DNA of 64,000 bases from Kocuria rosea. Its GTDB lineage: Bacteria; Actinomycetota; Actinomycetes; Actinomycetales; Micrococcaceae. The DNA is taken from the NCBI RefSeq assembly GCF_006094695.1, contig NZ_CP035103.1, positions 3,534,001 to 3,598,000 of the forward strand, given 5' to 3'. Position numbers and translations under genes: made by a program. Below the pieces are notes generated by a model. It saw only the letters and a list, made by a program, of their open reading frames with translations. It had not been told where the DNA came from and did no database searches. The stretch's first letter is position 1; each line of letters starts with the position of its first letter. Below, piece after piece: positions 1-64,000 of this stretch.

Positions 1-2650
<2,650 letters not shown>

Positions 2651-2743
2651 CGGTCCACATCCTTTCCGCGGTGCGTGCCCGGGGGGCGCGGCGCGGGCGT
2701 GGGGTTCACACGGTCTCGCCGCCAGTGTTGCAGGTCACAATAA

Positions 2744-2820
2744 CTATGTACAGAGTGTTTCGGTGCCGAGCGGCCCGGGTGCACCCACGAGCACTAGTCA
2801 TACAAGTTATTTATTTGTAT
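2744..2820. promoter_or_regulatory. Divergent control region with two inverted repeats
   Basis: The 214-base gap between metF (minus) and the talarate/galactarate dehydratase gene (plus) is unusually AT-rich for this window. It holds CTATGTACAGAG at 2744-2755, a near-perfect palindrome centred on TGTACA, and ATACAA-N9-TTGTAT at 2800-2805/2815-2820. Both look like regulator half-site pairs (GntR-like style), but the cognate regulator is unknown. Confidence 0.4.
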
Positions 2821-2864
2821 TATTCATTCTGACCGCCGCCGCCGAGACCCTCGAGGATCCCGCC

Positions 2865-3998
2865 ATGCCGTACACCCCGGACACCGTCCGCCACGTCCAG
2901 CTCTCCACCGCCACCCTGCCGCTGAGCACCCCGATCTCCGACGCCAAGGTCTTCACCGGCCGGCAGCGGCCGATGACCGAGGTCGTGTTCCTCTTCGCCG
3001 AGATCAGCACGGCGCAGGGGCACACCGGGATGGGCTTCAGCTACTCCAAGCGCGCCGGGGGCCCCGCCCAGTACGCCCACGCGAAGGAGGTGGCGGAGGG
3101 CCTGATCGGCGAGGACCCCAACGACATCGCCAGGGTGTACGACAAGCTGCTGTGGGCGGGCGCCTCCGTGGGCCGCTCCGGAGTGGCCACCCAGGCGCTG
3201 GCCGCGATCGACGTGGCCCTCTGGGACCTCAAGGCCAAGCGCGCCGGGCTGCCGCTGGCCAAGCTGCTGGGCGCCCACCGGGACTCCGTGCGGACCTACA
3301 ACACCTCCGGCGGGTTCCTCAACGCCTCCCTGGAGGAGGTCCGGGACCGCGCCACCCGCTCCCTCGAGGAGGGCATCGGCGGGATCAAGATCAAGGTGGG
3401 CCTGCCCGACTCCGCCGAGGACCTGCGCCGCGTGGCGGGCGTCCGCGAGCACATCGGCGCGGACGTGCCCCTGATGGTCGACGCCAACCAGCAGTGGGAC
3501 CGCGCCACGGCCCTGCGCATGGGCCGCCGGCTGGAGGAGTTCGACCTCGTCTGGATCGAGGAGCCCCTTGACGCCTACGACGCCGAGGGCCACGCCCAGC
3601 TGGCCGCGGCCCTGGACACGCCGATCGCCACCGGCGAGATGCTCGCCTCCGTCGCGGAGCACGTCCGGCTCATCGACGCCCGGGCCTGCGACATCATCCA
3701 GCCCGACGCCCCGCGCGTGGGGGGCATCACCCAGTTCCTGCGCCTGGCGGCCCTGGCCGACCAGCGCGGACTGGGGCTGGCCCCCCACTTCGCCATGGAG
3801 ATCCACCTGCACCTGGCGGCGGCCTATCCGCGCGAGCCGTGGGTGGAGCACTTCGACTGGCTCGACCCCCTCTTCGAGGAGCGCCTGGAGACCCGGGACG
3901 GGCGCATGCTCGTCCCCGACCGCCCCGGGCTCGGCGTCACGCTCAGCGGTCAGGCCCGCGCCTGGACCACGGACAGCGTGGCCTTCGGCCGGTCGTAG
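2865..3998 (+). CDS. L-talarate/galactarate dehydratase-like enolase superfamily enzyme
   Basis: Mandelate-racemase-type enolase superfamily member of 377 residues, closely resembling Salmonella talarate/galactarate dehydratase, which dehydrates aldarates to 5-keto-4-deoxyglucarate. Catalytic residues are visible: KIK (Lys175/Lys177), metal ligands Asp206 (VDANQQW), Glu232 (IEEPLDAYDAEGH) and Glu258 (ATGEML), and the general-base His308 (APHFAMEIH). The C-terminal stretch EPWVEHFDWLDPLFEERLE is also typical of that subgroup. The ATG at 2865 has a weak GAGG upstream. A strong hairpin follows at 4007. The product would feed the kdgD step encoded at 25726, or an aldolase and glycerate kinase route. 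Exact aldarate is uncertain. Confidence 0.8.
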   Translation: MPYTPDTVRHVQLSTATLPLSTPISDAKVFTGRQRPMTEVVFLFAEISTAQGHTGMGFSYSKRAGGPAQYAHAKEVAEGLIGEDPNDIARVYDKLLWAGASVGRSGVATQALAAIDVALWDLKAKRAGLPLAKLLGAHRDSVRTYNTSGGFLNASLEEVRDRATRSLEEGIGGIKIKVGLPDSAEDLRRVAGVREHIGADVPLMVDANQQWDRATALRMGRRLEEFDLVWIEEPLDAYDAEGHAQLAAALDTPIATGEMLASVAEHVRLIDARACDIIQPDAPRVGGITQFLRLAALADQRGLGLAPHFAMEIHLHLAAAYPREPWVEHFDWLDPLFEERLETRDGRMLVPDRPGLGVTLSGQARAWTTDSVAFGRS

Positions 3999-4006
3999 GC
4001 ACCGCG

Positions 4007-4031
4007 GCCGGCGCCCCCGGCGGGCGCCGGC
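4007..4031. terminator. Hairpin after the aldarate dehydratase gene
   Basis: GCCGGCGCCC and GGGCGCCGGC form a perfect 10-bp stem with a 5-base loop just after the stop codon. No T-run follows, as is common in GC-rich actinobacteria. Confidence 0.6.
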
Positions 4032-4094
4032 GCGACACGGCCGACGAAATCCGAGCGAGCCCTTGACCCGTGAGGCAGGTCACAGCTACGCTCG

Positions 4095-4108
4095 GGAAAA
4101 CGCTTTCC
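4095..4108. promoter_or_regulatory. LacI-type operator upstream of sugar-binding protein gene
   Basis: GGAAAACGCTTTCC is a palindrome with a central CG and one mismatched pair. The same motif lies at 15154-15167 and, as a perfect palindrome, at 19824-19837 beside the lacI-type gene at 19946. It sits 39 bases before the binding-protein start, where repressor binding would block transcription. Confidence 0.75.
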
Positions 4109-4146
4109 AGAAGGCGTTGCCTCGACCCATAGGAGACATGATCAGC

Positions 4147-5421
4147 ATGAAGCGAACGGGAACCCTCGCGAAGGCCGCCACCGTCCTCAGCGTGTCGGCG
4201 CTGGCCCTGACCGGCTGCGGCGGCGCCGACGATGCGAACGCCGACGGCAACGTCGAGCTGCGCTTCGCCTGGTGGGGCTCGGACACCCGCCACCAGCAGA
4301 CGCAGGAGATCATCGACGCCTTCGAGGAGCAGAACCCGGGGGTCACCATCGTGGGCGAGTACGGCGACTTCGGCGGCTACTGGGACAAGCTGGCCACGCA
4401 GACGGCCTCCAGCGACGCCCCGGACATCATCCAGATGGACGAGAAGTACCTGCGCGAGTACGCGGACAACGGCGCGCTGCTGGACCTCTCCGACGTGGAC
4501 GTCGCCGAGCTCGACGAGGGCGTCGTGGACAGCGGCCGGACCGAGGAGGGCCTCTTCGGCGTGGCCACGGGCGTCAACGTGATGGCGATGATGGCGAACC
4601 CCACCATCTACGAGGAGGCCGGGGTCGAGCTGCCGGACGACTCCACGTGGACCTGGGACGACTTCTCCGAGGTCTCCCAGCAGATCGCCGAGAACACGGA
4701 CGTCCACGGCACCAGCGGCCCGAACGAGCCGGCCGGCTTCCAGATCTGGCTGCGCCAGCAGGGCAAGGAGCTCACCACGCCCGAGGGGCAGCTCGGCTTC
4801 GAGGCGAGCGACGCCGCCGGCTACCTGGGCATGTGGCACCAGATGATGGAGGACGGCGCCCTGCCCCCGGCCTCGGTGGTCACGGAGGACCAGGAGCCGG
4901 GCCCCGACCAGTCGCTCACCGGCACCAACGGCGCGGCCATGGGCATGTGGTGGACCAACCAGCTGAGCGCCCTCAACGCCGCGTCCGGCAACCAGCTCGT
5001 CCCGCTCCGCTTCCCGAGCACCGACGGCACCGAGGGCGGCGCGCAGCTCTTCCAGAAGTCGGCCATGTTCATGTCCGCCTCCGCCCGCACCGAGCACCCC
5101 GAGGAGGTCAAGGCGTTCATCGACTTCATGGTCAACAGCGAGGAGGCCGGCAAGATCAACCTCGCGGACCGCGGCCTGCCCGCCAACGAGACGGTGCGCG
5201 AGGCCGTGCTGCCCGAGCTCAGCGAGGCGGACACCGCGGCCGCGGAGTTCGTCGAGGAGATCCAGCCCGAGCTGGGCGAGGCGCTGCCGGTCCCGCCGCT
5301 GGGCTTCAGCACCCTGCAGGAGATCATCTACCGCTACGAGCTCGACGTGCTCTTCGAGCGCTCGACCCCCGAGGAGGCCGCCGAGCGCATGATGTCCGAG
5401 ATGGAGTCGGCGATCAGCTGA
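4147..5421 (+). CDS. Carbohydrate ABC transporter solute-binding lipoprotein
   Basis: Family 1 extracellular sugar-binding protein of about 424 residues, anchored by a lipobox ending in Cys24 (ALTGC). It would capture a sugar outside the membrane for the permeases encoded on the minus strand at 12241 and 14122. Typical features are visible: LRFAWWGSDTRHQQTQEIIDAF near the start of the mature protein, DIIQMDEKYLREYADNGALLDL, and a C-terminal PEEAAERMMSEME. An AGGAG lies at 4131; the ATG at 4147 gives better spacing than the ATG at 4138. A LacI operator precedes it and a strong hairpin follows. No ATPase gene is near, so a shared MsiK-like ATPase is presumably used. Substrate unknown. Confidence 0.88.
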   Translation: MKRTGTLAKAATVLSVSALALTGCGGADDANADGNVELRFAWWGSDTRHQQTQEIIDAFEEQNPGVTIVGEYGDFGGYWDKLATQTASSDAPDIIQMDEKYLREYADNGALLDLSDVDVAELDEGVVDSGRTEEGLFGVATGVNVMAMMANPTIYEEAGVELPDDSTWTWDDFSEVSQQIAENTDVHGTSGPNEPAGFQIWLRQQGKELTTPEGQLGFEASDAAGYLGMWHQMMEDGALPPASVVTEDQEPGPDQSLTGTNGAAMGMWWTNQLSALNAASGNQLVPLRFPSTDGTEGGAQLFQKSAMFMSASARTEHPEEVKAFIDFMVNSEEAGKINLADRGLPANETVREAVLPELSEADTAAAEFVEEIQPELGEALPVPPLGFSTLQEIIYRYELDVLFERSTPEEAAERMMSEMESAIS

Positions 5422-5436
5422 CCCCCCCGCACACTC

Positions 5437-5470
5437 CGCGGGCGCCGGACGGCACCGTCCGGCGCCCGCG
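5437..5470. terminator. Strong hairpin between binding-protein and oxidoreductase genes
   Basis: CGCGGGCGCCGGACGG pairs perfectly with its reverse complement across a CA spacer (16 bp). It lies 16 bases after the binding-protein stop and 65 bases before the next start. This suits partial termination or mRNA 3'-end protection, so that binding protein is made in excess over the enzymes. Confidence 0.65.
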
Positions 5471-5534
5471 GCTCCACCTGCCTCCGACAGCCGAACCCGC
5501 CCGCCGAACCCGCCCGCCGAATCCAGGAGAACCT

Positions 5535-7562
5535 GTGCAGACCCAGACCGTGTCCGCCCCCGCCGCCCGCACCGCGCCGGAGGGACCCGTGCGCGTCTGC
5601 CTGGTGGGGATCGGCGGCTTCGGCGGACGCCACCTCGCGAACATCCGCCGGCTCGAGGAGGAGGGCCGTGTCCGCCTGGTGGCGGCCGTCGACCGGCGGG
5701 TCGACGACGACGGGGTGCTCGGACCGGACGTGCCCATGTTCGGCGACCTGGCGCAGCTGGAGGACGCCGGCCCGGACGTGGACGTCGTGGTGGTCTCCAC
5801 CCCCATCGACACCCACTTCGACCTCGCCCTGGCCGCCCTCCGGATGGGGGCCGACGTCCTGCTCGAGAAGCCCCCCGTGGCCAGCCTCGACCAGTTCGAC
5901 CGCCTCCTCGAGGCCGCCGGGGCGGCGGACCGGCTCGTCCAGGTGGGCTTCCAGAGCCTGGGCTCCCACTCCCTGGAGGTCGTCGAGCGACTGCTCGCCA
6001 GCGGGGAGATCGGGCGGCTGCGCGCGGTGGGCGCCACGGGGCTGTGGTCCCGGGACACCGACTACTTCACCCGGTCCCCGTGGGCCGGGCGGCGCCGCAT
6101 CGGCGGGGTGGACGTGGTGGACGGCGTGGTCACCAACCCGCTGGCCCACGCGGTGATGACCGCCCTGCACCTCGCCGGTGCCCGCACCCGCGAGGACGTC
6201 GCCGAGCTGAGCACCGAGCTCTACCGCGCCAACGCCATCGAGTCCGACGACACCTCGGTGGTCCGGGTGCGCACCGCGGCCGGGATCCCGGTCACGTGTG
6301 CCCTGACCCTGTGCGCCGCCGAGCAGCAGGACCCGTTCATCACCGTGGAGGGCACGGAGGGGCAGGCCGTCCTGCACTACACCCAGGACCGGCTGACCGT
6401 CACGGGCCCGGAGGGGACGCGGGTTGTCGAGTCCGGGCGCACGAACCTGCTCGAGAACCTGATCGACGCCCGGGCCCGGGGCACCGCGCTGCTGTGCCCG
6501 CTGGTCGCCACGGGGGCCTTCGTGCGGGTGCTGGACGCCGTCCGCACCGCCCCGGACCCCGTCCCGATCGCCCCCGAGCACGTCCGCTGGCACCAGGAGG
6601 ACGGGACGGCGCCGCGCGCCGTCCTCGACGGGATCGAGGACTGGGCGGCGCGGGCGGTCAGGGCGCAGTCGGACTTCGCCGGCCTGGGCGCCCCCTGGGC
6701 GCAACCCGCCGCCACGAGCGGGAGCGTGCTCCTCGGCGAGCGCGAGGTGGCGCAGGTCCGCACGGGCGAGGACGTCGCCCCGACCTCCTCCCCCCGCCCG
6801 TTCCTGCACCCCGTGCGGACCCTCGGCGGCGTCGTCCTCACGGACCAGCAGCCCCTGGACCACGTCTGGCACCTGGGGGTCGGCACGGCGCTCCAGGACG
6901 TGGACGGCCTCAACTTCTGGGGCGGGCGCACCTACACCCGGGAGGCGCAGCGCTACGTGTGGCGGGAGGACCACGGCCGCGTGCTCCGGGTCGCGGCGCA
7001 CCACGCCGACGACCGCCTCGACGAGGAGCTCGCCTGGACGGGCCCGGACGGCGCCGCGGTGCTGACCGAGGAGCGCCGCTGGACGTTCCGGCCCGTGCAC
7101 GAGCGCGCCTGGGAGCTCGGCCTGCGCTTCCGCCTCTCCCCCGCCGGCGACCACCCGGTGCGGCTCGGCAGCCCCGGCTCCAACGGGCGGGCCGGCGGCG
7201 GCTACGGAGGATTCTTCTGGCGGCTCCCCGCCTGCACCGACGCGGACGTGTTCACCGCGGACGCGGCGGGCGAGCAGGCCGTGCACGGCAGCACCTCCCC
7301 GTGGCTCGCCTTCTCCGCCGAGTTCGCGGGGCGCCCCGCGACCCTCGTCCTGCGGCGCGGCGACGACTCGGCCGACCCCTGGTTCGTCCGGCACGCCGGG
7401 TACCCGGGGGTGGGCCTCGCCCTGGCCTGGGACGCGCCCGTCACGACGACGACGGACCGGCCGGTCGAGCGGGAGGTGCGCGTGCTCGTCGTCGACGGCC
7501 GTCTCGACACCCCCCGGGTGGAGGCCCTGCTCGGGGACGCGGCCCGGGGCCGGACCGCGTGA
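5535..7562 (+). CDS. Gfo/Idh/MocA oxidoreductase fused to a PmoA-like (DUF6807) domain
   Basis: Two-domain protein of 675 residues. Residues about 18-370 are a Gfo/Idh/MocA NAD(P)-dependent sugar oxidoreductase with the Rossmann motif VGIGGFGGRH, an EKPP motif (LLEKPPVAS) and a C-terminal substrate domain. Residues about 395-670 resemble the PmoA/DUF6807 family found in bacterial sugar-catabolic loci (GGVVLTDQQPLDHVWHLGVG, NFWGGRTY, FFWRLPACTDADVFTA, PWFVRHAGYPGVGLALAWD). The GTG start at 5535 follows AGGAG with 5-base spacing. The stop overlaps the next start by 4 bases. The sugar substrate is unknown; the PmoA name is historical and no methane oxidation is implied. The fusion suggests the two activities act on one substrate in sequence. 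Confidence 0.8.
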   Translation: MQTQTVSAPAARTAPEGPVRVCLVGIGGFGGRHLANIRRLEEEGRVRLVAAVDRRVDDDGVLGPDVPMFGDLAQLEDAGPDVDVVVVSTPIDTHFDLALAALRMGADVLLEKPPVASLDQFDRLLEAAGAADRLVQVGFQSLGSHSLEVVERLLASGEIGRLRAVGATGLWSRDTDYFTRSPWAGRRRIGGVDVVDGVVTNPLAHAVMTALHLAGARTREDVAELSTELYRANAIESDDTSVVRVRTAAGIPVTCALTLCAAEQQDPFITVEGTEGQAVLHYTQDRLTVTGPEGTRVVESGRTNLLENLIDARARGTALLCPLVATGAFVRVLDAVRTAPDPVPIAPEHVRWHQEDGTAPRAVLDGIEDWAARAVRAQSDFAGLGAPWAQPAATSGSVLLGEREVAQVRTGEDVAPTSSPRPFLHPVRTLGGVVLTDQQPLDHVWHLGVGTALQDVDGLNFWGGRTYTREAQRYVWREDHGRVLRVAAHHADDRLDEELAWTGPDGAAVLTEERRWTFRPVHERAWELGLRFRLSPAGDHPVRLGSPGSNGRAGGGYGGFFWRLPACTDADVFTADAAGEQAVHGSTSPWLAFSAEFAGRPATLVLRRGDDSADPWFVRHAGYPGVGLALAWDAPVTTTTDRPVEREVRVLVVDGRLDTPRVEALLGDAARGRTA

Positions 7563-8623
7563 GCGCCCCGGAGCGGGCGGAGAAGCGCCGGCGGGTCCTG
7601 CGGGTGCTGGACGCACACGGGGTGGACGCCGTGCTGCTGCAGAGCCACTCCGCCGTGTCCTGGTACCTCGACGGCGCGCGCGTGCACGTCTCGCTCGCCG
7701 GTCCGCCGGTGGCCGCGGTCCTGGTGCACCGGGACGGCGACGAGGTCGTGACCTCCGCCAACGAGGCCGCCCGCCTGGTGGCCGAGGAGCTGCCCAAGGG
7801 CGTCCGGCTGCACGAGGTGCCCTGGCACGGGTCCCTCGCGGCACCGGAGGACTGGTTCCCCGGGGCGCGCGCGATGGCCGTGGCCGCCGAGGAGTGCGTC
7901 GCCGCACCGCTGCGGGCGGCGCGGGCCTCCCTGCTCCCGGGCGAGGCAGAGCGCTACGCGCGGCTGTGCCGGGACGCCGCGGCGGTGCTGACCGGGGCGC
8001 TGACCCGGGCGACCCCGCGCACCACCGAGCGGGAGCTCGCGGCCGAGCTGACCGCCGGCCTGGTGCGCGCAGGCGCGGAGCCCCTCGTGGTGCTGTGCGG
8101 GGGCGCCGACCGCCTGCCCCACCGCCACCCCCTGCCGACCGCCGGACCGCTGGGGCGGCGCGCGATGGCGGTCGTCTGCGCCCGCCGCGGCGGACTCATC
8201 GCCAACGCGACCCGATGGGTGCGCTTCGGCCCGGCCGAGCCCGCCGAGACGGACGCGGAGGCGAGGATCGCGGAGGTCGAGGCCGACGTCCTCGACGCGC
8301 TGCGCCCGGGGCTGCCCCTCGCCGACCTGCTGCCGGTGCTCCGGCACGCCTATCCGCGCCACGGCTTCGACGCCGAGGAGTGGACCCGCCACCACCAGGG
8401 CGGGCCCGCCGGGTACGCCGGGCGGGACCCGCGGCTCGCCCCGGGGGTGCCGGACCTCGTGCACGAGCACCAGGCCTTCACGTGGAACCCGTCCGCGCCG
8501 GGCACGAAGATCGAGGACACGGTGCTGCTGGGTCCCGGCGGCGTCGTGCCCCTGTCCGTGGACCCGCGCTGGCCCGTGGTCCGGGTCCGGGGCCGGGACC
8601 GCCCGGCCGTGCTGGAGCGCTGA
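7559..8623 (+). CDS. M24-type (creatinase/Xaa-Pro peptidase-like) protein with degenerate metal site
   Basis: A 354-residue protein. The N-terminal creatinase-like domain (RRRVLRVLDAHGVDAVLLQSHSAVSWYLDGAR) and the C-terminal pita-bread domain resemble M24 peptidases. However, the expected metal-ligand aspartates are not obvious: GLIANATRWVRFG replaces the usual Asp-containing strand, and HHQGGPAGYAGRDPR replaces the H-GHGIG motif. Only a C-terminal Glu (TKIEDTVLL) is clear. It may therefore be a non-peptidase, metal-independent member like creatinase, or inactive. GTG start overlapping the upstream gene (GTGA) puts it in the sugar operon. Function unknown. Confidence 0.7.
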   Translation: MSAPERAEKRRRVLRVLDAHGVDAVLLQSHSAVSWYLDGARVHVSLAGPPVAAVLVHRDGDEVVTSANEAARLVAEELPKGVRLHEVPWHGSLAAPEDWFPGARAMAVAAEECVAAPLRAARASLLPGEAERYARLCRDAAAVLTGALTRATPRTTERELAAELTAGLVRAGAEPLVVLCGGADRLPHRHPLPTAGPLGRRAMAVVCARRGGLIANATRWVRFGPAEPAETDAEARIAEVEADVLDALRPGLPLADLLPVLRHAYPRHGFDAEEWTRHHQGGPAGYAGRDPRLAPGVPDLVHEHQAFTWNPSAPGTKIEDTVLLGPGGVVPLSVDPRWPVVRVRGRDRPAVLER

Positions 8624-8650
8624 GGCGGCCCCGTCCGCCCGCACGGAGCC

Positions 8651-8684
8651 GGAAGGCCCGCACCCCCGGGGGTGCGGGCCTTCC
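8651..8684. terminator. Bidirectional hairpin between convergent operons
   Basis: A perfect 34-base palindrome (GGAAGGCCCGCACCCCC and its complement) lies between the plus-strand operon ending at 8623 and the minus-strand operon ending at 8705. It is placed to terminate both. Confidence 0.85.
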
Positions 8685-8704
8685 GGCGGTCCTGGCTCCG
8701 GTGC

Positions 8705-9796
8705 TCAGGGACGCGCACCGTCCAGGGCGGGCAGCGCCTGCTGCTGCAGGACCAGGCCGAGACCGGGCAGGTCCCGGGTCTCCAGCCGCGAGCCGGTCAC
8801 CCGGACCGGGGACGGCCCGTCCAGGATGCCGAGGTCCGCGAACCCGGCGTCCTCCACGACCTCGACCGTGGTGGGCTCGGCGAGGGTCAGGGCCAGCTGC
8901 CCGGAGAGGTCCGGCAGCAGGTGCGGGGCGACCCCCACGCTGTGCGTGCGCGCGAGCTCCACGATCCGCCGGAACGGCGTGATGCCGCCCACCCGGACGA
9001 TGTTCGGCTGGACGACGTCCACGGCGCCGGCCGCGATGAAGTCCCGGAAGCGGTAGACGTTGTGCAGGTTCTCCCCCAGGGCGATGGGGACCCGGCTGAA
9101 CCGGCGCAGCTGCCGGTAGCCCTCGAGGTCGTCGGCGCGCAGCGGCTCCTCCAGCCACGACGGCCCGAACTCGGCGAGAGCGTCCAGGGCCCGGCGCGCC
9201 GTGGGCAGGTCCCACCGCTGGTTGGCGTCGACCATGAGCCCGCGGTGCGGGCCGAGCAGCTCCCGGACGGCGGCCACGCGTTCCACGTCCTCGCGCAGGT
9301 CGGCCCTGCCCACCTTGATCTTGACCGCGCCGAAGCCGGCGGCGACCCACCGGCGCACCTGCGCCTGCAGCTCCTCCAGGGTGTAGTGCAGGTTCACGCC
9401 GGAGCCGTAGACGGCCACGCTCTCCTGCCGCCGGCCCAGCAGCGCGGTGATCGAGACCCCGGCCCGGCGCGCCCGCAGGTCCCACAGCGCGAGGTCCACG
9501 CCCGCGAGCGCCACCCCGGTCAGCCCGGTGCCACCCTCGTGCAGGTGCTTCCAGGCGTCGTCCCAGAGGGCCTCGGGGTTCTCGGTGCGCCCGCGCACGA
9601 AGCCCGCGAGGTCGTCGTCGAGGAGCGCCTTCACGGCCGTCGCCCCGATCGTCGGGGTCCAGGAGAAGCCGGTGCCGGTGGCGCCGTCGTCGGCCACGAC
9701 CGTGACGGCCACGACGTGGTTCTGCGGGGCCTCCGGCCCCCAGCTGCGCGGCAGCCGAGCCGTGATGAGCTCCGTGTGCAGGGCGGCGATGCTCAT
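8705..9796 (-). CDS. Enolase superfamily (mandelate racemase/muconate-lactonizing) enzyme
   Basis: Acid-sugar dehydratase-like enzyme of 363 residues. Visible active-site pattern: KIK (Lys159/Lys161), metal ligands Asp190 (VDANQRW), Glu216 (LEEPL) and Glu242 (LGENLH), and His292 (APHLLP). The residues around the catalytic His differ from the aldarate dehydratase at 2865 (PHFAM), so the substrate is probably different. The ATG at 9796 overlaps the epimerase stop (ATGA). It is the last gene of the minus-strand permease-oxidoreductase-epimerase operon, so it likely dehydrates an acid made by the upstream oxidoreductase. Substrate not assignable from sequence alone. Confidence 0.8.
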   Translation of the reverse strand: MSIAALHTELITARLPRSWGPEAPQNHVVAVTVVADDGATGTGFSWTPTIGATAVKALLDDDLAGFVRGRTENPEALWDDAWKHLHEGGTGLTGVALAGVDLALWDLRARRAGVSITALLGRRQESVAVYGSGVNLHYTLEELQAQVRRWVAAGFGAVKIKVGRADLREDVERVAAVRELLGPHRGLMVDANQRWDLPTARRALDALAEFGPSWLEEPLRADDLEGYRQLRRFSRVPIALGENLHNVYRFRDFIAAGAVDVVQPNIVRVGGITPFRRIVELARTHSVGVAPHLLPDLSGQLALTLAEPTTVEVVEDAGFADLGILDGPSPVRVTGSRLETRDLPGLGLVLQQQALPALDGARP

Positions 9797-10758
9797 GCGG
9801 TGTCCTTCCCGTGCCGGCCGGCGCCCGCGGGCTCCCCGGCCGCGGCGGCCACGGGCTCCTCCCGGAGCTCGGTGCGCCAGCTGCGCGCCGGCTCCCAGTC
9901 CAGGACCCGGCGGGCCTTGTCGATGCTGAAGGCGGGGGCCGTCCCGGTCAGCCCCGCGGCGAGCTGCTCGCTGCCCGGGACGAACTCGGGCAGCAGCTCC
10001 GCGAGCGGGCGCCGGGCCAGGGCGTCGGCGGCGCCCACCAGGAAGGTGTCGCCGTTGCGGATCGCGCCCATCCGTTCCAGCAGCGCCTCCAGGAAGGCCG
10101 TGACGTCCCGGGCGTCCACGTAGTTGAACAGCGCCGGCGCGGCGAGCGCGGGGTCGTCGAGCCGCTCCCGCACGGTGTGGCCCTGCTGCGTGGGGGCGCC
10201 CTCCCACTCCTCGGGGGCGATCACGTAGCAGGGGCGGAAGGACGCGTAGCGCACGGCCTCGCCCCGGGCGGCGGCGAACATCTGTGCCACCTGCTCCGCC
10301 ACGTGCTTGGACAGCCCGTAGGCGTGCCACGGCCGGGGAGGGGTCTCCTCCGTGAGCGGGAACGCGGGCGGCAACCAGCCCGCCGGGGAGCCGTAGCCCA
10401 GCACCGTGGGGCTGCTGGCCATGACGATCCGTCGCACCCCGGCCTCGGTCGCCGCGCCGGCCACGTTGTGCGCGATCACCGCGTTGGTCTGCAGGATGAC
10501 GTGCTCGGGGGCGCTGAACGGGACGGCGATGGCCGCCAGGTTGATCACGGCGTCCGGGCGGACCGCGCGCATCAGCGCGTGCACGGCGTCCGGGTCGGTG
10601 AGCTCCGCGCCTCGGTGCTCCACGGCGGGGTGGGAGCCGGCGGGGTCCGCGGGCAGGGACCGGTCGACGCTGAGGACGTCGTAGCCGGCCTCCGCCAGCC
10701 CGGCGACCACGCTGCGGCCGAGCCGGCCCGCGCCGCCGGTGACGAGGACGCGGCTCAT
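9793..10758 (-). CDS. NAD-dependent epimerase/dehydratase family protein
   Basis: Extended short-chain dehydrogenase of 321 residues. It has an N-terminal NAD-binding motif TGGAGRLG (residues about 7-14), an active-site YGLSK with a preceding serine block (MASSPTVLGYG), and NLAAI. Such proteins in sugar-acid loci oxidise or epimerise sugars, for example uronate dehydrogenases, but I cannot assign the substrate. Both ends overlap neighbours by 4 bases, so the three-gene set oxidoreductase-epimerase-enolase is probably translated as a coupled unit. Confidence 0.8.
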   Translation of the reverse strand: MSRVLVTGGAGRLGRSVVAGLAEAGYDVLSVDRSLPADPAGSHPAVEHRGAELTDPDAVHALMRAVRPDAVINLAAIAVPFSAPEHVILQTNAVIAHNVAGAATEAGVRRIVMASSPTVLGYGSPAGWLPPAFPLTEETPPRPWHAYGLSKHVAEQVAQMFAAARGEAVRYASFRPCYVIAPEEWEGAPTQQGHTVRERLDDPALAAPALFNYVDARDVTAFLEALLERMGAIRNGDTFLVGAADALARRPLAELLPEFVPGSEQLAAGLTGTAPAFSIDKARRVLDWEPARSWRTELREEPVAAAAGEPAGAGRHGKDTA

Positions 10759-12143
10759 GCCGGGACCTCGCTCCGGCTCGCCCCGGAGGTCGCCCCCAGG
10801 TCCAGCTCGGCGATCCGGACGGGCAGCCCGGACTCGAGGGAGCGGTTGCCGGCGATGCCCACGGCCACCGCCGCCACGCCGTCCCGGTAGCCGGAGGGCC
10901 GCCCGTACGGGTCCTCGCCGGGGCCGCGGAAGACGTCGGCCAGCAGCAGCCGGTCCCCGCCGCCGTGGCTGCCCGCCCCGTTGCTGATGACGACCTCCTC
11001 GGCGGCGCCCCAGTGGCGCTGGACGGTCAGGCGCTCGCCGCGGCTGCGGGCACCGCCCCGGTGGGGGCCCACCGTGACCGAGGGGTCCACCGGGGAGCCG
11101 CCGCTCGCCGGCAGGACCGCCGCCCGTTCGACGACCTCCAGCTCGGCCCGGCCCTCGGTGCCGTTGACGGCCACCCGGTACCCCTCCCACGGGGAGTGGG
11201 CGTTGAGGGAATAGGAGAGGGTGGCGCCGCGGGCGTAGTCGACCACGAGGGCCAGGTTGTCCTCGATGCTGATCCCGTCGGAGAACACGTCCTGGTCCCG
11301 GCGGTACCCGTCGTGGTGCTGGTGGTCGAGGTAGAGCCGGCTCAGCCGCTCGTCGGTGCGCAGGTCCAGGGCGAAGGGGTCGCCCCCGTCGGCGTCCCGT
11401 GCGGGGGCGCCCGCGCGCGCCCGGGCCTCGGCGTTGTCCCGGCCGTAGAACCGCAGCCCGCCCGAGGCGAAGACCCGCTCCGGGGTGTCGGCCAGCCACC
11501 AGTTGACGAGGTCGAAGTGGTGGGAGGACTTGTGCACCAGCAGCCCGCCGGAGTTCTCCTTCTGCCGGTGCCAGCGGCGGAAGTAGTCGGCGCCGTGCAC
11601 GGTGTCGAGCATCCAGCTGAAGTCCACGGAGGTGACCGTTCCGATCGCCCCGGACTGCACGACGTCCTTGAGGGCGGTGTTGCGCGGGGAGTACCGGTAG
11701 TTGAAGGTGACCACCACGTGGCGGCCGGTCTCGTCGACGGCCGCGGTGATCCGGCGGCAGCCCTCGGCGTCCACGGTCAGGGGCTTCTCGACGACGGCGT
11801 CCGCCCCGGCGCGCAGCGTCTGACAGATGTAGTCGGCGTGGGTGAGGTCGGGGGTGGTGATGATGACCCGGTCGATCCCCTGCTCGCGGATCGTCCGGGT
11901 GAGCTCCGCGGGGTCCAGGACGCCGATCCGGACGCCCGAGGTCTCCTCGGCGAGCCGGCGGTAGTGCTCGGCCCGCCCGGGGTTGGTGTCGCCCACCGCC
12001 ACCAGCTCGGCGACGTCGGCGTGGTCGTCCAGCAGGGAGCGGAGGTACATCTCGCACCGGTTGCCGGTGCCGACCAGGACGTACCGGGTCCGCCTCCCCT
12101 GCCGTGCCGTGCCGTCCGTGCCGCTGTGCTCTGCGCTGTCCAT
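10755..12143 (-). CDS. Gfo/Idh/MocA family oxidoreductase
   Basis: NAD(P)-dependent sugar dehydrogenase-type protein of 462 residues. Rossmann motif VGTGNRCEMYL near residue 24, VEKPLT motif, and the helix GGLLVHKSSHHFDLVNWWL typical of the substrate domain. The chain is longer than the usual 330-390 residues because of an insertion rich in Asp/Arg/Gly (about 230-260) and a Gly-rich stretch near 375-400. ATG at 12143 is preceded by AGGAGCAACCG. It follows the ABC permease gene after a strong hairpin and leads the coupled trio down to 8705. Likely substrate: the sugar brought in by that importer (inferred). Confidence 0.85.
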   Translation of the reverse strand: MDSAEHSGTDGTARQGRRTRYVLVGTGNRCEMYLRSLLDDHADVAELVAVGDTNPGRAEHYRRLAEETSGVRIGVLDPAELTRTIREQGIDRVIITTPDLTHADYICQTLRAGADAVVEKPLTVDAEGCRRITAAVDETGRHVVVTFNYRYSPRNTALKDVVQSGAIGTVTSVDFSWMLDTVHGADYFRRWHRQKENSGGLLVHKSSHHFDLVNWWLADTPERVFASGGLRFYGRDNAEARARAGAPARDADGGDPFALDLRTDERLSRLYLDHQHHDGYRRDQDVFSDGISIEDNLALVVDYARGATLSYSLNAHSPWEGYRVAVNGTEGRAELEVVERAAVLPASGGSPVDPSVTVGPHRGGARSRGERLTVQRHWGAAEEVVISNGAGSHGGGDRLLLADVFRGPGEDPYGRPSGYRDGVAAVAVGIAGNRSLESGLPVRIAELDLGATSGASRSEVPA

Positions 12144-12193
12144 CGGTTGCTCCTGGTTCTGGAGGGGTGTGCGGGGGTGGGGGCCGGCGGCCG

Positions 12194-12225
12194 GGTGTCC
12201 CCGGCCCGGGCGGGCCGGGGACACC
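12194..12225. terminator. Hairpin between permease and oxidoreductase genes
   Basis: GGTGTCCCCGGCCC pairs perfectly with its complement (14 bp) across a 4-base loop, in the 97-base gap between two minus-strand genes. Possible attenuator or processing site. Confidence 0.6.
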
Positions 12226-12240
12226 GGGGCCCGTCGCCGG

Positions 12241-13185
12241 CTACTTGATGCCCGTGGTGGCGATGCCCTTCACGAGGAACTTCTGTCCCACGAGGAAGGC
12301 GATGAACACCGGCAGCAGGGACACGATCGACATCGCGAACAGGGATCCCCACGAGGACTCCCCGGAGGCGTCCACGAAGGCCCGCAGCGCCACGGGGACG
12401 GTGAACATGTTCGGGTCGGTCAGGTAGATCAGGGCGCTGAAGAAGTCGTTCCAGGTCCAGATGAACGTGAAGATCGTGGTGGTGGCCAGGGCCGGGACCA
12501 TCATCGGCAGGATGATCTGCCCGAAGATCCGGGCGTGCCCGGCGCCGTCGATCCGCGCCGCCTCGTCCATGTCCTTCGGGATGCCGCGGATGAACTGCAC
12601 CATGAGGAACACGAAGAACGCGTCGGTGGCGAGCAGCTTCGGCACGATCAGGGGCCAGAAGGTGTTCACCCACCCGATCTGGGAGAACATGATGTACTGC
12701 GGCACGATCACCACGTGGAACGGCAGCATGATCGTGAGGAGCATGAGGGCGAAGGCCGGCTTCTTGAAGCGGAACTCCAGCCGGGCGAACGCGTAGGCCG
12801 CCATGGAGCAGGAGACCAGGTTGCCGACGATGCACCCGAGCACCACCACCGCGGAGTTGAACAGGTACACGCTGAACGGGCTGGACAGGGCGCCCCACCC
12901 GTCCGAGTAGTTCGCGGTCTCGAGCGTCTGCAGCAGGATCCCGGGCTCGCGGAAGATGATGTCGTCGGGGCGCAGGGAGCTGGCCACCATCCACAGCAGC
13001 GGGTAGATCATCACGCCGCCGGTGAGGATCAGCGCCAGGTGCTTGAGCAGGGAGCGGATCCGTGCCCGGGTCCCCGGACCGCGGGGCTTCGGCGCCGGGG
13101 CACTCTGCGAGCCCTCGGTCTGCGCCGGGACGAGGTCCTGGTCGGCCGTCCGGACGGCGCTGTCGGCGATTGTCGAATTAGTCAT
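12241..13185 (-). CDS. Carbohydrate ABC transporter permease (MalG type)
   Basis: Inner-membrane permease of 314 residues with six predicted membrane segments, the first near residues 50-70. The EAA loop DEAARIDGAGHARIFGQIILP contacts the ATPase. It is the second permease of the sugar importer. In the ancestral sequence its ATG overlapped the upstream permease stop codon (ATGACTAA). The 920-bp IS element inserted just upstream now separates it from its partner and from the operon promoter. The coding region itself is intact, but expression is probably reduced or dependent on the IS. Confidence 0.88.
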   Translation of the reverse strand: MTNSTIADSAVRTADQDLVPAQTEGSQSAPAPKPRGPGTRARIRSLLKHLALILTGGVMIYPLLWMVASSLRPDDIIFREPGILLQTLETANYSDGWGALSSPFSVYLFNSAVVVLGCIVGNLVSCSMAAYAFARLEFRFKKPAFALMLLTIMLPFHVVIVPQYIMFSQIGWVNTFWPLIVPKLLATDAFFVFLMVQFIRGIPKDMDEAARIDGAGHARIFGQIILPMMVPALATTTIFTFIWTWNDFFSALIYLTDPNMFTVPVALRAFVDASGESSWGSLFAMSIVSLLPVFIAFLVGQKFLVKGIATTGIK

Positions 13186-13205
13186 CGTAGAACACCCAAT
13201 ACTTA

Positions 13206-14125
13206 GTAAGTGTTGGGAAAGCGTGATGCGCTTGCGCGTGACTGTCGGGACGGAGGAGTGGATCGTGGTGGCATGGCGTCTTCTTCCCCGCGCCCGTATC
13301 CCTCGGACCTGACCGATGAGCAGTGGGCGCTGATCGAACCGATGGTGCCGGTCAAACCCGGCGGTCGTCCTGCCAAGCACCCGCGGCGACGGATCGTGGA
13401 GGCGATCTTGTACGTCAACCGCACCGGGTGCTCATGGCGATCACTGCCCCACGACTTCCCGCCCTGGGACACCGTCTATTGGTACTTCCAGCGCTTCAAC
13501 ACCGAGGGCACCACCGACCGGATCCACAACGCCCTGCGCGACGCAGTGCGCGATGCCGCCGGACGGGACCCGATGGCCAGCGCCGGGATCATGGACTCCC
13601 AGTCGGTCAAGGGCGCCGACACCGTCGGGGCGGACTCGCGCGGCTACGACGCGGGCAAGAGGATCAACGGCCGCAAGCGCCACATCGTCACCGACACCCT
13701 CGGGCTGCTGGTCGTCGTACTGGTCACCACCGCGGCCCTGCAGGACCGTGACGGCGGGCGGCTGGTGCTCAACCGGGCACGAATGGCGATGCCCTCCATC
13801 GTGGTGGTGTGGGCCGACGGCGGCTACGCCGGCAAGCTGCTGGCCTTCGCCCAGTACTATCTGTCCATCACCGTGCAGATCATCAAGAGGACCGACAAGC
13901 GGCCCGTCTTCGAGGTCCTTCCCCGCCGCTGGGTCGTCGAACGCACCCTGTCCTGGCTGATGCGCACCCGCCGCCTGGCCCGCGACTACGAACGCCTCCC
14001 CGCCCACGCCGAAGCCATGGTCAAGTGGTCCATGATCGGGCTGATGACCCGCCGCTTGGCACCAGCACCAGGACGCCGACCATGGCAACCGAAAACCGCG
14101 GGCTGACCCCTTTCCCAACACTTAC
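13206..14125 (+). mobile_element. IS5-family insertion sequence, 920 bp, intact
   Basis: Terminal inverted repeats of at least 16 bp (GTAAGTGTTGGGAAAG) lie at 13206-13221 and 14110-14125. One DDE transposase gene fills the element. A TNA-type 3-bp duplication (TTA) and the IS427/IS1031-like single-frame transposase suggest that subgroup of IS5. It is inserted in the last codons of the upstream permease gene, with the transposase reading opposite to the host operon. No second copy is seen in this window. Confidence 0.93.
13273..14106 (+). CDS. IS5-family DDE transposase
   Basis: Transposase of 277 residues. The N-terminal DUF4096-like domain is PYPSDLTDEQWALIEPMVP...YVNRTGCSWRSLPHDFPPW. The DDE core is visible as MDSQSVKGAD (first Asp), WADGGYAG (second Asp) and WVVERTLSWL (Glu). 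No frameshift or stop, so it is probably active. The ATG at 13273 is preferred over upstream starts because the family begins near this point. It acts on the 16-bp terminal repeats of its own element. Confidence 0.93.
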   Translation: MASSSPRPYPSDLTDEQWALIEPMVPVKPGGRPAKHPRRRIVEAILYVNRTGCSWRSLPHDFPPWDTVYWYFQRFNTEGTTDRIHNALRDAVRDAAGRDPMASAGIMDSQSVKGADTVGADSRGYDAGKRINGRKRHIVTDTLGLLVVVLVTTAALQDRDGGRLVLNRARMAMPSIVVVWADGGYAGKLLAFAQYYLSITVQIIKRTDKRPVFEVLPRRWVVERTLSWLMRTRRLARDYERLPAHAEAMVKWSMIGLMTRRLAPAPGRRPWQPKTAG

Positions 14126-15057
14126 TTAGACGCGATGAAGTTGAGGGCGGTGAACGCCCCGATGATGAGGAGCAGCAGCCAGGCCATGGCTGCGGCGTAG
14201 CCCATGTCGAAGCGGCCGAAGCCCGTCTGGTACAGGTACAGCGTGAAGAACATCGTCGAGTCGGACGGACCTCCTCGGCCGCCGGAGACGATGAACGCCT
14301 GCGTGAAGGACTGGAACGCCTGGATGATCTGCAGCACCAGGTTGAAGAAGATGATCGGGCTCAGCAGCGGCAGCGTGATCCGGAAGAACTTTGTGATCTT
14401 CCCGGCGCCGTCGATGGAGGCAGCCTCGTAGTACATGGTGGGGATCTGGCGCAGGCCCGCGAGGAAGATGATCATCGGCGCCCCGAAGGTCCACACGTGC
14501 AGCAGGATGATGCTGCCGAGCGCGGTCCGGGGGTCGGCGATCCAGCCGATGCCCTCGATGCCCACGAGGGCCAGGAGCTGGTTGACCAGTCCGGTGGTGC
14601 CGAAGAGCTGCTTCCAGAGGATGGCGATGGCCACCGAGGAGCCGAGCAGCGAGGGCAGGTAGAAGACGGAGCGGTAGAACGCGAGGCCGCGCAGGCCCCG
14701 GTCGAGGACCATGGCGATCGCCAGGGCCAGCATGAGCTGCAGCGGCACCCCGACGAGCACGTACGTGAAGGTCACCTGCAGCGAGTTGTGCAGCCGCTCG
14801 TCCGCGAGCATCCGGGAGAAGTTCTCCGTCCCGATCCAGTCGGGCGCCCGCATGAGGTTGTAGTCGGTGAAGGAGAGGTAGAGGGACATCAGCATGGGGC
14901 CCAGGGTGATGACCACCAGTCCCACGATCCACGGTGCCAGGAAGACCGCCGCGGCCTTGTTGTCCCGCCTGTCGGCGCGGGGCTTCCGCCGGCCGGCCGC
15001 ACGCTTGGCCCGCTTCCCGGGCAGGCGCTCCCGGGTCAGCTCCTCGACGACGCTCAT
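14122..15057 (-). CDS. Carbohydrate ABC transporter permease (MalF type), C-terminus clipped by IS insertion
   Basis: Six-segment inner-membrane permease of 311 residues with a long basic N-terminus (RLPGKRAKRAAGRRKPR) and the EAA loop YEAASIDGAGKITKFFRITLP. The frame now ends ...NFIASK at a TAA provided by the first bases of the IS (14122-14124). Rejoining the flanks across the IS restores ASKYWVFYDD and a stop, the usual C-terminal motif of this permease family. Seven residues have been lost; the core is intact. ATG at 15057 overlaps a short upstream frame by 4 bases. Partner of the binding protein at 4147 and the permease at 12241. Confidence 0.88.
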   Translation of the reverse strand: MSVVEELTRERLPGKRAKRAAGRRKPRADRRDNKAAAVFLAPWIVGLVVITLGPMLMSLYLSFTDYNLMRAPDWIGTENFSRMLADERLHNSLQVTFTYVLVGVPLQLMLALAIAMVLDRGLRGLAFYRSVFYLPSLLGSSVAIAILWKQLFGTTGLVNQLLALVGIEGIGWIADPRTALGSIILLHVWTFGAPMIIFLAGLRQIPTMYYEAASIDGAGKITKFFRITLPLLSPIIFFNLVLQIIQAFQSFTQAFIVSGGRGGPSDSTMFFTLYLYQTGFGRFDMGYAAAMAWLLLLIIGAFTALNFIASK

Positions 15058-15131
15058 GCCGGGACCGCCCCTCGGCGCAGCCGCGCCCGGGAGACCCGGA
15101 GCGGTTCGGTGTCGATGTGCGTCGTTGTCAT
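15054..15131 (-). CDS. Possible 25-residue upstream peptide (or shifted N-terminus of the permease)
   Basis: An ATG at 15131 stands behind an excellent ribosome site (GAGGAGATACCG) and reads 25 codons (MTTTHIDTEPLR...) to a TGA that overlaps the permease ATG (ATGA). This could be a small leader peptide that couples translation to the permease. Alternatively the permease originally began here and a one-base shift separated the frames. The permease ATG itself has no good ribosome site of its own. No homology is recognised. Confidence 0.4.
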   Translation of the reverse strand: MTTTHIDTEPLRVSRARLRRGAVPA

Positions 15132-15153
15132 CGGTATCTCCTCGAAGCGTGTG

Positions 15154-15167
15154 GGAAAGCGTTTTCC
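15154..15167. promoter_or_regulatory. LacI-type operator upstream of permease operon
   Basis: GGAAAGCGTTTTCC is the same palindrome as at 4095 and 19824 with one mismatched pair. It lies between the minus-strand permease operon and the end of the glycerate kinase gene, upstream of the GAGGAG ribosome site at about 15140. Confidence 0.75.
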
Positions 15168-15209
15168 AGAGCTGCGTTGCGTCCAGGCTAGTGGCCGGTT
15201 CCTGTGACG

Positions 15210-16430
15210 TCAACCACAATCAACGGTTGTGTCGGCGCCCACTCGCGGGGCCGACCCGCCGTCGGACGGGAGCCCGGCCAGGAGCCGCAGCGCCTCGACC
15301 GTCGCCGGCGGGCCGTAGCGCTCCGCCTCGTCCTGCGCGGCCCGGACGGACGGCGCGACGCCCACGAGCGAGGCCGCCGCCAGGACCCCCGCGCCGCGCA
15401 GCTGCTCCGCGGACAGGCCCAGCCGCCCGGCCACGGCCACGACGGGCACCCCCCGGGCCGCGGCCAGCGAGGCCGCGGCGAGCGGCGCCTTGCCCTGCAG
15501 CGACTGGGCGTCCAGCGACCCCTCGCCGACGACGAGCAGGTCCGCGTCCTCGAGCTGCTCCTCGAGCCCCACGAGGGAGGACACGAGGTCGAAGCCGCGC
15601 TCGAGCGTCGCCGGGGTCAGGGCCAGGAAGCCGGACGGGAAGCCGCCGGCGGCGCCGGCCCCCGGGAGCAGGAACGGACGGGCGCCCTCGAGACCGGCCA
15701 GCAGCCCGGCCCAGCGCCGGAGCGCGGCGTCCAGCTCGCGCCGGGCATCGCGGTTCGCGCCCTTCTGCGGGGCGAAGACGTGCGCGGCGCCGTCAGGGCC
15801 GTGCAGCGGGTTCTGCACGTCCACGGCCAGCCGCAGCCGCACCGTGCGCAGCCTCGGGTCCAGGGCGGAGACGTCCAGGCGGGCGGCGGACAGCAGCCCC
15901 TCCCCGCCCAGGGGGACGGGCGCGCCGTCGTCGTCGAGGACGTCCAGGCCGAGCGCCCGCAGGGCGCCCGAGCCCCCGTCCGTCATCGCCGAGCCGCCGA
16001 GCCCGACGACGACGTCGGTCGCCCCGGCGTCCAGCGCCGCCCGGATCAGCTGGCCGCAGCCGTAGCTGTGCGCCGCCCGGGCCGTCGCCGGACTCGGACG
16101 CACCTGGTCCAGCCCGCTCGCCTGGGCGGACTCGACGACCGCGGTGGTGGCGCCGGAGGGCGCCGTGAGCAGCGCCCAGCGCGCCCGCACCCTGCCCTCC
16201 ACGGCGCCCCGGACGAGGGTGCGGCGCAGCCGCGCCCCGGCCGCCACCGCGGCGTCGACGGTGCCCTCGCCCCCGTCGGCCAGGGGCACCGCCCGGATCC
16301 GGGCCCCGGGCCGGTGATCGCGCACCCCGGCCGCGAGCACGGCGGCGGCCTCGGCCGCCGTCAGCGACCCCTTGAACTTGTCCGGGGCCACGACCACCCG
16401 GGGCCGCTCGCCGAGCACGTGCGGCCCCAC
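15210..16430 (-). CDS. Glycerate 2-kinase (GarK/GlxK family)
   Basis: Phosphorylates D-glycerate with ATP. The 406-residue protein shows family motifs: VVVAPDKFKGSLTAAEAA at the N-terminus, PLADGGEGT, LGGSAMTDGGSGALRALG, FAPQKGA, and VVGEGSLDAQSLQGKAP. GTG start at 16430 is one base from the upstream stop. In the galactarate route the kinase follows aldol cleavage to tartronate semialdehyde and its reduction to glycerate; neither aldolase nor reductase is visible here, so glycerate may come from another branch of the island. Confidence 0.9.
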   Translation of the reverse strand: MGPHVLGERPRVVVAPDKFKGSLTAAEAAAVLAAGVRDHRPGARIRAVPLADGGEGTVDAAVAAGARLRRTLVRGAVEGRVRARWALLTAPSGATTAVVESAQASGLDQVRPSPATARAAHSYGCGQLIRAALDAGATDVVVGLGGSAMTDGGSGALRALGLDVLDDDGAPVPLGGEGLLSAARLDVSALDPRLRTVRLRLAVDVQNPLHGPDGAAHVFAPQKGANRDARRELDAALRRWAGLLAGLEGARPFLLPGAGAAGGFPSGFLALTPATLERGFDLVSSLVGLEEQLEDADLLVVGEGSLDAQSLQGKAPLAAASLAAARGVPVVAVAGRLGLSAEQLRGAGVLAAASLVGVAPSVRAAQDEAERYGPPATVEALRLLAGLPSDGGSAPRVGADTTVDCG

Positions 16431-16431
16431 G

Positions 16432-17331
16432 TCAGGCGGTGGCGCGGGCGGGTGCGCCGGTCAGGGACGGCAGCACCAGGGACTCCCAGCGCTCCTTCAT
16501 CACGGCGAGCACGACGTCCGGGTCCTGGTCGAAGATCTCCTGGTTGAAGATCTCGACCTCGACCGGGCCCGTGTAGCCGGCGGCGGCGACCCAGCGCCCG
16601 ATCGTGCCGAAGTCGATCACCCCGTCCCCCATCATCCCGCGGGAGAGCAGGGCGTCGGAGGCGATCGGCAGGTTGAAGTCGCAGACCTGGTAGGACGCCA
16701 GCCGGCCCTCCGCGCCGGCCCGGGCGATCTGGGTCTCCAGCCCGGGGTCCCACCAGACGTGGAAGGTGTCCACCACCACGCCCACGGCGTCCACCGGGTG
16801 CGGGGCGGCGAGGTCCAGGGCCTGTCCGAGCGTGGAGAGCACGGCCCGGTCGGCCGCGTACATGGGGTGGAGCGCCTCGAGCACGAGGCGCACCCCGTGC
16901 TCGAGGGCGTAGGGGACGAGCTCGGCGAGCCGTTCGGCCACGCGCTCGCGGGCGGCCACGACGTCCTTGTCGCCCCGGTCGCCCTCGCCGCCCAGGACGT
17001 GGGCGGCGGCGGGCAGGCCGCCCACGACCATGATCAGCTCGCTCGTGCCCAGGACCTGGGCCTCCCGGATGGCGGCCCGGTTGCTCTCGAGCGCGGCCCG
17101 CTGCCCGGCCTCGTCGGCCGCCGTGAGGAAGCCGCCGCGGCACAGGCTGGAGACCTGCAGCCCGGCCTGCTCGATGATCCGGGCCGCGTTCTCGAGCCCT
17201 GCCTCGGCCACGCGGTCGCGCCACACGCCGATGTGCCCCAGCCCGGCGCGGGCGGTGGCGTCCACCGCCTGCTGCAGGGTCAGGCCGCGGGTGGTGCCCG
17301 TGTTCAGCGACAGCTGGAAGTCCGCGCTCAT
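16432..17331 (-). CDS. Sugar phosphate isomerase/epimerase (xylose isomerase-like TIM barrel)
   Basis: AP-endonuclease-2/xylose-isomerase-like TIM barrel of 299 residues. Metal ligands of the family can be placed: Glu in LVLEALHP, Asp/His in VVDTFHVWWD, and the C-terminal Glu in GPVEVEIFN. The N-terminus QLSLNTGTTRGLTLQQAVDATARAG is typical. Such enzymes isomerise or dehydrate keto-sugars. Start ATG overlaps the upstream DUF993 stop (ATGA), so it belongs to the operon running from 19795 to 15210. Specific substrate unknown. Confidence 0.83.
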   Translation of the reverse strand: MSADFQLSLNTGTTRGLTLQQAVDATARAGLGHIGVWRDRVAEAGLENAARIIEQAGLQVSSLCRGGFLTAADEAGQRAALESNRAAIREAQVLGTSELIMVVGGLPAAAHVLGGEGDRGDKDVVAARERVAERLAELVPYALEHGVRLVLEALHPMYAADRAVLSTLGQALDLAAPHPVDAVGVVVDTFHVWWDPGLETQIARAGAEGRLASYQVCDFNLPIASDALLSRGMMGDGVIDFGTIGRWVAAAGYTGPVEVEIFNQEIFDQDPDVVLAVMKERWESLVLPSLTGAPARATA

Positions 17332-18593
17332 GCCGCACCTCCGGTGCTGCCGGCCGGCACGAGAGCCGGTGCGAGGACCGGCGCGCCGAGGCCCGCCGCG
17401 TCGAGGAAGGTGCTCATCCGCCGCGCGGCGAGCTCCGGGTCGAGCAGCAGCCCGGCCCGGTCGGCCAGCCTGAACACCTCGACCAGGTGCGGCACGGAGC
17501 GGCCCGAGTGCAGTCCGCCGACCATCTGGAACCCCGGCTGGCTGCCGTTGAGCCAGGACAGGAACGCGATGCCGCACTTGTAGTAGAAGGTCGGGGCGCT
17601 GAAGACGTGGCGCCCGAGCTCCTCCGTGGCGTCGAGGATCGCCCGCGCCCGGCCGGGCTCCCCGGCGTCGTAGGCCTGCAGCGCGGTGGACGCCGCCGGG
17701 TAGATGCCGGCGAAGATCCCCAGCAGCGCGTCGGAGTGCCGGGTGCCGTCGCCGTCGATGAGCTCGGGGTAGTTGAAGTCGTCGCCGGTGTAGAGGCGGA
17801 CCCCCTCCGGCAGCGCCGCCCGCAGCCGGGTCTCGTGCGCGGCGTCCAGGAGGGAGACCTTGACGCCGTCGACCTGCCCCGGGTGGGACCGGATGAGCTC
17901 GAGGAAGGTCTCCGTGGCCGTGTCCACCGCGTCGCTGCCCCAGTAGCCGGCCAGCGCCGGGTCGAACATCGTCCCGAGCCAGTGCAGGACCACCGGGTGC
18001 CGGGCCTCGCCCAGGAGCTGGGAGTAGACCCGCAGGTAGTCGTCGGCGTCCCGGGCGGCACGCACCAGTGCGCGGGACGCCATCAGGATGACCTTCGCCC
18101 CGGCGCCCTCGACCACCTCGACCTGCTCCCGGTAGGCCTCGAGCACGGCGCGCAGCCCGGTCTCGCCGGGCGTGACGCCCGCCGGGTCCAGCTGGTCCGT
18201 GCCCGCCCCGCACGCGATGAGGTCGCGGACGGTCCTGCCCGCCAGGGCCGGGCTGCCGGTGGCCAGCGCCGCCGAGGCCTCGGCGGTCGAGCGCCGGATC
18301 AGCTGCTGGGTGGCCGGCCAGTCCAGGCCCATCCCCCGCTGGGCGGTGTCCATGGCGTCGGCCACGCCCAGCCCGTAGGACCAGATGTCGTGGCGGAAGC
18401 CCAGGGTCGCGTCCCAGTCCAGCTGCGCCGGCGCCCCGGGGGTGTTGTCCGCGAGCACCAGGGGCACCACGTGCGCGGCGGCGTAGGCCTTGCGCGCGGT
18501 GAGGGGCGCCTGCGGCCGGGTCCAGCTCCCCGGCCCGGAGAGCACGTGCTCGGTGCGGGATCCGCTGCCGTCGGGCAGGAGCACGGCGCTCAC
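17328..18593 (-). CDS. DUF993 family protein (aldolase-like barrel)
   Basis: A 421-residue protein of the DUF993 family, related in fold to dihydrodipicolinate-synthase-type aldolases. Recognisable stretches: RHDIWSYGLGVADAMDTAQRGMGLDW, VLHWLGTMFDPALAGYWGS, DGVKVSLLDAAHE, LYTGDDFNYPELIDGDG, FYYKCGIAFLSWLNG. The lysine in DGVKVS is a candidate Schiff-base residue. The GTG start overlaps the oxidoreductase stop (GTGA). Consistent co-occurrence with Gfo/Idh/MocA and isomerase genes suggests a retro-aldol step on a ketosugar, but this is inference; the family has no assigned reaction that I know. Confidence 0.8.
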   Translation of the reverse strand: MSAVLLPDGSGSRTEHVLSGPGSWTRPQAPLTARKAYAAAHVVPLVLADNTPGAPAQLDWDATLGFRHDIWSYGLGVADAMDTAQRGMGLDWPATQQLIRRSTAEASAALATGSPALAGRTVRDLIACGAGTDQLDPAGVTPGETGLRAVLEAYREQVEVVEGAGAKVILMASRALVRAARDADDYLRVYSQLLGEARHPVVLHWLGTMFDPALAGYWGSDAVDTATETFLELIRSHPGQVDGVKVSLLDAAHETRLRAALPEGVRLYTGDDFNYPELIDGDGTRHSDALLGIFAGIYPAASTALQAYDAGEPGRARAILDATEELGRHVFSAPTFYYKCGIAFLSWLNGSQPGFQMVGGLHSGRSVPHLVEVFRLADRAGLLLDPELAARRMSTFLDAAGLGAPVLAPALVPAGSTGGAA

Positions 18594-19795
18594 CGGACGG
18601 CCTCGGCGGTGCGCCGCTCGGCCGGGGAGAGCTCGATCGCCGGGATGTCGATGGTGCGGCGCTCGGCCGAGGAGCGCAGGCCAAGCTCGGCCAGCTGCAC
18701 CCCGCGCGCGGCGGAGAGCAGCCCGAACCGGTGCTCGCGGCCCGCTGCGACGTCGGCCAGGAACTCCTCCCACTGCGCCTTGAAGCCGTTGTCCAGCTCC
18801 GCGTTGGCCGGCACCTCCAGCCACTGGTCGCGGAAGGACTCGGTGACGGGCAGGTCCGGGTTCCAGACCGGCTTGGGCGTGTGGGCCCGCTGCTGGGCCA
18901 CGCACTTGTTCAGCCCGGCGACCGCCGAGCCGTGGGTGCCGTCCACCTGGAACTCCACCAGCTCGTCGCGGTACACGCGCACGGCCCAGGAGGAGTTGAT
19001 CTGGGCGACCACGGGGTCGCCGTCCGGGGTCTCGAGCTCGAAGACGCCGTAGGCGGCGTCGTCCGCGGTGGCCGGGTACTCGTGGCCCTGCTCGTCCCAC
19101 CGCGCGGGGATGTGCGTCACGGCGGTCGAGGTGACGGACCGGACCGGGCCCACGATGCCCTCGAGGACGTAGTTCCAGTGGCAGTACATGTCGACGGTCA
19201 TGGACCCGCCGTCCTCGCGCCGGTAGTTCCAGGACGGGCGCTGGGCCTCCTGGTGCTCGCCCTCGAAGACCCAGTAGCCGAACTCGCCGCGCAGGGACAG
19301 GATCCGGCCGAAGAAGCCCTCGTCCACGAGCCGCCGCAGCTTCACGAGACCGGGCAGGTAGAGCTTGTCGTGGACCACGCCGGCGGTGACGCCGCGCTCC
19401 TGGGCGATCTGCGCCAGCTCGACCGCCTCGTCCAGGGTCTCGGCGGTCGGCTTCTCGGTGTAGACGTGCTTGCCGGCGCGCATGGCCTTCTTGAGGGTCT
19501 CGGCCCGGAGGCTGGTCATGGAGGCGTCGAAGACCACGTCCACGGTGGGGTCCTCGATGACCGCGTCGAGATCGGTGGTCCAGTGCTCCACGCCGTGCCG
19601 GCGCGCCAGCTCGGCGACCTTGGCCTCGTTGCGGCCCACGAGGATCGGCTCGACGGTCACGCGGGTGCCGTCCGGCAGGGTCACTCCTCCCTGGTCCCGG
19701 ATGGGCAGGATCGAGCGCAGCAGGTGCTGGCGGTAGCCCATGCGGCCGGTGATGCCGTTCATGGCGATGCGGAGAACTCGGGGCTCGGACATCAT
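18590..19795 (-). CDS. Gfo/Idh/MocA family oxidoreductase
   Basis: Sugar dehydrogenase-type protein of about 401 residues. Rossmann motif MNGITGRMGYRQHL, then YTEKPTAETLDEAVELA, a tryptophan-rich substrate region (FGYWVFEGEHQEAQRPSWNYRRE) and MYCHWNYVLEGIVG. It is the first gene of the operon running down through DUF993, isomerase and glycerate kinase, and lies directly below the perfect LacI operator at 19824. Two adjacent ATGs (19795, 19792) follow GGAG; the second has the better spacing. Substrate unknown. Confidence 0.85.
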   Translation of the reverse strand: MMSEPRVLRIAMNGITGRMGYRQHLLRSILPIRDQGGVTLPDGTRVTVEPILVGRNEAKVAELARRHGVEHWTTDLDAVIEDPTVDVVFDASMTSLRAETLKKAMRAGKHVYTEKPTAETLDEAVELAQIAQERGVTAGVVHDKLYLPGLVKLRRLVDEGFFGRILSLRGEFGYWVFEGEHQEAQRPSWNYRREDGGSMTVDMYCHWNYVLEGIVGPVRSVTSTAVTHIPARWDEQGHEYPATADDAAYGVFELETPDGDPVVAQINSSWAVRVYRDELVEFQVDGTHGSAVAGLNKCVAQQRAHTPKPVWNPDLPVTESFRDQWLEVPANAELDNGFKAQWEEFLADVAAGREHRFGLLSAARGVQLAELGLRSSAERRTIDIPAIELSPAERRTAEAVR

Positions 19796-19823
19796 CAACT
19801 CCAGAGGATTCGGGAAATTTGTA

Positions 19824-19837
19824 GGAAAGCGCTTTCC
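19824..19837. promoter_or_regulatory. Perfect LacI-type operator in the lacI/oxidoreductase divergent gap
   Basis: GGAAAGCGCTTTCC is a perfect 14-base palindrome between the minus-strand oxidoreductase start and the plus-strand lacI-type gene. It is the best match of three sites in the window and is positioned to control both divergent units, including autoregulation. Confidence 0.85.
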
Positions 19838-19840
19838 ACT

Positions 19841-21331
19841 CTAGGGTTGGCTCAGTGTGACTGTCAACACGTTCCCGGTCCCGGACTCCCCGGCGCGGGG
19901 GCGAGACGCCCACCGGATGCGGTGAGGAGGAAGCAGGACCGGACGATGAGCGCAGTGACCCTCTCCCAGGTGGCCCGGGAGGCCGGGGTGTCCCTGGCCA
20001 CGGCCTCCCGGGTGCTCAACGGATCGGACCGCCGGCCGGCCGAGCACATCGCGGAGCGCGTCCGGGACGCCGCGGAGTCCCTCGGCTACGTGGCCAACGC
20101 CCAGGCGCAGGCGCTGGCGCGGTCCACCACCGGACTGGTGGGGCTCGTGGTCCACGACATCGCCGACCCCTACTTCTCCTCGATCGCCAAGGGCGTGCAG
20201 CGCCGGGCCCGCACGGACCGGCACCAGCTGCTGCTGGCCGCGACCGACGGCACCGACCAGCTCGACGCCGTCGCGGCCTTCGCGTCCCACCGCACCGACG
20301 CGATCATCATGGCGGGCTCGCGGCGGCGGGAGATCGACCCCCGGCTGCTCGCCGAGCTCACCCGCTACCAGAAGAACGGCGGCCGGGTGGTGACCATCGG
20401 CCAGGCCTGGCTCGAGGGCGCCGGCGCCGTCACCATCGACAACCGCAGCGCCGGCGACGACCTGACGGACATGCTGATCGGGACGGGCCGGACCCGCTTC
20501 GCCTTCCTCGGCGGGCCGGACGAGCTCGCCAGCGCGGCGGAGCGCCGGGCGGGCTTCCGCGCGGCCCTCGAGCGGGCGGGCCTGGAGCCGGAGGCCGAGG
20601 TCACGGAGGACTTCAACAGCCAGGGCGGCTACGAGGCCGCACGGGCGCTGGTGGACCGGCTCGGGGCCGACGCCGTGCGCGGGCTCACGGTCGTGGTCGG
20701 CAACGACGTCATGGCGCTCGGCGCGATCGCGGGCTTCCGGCACGCCGGGCTCGTGGTGCCGGACGACCTGCGGGTGGCCGGCTTCGACGACATCCCCAAC
20801 CTGCGGGACTTCTCCCCGGGCCTGACCACCGTGCGCTTCCCCCTGGAGCAGATCGGGGAGACCGCCGCGGACATCGCCCTGAGCCACGACCAGGTCCGGA
20901 TCGAGCACGTGGTGGGCGAGATCGTGCGGCGCGAGAGCGCCTGACCCCCGCACGGCCAGGACCGGCCGGTCGGACTGCAGGAGGATCCGCTGGGCGTGCG
21001 AGCCCATGATGAACTTCCCCACCTGGGAGCGCTGGCGCAGGCCGATGACGATCCGGGACACGTCGTGCTCCCGGGCGAGGTCGAGGATCTCCTGGGCGAG
21101 GTCGTCCCGGTGGGACGGCTGGAGCACGGTGTGCGGGACACCGGCGGACTCGGCGGCGGAGGTGACGCGGCGCAGGTCGTCGTCGGAGGCGACCGACTTG
21201 TCCGCCAGGGCGCCCTCGCGCACGGAGTTGACGATCAGCAGCCGCTCCCCCCGCAGCCGGGCCTCCTCGATGGCGGCGCGGACGGCGGCCTCGCCGACGG
21301 GGGTGGGGACGTAACCGACGAGGATGCTCAT
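19841..21331 (-). CDS. Universal stress protein with lost stop codon (Usp domain at about 20950-21331)
   Basis: The first ~127 residues form a UspA domain: MSILVGYVPTP, then RIVIGLRQRSQVGKFIMGSHAQRIL, the G-x2-G-x9-G(S/T)-like nucleotide loop, and the family ending SDRPVLAVR. A stop would be expected here, but none occurs in frame until a TAG at 19841. The frame runs about 365 further codons antisense through the lacI-type gene, and the extension has no protein-like features. So the native stop was probably lost in a rearrangement or deletion at about 20940-20950. The start overlaps tctA by 4 bases, placing usp at the end of the tctCBA operon. Real product length is uncertain. Confidence 0.6.
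   Translation of the reverse strand: MSILVGYVPTPVGEAAVRAAIEEARLRGERLLIVNSVREGALADKSVASDDDLRRVTSAAESAGVPHTVLQPSHRDDLAQEILDLAREHDVSRIVIGLRQRSQVGKFIMGSHAQRILLQSDRPVLAVRGSGALAPHDLAHHVLDPDLVVAQGDVRGGLPDLLQGEAHGGQARGEVPQVGDVVEAGHPQVVRHHEPGVPEARDRAERHDVVADHDREPAHGVGPEPVHQRPCGLVAALAVEVLRDLGLRLQARPLEGRAEARPALRRAGELVRPAEEGEAGPARPDQHVRQVVAGAAVVDGDGAGALEPGLADGHHPAAVLLVAGELGEQPGVDLPPPRARHDDRVGAVGREGRDGVELVGAVGRGQQQLVPVRAGPALHALGDRGEVGVGDVVDHEPHQSGGGPRQRLRLGVGHVAEGLRGVPDALRDVLGRPAVRSVEHPGGRGQGHPGLPGHLGEGHCAHRPVLLPPHRIRWASRPRAGESGTGNVLTVTLSQP
19946..20944 (+). CDS. LacI family transcriptional regulator of the sugar island
   Basis: Repressor of 332 residues. N-terminal HTH (residues about 4-50: VTLSQVAREAGVSLATASRVLNGS...) with the hinge AQALARSTTGLVG, followed by a periplasmic-binding-like effector domain (LVVHDIADPYFSSIAKGVQ, VAGFDDIPNLRDFSPGLTTVRFP). 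ATG at 19946 has GAGGAGG upstream. The perfect palindrome at 19824 is adjacent, and the same motif recurs at 4095 and 15154, so it most likely represses the binding protein, the permease operon and the divergent oxidoreductase operon. The inducer is unknown. Its stop abuts the point where usp lost its stop codon. Confidence 0.9.
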   Translation: MSAVTLSQVAREAGVSLATASRVLNGSDRRPAEHIAERVRDAAESLGYVANAQAQALARSTTGLVGLVVHDIADPYFSSIAKGVQRRARTDRHQLLLAATDGTDQLDAVAAFASHRTDAIIMAGSRRREIDPRLLAELTRYQKNGGRVVTIGQAWLEGAGAVTIDNRSAGDDLTDMLIGTGRTRFAFLGGPDELASAAERRAGFRAALERAGLEPEAEVTEDFNSQGGYEAARALVDRLGADAVRGLTVVVGNDVMALGAIAGFRHAGLVVPDDLRVAGFDDIPNLRDFSPGLTTVRFPLEQIGETAADIALSHDQVRIEHVVGEIVRRESA

Positions 21332-22881
21332 GCGTTCTCCTTGACAGGGGTGCGGTCGGAGTCCTCGACGGACGGTCCCGCGGGGGACGTCCCGGAGGCG
21401 CTGCGACGGCGGAGGGCGGACTGGATGACGGGCAGCACGGCGACGAGCACGAACAGCAGCAGCAGGGTCGCCGAGATGGGGCGGGTGAAGAACCCGGTGA
21501 CGTCTCCCTCGAAGACGAGCAGGGAGCGGCGCAGGTTGGACTCCAGCAGGGAGCCGAGGACGAAGGCCAGCACCAGGGGGCCGGGCTCGAAGCCGAACTT
21601 CTTCATGAGGTAGCCGACGGCGCCGAAGACCACGACGAGCATGACGTCGAACATCGAGTTGTTGATCGTGTAGGCGCCCAGCATCGTGATCAGCACGGTG
21701 ATGGGGGCGAGGATGGCGCCCCGCACCCGGAGGATGCGCACGAAGACCCCGATGAGGGGGATCGACATGATCAGCAGCAGGATGTTGCCGACGTACATGG
21801 AGTTGACCACGCCCCAGAACAGCTCGGGGTCCTGCTGGACGAGCTGCGGGCCCGGCGTGACGCCCTGGATGAGCAGGGCGCCGAACATCAGGGCCATTGT
21901 GGCGTTGGCCGGGATGCCCAGGGTGAGCAGGGGGATGAAGGAGCTGGTGGCCGCCGCGTTGTTGGCGGTCTCCGGGCCGGCGACGCCCTCGATGGCGCCC
22001 CTGCCGAAGCGCTCGGGTTGCTTGGCCCGCTTCTTCTCCATGGCGTAGGCGGCCATCGAGGAGATCGTGGCGCCGCCGCCGGGCAGGATGCCGAGGAAGA
22101 AGCCCAGGACCGAGCCGCGGCCGATGGCCCCGGACGACTGCTTGAGGTCCGCCCGGGAGGGCCAGACGTTGGAGACCTTGTCGGGCGCCTTGGCCGCACG
22201 GTGGCGCTCCTCCAGGTTGTGCAGGATCTCGCCGAGGCCGAACAGCCCCATGGCCACGGGCACGAAGTCGATGCCGTCGGCCAGGTTGAGGTTGCCGAAC
22301 GTGAGCCGTTCGGCTCCGGTGAAGACGTCGCGGCCGACCGTGGCCAGCAGCAGCCCGAAGCACGCGGCGATCAGCGCCTTGGACTTGTTGCCGTTGCTGA
22401 TGGTGGCCACCAGCAGAATGCCGAGCAGGGCGAGCGCGGTGTACTCGGGCGGACCGAAGTCGAGGGCGAAGCCGGCGACGAGCGGGGCCAGGAAGGTGAG
22501 GCCGACGATCGCGACGGTGCCCCCGATGAAGGAGCCGATCGCGGCGATGCCCAGCGCGGTGCCGGCACGGCCCTGCTTGGCCAGCATGTAGCCGTCGAAG
22601 ACCGTGACCACGGAGCTGGCCTCGCCGGGCAGCCGGAGCAGCACGGAGGTGATGGTCCCGCCGTACTGGGCCCCGTAGAAGATGCCGGCCAGCATGATGA
22701 TCGCCGTCACCGGTTCGATGCCGTAGGTCAGCGGCAGCAGGATGGCGATGGTCGCGGCGGGGCCCAGGCCGGGCAGCACGCCGATCAGCATGCCGATGGT
22801 CACGCCCAGGAGGCAGTACAGCAGGTTGGTCGGTTGGAGGACGACGCCGAAGCCGTCCAGGGCGGGTTGCAGGAAGTCCAT
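21328..22881 (-). CDS. tctA: Tripartite tricarboxylate transporter large permease TctA
   Basis: Large membrane subunit (517 residues, about a dozen membrane segments) of a TTT-family importer for carboxylates. Signature stretches: LLYCLLGVTIGMLIGVLPGLGP, GIFYGAQYGGTITSVLLRLPGEAS, FFLGILPGGGATISSMAAYAMEKK, GVAGPETANNAAATSSFIPLLTLGIP. Gene order tctC-tctB-tctA-usp is transcribed from a promoter at about 24650. Next to the glucarate genes it probably imports an aldarate rather than citrate (inferred). Confidence 0.93.
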   Translation of the reverse strand: MDFLQPALDGFGVVLQPTNLLYCLLGVTIGMLIGVLPGLGPAATIAILLPLTYGIEPVTAIIMLAGIFYGAQYGGTITSVLLRLPGEASSVVTVFDGYMLAKQGRAGTALGIAAIGSFIGGTVAIVGLTFLAPLVAGFALDFGPPEYTALALLGILLVATISNGNKSKALIAACFGLLLATVGRDVFTGAERLTFGNLNLADGIDFVPVAMGLFGLGEILHNLEERHRAAKAPDKVSNVWPSRADLKQSSGAIGRGSVLGFFLGILPGGGATISSMAAYAMEKKRAKQPERFGRGAIEGVAGPETANNAAATSSFIPLLTLGIPANATMALMFGALLIQGVTPGPQLVQQDPELFWGVVNSMYVGNILLLIMSIPLIGVFVRILRVRGAILAPITVLITMLGAYTINNSMFDVMLVVVFGAVGYLMKKFGFEPGPLVLAFVLGSLLESNLRRSLLVFEGDVTGFFTRPISATLLLLFVLVAVLPVIQSALRRRSASGTSPAGPSVEDSDRTPVKENA

Positions 22882-22920
22882 GCGGGAGCCTTTGGTCGGT
22901 GGCCGCCGTGGCGGCGGCCG

Positions 22921-23481
22921 TCAGAACAGGTGCGGGATCGACGTGCCGAGGGCGGTGATGAAGATCAGGTAGAAGGCGACGACGACGAGCGCGGAGTACA
23001 GGGCCGCGGCCCGCCACGTCTCGCCACCCAGGAACTTCATCCAGACGAAGGACAGGAGCAGGGCGGGGATCTCGAAGCCGATCACGGGCATGAGCAGCAC
23101 CAGCCCCACGAGGGTCACGAGCCCGCAGGCGGCCAGCAGCGACTCCCGGGTGAACTTCTCCCCCTCTCCTCCGCGCCGGCCCAGGACCAGGTGGGACAGG
23201 CCGATCACGACGGCCACGACGCTCACCACGAACGGCCACATGCCGGGGGCCGGCTGCTGCGGTGTGCCCAGTCCCATGCGCAGGGACAGCACGGCCGCGG
23301 CAGCCGCCAGCACCGTGACCGCCAGGGTCGAGCCGAGGGCCGCCGCGCGGCCGCCGGGCGGCGGGCCCTCGGCCTCCCACCGGGCGGCGAGCTGCTCCGG
23401 GGTGAGCTCCTCGACCGCCGTCTCCGGGTCGTGGAGGACGTCGGCGACGGAGGCCGTGCCGTCCGGGCGGGACTGCTTCAT
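22921..23481 (-). CDS. tctB: Tripartite tricarboxylate transporter small permease TctB
   Basis: Small membrane subunit of about 186 residues with four predicted membrane helices after a charged N-terminus (PETAVEELTPEQLAARWEAEG). ATG at 23481 has AGGAG 7-8 bases upstream; an in-frame ATG at 23529 (MTTTTALPT...) would add 16 residues but has a poorer ribosome site. Partner of TctA and TctC. Sequence in this family is poorly conserved, so the call relies on size, topology and position. Confidence 0.85.
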   Translation of the reverse strand: MKQSRPDGTASVADVLHDPETAVEELTPEQLAARWEAEGPPPGGRAAALGSTLAVTVLAAAAAVLSLRMGLGTPQQPAPGMWPFVVSVVAVVIGLSHLVLGRRGGEGEKFTRESLLAACGLVTLVGLVLLMPVIGFEIPALLLSFVWMKFLGGETWRAAALYSALVVVAFYLIFITALGTSIPHLF

Positions 23482-23543
23482 GGAGTCGCTCCTGGCTGTA
23501 GTGGTCGGCAGGGCCGTGGTGGTGGTCATGGCGGCGCCGGTCC

Positions 23544-24545
23544 CTACTCGGCGAGGGAGATGTCGTGCTCCTCGACGAGCTGCTCGTAGCGCTCGGCGAG
23601 CTCGGTCCACTCCGCCTCGACCTCCTCGCCGGAGACCTCCCACGGGGTGAGCAGGTTCTGCTCGTTGAAGTCCTGGTAGGCCTCCGACTGCACGGCGGCG
23701 TCGAAGGCCTCGACCAGCCGCGCCTTGACGTCGTCCGGGAGCCCTTCGGGAGCGGCCACCGCCCGGTACTGGGAGACGGGGACGTCGTAGCCGGACTCGA
23801 CGGCGGTGGGCACGTCGGGCAGGAACTCGTTGCGCTCCTCGGAGAACACCACGATCGGCGTCACCTCGCCGGCGTCGATCTGCGGCTTGGCCTCGCCCAG
23901 CTGGACGGTGGCGACCTGCACCTGGTCGCCGAGCACGGCGGTCAGCGCCGGGGAGCCGGAGTCGAAGGGCACCTCGGTGCCGGTGATGTCGGCCTGCGCG
24001 AACAGCACGGTCTGGGCCAGCTGGGAGCCGGTGCCCACGCCGGTGGTGCCGTAGCTGAACGAGCCCGAGGCGCCCTGCACGTCCTCGAGGGACTCCAAGC
24101 CGGACTCCTTGCTCGCGACCATCACGTAGTCGTCCTGGGACAGGCCCTTGAGCACCTCGACGTCGTCCAGGGACACGGCCTCCTCCTCGCCCACGGCCAG
24201 CGGCGTGATGGTGATCAGCGAGGCGTTGAGCAGCACCAGATTCTGGCCGTCGGGGGACGCGCCGGCGACCTCCTGGGTGGCGAGGGCGCCGTTGGCGCCG
24301 GGCTTGTTCACGACCGGCATCGGGACCCCGAGGTCCTCCGCTGCGGCGTCGGACACGGCGCGGGCGATGAGGTCGGTGGATCCGCCGGCGGCCTGGCCGA
24401 CGGTCAGGGTGATGGGATCCGTCGGGAAGTCCGCCCCGGAGGCGCTGCTGCCCCCGCCGACGTTGCCGCCGCACGCGCTGAGCGCGAGGAGCGAGGTCGC
24501 TGCGGTGACGCCGACGAGCGCCGTGCGGAACGAGGTGTTCTTCAT
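23544..24545 (-). CDS. tctC: Tripartite tricarboxylate transporter substrate-binding lipoprotein TctC
   Basis: Bug-family extracytoplasmic receptor of 333 residues with a lipobox ending at Cys25 (ALSAC) followed by a Gly/Ser linker. Family features: VGQAAGGSTDLIARAVSDA, VVNKPGANGALATQEVAGASPDG, SFSYGTTGVGTGSQLA, and FSEERNEFLPDVPTAVESGYDV. It binds a carboxylate ligand outside the cell for TctAB. It is the first gene of the tct operon and is divergent from lysR. Confidence 0.92.
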   Translation of the reverse strand: MKNTSFRTALVGVTAATSLLALSACGGNVGGGSSASGADFPTDPITLTVGQAAGGSTDLIARAVSDAAAEDLGVPMPVVNKPGANGALATQEVAGASPDGQNLVLLNASLITITPLAVGEEEAVSLDDVEVLKGLSQDDYVMVASKESGLESLEDVQGASGSFSYGTTGVGTGSQLAQTVLFAQADITGTEVPFDSGSPALTAVLGDQVQVATVQLGEAKPQIDAGEVTPIVVFSEERNEFLPDVPTAVESGYDVPVSQYRAVAAPEGLPDDVKARLVEAFDAAVQSEAYQDFNEQNLLTPWEVSGEEVEAEWTELAERYEQLVEEHDISLAE

Positions 24546-24641
24546 GGGTTCTCCTGAAGGGGTGAGGGATCGGAACCGCCCGACCGGGGCGCGAGAGGAC
24601 TCGCACCCCTGTGAGTGGCATCACAAGCGGATCGGTTCCCG

Positions 24642-24690
24642 AGCCTAAAGAGGGATGATGATGCCTGTCCAAGCCAATTCGTGCATTGAG
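24642..24690 (-). promoter_or_regulatory. tctC promoter with LysR-type site
   Basis: On the minus strand, CTCAATGCACGA (24679-24690) is followed by TTGGAC (24667-24672) and TAGGCT (24642-24647, 19-base spacer). The kdgD promoter has the same arrangement, CTCAGTGCATGA then TTGGACAGCATCA and TAGG. Shared elements at two promoters flanking lysR make this a probable LysR-controlled promoter. Confidence 0.55.
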
Positions 24691-24705
24691 TAATACCCGG
24701 AGGAC

Positions 24706-25593
24706 ATGATGTTCACACTCGATCAGGCACGGAGCTTCATCGCCGTCGCGGAGGAGCTGCACTTCGGCCGCGCCGCCGTGCGGCTCAACATGACGCAGCC
24801 TCCCCTGAGCCGCCAGATCCAGAAGCTCGAGAAGACGGTGGGGGTCGAGCTCCTGGAGCGGGACAACCGCCGGGTGGCGCTCACGGCCGCCGGGCGGGCG
24901 TTCCTGGTCGAGGCCCGCAAGCTGGTGGTCGCCGCCGACCGGGCGCCGCTGCTGGCGCGCCGGATCGCCGCCGGGCGCTCGGGGGTGCTGCGGATCGGCT
25001 TCACGGCGGCCTCCGGGTTCAGCCTGCTGGGACCGCTGCTCAGCGAGATCGAGCGGGTGCTGCCGGACGTCGACGTCGACCTGCAGGAACTGGTGACCGG
25101 CGAGCAGCTGCAGGCGCTCGAGAACGGCGACCTCGACCTCGGGCTCGCCCGCCCGCCCTTCGACACGGAGCTCTTCGAGTCGCAGCTGCTGCTCGCCGAG
25201 GACCTGTACGTCGCCGCCCCGGCCGACCACCCGCTGAGCATCCTCAGGCGGCCCGTCACGTCGGCCGACCTCAAGGACCTCCCGCTGATCATGCACTCCC
25301 CCACCAAGGCGCGGTACTTCTACGACCACGTGGTGCGGCTCGTGGAGGTGGAGCACCGCAACGTCGTCCACACCGTCAGCCAGGTCCTCACCATGGTGGC
25401 GCTCGTGGCCGCGGGGCGAGGAATCGCCTTCGTCCCGGAGTCCGCCCGGCTGCTCGGCATCGACGGCGTGTCCTACCACCGGCTGGCCAGCAGCTCCTCG
25501 GGCTCCGTCGAGCTGCACGCCCTGTGGGACCGCACCTCGAAGAATCCCGCCCTGCACCACCTGCTCGACCTCCTGCGCACCCAGCCGCACTGA
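24706..25593 (+). CDS. LysR family transcriptional regulator
   Basis: Regulator of 295 residues. N-terminal winged HTH (residues about 4-62, FIAVAEELHFGRAAVRLNMTQPPLSRQIQKLE) and a LysR substrate domain (GVLRIGFTAASGFSLLGPLLSEIERVLP...). Two adjacent ATGs (24706, 24709) follow GGAGG; the second has more usual spacing. It lies between tctC (divergent) and the kdgD operon (co-directional), and similar candidate binding sites flank it on both sides. It probably senses an aldarate or intermediate and activates both units (inferred). Confidence 0.9.
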   Translation: MMFTLDQARSFIAVAEELHFGRAAVRLNMTQPPLSRQIQKLEKTVGVELLERDNRRVALTAAGRAFLVEARKLVVAADRAPLLARRIAAGRSGVLRIGFTAASGFSLLGPLLSEIERVLPDVDVDLQELVTGEQLQALENGDLDLGLARPPFDTELFESQLLLAEDLYVAAPADHPLSILRRPVTSADLKDLPLIMHSPTKARYFYDHVVRLVEVEHRNVVHTVSQVLTMVALVAAGRGIAFVPESARLLGIDGVSYHRLASSSSGSVELHALWDRTSKNPALHHLLDLLRTQPH

Positions 25594-25609
25594 GCACAGC
25601 ATCGATGCC

Positions 25610-25669
25610 CTCAGTGCATGACTCCATTCAAAAACGGCCTTGGACAGCATCAAAAGTCCTCCCTAGGGT
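25610..25669 (+). promoter_or_regulatory. kdgD operon promoter with LysR-type site
   Basis: CTCAGTGCATGA (25610-25621) precedes TTGGAC (25640-25645) and TAGGGT (25664-25669, 18-base spacer). The match with the tctC promoter extends over the LysR-like site and TTGGACA-GCATCA. The site-to-minus-35 distance differs by 12 bases, about one helical turn. Confidence 0.55.
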
Positions 25670-25725
25670 GAGACGTGATTCACAGGCAGAACGCCTCACC
25701 TCGACCCATGCGAAGGACGACGACC

Positions 25726-26673
25726 GTGGCCACACACACTCCCCGGGAACTGGCGGACAAGCTCAAGGACGGCCTGCTGTCCTTCCCCGTCACCGCGTTC
25801 GACCAGGACCTGCTCTTCGACGAGAGCGCCTACCGCCAGCACCTGTCCTGGCAGGCCTCCTACCCCGTGGCCGGGCTCTTCGCCGCCGGCGGCACCGGGG
25901 AGGGCTTCTCCCTCACCCCCGAGGAGACCGCCACCGTGGTGGCCGCGGCCGTTGACGAGGTCGCCGGCCGGGTCCCCGTGCTGGCCCCGGCGGCCGGCAA
26001 CACCGCCCAGGCCGTGCGCAACGCCGCCGACGCGTCCGCCGCCGGGGCCGAGGGCCTGCTGCTGCTGCCCCCCTACCTCACCGAGTGCGACCAGGAGGGC
26101 CTGCTCGCCCACGCCTCGGCCGTGTGCCAGGCCACCGACCTCGGGGTCATCGCCTACAACCGGGCCAACGCCATCTACTCCGCCGCCACGATCGCCCGGC
26201 TGGCCGAGCGGCACGAGAACTTCATCGGCTTCAAGGACGGCGTCGGCGACATCGAGCACCTCACCAAGGTCTACGCCACCAACGGGGACCGCCTGTTCTA
26301 CCTGGGCGGGCTGCCCACCGCGGAGACCTTTGCCCTGCCCCTGCTGCAGCTGGGGATGAGCACCTACTCCTCGGCGATGTACAACTTCGTCCCCGAGTTC
26401 GCCCTGGAGTTCTACGCCGACGTCCGCGCCCAGGACCGGGCCGCCGTCACGGACAAGCTCAACCGGTTCGTGCTGCCCTACATCGAGATCCGCGACCGGG
26501 TGAAGGGCTACGGGGTCTCCATCGTCAAGGGCGGGCTCAAGGCCGTGGGCCGGGACGCCGGCGGGGTCCGCCCCCCGCTGCAGGACCTCACCGAGACCGA
26601 CCTCGCCGACCTCACCGCCCTCATCGACGCCCTCCCCACCGGCACCCCGGCGGACACCCTGCAGCGGGCCTGA
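25726..26673 (+). CDS. kdgD: 5-dehydro-4-deoxyglucarate dehydratase
   Basis: Converts 5-keto-4-deoxy-D-glucarate to 2,5-dioxovalerate (ketoglutarate semialdehyde) with loss of water and CO2. DHDPS/NAL-family barrel of 315 residues. Schiff-base Lys170 in GFKDGVGD, Tyr144 in AYNRANA, and the substrate-carboxylate loop AAGGTGEGFSLTPEE. GTG at 25726 has AAGGA 8 bases upstream; an ATG at 25708 is possible. It sits directly before the semialdehyde dehydrogenase and glucarate dehydratase genes, completing the glucarate to 2-oxoglutarate route. Confidence 0.93.
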   Translation: MATHTPRELADKLKDGLLSFPVTAFDQDLLFDESAYRQHLSWQASYPVAGLFAAGGTGEGFSLTPEETATVVAAAVDEVAGRVPVLAPAAGNTAQAVRNAADASAAGAEGLLLLPPYLTECDQEGLLAHASAVCQATDLGVIAYNRANAIYSAATIARLAERHENFIGFKDGVGDIEHLTKVYATNGDRLFYLGGLPTAETFALPLLQLGMSTYSSAMYNFVPEFALEFYADVRAQDRAAVTDKLNRFVLPYIEIRDRVKGYGVSIVKGGLKAVGRDAGGVRPPLQDLTETDLADLTALIDALPTGTPADTLQRA

Positions 26674-26722
26674 CACCAGCCTCTCCCCAAGAGACCGCAC
26701 GCACAGACAGCGAAGGAACCCC

Positions 26723-28348
26723 ATGTCCGTGAGCACCCAGACCACCACCCTCTCCGGCCACTCGATCATCGCCGGCCGCCAGGTCGTCGGCACCGGCGGC
26801 ACCACCCACGGCATCGACCCGGCGACCAACGCCGAGCTCGAGCCCGCGTACTCCCTGGTCGACGAGGCCCAGCTCGCCCAGGCCACCGCGGCCGCCGAAG
26901 AGGCCTTCGAGTCCTTCAGCAGCCTCGACCCCGAGACCCACGCGGGCTTCCTCGAGAAGGTCGCCGCCAACATCGAGGCCGCCGGCCCCGAGCTGGTGGA
27001 CCGCGCCTCGACCGAGACCGGACTGCCGAAGCCCCGCCTGCAGGGCGAGCTGGCGCGCACCACCGGGCAGCTGCGGCTGTTCGCCCGTGTGGTGCGGCAG
27101 GGCGACCACCGCGGCGTGCGCATCGAGCCGCCCCTGCCGGAGCGCACCCCCCTGCCCCGCCCGGACCTGCGCCAGCGCAAGGTCCCGCTGGGCCCGGTGG
27201 CCGTGTTCGGGGCCAGCAACTTCCCGTTCGCCTTCTCCACCGCCGGCGGCGACACCGCCTCCGCGCTGGCAGCCGGCTGCCCGGTGGTCTTCAAGGCGCA
27301 CAACGCCCACCCCGGCACGGGAGAGATCGTGGGCCGCGCCCTCACGGACGCGGTCCGCGAGAGCGGCCTGCACCCGGGGGTGTTCTCGCTGATCTACGGT
27401 CCCGGCGCGAGCATCGGCCAGGCCCTGGTCAGGGACCCGGCCATCAAGGCCGTCGGGTTCACCGGGTCCCGCGGCGCCGGCACGGCGCTGATGGCCACGG
27501 CTGCGGCCCGTCCCGAGCCCATTCCGGTGTACGCCGAGATGAGCTCCATCAACCCCGTCTTCCTCTTCGACTCCGCCCTGCGCGGTGACGCCGAGGAGTT
27601 CGCCCGCGCCTACGTCACCTCCCTGACGGGCTCCTCCGGGCAGCTGTGCACCAACCCGGGTCTGCTGTTCGTGCCCGAGGGAGAGGCCGGCGACGCGTTC
27701 CTGGCTGCCGTCGGGCTCGTGCTGGCCGACGCCGAGGGCGCGACCATGCTCACCCCCGGCATCGCCCGCTCCTGCCGGGAGGGCATCGACGCCCTGGGCT
27801 CCCAGGAGGACGTCGAGATCGTGGCCCGCGGCAAGGAGGGCCCCACCGAGAACGCCCCCGCCCCCGTGGTCTTCGGCGCCCAGGTCCCCGCCTTCCTCAC
27901 CAACCCGGTGCTGCAGGAGGAGATCTTCGGCGCCTCGTCCCTGGCGATCCGCTACGGCTCCGCGGAGGAGCTGGTGGCCGCGGCGGCCCGGATGGAGGGC
28001 CAGCTGACGGCGAGCCTGTTCCTGTCCGAGGAGGACGTCCCCACCGCGGCCCCGCTGCTTCCGGTGCTGGAGCGCAAGGTGGGCCGGATCCTCGCCAACG
28101 GCTGGCCGACCGGCGTGGACGTGGGCGAGGCGATGGTCCACGGCGGCCCGTTCCCGGCGACCTCCGACTCGCGGACCACCTCGGTGGGCACGCTCGCGAT
28201 CGAAAGGTTCCTCCGCCCCGTGGCCTACCAGAACATCCCCGCCGCCCTGCTGCCCGCGCCCGTGCAGGACGACAACCCGTGGCACCTCAACCGCCGGGTC
28301 GACGGCCGCATCCAGCTGGCCGGCCCCCAGGAAGGAGACCGCGCATGA
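26723..28348 (+). CDS. 2,5-dioxovalerate (alpha-ketoglutaric semialdehyde) dehydrogenase
   Basis: Aldehyde dehydrogenase of 541 residues in the subgroup that oxidises ketoglutarate semialdehyde to 2-oxoglutarate with NAD(P)+. Active-site residues: Asn166 ([10 protein letters not shown]), Glu272 ([11 protein letters not shown]) and nucleophile Cys309 (SGQLCTNPG). The N-terminal [24 protein letters not shown] is typical of this subgroup. It is the last step of the glucarate pathway into the TCA cycle. The stop overlaps the gudD ATG by 4 bases. Confidence 0.92.
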
Positions 28349-29673
28349 GCGCCCAGCCCACCGTCGCACGGCTCGAGGTCGTGCCCGTCGCGGGGCACGA
28401 CTCCATGCTGCTCAACCTCTCCGGCGCCCACGGGCCGTTCTTCACCCGCAACGTGGTGATCGTGACGGACTCCGACGGGCGGACCGGCCTGGGCGAGGTC
28501 CCGGGCGGGGAGGCGATCCGCGCCACGATCGAGGAGGCTGCCGGGCTGCTGGCGGGGCAGCCCGTGGCGCTGTTCCGCACCCTGCTGCGCCGGGTCGCCG
28601 CGGCCTTCGCGGACCGGGACGCCGGCGGGCGCGGCCTGCAGACCTTCGACCTGCGCACCGCCGTGCACGCCGTGACCGGCATCGAGTCCGCCCTCCTGGA
28701 CCTGCACGGGCAGTTCCTGGGCGTGCCGGTGGCCGAGCTGCTCGGCGACGGGCAGCAGCGCGCCTCGGTGCCCATGCTGGGCTACCTGTTCTTCGTGGGC
28801 GACCCGGACAGCACCGGCCTGCCGTATCTGCGCGAGCCCCACGGCGCGGACCAGTGGGAGCGGGTGCGCCGGGAGGAGGCGATGACCCCCGAGGGCATCG
28901 TGCGCCTGGCCGAGGCCTCCCGGGAGCGGTACGGCTTCAAGGACTTCAAGCTCAAGGGCGGCGTCCAGGCCGGCGACCTCGAGGTCGACGCCGTCACGGC
29001 GATCAAGGAGCGGTTCCCCGAGGCCCGGGTCACCCTCGACCCCAACGGCGGCTGGCTGCTCGAGGAGGCCGTCCGGCTGGGCCGGCGGATGCAGGGCGTG
29101 GTCGCCTACGCCGAGGACCCGTGCGGCGCCGAGGGCCGGTTCTCCGGCCGCGAGGTGATGGCGGAGTTCCGGCGGGCCACCGGCCTGCCGACGGCGACGA
29201 ACATGATCGCCACCGACTGGCGCGAGATGTCCCACGCGGTGCGTGCCGGCGCCGTGGACATCCCGCTGGCGGACCCGCACTTCTGGACGATGGCCGGTTC
29301 CGTGCGCGTGGCCCAGCTGTGCCACGAGTTCGGGCTGACGTGGGGCTCCCACTCCAACAACCACTTCGACATCTCCCTGGCCATGTTCACCCACGTGGGT
29401 GCGGCGGCACCGGGCGAGATCACCGCGCTGGACACGCACTGGATCTGGCAGGACGGCCAGGGCCTCACCCGGGAGCCGCTGCGCATCCGCGACGGCGAGA
29501 TCCGGGTGCCCGCGAGCCCGGGCCTCGGCGTGGAGCTGGACCGCGAGCGCCTGGCGGAGGCCCACGAGCTCTACCTCGAGCACGGGCTGGGCGCCCGCGA
29601 CGACGCCGCGGCCATGCAGTACCTCATCGAGGGCTGGAGCTTCGACCCGAAGCGCCCCTGCCTGGTCCGCTGA
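28345..29673 (+). CDS. gudD: Glucarate dehydratase
   Basis: Dehydrates D-glucarate (and L-idarate in the family) to 5-keto-4-deoxyglucarate. Enolase superfamily, 442 residues. All E. coli GudD active-site positions are found with a constant offset of three: Lys204 (FKLKGG), Asp232 (LDPNGG), Glu257 (AEDPCG), Asn286 (TATNMIAT), His336 (GSHSNNHFD). This makes the assignment firm. It is coupled to the dehydrogenase by an ATGA overlap and followed 19 bases later by an AEC permease. Confidence 0.95.
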
Positions 29674-29692
29674 GCCGGAGAGGAGCGGCCGG

Positions 29693-30670
29693 ATGACGGG
29701 GGTGCTGCTGGGCTTCGGCGTGGTGGCCGTGCTCACGGCCGTCGGTTTCGCCACCGCCGCGCTGCTGCCCGGTGAGGCCCGCACCATGCGTGCGGGCCTC
29801 ACCCCCGTCATCTACTACCTGACCAATCCGGCGCTGATGGTGGTGCTCGTGGCGGGCACCGACCTCGGGGCCGTGCTCGGGGTCTACACCCCGATCGCCC
29901 TCGCCACCGCCGCGGTGGCGGGTGCGCTCTTCGCCCTGTACAGCGGCCTGGTGCTGCGCCGGGGAGCGGCCCGCACGGCGGTCGGCGCCATGGCCTCCTC
30001 CTACGTGAACGCCGGGAACATCGGGCTGCCCATCGCGCTCTACGCGGTGGGCAGCGCCGCGCCCGTGGTCTCCGTGCTGCTGGCCCAGCTGCTGGTGATC
30101 GCCCCGCTCTATCTGCTCGTGTTCTCCTGGGCCACCCGCCCGTCGCGCCGTGCCGGTCCGGGAGCGGCAATCCGGACGGCGGCCCCCGGGCGGACGAGCA
30201 CCTCGACCGGCCGCACGATCGTGCGGTCGGTGGCGAACCCCGTCACGGTCGGCACCGCGGCCGGAGTGCTGCTCTCCGCGACCGGCCTGGAGGTGCCCGA
30301 GGTGCTGTGGGCCCCCCTCGAGATGCTCGGCCAGGCGTCCGTCCCCCTGCTGCTCCTGCTGTTCGGGATGGGACTGCACGGGCAGCGCCCGTTCCGGAAC
30401 CGCGCGCTCGTGCCGGACGTGCTCGGCGGGACGCTGGTCAAGGTGGTCGCGATGCCCGTGCTGGCGTGGGCGATCGGCAGGTTCGGGTTCGGCCTGGGCG
30501 GCACCGAGCTGCTGGGCGTGGTCGTCATGGCGGCCCTGCCCACGGCCCAGAACGTGTTCCTGTTCTCGTCCCAGTTCCGGATGCCGGCCAACGCCGCCCG
30601 CGACATCATCCTCCTCAGCTCGTTCCTCTCCTTCCCGGCCGTCCTCCTCGCCGGCCTGCTCCTGCACTGA
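29693..30670 (+). CDS. AEC (auxin efflux carrier) family transporter
   Basis: Membrane protein of 325 residues with about ten hydrophobic segments in two halves around a basic loop ([24 protein letters not shown], written in part). Family hallmarks: SSYVNAGNIGLPIALYA and ALPTAQNVFLFSSQF. AEC proteins carry small carboxylates such as malate. ATG at 29693 has GAGAGGAG upstream, and the short gap after gudD suggests it is the last gene of the glucarate operon, possibly exporting or importing a dicarboxylate. Confidence 0.85.
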   Translation: MTGVLLGFGVVAVLTAVGFATAALLPGEARTMRAGLTPVIYYLTNPALMVVLVAGTDLGAVLGVYTPIALATAAVAGALFALYSGLVLRRGAARTAVGAMASSYVNAGNIGLPIALYAVGSAAPVVSVLLAQLLVIAPLYLLVFSWATRPSRRAGPGAAIRTAAPGRTSTSTGRTIVRSVANPVTVGTAAGVLLSATGLEVPEVLWAPLEMLGQASVPLLLLLFGMGLHGQRPFRNRALVPDVLGGTLVKVVAMPVLAWAIGRFGFGLGGTELLGVVVMAALPTAQNVFLFSSQFRMPANAARDIILLSSFLSFPAVLLAGLLLH

Positions 30671-30797
30671 CCCGGGGCGCCCCGCGTGCACGGCACCGGC
30701 GCTGCACGGGGTCGGAGCGCTGTCGCAGTACCGTGGAGCCTGTCCGGGCCGCCCCTCGCGGGGCCGGCCTGCCCGCCAGCCCCGAGGAGACCTCCCC

Positions 30798-32015
30798 GTG
30801 CCGAGCCCGAGCGCCGATCCGCCGAGCGCCCCCACGTCCCGCCGGGCGCTCGTCTACCTCGCCGTGTGCGTGGTCCTGGTGGGCCTGAACCTGCGCACGG
30901 TCTTCTCCAGCTTCTCCGCGATCCTCCCGGAGATCACCGCGGCCGCCGGCCTCCCCGGGTGGGCGGTCACCGTGCTGACCACCGCCCCGGTGACGCTGCT
31001 CGGCGTCTTCGCGCCGTTCGCGCCGCGCCTGGCCCGCCGGTTCGGGTCCGAGAACGTGCTGCTGGGCGCGATGGTGGTCCTGACCCTGGGCCTGGTGGCC
31101 CGCGGGCTGCCCCTGCCCGGGGCGAGCGCCCTGCCGCTGCTGCTCGCGGGGACGGTCGCGTGCGGCGCCGCGATCGCCCTGGGCAACGTGCTGCTGCCGT
31201 CCATCGTCAAGCGGGACTTCGCCCACCGGATCGGCCTGATGAGCGGGCTCTACACCACCGCGATCTGCGCGTCCGCCGCCCTCGGCGCGGGCCTCACCTA
31301 CCCGGTGTTCCAGGCCACGGGCTCCTGGCGGGGCTCCCTGGCGGTGTGGGCGGTGCCCGCGGCCGTGGTGGTGGCGCTGCTCGTGCCGGTGGCGCTCCGC
31401 CGCCGGGCGCCCGGCCCCCCGCCGCCAGGGACCGACGGGCCCGGCCCCTGGCGCTCGCCGGTGGCCTGGCAGATCACCCTGTTCATGGTCTTCCAGGCGA
31501 TGATGTCCTTCAGCGTCTTCGCGTGGCTCGCCCCCATCCTGCGGGACCGCGGGATCGACGGCGCCGCCGCCGGGCTGATCGTGGCCGTGTCCATCCTGCT
31601 CCAGATGACGGGCTCGCTCTTCGCCCCGGTCCTGGCCGCGCGGATGGCCGACCAGCGGGTGCTCAACGCCGCGGTGGCCCTCATGGCCGGCGGCGGCTTC
31701 GTGCTCTCGATCTTCGGGCCCCTCCAGCTGATCTGGGTCTGGACCGGGCTGCTGGGGCTGGGCCAGGGCAGCCTCACCGCCGTGGCCCTGACGATGATCG
31801 CGCTGCGGACCCGCAGCAGCCACATGGCGGTGCGGCTCTCGGGCATGATGCAGGGCGTCGGCTACGGCGTGGGCTCCTCGGGCACCTTCCTGGTGGGGCA
31901 GCTGCTGCACTGGACCGGGGGCTTCGCCGCGGCGGGCGTCATGTTCGCGGCGGTCGGCACGCTCGCGGCGGTCTTCGGCTGGCAGGCCGGCCGGGCCCGC
32001 CTCATCCGGGAGTGA
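30798..32015 (+). CDS. MFS transporter, CynX/NimT type
   Basis: Major facilitator of 405 residues with about 12 membrane segments. The first segment LVYLAVCVVLVGLNLRTVFSSFSAILPEI matches the CynX/NimT (cyanate/nitroimidazole) subfamily. GTG at 30798 follows GAGGAG with 8-base spacing. It stands alone on the plus strand and its 3' end overlaps the convergent LacI-type gene by 14 bases. Substrate unknown. Confidence 0.87.
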   Translation: MPSPSADPPSAPTSRRALVYLAVCVVLVGLNLRTVFSSFSAILPEITAAAGLPGWAVTVLTTAPVTLLGVFAPFAPRLARRFGSENVLLGAMVVLTLGLVARGLPLPGASALPLLLAGTVACGAAIALGNVLLPSIVKRDFAHRIGLMSGLYTTAICASAALGAGLTYPVFQATGSWRGSLAVWAVPAAVVVALLVPVALRRRAPGPPPPGTDGPGPWRSPVAWQITLFMVFQAMMSFSVFAWLAPILRDRGIDGAAAGLIVAVSILLQMTGSLFAPVLAARMADQRVLNAAVALMAGGGFVLSIFGPLQLIWVWTGLLGLGQGSLTAVALTMIALRTRSSHMAVRLSGMMQGVGYGVGSSGTFLVGQLLHWTGGFAAAGVMFAAVGTLAAVFGWQAGRARLIRE

Positions 32016-33042
32016 CCACCCCGTCCGCCGCGCCCCGGGGCGCGGCGGTGGAGGAGCGCTCGACGAGCGAGGTCTGGAGCTGGAGCGGGTGGACCCGGCG
32101 GGACCCGCCGGCCAGCAGGGTGATCGCGCGCTCGACGGCCATCTCGCCCATGGCGTGCAGGGGCTGGCGCACCGTGGTCAGCTTGGGCGAGGCCCAGCGC
32201 GCGAGCAGCGTGTCGTCGAAGCCGACCACGCTGAGGTCCTCGGGCACCCGCAGCCCCGCCTGCCGGGCGGCCTCGAAGGCGCCGAGGGCGGCCTCGTCGG
32301 AGGCCGCGAACAGGGCCGTGGGCGGGTCCTCGAGCTCGAGCAGCTCCTGGGCGCCGGCGAAGCCCGCCTCGTAGCTGAACCCGCCGCCCGTCACGAGGCC
32401 GGGGTCGTGCGGCACCCCGGCGTCCTCCAGGGCGCTGCGGTAGCCGGCCAGGCGCTCGCGCGCCGGGACCGAGCCCCCGGCGCCGCTGAGGTGGCCGATC
32501 CGGCGGTGCCCGAGCCCCAGGAGGTGGGTGGTGGCCTCGTGCCCGCCGGCCCAGTTGGTGGAGCCGATGCTGGGAACCGTGGACGGCAGGCTGTTCACGG
32601 GGTCGATGGCCACCAGCGGGACCTGCGCGTGGGCCGCGGCGGCCACCTGCTCCGCGGTCAGCGGGGTGGTCACGGCGATGACCGCGGTCTCGCCCGTGCG
32701 GCCGCAGCGGGCGAACCAGTCCTCGGAGAACGGGGAGACGTCGCCCTGCTCGAGGCTCGGCAGCGTGCTCAGCATGAGGTCGGCCTCGGCGCGGCCGCAG
32801 GCGTCCACGGCGCCGGCCATCACCTGGAGGGAGTAGTTGCTCTCGAGGGTGTCGAAGACGAGCACGATGGCCGTCCGGGGCCGGCGGGCGGCCGAGCCCG
32901 TGTAGCCGAGGTCGGCGACCGCGGCCCGGACCCGCTCCCGCGTGTCCTCCCCCACGTCGGGGCGTCCGTTGAGCACCTTGGAGACCGTGCCCTTGGAGAC
33001 GCCGGCCTGGGCGGCCACCTGGCTCAGCGTGGTTCTCTTCAT
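32002..33042 (-). CDS. LacI family repressor of the xylan utilisation genes
   Basis: Regulator of 346 residues. HTH at residues about 4-50 (TTLSQVAAQAGVSKGTVSKVLNGRPDV) and an effector domain ending VGFDDTLLARWASPKLTTVRQPLHAMG. It is divergent from the xylo-oligosaccharide importer, and two CGAAAC/GTTTCG palindromes sit in the gap (33086, 33185), consistent with repression and autoregulation in the manner of Streptomyces BxlR (family knowledge). Its 3' end overlaps the MFS gene on the other strand by 14 bases. Confidence 0.9.
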   Translation of the reverse strand: MKRTTLSQVAAQAGVSKGTVSKVLNGRPDVGEDTRERVRAAVADLGYTGSAARRPRTAIVLVFDTLESNYSLQVMAGAVDACGRAEADLMLSTLPSLEQGDVSPFSEDWFARCGRTGETAVIAVTTPLTAEQVAAAAHAQVPLVAIDPVNSLPSTVPSIGSTNWAGGHEATTHLLGLGHRRIGHLSGAGGSVPARERLAGYRSALEDAGVPHDPGLVTGGGFSYEAGFAGAQELLELEDPPTALFAASDEAALGAFEAARQAGLRVPEDLSVVGFDDTLLARWASPKLTTVRQPLHAMGEMAVERAITLLAGGSRRVHPLQLQTSLVERSSTAAPRGAADGVVTPG

Positions 33043-33085
33043 GCGGGACGATCTCCTCGGACGCGGGCGGGTCACGGGCGGACGG

Positions 33086-33097
33086 CGAAACGTTTCG
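33086..33097. promoter_or_regulatory. LacI-type operator 1 (xylan locus)
   Basis: CGAAACGTTTCG is a perfect 12-base palindrome 44 bases upstream of the repressor start on the minus strand. Likely autoregulatory operator. Confidence 0.75.
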
Positions 33098-33135
33098 ACG
33101 CACTTCGCCGCAGTGGCCCCGGTCACACCAGGGGG

Positions 33136-33198
33136 TTGACGGGTGTGAAACAGGCCACTTACTCTTCTCGCAACGAAACGCTATACGAAAAGTTTCGT
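33136..33198 (+). promoter_or_regulatory. Promoter and operator 2 of the xylo-oligosaccharide importer
   Basis: TTGACG (33136-33141) and TACTCT (33160-33165) with an 18-base spacer form a good sigma-70-like promoter. ACGAAAAGTTTCGT (33185-33198), a near-perfect palindrome matching operator 1, lies downstream of the predicted start, and an extra CGAAAC half-site is at about 33174. A repressor bound there would block elongation. Confidence 0.7.
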
Positions 33199-33234
33199 AG
33201 GCGCAATGCATTGCTCGACGACGAGGAGAACGCC

Positions 33235-34584
33235 ATGACCACCCACCGCAGCCTCCGCCCCGCGCCCGCCGGCGCGCACCGGGGCCCCTTCTCCCCCCGC
33301 TCGCTGTCCCGCATCGCGCTCGTGGGCGCCGCGGCCCTGACCCTGGCCGGGTGCAGCGCCGGGGCCCAGCCCGGCGGCGGGGGCGGCGAGGGCGGCGCCA
33401 GCGCCTGGACGCTGACCGGCGGCGCCGAGGAGACGTTCCGCAGCTCCTTCCAGGCGTGGAACGACGCCAACGGCGACAGCCCGATCACCGCCGAGTACTT
33501 CGCGAACGACGCCTTCAAGGAGAAGATCCGCACCAGCGTCGGCTCCGGCAACGCGCCGACCCTGATCTACAACTGGGGCGGCGACACCCTGGAGAGCTAC
33601 GTCGAGAACGGCAGCGTGGTGGAGCTGACCGGGGAGATCCCCGAGATGGAGGAGCGCGCCCTCGACTCCGTGCTGGAGACCGGCAAGGTGGACGGGAAGC
33701 TCTACGCCGTCCCGAACAACAACACCCAGCCCGTCATCCTGTACTACAACACCAAGCTCTTCGAGGAGGCCGGCGTCGAGGTCCCCACCACGTGGGAGGA
33801 GATGCTGGACGCCGTGGAGGCCTTCAAGGCCGAGGGCGTCACGCCGATCTCCGTGGCCGGCTCCAGCCAGTGGCCGTACCTGATGTGGATCCAGTACCTC
33901 ACCGACCGGATCGGCGGGCCCGAGGTGTTCCAGGCCGTCGTGGACGGCGAGGAGGACGCGTGGTCGCACCCGGCGATCACCCAGGCCCTGGAGAAGATCC
34001 AGGAGCTCGTCGAGGCCGGCGGCTTCGGCGACGCCTACGGATCCGTGGTGGCCGACGCGGGCGCCGACGTGGCGCTCGTGCACACCGACCAGGCGGCCAT
34101 GATGCTGCACGGCAGCTGGGTCTACTCCAGCTTCCTCACCGACGCCCCCGAGTGGACCGCCGAGGGCAACCTGGGCTACACCACGTTCCCCGAGATCGAG
34201 GGCGGACAGGGCGACCCGCAGAACATCGTGGGCAACCCGGCGAACTTCTGGGCCGTGTCCGCGGACGCGTCCGAGGAGGAGCAGGCCACGGCCCTCGAGT
34301 ACCTCGACGACATGAACCTCGACGACGCCGCGGTCGACACGCTCTTCGACGCCGGGCTGATCCCCGCCGTGGACGGCGTGGAGGACAGGATCGCCGAGAC
34401 CGAGCACCCGGAGTACCTCGACTTCGCCTACTCGATGGTCCAGGACGCGCCGAACTTCCAGCTCTCCTGGGACCAGGCGCTCCCGGCCGACCAGGGACAG
34501 GCCCTGCTGACCAACCTCAGCCAGGTCTTCGCCGGCGAGATGAGCCCCGAGGAGTTCCAGACCGCGATGAACGGGACGCTCTGA
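33235..34584 (+). CDS. Sugar (xylo-oligosaccharide type) ABC transporter binding lipoprotein
   Basis: Family 1 binding protein of 449 residues. Long basic N-terminus, hydrophobic stretch IALVGAAALTLAGC with lipobox Cys40, then a Gly-rich linker. Mature protein shows WTLTGGAEETFRSSFQAWNDAN, IYNWGGDTLESYV and GKLYAVPNNNTQPVILYYN. ATG at 33235 has GAGGAG upstream. First gene of an operon with two permeases, GH3 and GH10, so it most likely binds xylobiose or longer xylo-oligomers released outside by the GH10 enzyme. The ATPase is not encoded here. Confidence 0.88.
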   Translation: MTTHRSLRPAPAGAHRGPFSPRSLSRIALVGAAALTLAGCSAGAQPGGGGGEGGASAWTLTGGAEETFRSSFQAWNDANGDSPITAEYFANDAFKEKIRTSVGSGNAPTLIYNWGGDTLESYVENGSVVELTGEIPEMEERALDSVLETGKVDGKLYAVPNNNTQPVILYYNTKLFEEAGVEVPTTWEEMLDAVEAFKAEGVTPISVAGSSQWPYLMWIQYLTDRIGGPEVFQAVVDGEEDAWSHPAITQALEKIQELVEAGGFGDAYGSVVADAGADVALVHTDQAAMMLHGSWVYSSFLTDAPEWTAEGNLGYTTFPEIEGGQGDPQNIVGNPANFWAVSADASEEEQATALEYLDDMNLDDAAVDTLFDAGLIPAVDGVEDRIAETEHPEYLDFAYSMVQDAPNFQLSWDQALPADQGQALLTNLSQVFAGEMSPEEFQTAMNGTL

Positions 34585-35489
34585 TGCTCGTGCGCTCCTC
34601 CACCCGGCGGAGGGCCCGGGCGGGCGCCGGCCCCAGCAACTGGATGCTGGCGCCCGCCCTGGTCTTCTTCGGCATCTTCGCGATCGGTCCGCTGCTGGGC
34701 GTCCTGGTGCTGTCCTTCATGGAGTGGGACGGCCTGGGCACCCCGCAGTGGACCGGGGGCGAGAACTGGGTGTCCGTGCTCGAGAACCCGGTCTCGCGGC
34801 AGGCGATGGTGCTGACGGTCCAGCTCACGCTGCTGAGCTACGCCGTGCAGTTCCCGCTGAGTCTGCTGCTCGGCGTGTTCATGGCCGGCCGCCAGCGGTA
34901 CCGGGAGTTCCTCTCCGTCCTGTACTTCCTGCCGATGCTCTTCTCGGCCGCGGCGATCGGCATCGCCTTCAAGGCCCTGCTCGACCCGAACTTCGGGCTG
35001 TCGCGGGCGTTCGACGCGGCGCTGCTGCGGCAGGACTGGCTGGGTGACGGGAGCCTGGCGTTCTACGTCGTCGTCGTCGTCATCTCGTGGTCCTTCATCC
35101 CCTTCCACTCGCTGCTCTACCAGGCGGGGGTCCGGCAGATCCCGCGGACCATGTACGAGGCCGCCACCATCGACGGCGCGGGCACGGTGCGGCAGTTCTT
35201 CTCGATCACGCTGCCGCAGCTGAAGTACACCATCGTGACGTCCTCCACGCTGATGCTGGTCGGCTCCCTGACCTACTTCGACCTCGTCTTCGCCCTCACC
35301 GGGGGCGGGCCGGGCACCGCGACCCGGATCCTGCCCCTGGACATGTACCTGACCGGATTCCGCAGCAACCAGATGGGCGAGGCCAGTGTCCTGGCGGTCA
35401 TCCTCGTCGCCGTGGGGCTCACCCTCGCCCTCGGCCTGCAACGGCTCACCGGGGCCGAAAAGATGGAGAGCCAGGCGGAAGGTGCGTAG
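34584..35489 (+). CDS. ABC transporter permease (MalF type), xylo-oligosaccharide importer
   Basis: Six-segment membrane permease of 301 residues with an EAA loop YEAATIDGAGTVRQFFSITLP. The ATG shares its first base with the upstream stop codon (TGATG), so translation is coupled to the binding protein. Works with the next permease to import the bound sugar. Confidence 0.9.
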   Translation: MLVRSSTRRRARAGAGPSNWMLAPALVFFGIFAIGPLLGVLVLSFMEWDGLGTPQWTGGENWVSVLENPVSRQAMVLTVQLTLLSYAVQFPLSLLLGVFMAGRQRYREFLSVLYFLPMLFSAAAIGIAFKALLDPNFGLSRAFDAALLRQDWLGDGSLAFYVVVVVISWSFIPFHSLLYQAGVRQIPRTMYEAATIDGAGTVRQFFSITLPQLKYTIVTSSTLMLVGSLTYFDLVFALTGGGPGTATRILPLDMYLTGFRSNQMGEASVLAVILVAVGLTLALGLQRLTGAEKMESQAEGA

Positions 35490-35493
35490 TCCC

Positions 35494-36408
35494 ATGAGCA
35501 CACGAACCACGGACACCCCTCCCGTGCGCACGCGGCCCGGGGGCGCGCCCCGCCCGGACGCCCGGCCGGCGGCCGCCCGTCCCGCCCGCCGGCGCCGGGG
35601 GCTCCCGAACATCCCGGCGGCCGTCGGCGGCTGGCTGTGGCTGGGCGCGATCATCATCCCGATCTACTACATCGCCATCACGAGCCTGAAGCCCCGCGAG
35701 GACTACTACTCCACGAACCCGCTGCTGCCCTCGTCCCCGACGTTCGCGCCGTACGCCACGGTCCTGCAGAACCAGTTCGTCCAGTACTTCCTCAACAGCG
35801 TGGTCGTGGTCGTGTTCACGGTGGCCGGGATCGTCTTCCTGTCCCTGCTCGCGTCCTACGTGATCGTGCGCAGCCGGAGCGGGCTGGCCGTGTTCTCGAA
35901 CCGGCTGTTCCTGCTGGGCATCGCCATCCCGATCCAGGCGACGATCATCCCGATCTACCTGATCATCGTCCAGCTCGGCCTCTACGACACCCTGGCCGCC
36001 CTGATCCTGCCCGGGATCGCGTCCGGGATCCCGATCACGGTCCTGATCCTGACGAACTTCATGCGGGACATCCCCAACGAGCTCTACGAGTCCATGACCC
36101 TCGACGGCGCCGGCGACTGGAAGGTCTTCCGCACGCTCGTGCTGCCGCTGAGCCTGCCCGCCATCACCACCGTGGGCGTCTACAACGCCCTCAACAGCTG
36201 GAACAACTTCCTGTTCCCGCTGATCCTCACGCAGAGCTCCGCGAAGCGCACGCTGCCCCTGTCCCTGTGGACCTACCAGGGGGAGTTCCAGGCCGACATC
36301 CCCGCCGTCCTGGCCGCCGTCGTCCTCTCGGCGCTGCCGATCCTCGTCCTCTACGTCTTCGGGCGCCGGCACCTCGTCGCCGGGCTCACCGCCGGCTTCG
36401 GCAAGTGA
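35494..36408 (+). CDS. ABC transporter permease (MalG type), xylo-oligosaccharide importer
   Basis: Membrane permease of 304 residues with a long Pro/Arg-rich cytoplasmic N-terminus (residues 1-40) and EAA loop YESMTLDGAGDWKVFRTLVLP. The end RRHLVAGLTAGFGK is the usual C-terminus of MalG-type permeases. Four bases separate it from the previous stop, and the GH3 gene follows after 29 bases. Confidence 0.9.
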   Translation: MSTRTTDTPPVRTRPGGAPRPDARPAAARPARRRRGLPNIPAAVGGWLWLGAIIIPIYYIAITSLKPREDYYSTNPLLPSSPTFAPYATVLQNQFVQYFLNSVVVVVFTVAGIVFLSLLASYVIVRSRSGLAVFSNRLFLLGIAIPIQATIIPIYLIIVQLGLYDTLAALILPGIASGIPITVLILTNFMRDIPNELYESMTLDGAGDWKVFRTLVLPLSLPAITTVGVYNALNSWNNFLFPLILTQSSAKRTLPLSLWTYQGEFQADIPAVLAAVVLSALPILVLYVFGRRHLVAGLTAGFGK

Positions 36409-36437
36409 CGCGCCCACCGAGCAGAAAGAACACCCCC

Positions 36438-38795
36438 ATGACAGCACCCTGGAACGACCCCGCCCGCCCCGTCGCCGAACGCGTCGACGCCCTGCTGCAG
36501 GAGCTGAGCCTCGAGGAGAAGGCCGGTCAGCTCGGCAGCTACTGGCTGCGCCCCGACCCGGAGGAGGCCACGGGCGGCGCGGCCCCCATGGAGTCCGCCT
36601 TCGCCGACGACCGCTCGACCTTCGAGGCCGCGATCGCGCACGGTCTCGGCCACATCACCCGGGCCTTCGGCAGCGCGCCGATCTCGGCCGCGGACGGGGT
36701 GGAGCACCTGCGCACCCTGCAGCGCCAGGTCGTGGAGACCTCCCGGCTCGGGATCCCGGCCATCGCCCACGAGGAGTGCCTCACCGGGTTCACCACCCTG
36801 GGGGCCACCTGCTACCCGGCCGCGATCGCCTGGGGCGCCGCCTTCGACCCCGAGCTGGTCCGCACCATGGCCCGGCACATCGGCGCCGACATGAAGGGCG
36901 TGGGCGTCCACCTCGGCCTCTCCCCCGTGCTCGACGTCGTCCGCGACTACCGCTGGGGCCGCGTCGAGGAGACCGTCGGCGAGGACCCCTACCTCGTGGG
37001 CACCCTGACCACCGAGTACGTCCGGGGGCTGCAGGAGGCCGGCGTGATCGCCACCCTGAAGCACTTCGCGGGCTACTCCACCTCCCGCGCCGGGCGCAAC
37101 CACGCCCCCGTCTCGATCGGACCGCGCGAGTTCCGCGACGTCGTCCTCGTGCCCTTCGAGATGGCCGTCAAGCTCGGGCAGGCCGGCGCGGTGATGAACT
37201 CCTACGCGGACGTCGACGGCGTCCCGCCCGTCGCCGACCCCGAGCTGCTCACCACCCTCCTGCGGGAGACCTGGGGCTTCGAGGGCACGGTCGTCTCCGA
37301 CTACTGGGCCGTGAGCTTCCTGGAGTCCATGCACCACGTCGCCGCGGACCCCCGCGACGCCGGCGTCCAGTCGCTCGCGGCCGGGATGGACGTGGAGCTG
37401 CCCGAGACCGGCTGCTTCGCGGACCTCGCCGGCGCCGTGCGCGACGGCGCGCTCGACGAGTCCCTGCTCGACCGCGCGGTGCGGCGGGTGCTGACGCAGA
37501 AGGTCGAGCTGGGCCTGCTGGATCCGGGCTTCGACCCCGGCACCGCGGGCGGGGCCGTCGACCTCGACTCCCCGGCGAACCGCCGGCTCGCCCGGCGCAT
37601 GGCCGAGGAGTCCGTCGTCCTGCTCAAGAACGAGGGCGTCCTGCCGCTGGCCCGCGACACCGCCCGGAAGGTCGCGGTCATCGGCCCCAGCGCCGGGCAG
37701 CCCCGCGCGTTCCTCGGCTGCTACAGCTTCACCAACCACGTCCTGTCCCGCTTCGGGGAGTCCGGCACCGGCATCGAGATCACCTCGATCGTCGACGCCC
37801 TCGCCGAGGAGTTCGCGGACGGGGGGACCACCTTCCGGCACGCCCGCGGCGTCGACTTCACCGACCCCGACACCAGCGGCATCGCCGAGGCCGTGGCCGC
37901 GGCCGAGGAGGCCGACCTCGCGGTCGTCACCGTGGGCGACCTCGCCGGGCTCTTCGGCACGGGCACCTCCGGCGAGGGCTGCGACGTCGTGGACCTGTCC
38001 CTGCCCGGCCGGCAGGCCGAGCTCGTCGAGGCCGTGCTCGCCACGGGCACCCCGGTGGTCCTCGTGCTCGTGACGGGCCGCCCCTACAGCCTCGGCGCGT
38101 TCGACGACCGCTGCGCGGCCGTGGTGCAGGCCTTCATGCCCGGCGAGGAGGGCGGGCACGCCGTCGCCGGAGTGCTCTCCGGGCGGGTGAACCCCTCCGG
38201 GCGGCTGCCCGTGGGGATCCCCCGGCACGTGGGCGGGCAGCCCGGCACCTACCTGACCCCCGCCCTGGGCGGATACTCGGAGGGCGTCTCCAACCTGGAC
38301 CCTCGGCCGCTGTACCCGTTCGGCCACGGCATCGGCTACTCGAGCTTCTCCTACGACGCGCTCGAGCTGTCCGCGGCCGAGATCGGCACCGACGGCACCG
38401 TGGAGGCCGCGGTCACCGTGACCAACACCTCCGGCCGGGCCGGCCAGGAGGTCGTCCAGCTGTACCTGAGCGACCCCGTCGCCCAGGTCGTCCGGCCGCT
38501 GAAGATGCTCGTCGGCTTCGCCAAGATCGCGCTGGAGGCCGGGCAGAGCGCCCGCGTGGTCTTCTCCGTCCACGCCGACCGCACCTCGTTCACGGGCCGG
38601 GCCGTGCGCCGGATCGTGGAGCCGGGCGAGTTCGTCCTGCGCGCCGGCACCTCCAGCGAGGACCTGCCCCTCGAGGGCCGGTTCACGGTCACCGGCACGG
38701 TCCGGGACGTGGAGGACGCCGACCGCGTCCTCACGACCCCCGTCGAGGTCCGCGTCGCCGACCGCGCCCTCGCCGCGTCCGCCGACGCCTCCTGA
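36438..38795 (+). CDS. Glycoside hydrolase family 3 beta-xylosidase/glucosidase, cytoplasmic
   Basis: GH3 enzyme of 785 residues without a signal peptide. Nucleophile Asp288 in GTVVSDYW; other family blocks are KHFAGYSTSRAGRNHAP, RWGRVEETVGEDPYLVG and a C-terminal fibronectin-III-like domain (VTVTNTSGRAGQEVVQLYLSD). Most likely the intracellular beta-xylosidase (BxlA-like) that cuts imported xylo-oligosaccharides to xylose for xylA/xylB downstream. Beta-glucosidase activity cannot be excluded. Confidence 0.88.
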   Translation: MTAPWNDPARPVAERVDALLQELSLEEKAGQLGSYWLRPDPEEATGGAAPMESAFADDRSTFEAAIAHGLGHITRAFGSAPISAADGVEHLRTLQRQVVETSRLGIPAIAHEECLTGFTTLGATCYPAAIAWGAAFDPELVRTMARHIGADMKGVGVHLGLSPVLDVVRDYRWGRVEETVGEDPYLVGTLTTEYVRGLQEAGVIATLKHFAGYSTSRAGRNHAPVSIGPREFRDVVLVPFEMAVKLGQAGAVMNSYADVDGVPPVADPELLTTLLRETWGFEGTVVSDYWAVSFLESMHHVAADPRDAGVQSLAAGMDVELPETGCFADLAGAVRDGALDESLLDRAVRRVLTQKVELGLLDPGFDPGTAGGAVDLDSPANRRLARRMAEESVVLLKNEGVLPLARDTARKVAVIGPSAGQPRAFLGCYSFTNHVLSRFGESGTGIEITSIVDALAEEFADGGTTFRHARGVDFTDPDTSGIAEAVAAAEEADLAVVTVGDLAGLFGTGTSGEGCDVVDLSLPGRQAELVEAVLATGTPVVLVLVTGRPYSLGAFDDRCAAVVQAFMPGEEGGHAVAGVLSGRVNPSGRLPVGIPRHVGGQPGTYLTPALGGYSEGVSNLDPRPLYPFGHGIGYSSFSYDALELSAAEIGTDGTVEAAVTVTNTSGRAGQEVVQLYLSDPVAQVVRPLKMLVGFAKIALEAGQSARVVFSVHADRTSFTGRAVRRIVEPGEFVLRAGTSSEDLPLEGRFTVTGTVRDVEDADRVLTTPVEVRVADRALAASADAS

Positions 38796-38798
38796 GCC

Positions 38799-38831
38799 CG
38801 GGGCGCGGGCCGCCGTGCGGCCCGCGCCCCG
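38799..38831. terminator. Hairpin between GH3 and GH10 genes
   Basis: CGGGGCGCGGGCCG pairs with its complement (14 bp) around a 5-base loop directly after the GH3 stop. Possible partial terminator or mRNA-stability element separating the transporter/GH3 part from the xylanase gene. Confidence 0.6.
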
Positions 38832-38883
38832 TCCCACCCGTCCCCGCGAATCCCCCACCCCCCCTGATGAAGGAACCCCCGAC

Positions 38884-40053
38884 ATGAGCAGACGAGCCCC
38901 CCTCCTCCGCGCCGGAGCGGCCACCGCCGTCGCCGCCCTGTGCCTCACCGCGGTCCCCCAGGCCGCGAGCGCCGCCCCGGAGACCCGGCCCCCCGGCCTG
39001 GCGAAGCAGGACACCCTGCGCTGGAACACCCCGAAGGACTTCCGCATCGGCAGCGCCGTGGCCGGCGGAGGCCACCACACCAGCGCCGACTACCCGGAGC
39101 CCTTCCCCTCCGACCCCGAGTACCGCTCCGTCCTGGCGCGGGAGTTCAGCTCCCTGACCCCCGAGAACCAGATGAAGTGGGAGTTCATCCACCCCGAGGA
39201 GGGGGTCTACGAGTTCGGCCCCGCGGACGACATCGTCGACTTCGCCGAGGCCAACGGGCAGGTCGTGCGCGGCCACACCCTGTTCTGGCACAGCCAGAAC
39301 CCCGACTGGCTCGAGGAAGGCGACTACACCCCCGACGAGCTGCGCGCCATCCTCAAGGAGCACATCCACACGGTGGTCGGCCACTACGAGGGCCGCATCC
39401 AGCAGTGGGAGGTCGCCAACGAGATCTTCGACGACAGCGGGAACCTGCGCCTGCAGGAGAACATCTGGCTGCGGGAGCTGGGCCCGGAGATCATCGCCGA
39501 CATCTTCCGCTGGGCCCACGAGGCCGACCCGAACGCCCAGCTGTTCTTCAACGACTACAACGTGGAGGGCATCAACGCGAAGTCCGACGCCTACTACGCG
39601 CTGATCCAGGACCTGCTCGCGCAGGGCGTGCCGGTCCACGGCTTCGGGATGCAGACCCACCTCGGCCTCCAGTACGGCTTCGACGGGCGCATGCAGCAGA
39701 ACCTCCAGCGCTTCGACAACCTGGGGCTGGAGACGGCCGTCACGGAGATCGACGTCCGCGGACCGGTCGACGGCGACGACCGGATGACCGACGAGCTGCG
39801 CCGGAAGCAGGCCGACTGGTACCGCACGGCCCTCGAGGCGTGCCTGGCCGTGGAGGACTGCAACTCCTTCACCGTGTGGGGCGTGCTCGACGAGCACTCC
39901 TGGGTGCCGAACACCTTCCCCGGCTACGGGGACGCCCTGACCATGGAGGGCGACTACGAGCGCAAGCCGGCCTACGACGCCCTCCAGGAGGCCCTGGTCC
40001 GCTCGCAGCCCGGCGGCGACGCGAAGTGGGAGCACCACCCCGCGTTCCGCTGA
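38884..40053 (+). CDS. Secreted endo-1,4-beta-xylanase, glycoside hydrolase family 10
   Basis: GH10 catalytic domain only, 389 residues. Sec signal peptide in residues 1-30 (RRAPLLRAGAATAVAALCLTAVPQ, written in part; cleavage likely after AASA). Acid/base Glu180 in WEVANE and nucleophile Glu288 in VTEIDVR; substrate motifs ENQMKWE and GHTLFWHSQNPDW. No carbohydrate-binding module or cell-wall anchor follows, so it is a simple secreted xylanase that makes xylo-oligomers for the upstream importer. AGGAACCCCCGAC precedes the ATG. Confidence 0.92.
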   Translation: MSRRAPLLRAGAATAVAALCLTAVPQAASAAPETRPPGLAKQDTLRWNTPKDFRIGSAVAGGGHHTSADYPEPFPSDPEYRSVLAREFSSLTPENQMKWEFIHPEEGVYEFGPADDIVDFAEANGQVVRGHTLFWHSQNPDWLEEGDYTPDELRAILKEHIHTVVGHYEGRIQQWEVANEIFDDSGNLRLQENIWLRELGPEIIADIFRWAHEADPNAQLFFNDYNVEGINAKSDAYYALIQDLLAQGVPVHGFGMQTHLGLQYGFDGRMQQNLQRFDNLGLETAVTEIDVRGPVDGDDRMTDELRRKQADWYRTALEACLAVEDCNSFTVWGVLDEHSWVPNTFPGYGDALTMEGDYERKPAYDALQEALVRSQPGGDAKWEHHPAFR

Positions 40054-40080
40054 GCCGATCGCCCGGCCCCGGCCGGAGCG

Positions 40081-40114
40081 CGACGGGGCCCGCTCGTGCG
40101 AGCGGGCCCCGTCG
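40081..40114. terminator. Hairpin between xylanase gene and convergent ROK gene
   Basis: A perfect 16-bp stem (CGACGGGGCCCGCTCG and complement) with a TG tip lies between the plus gene ending at 40053 and the minus gene ending at 40136. Likely bidirectional terminator. Confidence 0.85.
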
Positions 40115-40135
40115 TCGTCCCCGGACGGGAGCGGG

Positions 40136-41302
40136 TCAGCGCCGGTCGATCCAGCGGGCCGGCGAGTCGTAAATGGCCTCGAGGGCCGTGGCGGCCGCGC
40201 CGGTCAGGGCGGGATGGGCCTCCGCGGCGGAGCGCTGGATCTCGACGGGCCCCACCTCCGCCGTGAGCGCGTGCGCCTCCAGGACCTCGCGCAGCACGGG
40301 CTCCAGCTCCGGGGCGATCGGGGCGAAGTACCCGGAGAGCACGACCGTCGACAGGTCCAGGACGTTCATCGAGTTCGCGAGCACCACGCCGAGGGGCCGC
40401 CCGATCATCTCCATGACCGCCTCCCGGCTCTGCAGCCGCTCCGCCGTGGCCGCCACGAGGTCCTCGATCCGGACGTCCTCCGGCAGGCCGGTCCGGCCCC
40501 GCAGCGCGTGGTAGCTGGCGTAGGCCTCGAGGCAGCCGCGCCGCCCGCACCGGCACAGCTCCCCGCCGGGGGTGATCGTGACGTGGCCCAGTTCCCCCGC
40601 CCAGCCGTGCTCACCGCGGAGGATGCGCCCCTCCAGGACCACGGCGCCGCCGATGCCGGTCTGGCCGTGCAGGAAGAGGAAGGACGCGCCCGGCCGGCGC
40701 AGGACCTCGGTGCGCGCGGCGAGCATGCTGTCGTTGCCGGCGGTGAGCCCCGGGCCCCGGAACGCCGGGTGCTCCCGGAGCCGCTCGACCAGCGGGACGT
40801 CCTGCCAGGCGAGGTTGGGGGCGGAGAGCACGGTGGCGCGGTCCGTGGAGAGCCGGCCGGGGACCGAGACGCAGATCCCGGCCACGGGCACGTCCCGGCG
40901 GGGCGCCAGGGCGGTGTCCAGCAGACCGGCCAGCACGGAGGCGACCTCGTCCACGGACGCCCCGGCGAAGGCCCCGAAACGGGACTCCTCGTGCAGGACG
41001 CGGCCGCCGAGATCCGTGACGAGGCACGCGAGGTGGTCGGCGGCGATCTCCAGGCCCACGCCCAGCACGGTCCCCCGGGCCACGGTCAGGGGGATCGTCG
41101 GCCGCCCGGACACCCGCGCGGCCGCCTGCCGGCCCTCGACGAGCAGACCCGCCTCGAGCAGCTCCTGCACCAGTTTGGACACGGTGGGCTTCGTGAGCCC
41201 GGTGAGCTTGGCGAGCGCGGCGCGCGAGACCGGCGCGTCCGCCCCGGCGACGGCGCGCAGCACGGTGGAGAGGTTGTGCTCCCGCAGGTGGCTCGACTGC
41301 AC
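40136..41302 (-). CDS. ROK family transcriptional regulator (XylR-like)
   Basis: Regulator of 388 residues. N-terminal winged HTH (VSRAALAKLTGLTKPTVSKLVQELLEAGLL, in part) and a ROK sugar-kinase-like domain with the zinc motif CRCGRRGCLE and HGQTGIGGAVV. GTG start at 41302. It is divergent from xylA with an operator-like repeat next to the xylA promoter, so it most likely represses xylAB until xylose is present. Confidence 0.9.
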   Translation of the reverse strand: MQSSHLREHNLSTVLRAVAGADAPVSRAALAKLTGLTKPTVSKLVQELLEAGLLVEGRQAAARVSGRPTIPLTVARGTVLGVGLEIAADHLACLVTDLGGRVLHEESRFGAFAGASVDEVASVLAGLLDTALAPRRDVPVAGICVSVPGRLSTDRATVLSAPNLAWQDVPLVERLREHPAFRGPGLTAGNDSMLAARTEVLRRPGASFLFLHGQTGIGGAVVLEGRILRGEHGWAGELGHVTITPGGELCRCGRRGCLEAYASYHALRGRTGLPEDVRIEDLVAATAERLQSREAVMEMIGRPLGVVLANSMNVLDLSTVVLSGYFAPIAPELEPVLREVLEAHALTAEVGPVEIQRSAAEAHPALTGAAATALEAIYDSPARWIDRR

Positions 41303-41407
41303 GGACGACTCTCCTCTGGTGCCGAGAGGACCGGGTCCGGCGCGGATCCCGGCCGACCGGACGGCAGAAAATCCGCCGGCGGTCTTCCCCCACGGTATCC
41401 CAGCTCC

Positions 41408-41430
41408 TATAGTAAGTAACGGAAACTAAC
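41408..41430 (+). promoter_or_regulatory. xylA minus-10 box with overlapping ROK operator
   Basis: TATAGT (41408-41413) is a strong minus-10 box in otherwise GC-rich DNA. GTAAGT-N7-ACTAAC (41412-41430) overlaps it, with 5 of 6 arm positions symmetric. The position suits XylR-type repression. Confidence 0.6.
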
Positions 41431-41450
41431 CAACTGGGAAAGGACCTCCG

Positions 41451-42674
41451 ATGCCCACCTCCTCCCCCGCGACCTCCCTCGCCCCGTCACTCACCCCGTC
41501 CCCCGCGGACAAGTTCTCCTTCGGCCTGTGGACCGTGGGCTGGGCCGCCCGCGACCAGTTCGGCACCGCCTCCCGGCCCGAGCTCGACCCCCTCGAGTCC
41601 GTGCGCAAGCTCAAGGAGCTCGGCGCCTGGGGCTTCACCTTCCACGACAACGACCTGATCCCCTTCGACGCCACCGAGGCCCAGCGCGAGAAGCTGATCG
41701 GGCAGCTGAAGCAGACCATGGACGAGACCGGCATGGTCTGCGAGATGGTCACCACGGACACCTTCGCGGAGCCGATCTTCAAGGACGGCGCGTTCACGTC
41801 CAACGACCGGCGGGTCCGGCGCTACGGCCTGCGCAAGGTGCTCCGCAACGTGGACCTCGCCGCCGAGCTCGGCGCCACGACCTTCGTGATGTGGGGCGGG
41901 CGCGAGGGCACCGAGTACGACTCCTCCAAGGACCTCTACGCCGCCCTGGACCGCTACGCCGAGGGCATCGACACCGTGGCCGGGTACATCAAGTCCCAGG
42001 GCTACGACATGCGCATCGGCCTCGAGCCGAAGCCCAACGAGCCCCGCGGCAACATCTTCCTGCCGACCATCGGGCACGCCCTCGCGTTCATCGACCGGCT
42101 CGAGAACGGGGACGTCGTGGGCGTGAACCCGGAGACCGGGCACGAGCAGATGGCCACGCTGAACTACACGCACGGCCTCGCCGAGGCGCTGTGGTGCGAG
42201 AAGCTGTTCCACATCGACCTCAACGGGCAGAACGGCCCGATGTACGACCAGGACCTGGTGTTCGGCCACGGCAACCTGATCAGCGCCTTCTTCACGGTGG
42301 ACCTGCTGGAGAACGGGTTCCCGTCCCTGCCGGGCGCCTACCAGGGGGCCCGGCACTTCGACTACAAGCCCTCCCGCACCGAGCACCTCGACGGCGTCTG
42401 GGACTCGGCCGCGGCGAACATGCGGATGTACCTGCTGCTGAAGGAGCGGGCGGTGGCCTTCCGCCAGGACCCCGACGTCCAGGAGGCCATGGAGCAGTCC
42501 GGCATCCTCGAGCTCGGCGAGCCGACCCTCGCCGAGGGCGAGGACCTCGAGGCGTTCCTCGCCGACCGCAGCGCCTACGAGGACCTCGACCTGACGGGCC
42601 CGTCGGAGCGCAACTACGGCTTCGTGCGCCTGCACCAGCTCGCCGTCGAGCACCTCATGGGCGCCCGGGGCTGA
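41451..42674 (+). CDS. xylA: Xylose isomerase
   Basis: Converts D-xylose to D-xylulose. Actinobacterial class I enzyme of 407 residues. Catalytic His65 and Asp68 in [12 protein letters not shown], metal-site motifs [14 protein letters not shown] and [19 protein letters not shown] and the Asp-rich metal-2 loop. The first ~19 residues (Ser/Pro-rich) extend beyond the Streptomyces enzyme. First gene of the xylAB pair, divergent from the ROK regulator. Confidence 0.96.
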
Positions 42675-42681
42675 GACACCC

Positions 42682-42717
42682 GGGGCCGGCACCCACCCCC
42701 TCCGGGGTGCCGGCCCC
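42682..42717. terminator. Hairpin between xylA and xylB
   Basis: GGGGCCGGCACCC and GGGTGCCGGCCCC form a 13-bp stem with a 10-base loop, 8 bases after the xylA stop. It probably lowers xylB relative to xylA expression. Confidence 0.65.
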
Positions 42718-42825
42718 GTCCCGGCCCGGTCCGGCGCACATCCCCCCCTGCGCCGGGCCGGGCACTGCGCGTCCCGTCCCGCGGCGCCCTCGCCGCTCCG
42801 TCCCGACCCCGCACCGAGGTTCTTC

Positions 42826-44250
42826 ATGGCACGCACCACCGTCCTGGGCATCGACTCCTCCACCCAGTCCACCAAGGCGCTCCTCGTCGACGCCGGCACC
42901 GGCGAGGTCCTCGCGCAGCGCCGCGCCCCCCACCCGGACGGGACCGAGGTGGACCCCCGGGCCTGGCTCGCCGCGCTCGACGACGCCGCCGGGCCCTTCC
43001 TCGCGGAGGCCGCCGCGGTCTCCGTCGGGGGCCAGCAGCACGGGATGGTCGCCCTCGACGAGCACGACGCCGTGGTGCGCGACGCCCTGCTGTGGAACGA
43101 CACCCGCTCGGCGCCGCAGGCCCGCCGGCTCGTCGAGGAGATGGGCGGTGCGGCCGCCTGCGCCGAGGAGCTCGGCAGCGTGCTGGTCGCGTCCATGACG
43201 TCCACCAAGCTGCGCTGGATGGCGGAGCACGAGCCGGAGCACGCCGCCCGCACCCACCGGGTGCTGCTGCCCCACGACTACCTGTCCCACCACCTCGACG
43301 CCGGCCGGTCGTCCTTCTTCACCGACCGCGGCGACGCCTCCGGGACCGGCTACTTCTCCACGCGCACCGGCGCCTGGGACCACGCCCTCGTGGAGCAGGC
43401 GCTCGGCCACGACCTCGAGCTCCCGCAGGTGGCCGCCGCCCCGAACGCGGTCATGGGCCGCACGGCCGCGGGGGCGGTGCTCGCGGCCGGCACGGGCGAC
43501 AACATGGCCGCCGCGCTGGGCGTCACGCTCGGCCCCGGCGACGTGTCCCTGTCGATCGGCACCTCCGGGGTCGCGGCCATGGTCTCGGAGACCCGCACCG
43601 CGGACCCCAGCGGGCTGGTGACCGGCTTCGCCGACGCCACCGGCCGCTACCTGCCCATGGCCACGACCCTCAACGCCGCCCGGATCCTGGAGTTCGGGGC
43701 CCGGGTGCTGGGCGTCGACCACGCGGGCCTCGCCGAGCTCGCCCTCGCGGGCCATCCCGGGGCGGGCGGCGTCACCCTGCTCCCCTACCTCGACGGGGAG
43801 CGCACGCCCGACCGGCCCGAGGCCCGCGCCACCCTGCACGGGATGTCCTCGCGCACCGGCCGGGAGGACATCGCCCGGGCCTGCGTGGAGGGCCTGCTCT
43901 GCTCCCTCGCCGACGGCGTGGCCGCGCTCGAGCGGGCCACCGGCACCGCTGCGGAGCGGATCCTCCTGATCGGCGGCGGCGCGCAGTCCGAGGCGGTGCG
44001 CCGGCTCGCCCCGGCCGTGCTCGGCCGTCCCGTGCTCGTCCCCGCCCCGGCGGAGTACGTGGCCCTCGGTGCCGCCCGGCAGGCCGCCTGGGCCCTCTCG
44101 GGCGAGGACGAGCCCCCGGCCTGGGCGCTCGCCGGCGCCCGGCAGTACGAGGCGGAGCCGACGCCCGGGGTCCTGGAGGCCTACCGCACGCTGCGCGATC
44201 GGACCGCCGGCTGGTCCCGGCCCCCGGCCGGCGCCCACCCCCAGCGGTGA
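42826..44250 (+). CDS. xylB: Xylulokinase
   Basis: FGGY-family kinase of 474 residues that phosphorylates D-xylulose to xylulose-5-phosphate. N-terminal phosphate-binding GIDSSTQSTKALLVD, VGGQQHGMVALD, WNDTRSAPQA, the C-terminal LLIGGGAQSEAVRRL and ATP-site GTGDNMAAALGV. It follows xylA after 151 bases containing a hairpin. Confidence 0.94.
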   Translation: MARTTVLGIDSSTQSTKALLVDAGTGEVLAQRRAPHPDGTEVDPRAWLAALDDAAGPFLAEAAAVSVGGQQHGMVALDEHDAVVRDALLWNDTRSAPQARRLVEEMGGAAACAEELGSVLVASMTSTKLRWMAEHEPEHAARTHRVLLPHDYLSHHLDAGRSSFFTDRGDASGTGYFSTRTGAWDHALVEQALGHDLELPQVAAAPNAVMGRTAAGAVLAAGTGDNMAAALGVTLGPGDVSLSIGTSGVAAMVSETRTADPSGLVTGFADATGRYLPMATTLNAARILEFGARVLGVDHAGLAELALAGHPGAGGVTLLPYLDGERTPDRPEARATLHGMSSRTGREDIARACVEGLLCSLADGVAALERATGTAAERILLIGGGAQSEAVRRLAPAVLGRPVLVPAPAEYVALGAARQAAWALSGEDEPPAWALAGARQYEAEPTPGVLEAYRTLRDRTAGWSRPPAGAHPQR

Positions 44251-44391
44251 GACCGGCCCGCGGTCCGGCGGGGCGCCGCCCGACGGGCGGGAGACCACCG
44301 TCCGCACCCCGGCCGCCCCGGTCGGTCTGAGCCCGCGGGCGCTCGACCTCGGCGCCGCGGTCCGGGCCCCGCACCTGCCCGGCCGGACCGG

Positions 44392-44898
44392 TCAGCCCAG
44401 CGCCTCCTCCAGCGCGGCCAGCACCTCGGACGCGCTCCCGGCGTCGAGGAGGGCCCGCCGGCAGGACTCCCCGGCCAGGGCCTCGGAGAGCTCGGCCAGC
44501 AGCTCCAGGTGCTCCTCCCCGGAGCGCTCCTCCGGGAGGGAGATCAGGAAGACCAGGTGGACCGGTTCGCCGTCCAGCGCGTTCCACTCCACGCCGTCCC
44601 GGCTGCGGGCGAACGCGATCATCGGCCGCTCGGCACCGGCGGACTTGGCGTGCGGCAGGGCCACGCCGTTGCCCACCCCGGTGGACCCCTCCTCCTCCCG
44701 GGCCAGGGCCGCCGCGACGGTGCTGTCGGCGTCGTACGCCCGCCCCGTGTGCGCGCCGAGCTCGGCGAGCTGCCGGATGACGCCGTCCCGGTCCGCCCCG
44801 CGGACGTCCAGGAGCACGGTCGACTCGCTCAGGTGGTCCAGGACGGAGCCGGAGCGCCCCGGGGAGTCGTCCTCGGCGCGGGAGGTCCTGTCGCTCAT
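44392..44898 (-). CDS. PTS sugar transporter subunit IIA (fructose/mannitol type)
   Basis: EIIA domain of the Fru/Mtl class, 168 residues. Phosphorylation site His in GNGVALPHAKS; the fold pattern VFLISLPEERSGEEHLELLAELSEAL is typical. No EIIB, EIIC or HPr gene is near, so it is either a regulatory IIA or part of a system encoded elsewhere. ATG at 44898 is chosen; an ATG at 44910 is in frame. It is convergent with xylB. Confidence 0.85.
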   Translation of the reverse strand: MSDRTSRAEDDSPGRSGSVLDHLSESTVLLDVRGADRDGVIRQLAELGAHTGRAYDADSTVAAALAREEEGSTGVGNGVALPHAKSAGAERPMIAFARSRDGVEWNALDGEPVHLVFLISLPEERSGEEHLELLAELSEALAGESCRRALLDAGSASEVLAALEEALG

Positions 44899-45042
44899 GT
44901 GCTGTCCCATCGGTGGAGGTGGACGGGCGGCGCGGTCCCACCGCGCTGCCCGCGGCACCGCTGCGCCCTCGTGCGGGCCAACCTACGGCGGCCGGGCCCC
45001 GGCGTCCACCGATCCGCGCGGATTCCGATCCCGACGGCAAAT

Positions 45043-45075
45043 ATTGTTGAACAATCCTGGGGGACAGGGCATGCT
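45043..45075 (+). promoter_or_regulatory. pxp operon promoter with GntR-type palindrome
   Basis: ATTGTTGAACAAT (45043-45055) overlaps a candidate minus-35 TTGAAC (45047-45052), with CATGCT (45070-45075) 17 bases downstream. The same palindrome, extended to 15 bases, lies at 53243 before the NRAMP-like gene. The regulator is probably the GntR protein encoded at 50387. Confidence 0.7.
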
Positions 45076-45104
45076 GGAGGGACCGACGTGACAAGGAGCA
45101 CAGC

Positions 45105-45869
45105 ATGCCCCCCTCCGACATCGACCTCAACGCGGACTGCGGCGAGTCGCTCAGCGCCTGGGCCATGGCCGGCGACGAGGCCGTCCTGCACGTGGTCACC
45201 AGCGCCAACGTGGCCTGCGGCTTCCACGCGGGGGACCCGACGGTCGCCCGCCGGACCTGCACCGTGGCCGCCGAGCAGGGCGTGGCCGTGGGCGCGCAGG
45301 TCTCCTACGACGACCTCAAGGGCTTCGGCCGCCGCTTCATCGCCGTGCCCCGGGCGGAGCTGACCGACCAGCTGGTGTACCAGATCGGCGCCCTCCAGGC
45401 CCTGGCCCGCGCCTCGGGCACCGGGGTGAGCTACGTCAAGCCGCACGGCGCCCTGTACAACGCGATCGTCCACCACGAGGAGCACGCAGGAGCGGTGGTG
45501 GACGCCGTGCGCGACGTCGACGACGCCCTGCCCCTGCTGGTGCTGCCCGGCTCCGAGATCGAGCGCCAGGCGCGGGCGGCCGGGCTGCGCACGGTCCGCG
45601 AGGCCTTCGCCGACCGCGGCTACACGCCGCAGGCCACGCTCGTGCCCCGCACCGAGGCCGGCGCCGTCCTGCACGACGCCGACGAGATCGCCGCCCGCGT
45701 GGTGCGGATGGCCGTCGAGGGCGTGGTCGAGGCCGTCGACGGCTCCCTCGTGGCGGTGGACGCCCAGAGCATCTGCGTGCACGGGGACACCCCCGGGGCG
45801 CTGGCCATCGCCGAGCGCGTGCGCCGCGCCCTCGAGGAGGCCGGTCTGCGGGTCGGGAGCTTCCTGTGA
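45105..45869 (+). CDS. pxpA: 5-oxoprolinase subunit A (LamB/YcsF family)
   Basis: LamB/YcsF protein of 254 residues. With PxpB and PxpC it forms the ATP-dependent 5-oxoprolinase that opens 5-oxoproline to glutamate. Family motifs: DLNADCGES, SANVACGFHAGDP, VGAQVSYDD, KPHGALYN and SICVHGDTPGA. ATG at 45105 follows AAGGAG. Its stop overlaps the start of the PxpB-PxpC gene. Confidence 0.94.
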   Translation: MPPSDIDLNADCGESLSAWAMAGDEAVLHVVTSANVACGFHAGDPTVARRTCTVAAEQGVAVGAQVSYDDLKGFGRRFIAVPRAELTDQLVYQIGALQALARASGTGVSYVKPHGALYNAIVHHEEHAGAVVDAVRDVDDALPLLVLPGSEIERQARAAGLRTVREAFADRGYTPQATLVPRTEAGAVLHDADEIAARVVRMAVEGVVEAVDGSLVAVDAQSICVHGDTPGALAIAERVRRALEEAGLRVGSFL

Positions 45870-47536
45870 GCGGGCCGGCCCCCGCGGGGCCCCGCCGGGT
45901 CCGGCCGCTCGGCCCGCGGGCGGCGCTGGTCGAGTGCGCCGACCTGCACGACGCCGTGGCGGTGCACGCCCGGCTCGCCGCCGCGGACCTGCCCGGGCTC
46001 GTGGACTGCGTGGCCGGCGCGGAGACCGTGGTGGTGCGCGCGAGCACCACCGATGCGCTGCGGGGAGTCGTCCGCGCCGCCCGCGCCGTCCCCCGCGGGA
46101 GCGCCGGGGCCGGCGGGGCCCGCACCGTGACCATCGACGTCGTCTACGACGGCGAGGACCTCGAGGCGGTCGGCGAGCTCACGGGCCTCGGCGCGGACGG
46201 GGTGGTCCGGTTCCACACCGGGCAGGCGTGGACGGCCGCCTTCGCCGGCTTCGCGCCCGGCTTCTTCTACTGCGTGGGCGAGGACGGTCCCGACGTCCCG
46301 CGCCGGAGCACGCCGCGCACCGCCGTCCCCGCCGGCTCGGTGGCCCTGGCCGGCCGGTTCTCCGCCGTCTATCCCCGCAGCTCCCCCGGCGGCTGGCAGC
46401 TCATCGGCCGCTCCGCGGCCCGGATGTTCGACCTCGACCGCGAGGACCCCGCGCTGCTGCGCCCCGGGGACCGGGTGCGCTACCGGCCCGTGCGCGAGCT
46501 CGTGGAGGTCGCCGCGACCGCAGCCCGGACCGCCCCGGTGCGGGGGCCCCACCTGACGGTCGGCGCCCCCGGGCTGCAGACCCTCGTCCAGGACGGCGGC
46601 CGGGCGGGCTCCGCCGCGCTGGGCGTGTCCCCCTCGGGCGCGCTCGACGCCACCGCCGCCGGATCGGCCAACCGGCTCGTGGGCAACGGCGCGGGGGCGG
46701 CGGTGCTGGAGCACCTGCTCGGCGGGCTCGAGCTGACCGCCCACGGGGAGCACGTCCTGGCGGTCACCGGCGCGCGGGCGGCGCTGACGGTCACGGGCCC
46801 GGCCCCGTGGCGGCCCCCGCCCGGCACCCCCTTCGCCCTGCGCGACGGCGAACGGCTGGCCGTCGGCACCGTGACGGCCGGGGCGCGGGTCTACGTGGGC
46901 GTCCGCGGCGGGATCACGGTCCCGCCGGTGCTGGGCAGCCGCTCCGCGGACACGCTCGCGGGGCTGGGCCCGGCCCCCCTGGCCGCCGGCGACGCCCTGC
47001 CGGTCGGACCGGAGCCGGGCACCGCCGTCCGGCCTCCCGAGCCGGCGCCCGCCCCGGCCGCGGTGCCCGCGGTCCGCGTGGTCCCGGGCCCCCGCGACGA
47101 CTGGTTCACCCCCGCCGCCGTGGCCTCCTTCTTCGCGCAGGAGTGGGAGCTGACCGCGTCCTCCGACCGCGTGGGCGCCCGGCTCTCCGGCGAGCCGCTG
47201 GAGCGGGTGCGCACGGACGAGCTGCCCAGCGAGGGGACCGTGCCCGGCTGCGTCCAGGTCCCGCCCGCGGGCCTGCCGGTCGTCCTGCTGCAGGACGCAC
47301 CCACCACCGGCGGCTACCCCGTGCTCGGGGTGGTGCACCCGGAGGACCTCGCCGTGCTCGCCCAGCTGCGCCCCGGCGGGCGCCTGCGCTTCGTCCGGCT
47401 GCCGGCGCCCGATCTCGGCCCGCCGCCCGCGGAGGACCCCGGGCCCGCCACCGCGCAGGCCGAACCCGACAGCACCGCCACCAGCACGTCCACCGACATG
47501 TCCACCGACATGTCCACCGACACCTCCCGGGAGTAG
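45866..47536 (+). CDS. 5-oxoprolinase subunits B and C fused (KipI-KipA)
   Basis: Fusion of 556 residues. Residues about 10-215 are PxpB/KipI (GLVDCVAGAETVVVRA, FAGFAPGFFYCVGE, PAGSVALAGRFSAVYPRSSPGGWQLIG, written in parts). Residues about 225-530 are PxpC/KipA, a biotin-dependent carboxyltransferase homologue (GLQTLVQDGGRAGSAALGVSPSGALD, in part; VQVPPAGLPVVLLQDAPTTGGYPVLG, in part). GTG start overlaps pxpA. The tail carries three 12-base repeats coding Ser-Thr-Asp-Met. In most bacteria these are two genes. Confidence 0.92.
   Translation: MSGPAPAGPRRVRPLGPRAALVECADLHDAVAVHARLAAADLPGLVDCVAGAETVVVRASTTDALRGVVRAARAVPRGSAGAGGARTVTIDVVYDGEDLEAVGELTGLGADGVVRFHTGQAWTAAFAGFAPGFFYCVGEDGPDVPRRSTPRTAVPAGSVALAGRFSAVYPRSSPGGWQLIGRSAARMFDLDREDPALLRPGDRVRYRPVRELVEVAATAARTAPVRGPHLTVGAPGLQTLVQDGGRAGSAALGVSPSGALDATAAGSANRLVGNGAGAAVLEHLLGGLELTAHGEHVLAVTGARAALTVTGPAPWRPPPGTPFALRDGERLAVGTVTAGARVYVGVRGGITVPPVLGSRSADTLAGLGPAPLAAGDALPVGPEPGTAVRPPEPAPAPAAVPAVRVVPGPRDDWFTPAAVASFFAQEWELTASSDRVGARLSGEPLERVRTDELPSEGTVPGCVQVPPAGLPVVLLQDAPTTGGYPVLGVVHPEDLAVLAQLRPGGRLRFVRLPAPDLGPPPAEDPGPATAQAEPDSTATSTSTDMSTDMSTDTSRE
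47489..47524 (+). repeat. Three tandem 12-base repeats in the 3' end of the pxpB-pxpC gene
   Basis: TCCACCGACATG occurs twice exactly and once as TCCACCGACACC, encoding (Ser-Thr-Asp-Met)-type repeats in the disordered C-terminus. In-frame length variation between strains is plausible. Confidence 0.85.
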
Positions 47537-47540
47537 CACC

Positions 47541-49271
47541 GTGCGCAAGATCCTGATCGCCAACCGCGGGGAGATCGCCGTCCGCGTCGTCCACGCCTGC
47601 GCCGAGGCCGGCCTCGAGTCCGTGGCCGTCTACGCCGACCCCGACGCCGACGCCCCGCACGTCCTCCTGGCCGACGAGGCGTACGCCCTGGAGGGCACCT
47701 CGGCCGCCGAGACCTACCTGGACGGGGACGAGGTGCTCGCGATCGCGCGCCGGTGCGGCGCCGACGCCGTGCACCCGGGCTACGGGTTCCTCTCCGAGAA
47801 CGCCGGGTTCGCCCGGGCGGTGATCGAGGCCGGCCTCACCTGGATCGGCCCCTCCCCCGAGACGATCGTGCTGCTGGGGGACAAGGTCGCCGCCCGCGAG
47901 ATCGCCCGGCGCGCGGGCGCCCCGCTCGTGCCGGGCAGCGACGGCCCGGTCGAGTCGCCGGAGGACGCCCGGGCCTTCGCGCAGGAGCACGGCCTGCCGG
48001 TGATCGTGAAGGCCGCCCACGGCGGCGGGGGCCGCGGCATGCGCGTGGTCCGGGAGCTCGACGAGGTCGAGGACGCCTTCCGCTCGGCCGCCCGCGAGGC
48101 GCAGAGCGCGTTCGGCCGCGGCGAGTGCTTCGTGGAGCGTTTCCTGGACCGCCCGCGGCACGTGGAGGCGCAGGTCGTGGCCGACTCCCACGGCCACGTC
48201 GTCGTGCTCGGGACCCGGGACTGCTCCCTGCAGCGCCGCCACCAGAAGCTCGTCGAGGAGGCCCCCGCGCCGTTCCTCTCGGACGACCAGCGCGAGCGGA
48301 TCGCGGCCGCCGCCGAGGGCATCTTCCGGGAGGCCGGGTACGTGGGGGTGGGCACCGCCGAGTTCCTCGTGGCCCCGGACGGGCTGATCTCCTTCCTGGA
48401 GGTCAACACCCGGCTCCAGGTGGAGCACCCGATCACCGAGGAGGTCTACGGCGTGGACCTGGTCCGCGCCCAGCTGACCGTGGCCGCCGGGGACCCGCTG
48501 CCCGTGCTCGAGACCCCGGTCCCGCGCGGGCACGCGTTCGAGTTCCGGATCAACGCCGAGGACCCCGGCCGCGGCTTCCTGCCCTCCGGGGGCACGGTCG
48601 AGGCCGTCGACACCCCGACCGGCCCGGGCGTGCGCGTGGACTCCGGGGTGCACCGCGGCACCCGGGTGGCCACGACCTTCGACTCGCTGCTGCTCAAGCT
48701 CGTCGTCAGCGCACCCACCCGCGAGCAGGCGCTCGTGCGGGCCCGCACCGCCCTGCGCGAGCTGCGGGTGCACGGCGTGGCCACCACGGTCCCGTTCCAC
48801 CGCGCCGTGCTGGACGCCCCCGCCTTCGCCGGGGGCGAGGGGCTCGGGGTGTGGACCACGTGGATCGAGGACGAGTTCGCCGGCCGGCTCGCCCCGGACG
48901 CCGAGTACGCCCGCGCGGACGAGCCGGGCCGCACCCGCTTCACGGTGGACGTGGACGGGCGGCGCGTGAGCATCGGGATCCCCGACGCCCTCGCCGCGGC
49001 CCTGGGCTCCGCCCCCGCGGCGTCGGAGGCCGCCCCCGCGGGGGCGCAGCCCGCCGACGACGGCGCCGTCACCGCGCCCTTCGCGGGCACGCTCGTCTCG
49101 TGGCTGGTGGCCGAGCAGGACGACGTCGAGGCGGGCCAGGACGTCGCCGTGCTGGAGGCCATGAAGACCGAGACCCGGGTGTCCGCGCCGCGGGCCGGCA
49201 CGGTCCGGGAGCTCGCGGTGGGACCGGGGGACGCGGTGACCGCCGACCAGGTGCTGGCCCGCCTCTCCTGA
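47541..49271 (+). CDS. Biotin carboxylase with C-terminal biotin carrier domain
   Basis: Protein of 576 residues. Residues about 1-445 are biotin carboxylase: RKILIANRGEIAVRV, ATP-grasp KAAHGGGGRGMRVV, and EVNTRLQVEHPITEEVYGVDLV (in parts). Residues about 505-576 are a biotinyl domain with attachment Lys in EAMKTE, a variant of the common EAMKM. It lies 4 bases after the PxpB-PxpC gene. No acyl-CoA carboxyltransferase is nearby. It may cooperate with the carboxyltransferase-like PxpC, or with a carboxyltransferase encoded elsewhere. Confidence 0.9.
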   Translation: MRKILIANRGEIAVRVVHACAEAGLESVAVYADPDADAPHVLLADEAYALEGTSAAETYLDGDEVLAIARRCGADAVHPGYGFLSENAGFARAVIEAGLTWIGPSPETIVLLGDKVAAREIARRAGAPLVPGSDGPVESPEDARAFAQEHGLPVIVKAAHGGGGRGMRVVRELDEVEDAFRSAAREAQSAFGRGECFVERFLDRPRHVEAQVVADSHGHVVVLGTRDCSLQRRHQKLVEEAPAPFLSDDQRERIAAAAEGIFREAGYVGVGTAEFLVAPDGLISFLEVNTRLQVEHPITEEVYGVDLVRAQLTVAAGDPLPVLETPVPRGHAFEFRINAEDPGRGFLPSGGTVEAVDTPTGPGVRVDSGVHRGTRVATTFDSLLLKLVVSAPTREQALVRARTALRELRVHGVATTVPFHRAVLDAPAFAGGEGLGVWTTWIEDEFAGRLAPDAEYARADEPGRTRFTVDVDGRRVSIGIPDALAAALGSAPAASEAAPAGAQPADDGAVTAPFAGTLVSWLVAEQDDVEAGQDVAVLEAMKTETRVSAPRAGTVRELAVGPGDAVTADQVLARLS

Positions 49272-49282
49272 CCGGGCTCCGT

Positions 49283-49309
49283 CCCCGGGGTGCCCGGACC
49301 TCCCCGGGG
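49283..49309. terminator. Hairpin between convergent carboxylase and binding-protein genes
   Basis: Two CCCCGGGG blocks (49283-49290 and 49302-49309) can pair across an 11-base loop in the 40-base gap between convergent genes. Confidence 0.45.
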
Positions 49310-49311
49310 GC

Positions 49312-50274
49312 TCACTCGGGGAGCAGCTCCTCGAGGGGCGGGGCCTCCTCGATGAGTCCGTGCTGGACGGCGAGGTCCGCGAGCTCCTGCACGGACTGCC
49401 GGTTCACCTCGGTGGGGTAGGCGGGCAGGACGAGCTGGTCGATCAGCTCCTCGTCGAGCTGCGTGTAGCTGGGCAGCACGGCCCGGACCTCGTCGGGGTT
49501 GTCCTGCGCGAACTGCAGCGACTTCTCGATGGCGGCCCGGAACGCCTCGACGGTCTCGGGCTCCTGGGCCAGCACGTCCTCGGTGGTGAAGTACACGGCC
49601 ACCGTCAGGTCCTCGATCGGGAACGCGTAGTTGGAGACCGCCGAGCGCGCCCCGTCCTGCATGGCGATGGTCCGGAACGGCTCGATCGAGCCGATCGCGT
49701 CCACCTCGCCCCGCTCCAGGGCCGCCGGCATGTCGGGGAGCGGGACCTCGACGAACTCGACGTCCCCGGGGTCCCCGCCCTGCGCCTCGATGGCCGCGCG
49801 GATGGTGGTGTCGCTGATGTTGTTCAGGGTGTTCACCCCGACGGTCCTGCCCTGCAGGTCCGCGGCGTCCTGGATGTCGCTGTCCTCGCGCACCAGGACG
49901 TCGGCGAAGTCCTCGCCCTGGACCCCGGTGGAGTTGTTGGCGTTGGCGATGATCTGCAGCGGCAGCCCCTGGGACCGGGCGACGATCAGCGACGTCACGT
50001 TGCTGAAGCCGAAGTCCATCTCCCCGCTGACCACGGACGGGACGATGGCCGCACCGCCCTGGGCCTGGGTGATGTCGAGCTCCAGGCCCTCCTCCTCGAA
50101 GAAGCCCTGCTCGATCCCGAGGTAGAGGGGTGCCACGTCGGTGCTCGCGATGACGCCCACGCCGACCCTGGTCAGCTCGCCGTCCCCGGCCGCTCCGCCG
50201 CCGGACTCCCCTCCCCCGCACGCGGTCACCGTCAGGACGGCCGCCGTGGCGAGTGCTGCACCGGTCTTCTGCAT
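49312..50274 (-). CDS. NitT/TauT/SsuA-type ABC substrate-binding lipoprotein (orphan)
   Basis: Binding protein of 320 residues with lipobox Cys19 (TVTAC) and Gly-rich linker. Family features: GVIASTDVAPLYLGIEQGFFEEEGLELDI (in part), GEMDFGFSNVTSLIVA and DLQGRTVGVNTLNN. These proteins bind sulfonates, nitrate, thiamine precursors or similar organic ligands. No cognate permease or ATPase is next to it. Located within the 5-oxoproline cluster, so it may bind a pyroglutamate-like or amide compound, but this is weak inference. Confidence 0.85.
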   Translation of the reverse strand: MQKTGAALATAAVLTVTACGGGESGGGAAGDGELTRVGVGVIASTDVAPLYLGIEQGFFEEEGLELDITQAQGGAAIVPSVVSGEMDFGFSNVTSLIVARSQGLPLQIIANANNSTGVQGEDFADVLVREDSDIQDAADLQGRTVGVNTLNNISDTTIRAAIEAQGGDPGDVEFVEVPLPDMPAALERGEVDAIGSIEPFRTIAMQDGARSAVSNYAFPIEDLTVAVYFTTEDVLAQEPETVEAFRAAIEKSLQFAQDNPDEVRAVLPSYTQLDEELIDQLVLPAYPTEVNRQSVQELADLAVQHGLIEEAPPLEELLPE

Positions 50275-50386
50275 CGAAGCCTCCAGGGAGTGGGTCGGAC
50301 GTCCTGACAGCGTAGAGGACGGCCTGGTCCGCCACCAGGGTGCCGCCGCACGGCCGGGCGCCCCCGGGATGTCAGGATGGGGATCG

Positions 50387-51121
50387 ATGAACACCGTGCA
50401 GAACGAGTTCCTGACGACGGCCGTCGCCCAGGCCGGGCCTGCCCCGCAGGGCGAGGCCATCCCGTGGGCGGTGGACGTGCTGCGCCAGGGCGTCGTGGCC
50501 GGCCGGCTGCCGCCCGGGACCCGGCTCTCGGAGGCCCGGGTCAGCGAGGCGCTGCGGGTCTCCCGCAACACCCTGCGCGAGGCGTTCACGATCCTGGTCG
50601 GGGAGAACCTGCTGGTGCGGGTGCCCAACCGCGGCGTCTCGGTGGCCCGGCCCGGCGCGGACGACGTGCGGGAGATCCACCGGGTGCGGCTCGCGCTGGA
50701 GACCTCGGCGCTGCGCTGGTCGGACCCGGTCCCGCAGCCGGGCCTGCACGCCGCCGTCGAGGACGGCCGCGCCGCCCGCGACCGCCGGGACGTCACCGGC
50801 ATGGCCGACGCGAACCAGCAGTTCCACCGCGGCGTGGTGGAGCTGGCCGGCTCGCCGCGCCAGGATGAGCTGATGTCCCGGACCCTCGCGGAGATGCGAC
50901 TGGTGTTCTACTCCATGCGCCAGGACCCGTCCTTCCACGCGCCCTGGATCGAGCGCAACGCCCGGATCCTCGAGCTCTTCGAGCAGGGCCGGCGCGAGGA
51001 GGCCGCCGTGCAGATGCACGACTACCTGGAGGCCTCCCGGCAGCAGCTGCTGGACGTCCTGGAGGGCCCCGCGCCGGCCGCGCTCAGGGGACCTGGTACT
51101 GCCAGTCGGGCAGGTCGGTGA
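50387..51121 (+). CDS. GntR family regulator (FCD domain)
   Basis: FadR-subfamily regulator of 244 residues. N-terminal winged HTH ([33 protein letters not shown], in part) and an all-helical FCD domain with metal-site pattern [28 protein letters not shown] and a C-terminal [10 protein letters not shown]. Its 3' end overlaps the convergent YcsI-type gene by 38 bases. It most likely binds the ATTGTTGAACAAT palindrome found before pxpA and before the NRAMP-like gene. Confidence 0.9.
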
Positions 51122-51902
51122 CCAGCATGTGGCCCGGGGCGTGGCCGAGGGCGAACGGCACCCCGGACTCGAGCACCGCCGCCTGGGGCGTCACCCCGCA
51201 GGCCCAGAACACGGGGACGTGGCCGTCCGGGATCTGCACCGCGTCCCCGTAGTCGGGGGCCCCGAGGTCCCGGATGCCCAGCTCCTGCGGGGCGCCGACG
51301 TGCACCGGGGCGCCGTGCACGGCGGGATAGCGGGAGGTGATGCGCACCGCGTCGGCCACCCGGGAGGCGGGGATCGCCCGCATGGACACGACCAGCGGGC
51401 CGGACAGCCGCCCGGCGGGCGCGCACGGGACGTTCGTGCGGTACATCGGGACGTTGACGCCCTGGTCGATGTGGGCGATCGGGATCCCGGCCTCCTGCAG
51501 GGCCGCCTCGAAGGTGAAGCTGCAGCCGAGGGCGAAGGTCACGAGGTCCTCGCGCCACACGTCCAGCAGGTCGGTGCGGGTGCCCGCCGCCTCTCCGTCC
51601 CGGTAGACGGTGTAGAGGGGGACGTCGGTGCGGACGTCGCCGCCGCCCAGCAGCGGCCCGGTCACCTCGCCGGCCTCGAGCACGCCGAGCACCGGGCACG
51701 GCTTGGGGTTGCGCTGGGCGAAGAGCAGGACGTCGAAGGCCCAGTCCGCGGGGACGACGATCAGGTTGGCCTGCGCGAAGCCGTCGCACCAGCCCGACGT
51801 GGGCGTGACCAGGCCGCTGCGGAACATCGCCCGGGCGGCGCCCGGGGCCAGGGCGGCCCGGTCCCGCCGGGCCTGCGTGCTGTCCGGTCCCACGGCGATC
51901 AC
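51084..51902 (-). CDS. DUF1445 putative hydro-lyase (YcsI type)
   Basis: Protein of 272 residues of the D-glutamate cyclase/YcsI-like DUF1445 family. Motifs: [28 protein letters not shown] (in part), [53 protein letters not shown]. Family knowledge links such proteins with 5-oxoproline/D-glutamate metabolism, which fits the PxpABC context. GTG at 51902 overlaps the NRAMP-like stop (GTGA). Confidence 0.88.
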
Positions 51903-53086
51903 GCCCACAGCGCGGCGATGCCGCTGAGGGACTGGTAGCCCAGGAAGATGGTGAGCAGCCACACCACGGTGCCGATCAGCGCGAGCCACTTGGGGTACTC
52001 GTAGCCGCCCAGCAGGTCCCGCCGGCGCCAGGCCACCCACAGCAGCACCGCGAAGCCCAGCGGCAGGATGAGCCCGTTGACGGCGCCCGCCACGATGAGC
52101 AGCGTGGACGGCGCCTGGCCGAGCAGGGCGAACACGGTGGCCGAGACCAGGATGAAGGCGATGGTCATCAGGTTCCGGGTGCGCGGCTTCGTCCGGGAGG
52201 TGGTGAGGAAGGACACCGAGGTGTAGGCGGCGCCGATGACCGAGGAGATGGACGCGGCCCACAGGATGACCCCGAACAGGCGCAGGCCGACCTCCCCGGC
52301 GGCGGAGCGGAACGCCTGGGCGGCGAGGTTCTCGCCCGTGAGCTGGGCGCCGCCGGCGACCACCCCGAGGATCGCCAGGAACAGCAGGAAGCGCATGACC
52401 CCGGTGAGCACGATGCTCACCACGGAGCTGCGGGAGATCTGCTTGACGCTCTCCACGCCGGTGATCCCGGCGTCGACGATGCGGTGGGCGCCCGCGTAGG
52501 TGATGTACCCGCCCACGGTCCCGCCGATGAGGGTCGTGATGATCAGGAAGTCCACGTTCTCGGGCAGCACCACGTTGCGCAGCGCCTCCCCCACCGGGGG
52601 CCGCGAGACGAACGCGACGTAGCTCGTCACGAGGATCATGAGCACGCCGAGGACCACCACGATCCGGTCCAGGGCCACGCCCGCGCGCTTGCTGACGAAC
52701 ACGCCCACCGCGATCAGCGCCGTGATGATGCCTCCCCAGGTGGGGTCGAGGCCGAGCAGCGCGTCGAGGCCGAGCCCGCCGCCGGCGGTGTTGCCGATGT
52801 TGAAGACGAGCCCGCCGGTGGCCACGAGCGCGGCGATGAACCAGCCGAGGCCCGGCAGCACGCGGTTGCCGAGCTCGTGCGCCTTGAGCCCGGAGACGCC
52901 GATGATCCGCCACACGTTCAGCTGCACCGCGATGTCGACGACGATGGAGATGACGATGGCGAACGCGAAGGCGGCGCCCAGCTGCACGGTGAAGTTCGCG
53001 GTCTGGGTGATGAACCCGGGGCCGATGGCGCTGGTGGCCATCAGGAAGAGGGCGCCGAGCAGGGCGGAGCGGTTCACGGCCCGCAT
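51899..53086 (-). CDS. NRAMP-related transporter, YcsG type (true 5' end may be at 53153 with a frameshift)
   Basis: Membrane protein of 395 residues, about 11 helices. It has the NRAMP fold, but TM1 reads [17 protein letters not shown] instead of the DPGN metal-binding motif, so metal transport is unlikely. B. subtilis ycsG is likewise in an ycsF-ycsG-ycsI locus. The ATG at 53086 lacks a ribosome site. A perfect CGAGGAGG site precedes an ATG at 53153 that is one base out of frame; removing one G from the G6 run at 53135-53140 would fuse a plausible N-terminus ([19 protein letters not shown]...). Sequencing error, phase variation or true 53086 start are possible. Confidence 0.85.
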
Positions 53087-53234
53087 CGCCGCGGGGCTGC
53101 TGACGGCGCCGCGGCCCTCCGGGACGGGCGGGACGGGGGGCGGAGCTGGACATGCGGCCTCCTCGGGACGGGGGCGACCTGCGCCGGGGCACGGCGCCGG
53201 CCACCCTGGACGTGGCCGCGGTCACTCTCGTGCC

Positions 53235-53257
53235 AGTGTAGTGATTGTTGAACAATC
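53235..53257 (-). promoter_or_regulatory. Promoter/operator for the NRAMP-like and YcsI genes
   Basis: GATTGTTGAACAATC (53243-53257) is a 15-base palindrome around one central base. On the minus strand TACACT (53235-53240) lies two bases downstream as a minus-10 box, so the operator fills the spacer between minus-35 and minus-10. Same motif as at 45043. Confidence 0.75.
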
Positions 53258-53353
53258 TGAACAGGGCCTCCGCCGCTTCTCCGCCTGGACACGCAGTGGC
53301 CCCCGGGACAGGCTGGGTCCGGATCCCCGCCCATCGACGACCGGGAGCAGCGC

Positions 53354-54340
53354 ATGCACGACGACGGGTCCGCGGGTGCCGTGGACGTCCTGCTCCCGGC
53401 GCCGGCGTCCCCCGGGTTCCTCCGGGACTTCCTGGCCTCCCAGGCCGTGCCCGGGTGCGACGACCTCGCGGGCGGCGCCCACCGGCGCCCCGTCGTGGCG
53501 GACGGAGCGGTCCGCACGGTGACGGTCGACTGGAGGGGCCTCACTCCGGCCGGTCTGCCGGTGCGCGTGGGGCCCGGGGCGGCGGAGACCCTGGAGCCCG
53601 TGCTGGAGCGGGTGCGCCGCTGGCTCGGCGAGGGCACGGAGTCCCCCGCGGCGGACCGCGCCCTGGCGGCCGACCCCGTGCTCGCCGCGGACGTGCGCGC
53701 CTGGCCCCTGATCCGGCTGCCCGGTGCACCGGACGGCTTCGAGACGGCGGTCCTGACCGTACTGGGGCAGCAGGTCTCCCTCGCCGCGGCCCGCACCTTC
53801 GCCGGGCGCCTGGTCCGCCACCACGGCACGCCCGTGACCGGCGGCGCCACCGCCTTCCCGACGGCCCGCCGGATCGCCGGGACGGACCCGGCCCGGCTGC
53901 AGCGGGACGTGGGCGTCACCACCCGCCGGGCCGCGACCGTGCACGCGCTCGCCGTGGCGGTCCGCGACGGACTCGTCCTCGACGCCCCGCCGGGACGTGC
54001 CGGCGTGCCGGCCGGGGAGGACGCCGCCGTGCTGCGCGAGCGCCTGCTGGCCCTGCCCGGCATCGGCCCGTGGACGGCCGGGTCGATCTCGCTGCGCGTC
54101 CTGGGCGACCCCGACGTCTTCCTGCCCCAGGACCTGGTCCTGCGGCGCGCGCTCGGGGCGGCCGGGGCGGCCGCCGCCGCGGCGACCGCGTCCGCCTGGA
54201 GCCCCTGGCGCAGCTACGCCGTGATGCGGCTGTGGGCCCGCGCGGCGTTCCCGGACTCGGCCGCCCTGCCCGCCGGCGGGGACCGCGCAGCGCCCGGCGG
54301 ACCCGGCCCCGGAGGGTCCGGAGGGTCCGGGGCCCGCTGA
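53354..54340 (+). CDS. AlkA-like DNA-3-methyladenine glycosylase
   Basis: HhH-GPD base-excision glycosylase of 328 residues. The helix-hairpin-helix is [21 protein letters not shown] (in part), and the catalytic Asp is in [38 protein letters not shown] (in part) is the usual region before it. The C-terminus is a Gly/Ser tail (GGSGGSG). It probably removes alkylated purines from DNA. It shares its upstream region with the divergent NRAMP-like gene. Confidence 0.88.
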
Positions 54341-54379
54341 GCCCGGCCGGCGGCGCGGGTCTGCCGCGCGGGCCGGCTG

Positions 54380-55406
54380 CTAGGCCGAGCCGGGCACGAG
54401 GTCCCGGCTCTCGGCGAAGTGGCAGGCCGCCGGGTGGCCCTGGCCGCGGTCCACGAGCTCCGGCTCCTGCTCGGCGCACACGTCCTGCGCCTTCCAGCAC
54501 CGCGTCCGGAACCGGCACCCGGAGGGCGGGTTCGCGGGACTGGGCAGGTCGCCGCTGAGCATGATCCGCTCGCGCCCCCCGCGCAGGGCGGGCTCGTGGA
54601 CCGGCACCGCGGAGAGCAGGGCCTGCGTGTACGGGTGGGCGGCCCGGTGGTAGATCGCGTCCCGGTCGCCCGTCTCCACCACCTTGCCCAGGTACATCAC
54701 CGCGACCCGGTCGCTGAGGTGGCGCACCACCGAGAGGTCGTGGGCGATGAAGAGGAAGGACAGGCCGAACTCGTTCTGCAGGTCCTGCAGCAGATTGATG
54801 ACCTGCGCCTGGACGGAGACGTCCAGGGCCGAGACCGGCTCGTCGCAGATGATCACCTCGGGGCGCAGGGCCAGGGCCCGTGCGATCCCGATGCGCTGCC
54901 GCTGGCCCCCGGAGAACTGGTGCGGGTACCGGTTGGCGTAGTCGGGCCGCAACCCCACCCGCTCCAGCAGCTCCCGGACCGTGGCCGCGCGGTCCTGCCG
55001 CGCCACGGCGTTGGGGTGCACGTCCCAGGCCTCGGCCACGATGTCCCCCACCGTCATCCGCGGGTTGAGGGACGAGTAGGGGTCCTGGAAGATGATCTGC
55101 ACGTTGCGGCGGTACTCCCGCAGCTGCCGCGAGGACATCGCGGCCACGTCCCGGCCCTTGTACAGGACCTGGCCCGCGGTGGGCTGCTGCAGCGCCATGA
55201 TGAGCTTCGCCACGGTGGACTTGCCGGAGCCGGACTCGCCCACGAGCCCCAGGGTCTCCCCCGGGCCGAGGGTCATGCTCACGCCGTCCACCGCCTGGAC
55301 CTGGCCCACGGTCCGCCGCAGCAGCACCCCCTGGGTGAGGGGGAAGTGCTTGGTGAGCCCGCGCAGCTCCAGGAGGGGCGCGTCCGCCGTCGTCGTCGGC
55401 AGGGTG

Positions 55407-55414
<8 letters not shown>
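54380..55414 (-). CDS. oppF: Oligopeptide ABC transporter ATP-binding protein OppF
   Basis: ATPase of 344 residues. Walker [10 protein letters not shown], signature [15 protein letters not shown], Walker [15 protein letters not shown], and the C-terminal Cys-containing oligopeptide domain ([14 protein letters not shown]). Last gene of the opp operon; its start overlaps oppD by 8 bases. Confidence 0.95.
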
Positions 55415-56461
<1,047 letters not shown>

Positions 56462-56465
<4 letters not shown>

Positions 56466-57430
56466 CGGCGCAACTTCGGGTCGAGGGCGTCGCGCAGCGC
56501 GTCGCCCATGAGGATGAACGAGAGCACGGTCAGGGACAGGAACAGCGACGGGAAGAGGATCAGGTGCGGGGCGTCGCGCAGCCTGTTCTGCGCCGCGTTG
56601 ATCTGCAGACCCCAGGAGATCTCGGGCAGCTGCAGGCCCACGCCCAGGAAGGTGAGCGTCGCCTCGGAGGCGATGATCGTGCCGACCGCGATGGTGGAGT
56701 AGACCAGGACGGGCGCCACGGCGTTGGGCAGGATGTGCTTGGTGAGGATCCGGCCGGTCCGCGCGCCCAGCGCCCGGGCCGCCTGGACGTAGTCGGCCTC
56801 CTTGACCCCGATCACGTTGGAGCGGACCAGGCGCATGGCCGTCATCCAGCCGAACGCGATCAGCGCGAGGGAGACCTCGAGCACCCCGCGCTCGGGCAGC
56901 ACGGAGAGCAGGATGATGGCGCCCAGGATGAGCGGCAGGCCGTAGAAGATGTCGGTGATCCGGGCGAGCAGCGAGTCGAGCCAGCCGCCGTAGTAGCCGG
57001 CGAGCGCGCCCACCACCACGCCGATGGCCAGGGTGCCCAGGACGGCGAGGAAGCCGATGGCCAGGGAGATGCGCGCGCCGTGCACCACGTTCGAGTAGTA
57101 GTCGCAGCCCTGGACGTCGTAGCCGAACGGCGCCCCGGGCTGCGGGCCCTCCCCCGAGCGGCCGAGGCTGCAGGCCCGCGGGTCCACCGAGGTGAACACC
57201 TGCGGGGCGAGGGCCATCACCGCGAACACGACGAAGAGCAGGGCCCCCACCAGGAAGAAGGGGTTGCGGAGCAGGCCCTTCCAGGCGTCCCGCCACAGGC
57301 TGACCTGCTCGATGTCCCCCGCGACCGCCGCCGAGGCGATCTCGTCGGCGCGGTCGTCCACGCGGTCGGAGAAGGTCTCGTGGTGGGCGTCCCGCTCCTC
57401 GCGGACGCTCTCCGGACGCGGCTCATTCAT
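56462..57430 (-). CDS. oppC: Oligopeptide ABC transporter permease OppC
   Basis: Membrane permease of 322 residues. Cytoplasmic acidic N-terminus of about 55 residues, then six helices and the EAA-like loop YVQAARALGARTGRILTKHILPN (in part). A loop between TM1 and TM2 holds two cysteines (CSLG, GCDYYSN). ATG at 57430 overlaps oppB by 8 bases. Confidence 0.94.
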
Positions 57431-58346
57431 AGCGGATCCTCGGGTCGAGGGCGGCGTAGAGGACATCGACCACCAGGTTGAAGAAGATGTAGAAGAAGAC
57501 GAACAGGGTGACGATCCCGACGACGACGGCGCCCTCCTGCCGCAGCACCGCGTCGTAGACCGCCCGGCCGAGACCGGGGATGTTGAACACCGACTCGGTG
57601 ACGATGGCCCCGCCCATGAGGGCGCCGAGGTCGGCGCCGATGAAGGTGACCACCGGGATGAGGCTGTTGCGCAGGGTGTGCTTGCCGACCACCGACACCT
57701 CGCTGAGGCCCTTGGCGCGCGCCGTGCGCACGTAGTCGCTCTGCAGGTTCTCCGCGAGGCTCGTGCGGGTCAGCCGGGCCACGTAGGCGAGCGAGAGCGC
57801 CGCGAGCACGAAGCCGGGCAGGACGTAGCTGTACCAGCCGTCCGAGATGCCGGCGATGGGGAACCAGCCGAGCCGTACGCCGAAGACGTACTGGGCGAGG
57901 AAGCCGAGGACGAAGACGGGGATGGACACGACCACCGTGGTGGAGACCAGCACGAGGTTGTCGAAGAAGGATCCGCGCCGCAGGCCAGCCAGCACGCCGG
58001 CGAGGATGCCGATGAGGATCTCGAAGGCCACGGCCACGAGGGCCAGCCGGGCCGTCACCGGCAGCCGGTCCACGATCGTGTCGAGGACGGGACGGCCCGA
58101 GAAGTCGGTGCCGAAGTCGCCCTGCACCAGGCCGCCCAGGTACTTGGCGTACTGGATCAGCAGCGGGTCGTCGAGGTTGTACTCGGTGCGCAGCTGCGCC
58201 TGCACGGCCTCGGACAGCGGCCGGTCGCCGGCCAGCGCCCGGATGGGATCGCCGGGCAGCGCGTAGACCATCGAGAAGATGAGCAGGGACGCGCCCAGCA
58301 GCACCGGGACGGTCAGCAGCAGACGGCGGAGGACGTACCGCCCCAT
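57423..58346 (-). CDS. oppB: Oligopeptide ABC transporter permease OppB
   Basis: Membrane permease of 307 residues. N-terminal RYVLRRLLLTVPVLLGASLLIFS (in part), then ALPGDPIRALAG, loop YVRTARAKGLSEVSVVGKHTLRN (in part), ending ALDPRIRYE. Located after a strong hairpin that separates it from oppA. Confidence 0.95.
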   Translation of the reverse strand: MGRYVLRRLLLTVPVLLGASLLIFSMVYALPGDPIRALAGDRPLSEAVQAQLRTEYNLDDPLLIQYAKYLGGLVQGDFGTDFSGRPVLDTIVDRLPVTARLALVAVAFEILIGILAGVLAGLRRGSFFDNLVLVSTTVVVSIPVFVLGFLAQYVFGVRLGWFPIAGISDGWYSYVLPGFVLAALSLAYVARLTRTSLAENLQSDYVRTARAKGLSEVSVVGKHTLRNSLIPVVTFIGADLGALMGGAIVTESVFNIPGLGRAVYDAVLRQEGAVVVGIVTLFVFFYIFFNLVVDVLYAALDPRIRYE

Positions 58347-58388
58347 GGGTCTCCTTGTGTGTGCGGAGGTGTTGCGCGGACAGGTGGG

Positions 58389-58418
58389 CCCGGGGCGCCC
58401 CGTGCGGGGCGCCCCGGG
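58389..58418. terminator. Hairpin between oppA and oppB
   Basis: CCCGGGGCGCCCCG pairs perfectly with its complement (14 bp) around TG, 11 bases after the oppA stop. Consistent with partial termination giving more binding protein than permease. Confidence 0.7.
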
Positions 58419-58429
58419 TCAGGGTCGGA

Positions 58430-60061
58430 TCACTCCGAGGTGACGACGACGTCCTCGACCTCGACGCGGCCGAAGCTGTTGACGTAGACCTCCTCCACGT
58501 TCTCCGAGTGTGCGTACTGCACGAGCCCGAAGAACAGCGGCGTGGCCGGCATGTCGGCCACGAGCAGGTCCTCGGCCTCCTGGTAGGCCTGGATCGCCGC
58601 GTCGATCGAGTCGGCGGCGTTGCCCTCCTGCAGCTTGGCGTCGAACTCCTCGTTCGAGTAGAACGTCACGTTCGAGCCGGCCGGCGGCAGGGCCGCCGTG
58701 GAGTACGTCGGGCCGAGCATGTTCTCCATGACCGGGTAGTCCATGATCCAGCCGGAGCGGAACGGGCCGGTCATGCCCTTCTCGTCCTGCTTGGGCAGGT
58801 ACTCCGCGAACTGGAGGTCGCCGCGCAGCTGGTACTCGACGCCCAGGTTCTCGCGGAGCTGGTTGCCGACGGCCTGCATCCACTCCTCGTGGCCGGCGCC
58901 GGCGTTGAACCACAGGTCCACGGGCTCGGACTTGTCGAAGCCCGCCTCGTCGAGCATCCGGTTGGCCTCCTCGACGTTCAGCTCGCACGCGTCGCAGGCG
59001 TCCTCGCGGTGGCCGTCGATCACGGGCGAGACGAAGGACGCGGCCGGGGTGCGGGAGCCCTGGAAGATCGCGTCGGTGATCGCCTGCCGGTCGATGGCCA
59101 TGGAGAAGGCGCGGCGGACCTCCGGGTCGGCGAAGCGCTCGTCGTAGGTCGGGAAGCCGAGCGCGGTGATGTCGCCGCGCGGGGTGGTCTTGAACCGCTC
59201 GCCGAACTGGTCCTCGGCGGAGGCGATGGCGTCCGGCGGGATCTGGTCGACCACGTCGAGCGAGCCGGCCTGGAGGTCGTTGTAGGCGGTGTTGATCTCG
59301 GTGTAGACGCGGAACTCCACGGCGGCGGCCTTGGCCGGCTCGTCGCCGCCGAACTCGTCGTAGCGGGTGAGCGTGATGCCCTGGCCCTCCTGGAAGGCCT
59401 CGTCCGCCTTGAACGGGCCGTTGCCGATCGGCTGCTCGCCGAAGCCCTCGGGGTCCTCGAAGAACGCCTCCGGCATCGGGAAGAACGCGGTGTAGCCGAC
59501 GGTGGTCGGCCACTGCGCGTAGGGCTCGCTGAGGGTGACCTCGAAGGTCTGCTCGTCGACGACGCGCAGGCCGGACATCTCGGTGGCGGTGGGGCTCGCG
59601 CCCTCCTCGCCCTGGAGGGCGTCGTAGCCCTCGACGTTGGAGAAGAAGTAGGAGTTGCCCTGCGCGTTCTCGCTGTTGGCCACGTAGTTCCACGAGTCCA
59701 CGTAGCTCTGGGCGGTCACCGGGGACCCGTCGTGGAAGGTCCAGCCGTCCTTGAGGCTGACCGTCCACGTCGTCTGGTCCTCGGACTCGATCGACTCCGC
59801 GACGCCGGTGTAGACGGCCTCGTTGGACTCCCGGTCGTACTCGACCAGGCCGGTCCAGAGGGCGTCGACGACCTGACCGCCCTCCGTCTCGCCGGTGTTG
59901 CCGGGCAGCAGCGGGTTCTCGGGCTCCCCGATGTACACGCTGAAGGTGCCGTCGCCGCCGCCCTCGGCGGCGGTGCCCCCGCCGTCTCCCCCGCCGCACG
60001 CGGTGAGCAGCAGGGCTCCGGAGAGCGCCACTGACGTGCCCGCGATCCGCTTCGTTCTCAT
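58430..60061 (-). CDS. oppA: Oligopeptide ABC transporter binding lipoprotein OppA
   Basis: SBP family 5 protein of 543 residues. Lipobox Cys22 (LLTAC), Gly/Asp linker, then FSVYIGEPENPLLPGNTGETEG (in part), LKDGWTFHDGSPVTA, IGNGPFKADE and a late RSGWIMDYPVMENMLGPTY. Binds peptides outside the cell for OppBCDF. ATG at 60061 has GGAGG upstream (GGAGGAAACG). First gene of the operon. An AT-richer stretch at about 60220-60300 probably holds its promoter. Confidence 0.93.
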   Translation of the reverse strand: MRTKRIAGTSVALSGALLLTACGGGDGGGTAAEGGGDGTFSVYIGEPENPLLPGNTGETEGGQVVDALWTGLVEYDRESNEAVYTGVAESIESEDQTTWTVSLKDGWTFHDGSPVTAQSYVDSWNYVANSENAQGNSYFFSNVEGYDALQGEEGASPTATEMSGLRVVDEQTFEVTLSEPYAQWPTTVGYTAFFPMPEAFFEDPEGFGEQPIGNGPFKADEAFQEGQGITLTRYDEFGGDEPAKAAAVEFRVYTEINTAYNDLQAGSLDVVDQIPPDAIASAEDQFGERFKTTPRGDITALGFPTYDERFADPEVRRAFSMAIDRQAITDAIFQGSRTPAASFVSPVIDGHREDACDACELNVEEANRMLDEAGFDKSEPVDLWFNAGAGHEEWMQAVGNQLRENLGVEYQLRGDLQFAEYLPKQDEKGMTGPFRSGWIMDYPVMENMLGPTYSTAALPPAGSNVTFYSNEEFDAKLQEGNAADSIDAAIQAYQEAEDLLVADMPATPLFFGLVQYAHSENVEEVYVNSFGRVEVEDVVVTSE

Positions 60062-60340
60062 CGTTTCCTCCATGGGTCGATACGGGCCCGCCAGGAGTGC
60101 TGGGTTCGCAGTCCGAGGGGGACGGGGCCACGCCGGGGCGAGCACGGGGCTCGCGTCGTGGAGCACGGGGCTCCGGGTCCGACGTGACGGAGATCACCGT
60201 CCGCCGCACCCAGAAGAAGTCTATGTGGTCCGTTCGGGGGACGACAGCAGACACGCCAGGAGAAACAGGAACCGCCGGTATCAGTTACCCATTCGTAACA
60301 ACAAGGCCGGGCTCCGAGCCCCCGCGGGGCGGAGGTCGGC

Positions 60341-60799
60341 TCAGCCGGCGACGGCCAGTCCCCCTGTCCCCGCCCCGAGAGCGGCGGAGCGCAGCACGGA
60401 GCGCACCTCGTCCAGCTCCGTCGCGGAGGCCTCGGCGAGGAGGCAGAGCGGGACGCCGTGCCGCGCCGCCCAGCGGATCTCGGCGCGCAGGGCGCCCACC
60501 GCCCGGTCCAGTGCCCAGCGCGCCGACTCGAGGGCGCCGTCGAGGGGGGCGACGTCGAGACCGATGCCCACCTCCTCGCCGGAGGCCACGGCGTCGAGGA
60601 CGTGGTCGAGCGCCCACTCCGCGGCCTCCACCTCTCCCGCCGCGGTGAAGACCCGCTGGAGGAGCCCGGCGGGGTGCAGACCGAGGCCGTCGTCCTGGCG
60701 GTCGGGGGCAGCGTCGTCGGGGTGCTCCGGGAGCAGCGGGACGTGGACGGGGTCGACCGACCGGAACGCCGGCCGGGGGGACAGTGCACTGCTCATCAT
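60341..60799 (-). CDS. Hypothetical protein
   Basis: Frame of about 152 residues behind a GAGGAAGG ribosome site; ATGs at 60799 and 60796 are both possible. The N-terminal third is Pro/Asp-rich (RPAFRSVDPVHVPLLPEHPDDAAPD, in part). The rest is Ala/Glu/Leu-rich and probably helical (VEAAEWALDHVLDAVASGEEVGIGLD, in part). No domain recognised. The codon pattern looks genuine, with GC concentrated at third positions. It stands alone between oppA and a divergent membrane protein gene. Confidence 0.6.
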   Translation of the reverse strand: MMSSALSPRPAFRSVDPVHVPLLPEHPDDAAPDRQDDGLGLHPAGLLQRVFTAAGEVEAAEWALDHVLDAVASGEEVGIGLDVAPLDGALESARWALDRAVGALRAEIRWAARHGVPLCLLAEASATELDEVRSVLRSAALGAGTGGLAVAG

Positions 60800-61228
60800 C
60801 GAACCTTCCTCAGGACCTGCGACCGCGCCCTCCACCCGGCGCCCGGCGCGGGTCGGAGAGGCCTGCTCCCATGGAACCAGCGACCCCGGCGGACTTCCAG
60901 AGGGGCGTCGGTGAACACGTCGCAAACGCCTTGTGACCTGGGACAATGCAAACGCGCCAAGTGGACAGGAGAGGATCCGGCTCCTAGGGTCGGAGGCGGC
61001 CCGAGGGGGATTCGGGACCGCCGCCGCACCGGGCCCCCGCCCGGGCGCACCGACGTCCGCACCGGCCCCTCCCCCGGAGGCCGGCCGGACGTCCCACCGG
61101 CCGGCCGCCCGGATCCCCGCGAGCCGCCCCGTCCGCGCGCACCCCTGCGCACCCCCGCGCACGGGCCGCACCGGTCCCCGCCGGCAGCGGTCACGATCCC
61201 CTGCGCGCCCCCGCCCCCCGGAGATCCC
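60800..61228. other. 429-base intergenic region between divergent genes
   Basis: Mostly GC-rich, Pro/Arg-codon-like DNA without a convincing gene. A less GC-rich patch at 60910-60960 holds a direct repeat GCAAACGC at 60922-60929 and 60948-60955 (26-base period), a possible regulator site for one or both flanking genes. No clear promoter boxes are assigned. Confidence 0.4.
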
Positions 61229-62470
61229 ATGAGCCGAACGTCCGAAGCCCCCACGACCGGCACCATCAGCACGACCGTTGCGCCCCCCGCCCGCAGACCC
61301 CGCCTCATCGCCGTGGACGCTGCCCGCGGCCTGGCGCTGATCGGCATGATCGCGGTCCACATCCTGCCCGCCCACGACCCCGATACCTTCGAGCCCACCC
61401 TCCAGTGGACCCTGTTCGGCGGGCGCGCCGCGGCGCTGTTCGCCCTGCTGGCCGGGCTGAGCCTGGCGTTCTCCTCGGGCGGGCGCGCCCCGCACCGGGG
61501 CCGCGCGCTGACGGCCACCCGCGCCGGCCTGGTGGTGCGGGCCCTGCTCATCGCCGCCGCCGGGCTGGCGATCAACCAGGTCATGCCGTCCCCGGCGCCC
61601 GCGCTGGGCATCCTCGTCTACTACGGCGCGTTCTTCCTGCTCGCCGTCCCGCTGCTGGGCCTGCGGCGCCGCACGCTGGCCGCCGTCGCGGCGCTCGCCG
61701 CAGTCCTGGGCCCCGTGCTCGTGCACGTCCTCGGCCCCGCCCTGCCCCAGGCCGAGGCGGTCAACCCCACCCTCGGCAGCGCGCTCGCGGACCCGGGCGC
61801 CACCCTGGCCCAGGTGCTGCTGACCGGGACCTACCCGGCCGTGCCCTACCTGACGTACCTCTGCGCCGGTCTGCTCCTCGGCCGGACCGACCTGCACGAG
61901 GTCGTGGTGCGGGTCCGGATCGCCGTGGCCGGCGTGGTCCTGGCGCTCGGGGCCTGGTTCGTCTACTGGGTGCTGGTCCTGCAGGCCGGCGGCTACGACC
62001 AGCTGCTGCGGCACACCCCGTGGCTGAGCGAGGACCAGGTCGACGAGATCCTCGTCTGGGGCCCGAGCCCGGACCTGCCCACCTCCACGTGGTGGTGGCT
62101 GCTCACCCCCGGACCGCACAGCAACACCCCGGTGACGCTGCTCATGGACCTGGGCACCGGCCTGGCCGTGCTGGGGCTCTTCCTGCTCGTCGCGCGCCCG
62201 AACCGGCTGTGGACCACCCTGGGCGCCATGGGGGCCCGCACCCTGACCCTGTACTCGGCCCACCTGCTCGCCCTGGCCACGACGCTCCACTACGAGGACC
62301 GCGTGCTCTGGTTCGCCGTGCACGTGGCCGTGGCCGCCGGCTTCGCCGTGCTCTGGCAGGCGACGTTCGGTCAGGGACCGCTCGAGCGGGTGATCGCGGC
62401 CGCCGTCCGGGGCACCCGCCGCCTGGTCCTGGGCACCCCTTCCCGGACGGCGGAGTCCCCGCGGGCCTAG
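61229..62470 (+). CDS. Heparan-alpha-glucosaminide acetyltransferase-like (DUF1624) membrane protein
   Basis: Membrane protein of 413 residues with about ten helices. The N-terminal segment RRPRLIAVDAARGLALIGMIAVHI (in part) matches the DUF1624/DUF418 acyltransferase-like group, whose arginine/histidine in the first helix is conserved. Later segments TLTLYSAHLLAL and GRAAALFALLAGLSLAF also fit. Probably transfers or transports acyl groups at the membrane; substrate unknown. ATG at 61229 follows GGAGATCCC. Confidence 0.75.
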   Translation: MSRTSEAPTTGTISTTVAPPARRPRLIAVDAARGLALIGMIAVHILPAHDPDTFEPTLQWTLFGGRAAALFALLAGLSLAFSSGGRAPHRGRALTATRAGLVVRALLIAAAGLAINQVMPSPAPALGILVYYGAFFLLAVPLLGLRRRTLAAVAALAAVLGPVLVHVLGPALPQAEAVNPTLGSALADPGATLAQVLLTGTYPAVPYLTYLCAGLLLGRTDLHEVVVRVRIAVAGVVLALGAWFVYWVLVLQAGGYDQLLRHTPWLSEDQVDEILVWGPSPDLPTSTWWWLLTPGPHSNTPVTLLMDLGTGLAVLGLFLLVARPNRLWTTLGAMGARTLTLYSAHLLALATTLHYEDRVLWFAVHVAVAAGFAVLWQATFGQGPLERVIAAAVRGTRRLVLGTPSRTAESPRA

Positions 62471-62526
62471 CGGAGTCCCCACGGGACCAGCGGGTTCCGC
62501 GCGCCGGCGGCGCCTGCGTCCGCGCC

Positions 62527-62566
62527 GCCCGCCGGTGTGGCTCCTGACACACCGGCGGGCTATGCT
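62527..62566 (+). promoter_or_regulatory. Hairpin and minus-10 box directly before the formate dehydrogenase start
   Basis: GCCCGCCGGTGTG (62527-62539) pairs perfectly with 62548-62560 around an 8-base loop (13 bp). TATGCT (62561-62566) follows and ends 6 bases before the ATG at 62573. There is no Shine-Dalgarno sequence. This spacing suggests a leaderless mRNA, common in actinobacteria. GCTCCTGACA occurs twice (62540-62549 and 62564-62573). Confidence 0.45.
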
Positions 62567-62572
62567 CCTGAC

Positions 62573-64000
62573 ATGTCACGATTCAGTCCCCTGGAGTGGC
62601 CGGTCCTCCGGCAGATCCGTTCGGGCGACCTGCTCGGTCGCGGACCGGCGGTGACCTCGGAGCGCACCCGGACGACGAGCCCGCGCACGACCACCGCGGA
62701 CCGGGTCGTGCAGAGCGTCTGCCCGTACTGCGCGGTCGGCTGCGGCCAGCGGGTGTACGTCAAGGACGAGAAGGTCGTCCAGATCGAGGGCGACCCGGAC
62801 TCGCCGATCTCCCGCGGACGCCTGTGCCCCAAGGGCGCGGCCAGCGAGCAGCTGGTCAACGCCCCCGGCCGGCAGACCGAGGTGCTCTACCGTGCGCCCC
62901 GGGCCACCGAGTGGCAGCGGCTGGACCTCGGCACCGCCCTCGAGATGGTGGCCGACCGCGTCCTCGAGGCCCGCCGCAACGGCTGGCAGGACGCCGACGA
63001 GCAGGGCCGTCCGCTGCGCCGCACGATGGGCTTCGCCGCCCTGGGCGGCGCCACGCTGGACAACGAGGAGAACTACCTCATCAAGAAGCTCTTCACCGCC
63101 GCGGGAGCGATCCAGATCGAGAACCAGGCCCGTATTTGACACTCCGCCACGGTTCCCGGTCTGGGAGCCTCGTTCGGACGTGGCGGTGCCACGCAGTCCC
63201 TGCAGGACATGGCCAACGCCGACTGCATCGTCATCCAGGGCTCCAACATGGCCGAGTGCCACCCCGTGGGCTACCAGTGGGTGACGGAGGCCAAGGCGCG
63301 CGGCGCCCGGGTCATCCACGTCGACCCGCGCTTCACCCGCACCTCGGCGGTCGCTGACAAGCACGTCCCGATCCGGGCCGGCTCGGACATCGTCCTGCTC
63401 GGCGCCCTGGTCAACCACGTGCTCACCCACGACCTGTGGTTCGAGGAGTACGTGCGCGCCTACACCAACGCCGCCACGCTGGTGAACGAGGACTACCGCG
63501 ACGCCGAGGACCTCGACGGGCTGTTCTCCGGGTTCGACCCGGAGACCGGCCAGTACGACATGTCCACCTGGGCCTACGCCGAGAACGAGGGCGGCGCCGG
63601 GGACCACGACGGCCGGGTGGACGCACCCGCGGGCGACCCCGACCACGGCGCCGAGGAGGGGGCGGAGGCCGTGGACGAGGCCGCCGGCCAGCAGCTCGGC
63701 AGCGGCGGCGCCCCGATGGAGCACGCCCGCATGCAGCGCGACGAGACCCTGCAGGACCCCCGGACGGTGTTCCAGATCCTCAAGCGGCACTACGCGCGCT
63801 ACACCCCCGAGATGGTGCAGGAGGTGTGCGGCGTCTCCCCCGAGGACTTCGCGTACCTGGCCCGCTCCATCACGGAGAACTCCGGGCGGGAGCGGACCAC
63901 GTGCTTCGCCTACGCCGTGGGCTGGACCCAGCACAGCCTGGGCGCGCAGTACATCCGCACCGCGTCCATCCTGCAGCTGCTGCTGGGCAACATGGGCCGC
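62573..64000 (+). CDS. Selenocysteine-containing formate dehydrogenase alpha subunit (FdnG type; 3' end outside window)
   Basis: Molybdenum/tungsten formate dehydrogenase catalytic subunit, formate to CO2. 476 codons are visible. The 4Fe-4S cysteines are Cys50, Cys53, Cys57 and Cys85 (CPYCAVGC...GRLCPKGAA). The in-frame TGA at 63137-63139 is codon 189 and sits in NQARI-U-HSATVPGLGASFGRG, aligned with NQARV-U-HGPTV of FdnG. The frame then stays open to the window end with clear homology (HVDPRFTRTSAVAD, AYAVGWTQHSLGAQYIRT, LLLGNMG). No Tat signal is present, unlike periplasmic FdnG, so the enzyme is probably cytoplasmic. A roughly 40-residue acidic insertion lies at about 63580-63750. ATG 62573 is preferred over GTG 62537. 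Confidence 0.92.
63137..63186 (+). promoter_or_regulatory. UGA selenocysteine codon and bacterial SECIS element
   Basis: After TGA (63137-63139), GGTTCCC (63151-63157) pairs with GGGAGCC (63163-63169) around a GGTCT loop (63158-63162). An outer stem CCGCCAC (63144-63150) pairs with GTGGCGG (63180-63186), leaving a 10-base bulge on the 3' side. The loop GGTCT and its distance of 18 bases from the TGA are the same as in the E. coli fdhF SECIS as I remember it. This supports SelB-directed selenocysteine insertion. Confidence 0.88.

Follow-up and report, generated by a model that had tools for sequence, protein, structure and literature searches.

We propose that the TGA at 63137..63139 (+ strand) of the analysed window, a 64,000-nucleotide stretch of Kocuria rosea DNA, is almost certainly a selenocysteine codon in the gene for the catalytic subunit of a molybdopterin formate dehydrogenase, and that the residue would be inserted by machinery encoded in the same gene cluster. 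This assignment, made from genome sequences, draws on the position of codon 189 in protein alignments and on the co-occurrence of this TGA with tRNA-Sec.

A formate dehydrogenase gene with a single in-frame TGA

The fdhG/fdnG-type alpha-subunit gene occupies 62573..64000 (+ strand), where the first 476 of its 1121 codons lie, and runs 1938 bases past the window end. We therefore followed it on an 18-kb stretch reaching past the window (L021, whose position p is window position p + 60000), where its full span is 2573-5938. Translation of 62573-64000 gave a single stop, the TGA at codon 189, between ENQARI and HSATVPG. The frame around this triplet is open for 222 codons upstream and 932 codons downstream, and its terminator is a TGA at L021 5936-5938, 1.9 kb beyond the window. 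When the internal TGA is counted as an amino acid, a 1121-residue product with no other stop is obtained.

Against the NCBIfam model NF041513 (formate_DH_Act, cut-off 1400), this read-through product scored 1959 bits, and the match spans positions 4-1067 of the 1067 in the model. It also passed TIGR01553 (formate dehydrogenase-N alpha; cut-off 814.2), scoring 922.5 bits. The Pfam domains Molybdop_Fe4S4, Molybdopterin and Molydop_binding were found, so that 4Fe-4S and molybdopterin domains extend across the full length of the subunit. In the three PDB alignments printed (337-342 bits), residue 189 aligns once with C and twice with X, and all three chains are named 'formate dehydrogenase, alpha subunit, selenocysteine-containing'; the lone in-frame TGA is thus found at the catalytic Sec/Cys position. 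Both the single TGA at codon 189 and its placement at the catalytic selenocysteine, as claimed in a preliminary description of this DNA, are borne out by these data. The same description expected standard gene callers to split such a gene. This is not always the case, since RefSeq annotates the genes of two plasmid copies (see below) as whole, with the TGA as codon 189 of the CDS in each. For the present gene, the annotation becomes one 1121-residue selenoenzyme instead of a 188- or 200-residue fragment plus a 909-residue one.

Two other properties of the protein were recorded. E. coli FdnG has a twin-arginine pair; none is present in the first 60 residues here (window 62537-62716, with the upstream GTG at 62537 as the first codon), which hints that the catalytic subunit is on the cytoplasmic side. 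Residues 343-387 (window 63599-63733) form an acidic, Gly/Ala-rich stretch without a counterpart in the three PDB alignments printed, and it is flanked by blocks that align with solved formate dehydrogenases.

The selenocysteine machinery is encoded directly downstream

A selenocysteine system had been predicted to lie outside the window. We found tRNA-Sec, selA, selB and selD in the genome, all above the model cut-offs, directly downstream in the same gene cluster and within 8.5 kb of the window end; an absence of selB and tRNA-Sec, which would have spoken against selenocysteine, did not appear. The order of the cluster is fdhG, Fe-S beta subunit, NrfD-type anchor, selD (on the opposite strand), selC, selA and selB.

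Rfam RF01852 placed the tRNA-Sec gene (selC) at L021 9119-9209 with 79.9 bits (gathering threshold 47), and ARAGORN also called it SeC, with the anticodon tca, so a tRNA with a UCA anticodon is present. SelA starts near L021 9285 and ends at 10616 (TIGR00474, 410.8 bits, cut-off 267.9). SelD is encoded on the opposite strand at L021 8058-9077 (TIGR00476, 388.6 bits, cut-off 125); both enzymes are hence represented, and the SelD stretch GGGCACKI has Cys and no TGA. SelB, of 598 residues, is encoded at L021 10613-12409 (TIGR00475, 292.5 bits, cut-off 242.25) and comprises GTPase, SelB beta-barrel and SelB winged-helix domains. Among the winged helices PF09107 alone was found, which provides the C-terminal winged-helix domain.

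The names of the two partner subunits rest on Pfam domains and gene order. The 334-residue beta subunit (L021 5938-6942) carries 4Fe-4S domains and scored 161.5 bits against TIGR01582 (FDH-beta), below the cut-off of 334.7. The membrane anchor, which ends at L021 8030, matches Pfam NrfD (65.4 bits, cut-off 25.8) and reached no NCBIfam cut-off. FdhD, which known formate dehydrogenases require for sulphuration of the cofactor, is encoded at another site in the genome (149.3 bits against a cut-off of 140.9).

A conserved hairpin follows the TGA

A two-part stem-loop had been described downstream of the TGA. Of its two parts, the upper hairpin of 19 bases with its GGTCT loop in the fdhF register withstood the comparison with relatives and the lower stem did not. 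The stem-loop, a putative bacterial SECIS element, is real on this comparative evidence, and its support is limited to the upper hairpin. The latter (63151..63169, + strand; GGUUCCC-GGUCU-GGGAGCC) has a 7-bp stem and a 5-base loop and covers codons +4 to +10 after the TGA. The loop, at 63158..63162 (+ strand), is offset from the TGA by as many bases as the GGTCT of E. coli K-12 fdhF, so a hairpin with a GGUCU-type loop is found at the fdhF distance from UGA.

We compared the hairpin in 112 sequences, the window included, of which 79 are distinct. The upper helix is paired in 98.6% of cells. Loop bases two, three and five are invariant in 79/79 distinct sequences, and the loop variants among relatives are GGTCT, AGTCT and AGTTT. 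The wobble entropies at codons +4 to +10 are 0.13, 0.39, 0, 0, 0, 0.59 and 0.07 bits (mean 0.17, with codons +7 and +10 falling short of the 90% limit applied outside), compared with a mean of 1.25 bits and a lowest value of 0.20 over 23 codons outside the hairpin, which were confined to A, G, P, T, V, L, S and R codons with at least 90% of one residue, codons 0 to +16 excluded. Immediately after the hairpin, codon +11 has 1.4 bits. The two most variable of the seven wobble sites, the third positions of codons Val +5 and Gly +9, pair with each other and covary (UA 68, CG 5, UG 4, GU 2), and are unpaired in none of the 79 sequences.

The base at 63153 (+ strand) is T in all 79 distinct sequences. 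Its offset is that of the base which we take to be U17 of fdhF, and it faces G, A or T (it is unpaired in 6/79), so that it need not pair. A bulged U in SECIS elements is read by SelB, and an invariant T with a variable partner is in keeping with a bulged U that SelB would recognise. Since 63153 is the second base of the conserved Val codon, its constancy is no independent evidence.

The proposed lower stem (5' arm 63144..63150, + strand; 3' arm 63180-63186) was rejected on conservation: 79.9% of its cells are paired, and the pair 63149-63181 is broken in 67 of the 79 sequences. An extended lower stem of the kind seen in fdhF was therefore not found; such a stem is not essential for SelB binding and so is not strictly defining. 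The two helices taken together are paired in 89.2% of cells, as against at most 52.3% when the partner arm is slid and a mean of 88.5% in shuffled alignments. Two of the five covariation measures used, 'pairs with a change on both sides' and 'further pair types', were no better than in shuffles (175/500 and 315/500, respectively), and two others beat every shuffle, the sequences being related to one another. The folding energy of −24.7 kcal/mol is unexceptional (z = −1.34; 21 of 200 shuffles as good), and taken alone it was discarded as a test of the hairpin because it is uninformative in GC-rich DNA. The evidence for the hairpin is hence comparative. Rfam models run over the window gave nothing at the gathering threshold.

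A covariance model was also built from the hairpin alignment and used to search the genome. The fdh site scored 84.2 bits, and the next best of five weak sites scored 23.3 bits (E = 0.17). Two of these weak sites have a TGA near the start of the match (L142 and L143), in frames that stay open for just 31 and 32 codons upstream of it and 46 and 20 codons downstream, and were rejected, as were two sites without a TGA (L141 and L144). The remaining one (L145) matched model positions 15-54 only. As the model is family-specific, divergent SECIS elements could escape it. One TGA-bearing formate dehydrogenase homologue was found in this genome.

The TGA is shared by relatives and co-occurs with tRNA-Sec

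When species genomes were scanned, 493 candidate stretches were confirmed, and the best 80 of them were kept. All 80 have TGA at the site. They include loci from Kocuria, Arthrobacter, Paenarthrobacter, Sinomonas, Tersicoccus, Brevibacterium and Mycobacterium, and the closest among these best 80 is from an uncultured Kocuria (96%). TGA at the site was also observed in 29 relatives from a sample of the order given as loci and in two plasmid loci. Altogether, 111 of the 113 loci read have TGA at exactly the codon 189 site, the remaining two being Cys loci chosen for the absence of a stop. Among the 80 TGA loci with at least 6.37 kb downstream, tRNA-Sec was found in 77, selA in 75, selD in 78 and selB in 68; the other 31 TGA loci span at most 4.1 kb downstream and are too short to show the cassette genes. 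Three long loci (L069, L076 and L078) had no tRNA-Sec within the stretch around the gene. Cassette genes missed in long loci may in some cases lie past the end of the stretch.

The only homologues with Cys at the site were four more distant ones (62-65% identity), in which the codons are TGC, TGT, TGC and TGC. In these, the GGT codon of the loop is replaced by GGC, GGG, GGG and GGG, respectively, the stem is changed further, and no match to selA, selB or selD was obtained within the 15-18 kb around them. Relatives with Cys together with decay downstream of the window in this strain, which would have argued against selenocysteine, were not what we saw: the nearest relatives have TGA, and the frame is intact downstream.

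We then counted the enzyme in 297 genomes of the order (at E ≤ 1e-80). It is present in 93 of them, 91 with one TGA and two without a stop, and in 6 of the 24 genomes of the family, our own genome counted. The patchy distribution suspected earlier thus holds, yet the enzyme is common rather than rare. A tRNA-Sec above the Rfam cut-off was found in 114 of the 297 genomes: in all 91 genomes whose homologue has the TGA (at least 62.7 bits in each), in neither of the two whose homologue lacks the stop, and in 23 without the enzyme. Among these 23, the match is weak only (<54 bits) in 17 and strong in six. One of the latter (G295) holds an enzyme fragment with 82% identity across residues 1-115, and four (G004, G108, G164 and G257) have only distant relatives of it, at 30-37% identity. 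In the sixth (G010, 91% complete), no relative of the enzyme was detected at E ≤ 1e-5. G004, G010, G108, G164 and G257 may have other selenoproteins or, in G010, the assembly may be incomplete.

A phylum sample of 396 genomes (enzyme counted at E ≤ 1e-120) gave 77 with the enzyme, 75 with TGA and two without. Here, tRNA-Sec was searched in five chosen genomes, namely G432 and the four Cys genomes, of which the order and phylum samples contributed two each. The best tRNA-Sec scores of the four Cys genomes are 41.5-44.2 bits, below the cut-off of 47. G432, which has a TGA homologue, scored 47.7 bits, just above it; scores so close to the cut-off are unsafe, as 5 of 14 control genomes passed and only 2 of 14 did so for SelB. 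The homologue in G432 (G432:C16:16726-18114) carries, besides the selenocysteine TGA, one extra in-frame TAG downstream, which may be an error or decay.

Other readings of the TGA

A lone in-frame TGA looks like a nonsense mutation, and the gene could be a pseudogene, or the stop a sequencing error, with a truncated and dead product. We consider this extremely improbable, since a mutation of this kind is at odds with a TGA in the homologues of 91/93 enzyme-bearing genomes in the order and 75/77 in the phylum, and at the same codon in 111/113 loci, the other two having been picked for lacking the stop. The 932 intact codons after it and the machinery genes adjoining the formate dehydrogenase gene point in the same direction.

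The TGA might also be read in another manner, for instance as Trp by near-cognate suppression, or termination might occur there and leave a functional product of 188 residues. We give this hardly any credence either. At the corresponding position, the three PDB alignments printed show C or X and the four stop-free homologues show Cys; the wobble positions are frozen across the hairpin downstream, and the 188-residue product would be missing most of the molybdopterin domain.

Selenocysteine insertion is thus the reading that we retain, and its course can be outlined. The reading frame, the machinery genes, the hairpin constraint and the co-occurrence come from our analysis; for the insertion mechanism and the electron path we draw on established knowledge. 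SelD would make selenophosphate, SelA would convert Ser-tRNA(Sec) to Sec-tRNA(Sec), and selC would supply the UCA-anticodon tRNA. SelB, together with Sec-tRNA(Sec) and GTP, would bind the 19-base hairpin, which starts 14 bases after the U of UGA, and the ribosome at the UGA would then insert selenocysteine at the active site rather than terminate. The enzyme is expected to oxidise formate and to pass the electrons through the Fe-S subunit and the membrane anchor, probably to the quinone pool. Formate oxidation by this organism is accordingly predicted to depend on selenium.

Phylogeny and plasmid-borne copies

Species of Kocuria hold two groups of this formate dehydrogenase, with 76-78% (L082, L087 and L095) and 90-96% (L021-L026) identity to that of the window. 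In a tree of 34 chosen rows, where long branches lead to two Cys rows and one plasmid row, the window falls with the Kocuria rosea group and away from K. rhizophila, K. tytonicola and K. tytonis; the deep support is weak. A SelB tree, in a quick version, had 23 rows.

Plasmid pYA7-1a of Arthrobacter sp. YA7-1 (129,773 bases, typed conjugative) carries a complete fdh-nrfD-selD-selA-selB cassette (L131 11979-25043), in which ARAGORN also found tRNA-Sec. A site-specific integrase gene precedes fdh by ∼3.6 kb, and selB is followed after ∼0.2 kb by a Tn3 transposase gene. A second plasmid-borne cassette is on plasmid 17 of Tsukamurella tyrosinosolvens (L132 11992-21544), whose formate dehydrogenase is the long plasmid branch of the tree. 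As in the present cluster, both have fdh, the Fe-S subunit, nrfD, selD on the opposite strand, selA and selB, with tRNA-Sec in the locus; unlike them, the cluster studied here is on a single contig of 3.95 Mb.

The plasmid cassettes suggest a transferable trait. Taken with the two formate dehydrogenase groups in Kocuria species, they lead us to put forward, tentatively and with less than even confidence, that the actinobacterial fdh-nrfD-selD-selC-selA-selB cluster could be a self-contained mobile module, by which the 21st amino acid and one client gene might be gained or lost through plasmid transfer. Transfer of the whole selenocysteine trait is already described in a published account (PMC5029168); if the module were real, the novelty would lie in the plasmid vehicle. 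A literature search on selenocysteine, plasmid, formate dehydrogenase and Arthrobacter returned nothing evidently relevant.

Comparison with known selenocysteine systems

The gene is a plain member of NCBIfam NF041513, with no difference seen. A literature search on selenocysteine and Kocuria gave nothing evidently on this gene, and according to a survey from 2006, every selenoproteome contained either FdhA or SelD (PMC1794560). A close published counterpart is the fdnG-fdxH-sel region of Corynebacterium aurimucosum ATCC 700975, reported in 2010, with a selenocysteine formate dehydrogenase gene containing an internal UGA and with selA, selB, selD and selC in the cluster (PMC2830990). As in the present case, an actinobacterial UGA-containing formate dehydrogenase gene is clustered with the selenocysteine genes; unlike Kocuria here, it belongs to another genus.

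In Actinomycetospora chiangmaiensis DSM 45062, the published account describes FDH1 as a membrane-bound selenocysteine enzyme of 1078 residues grouped with selA and selB, reports that formate removal needs added selenite, and gives FdhA and the Sel proteins as being of low abundance in proteomics (PMC7176365). That organism is credited with three selenocysteine formate dehydrogenases, whereas one TGA homologue was found here, and its selD is listed apart from the FDH1 cluster, whereas ours is inside the cluster.

With a curated NCBI model, the RefSeq read-through of the plasmid copies and the cluster reported in 2010, the finding is correct but ordinary. Beyond annotation and the selenium prediction, it provides a clean textbook case, and the comparison with relatives defines the actinobacterial fdh SECIS tightly and supplies natural Sec/Cys controls. 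Like E. coli K-12 fdhF (L135 in our set), the gene has the GGTCT loop equally far from the TGA, a GGT at the base of the upper stem and T at the same offset; unlike fdhF, it differs in the rest of the upper stem, and its lower stem is unconserved. It is ordinary selenocysteine recoding, new as an instance, in a Kocuria genome, and not as a kind.
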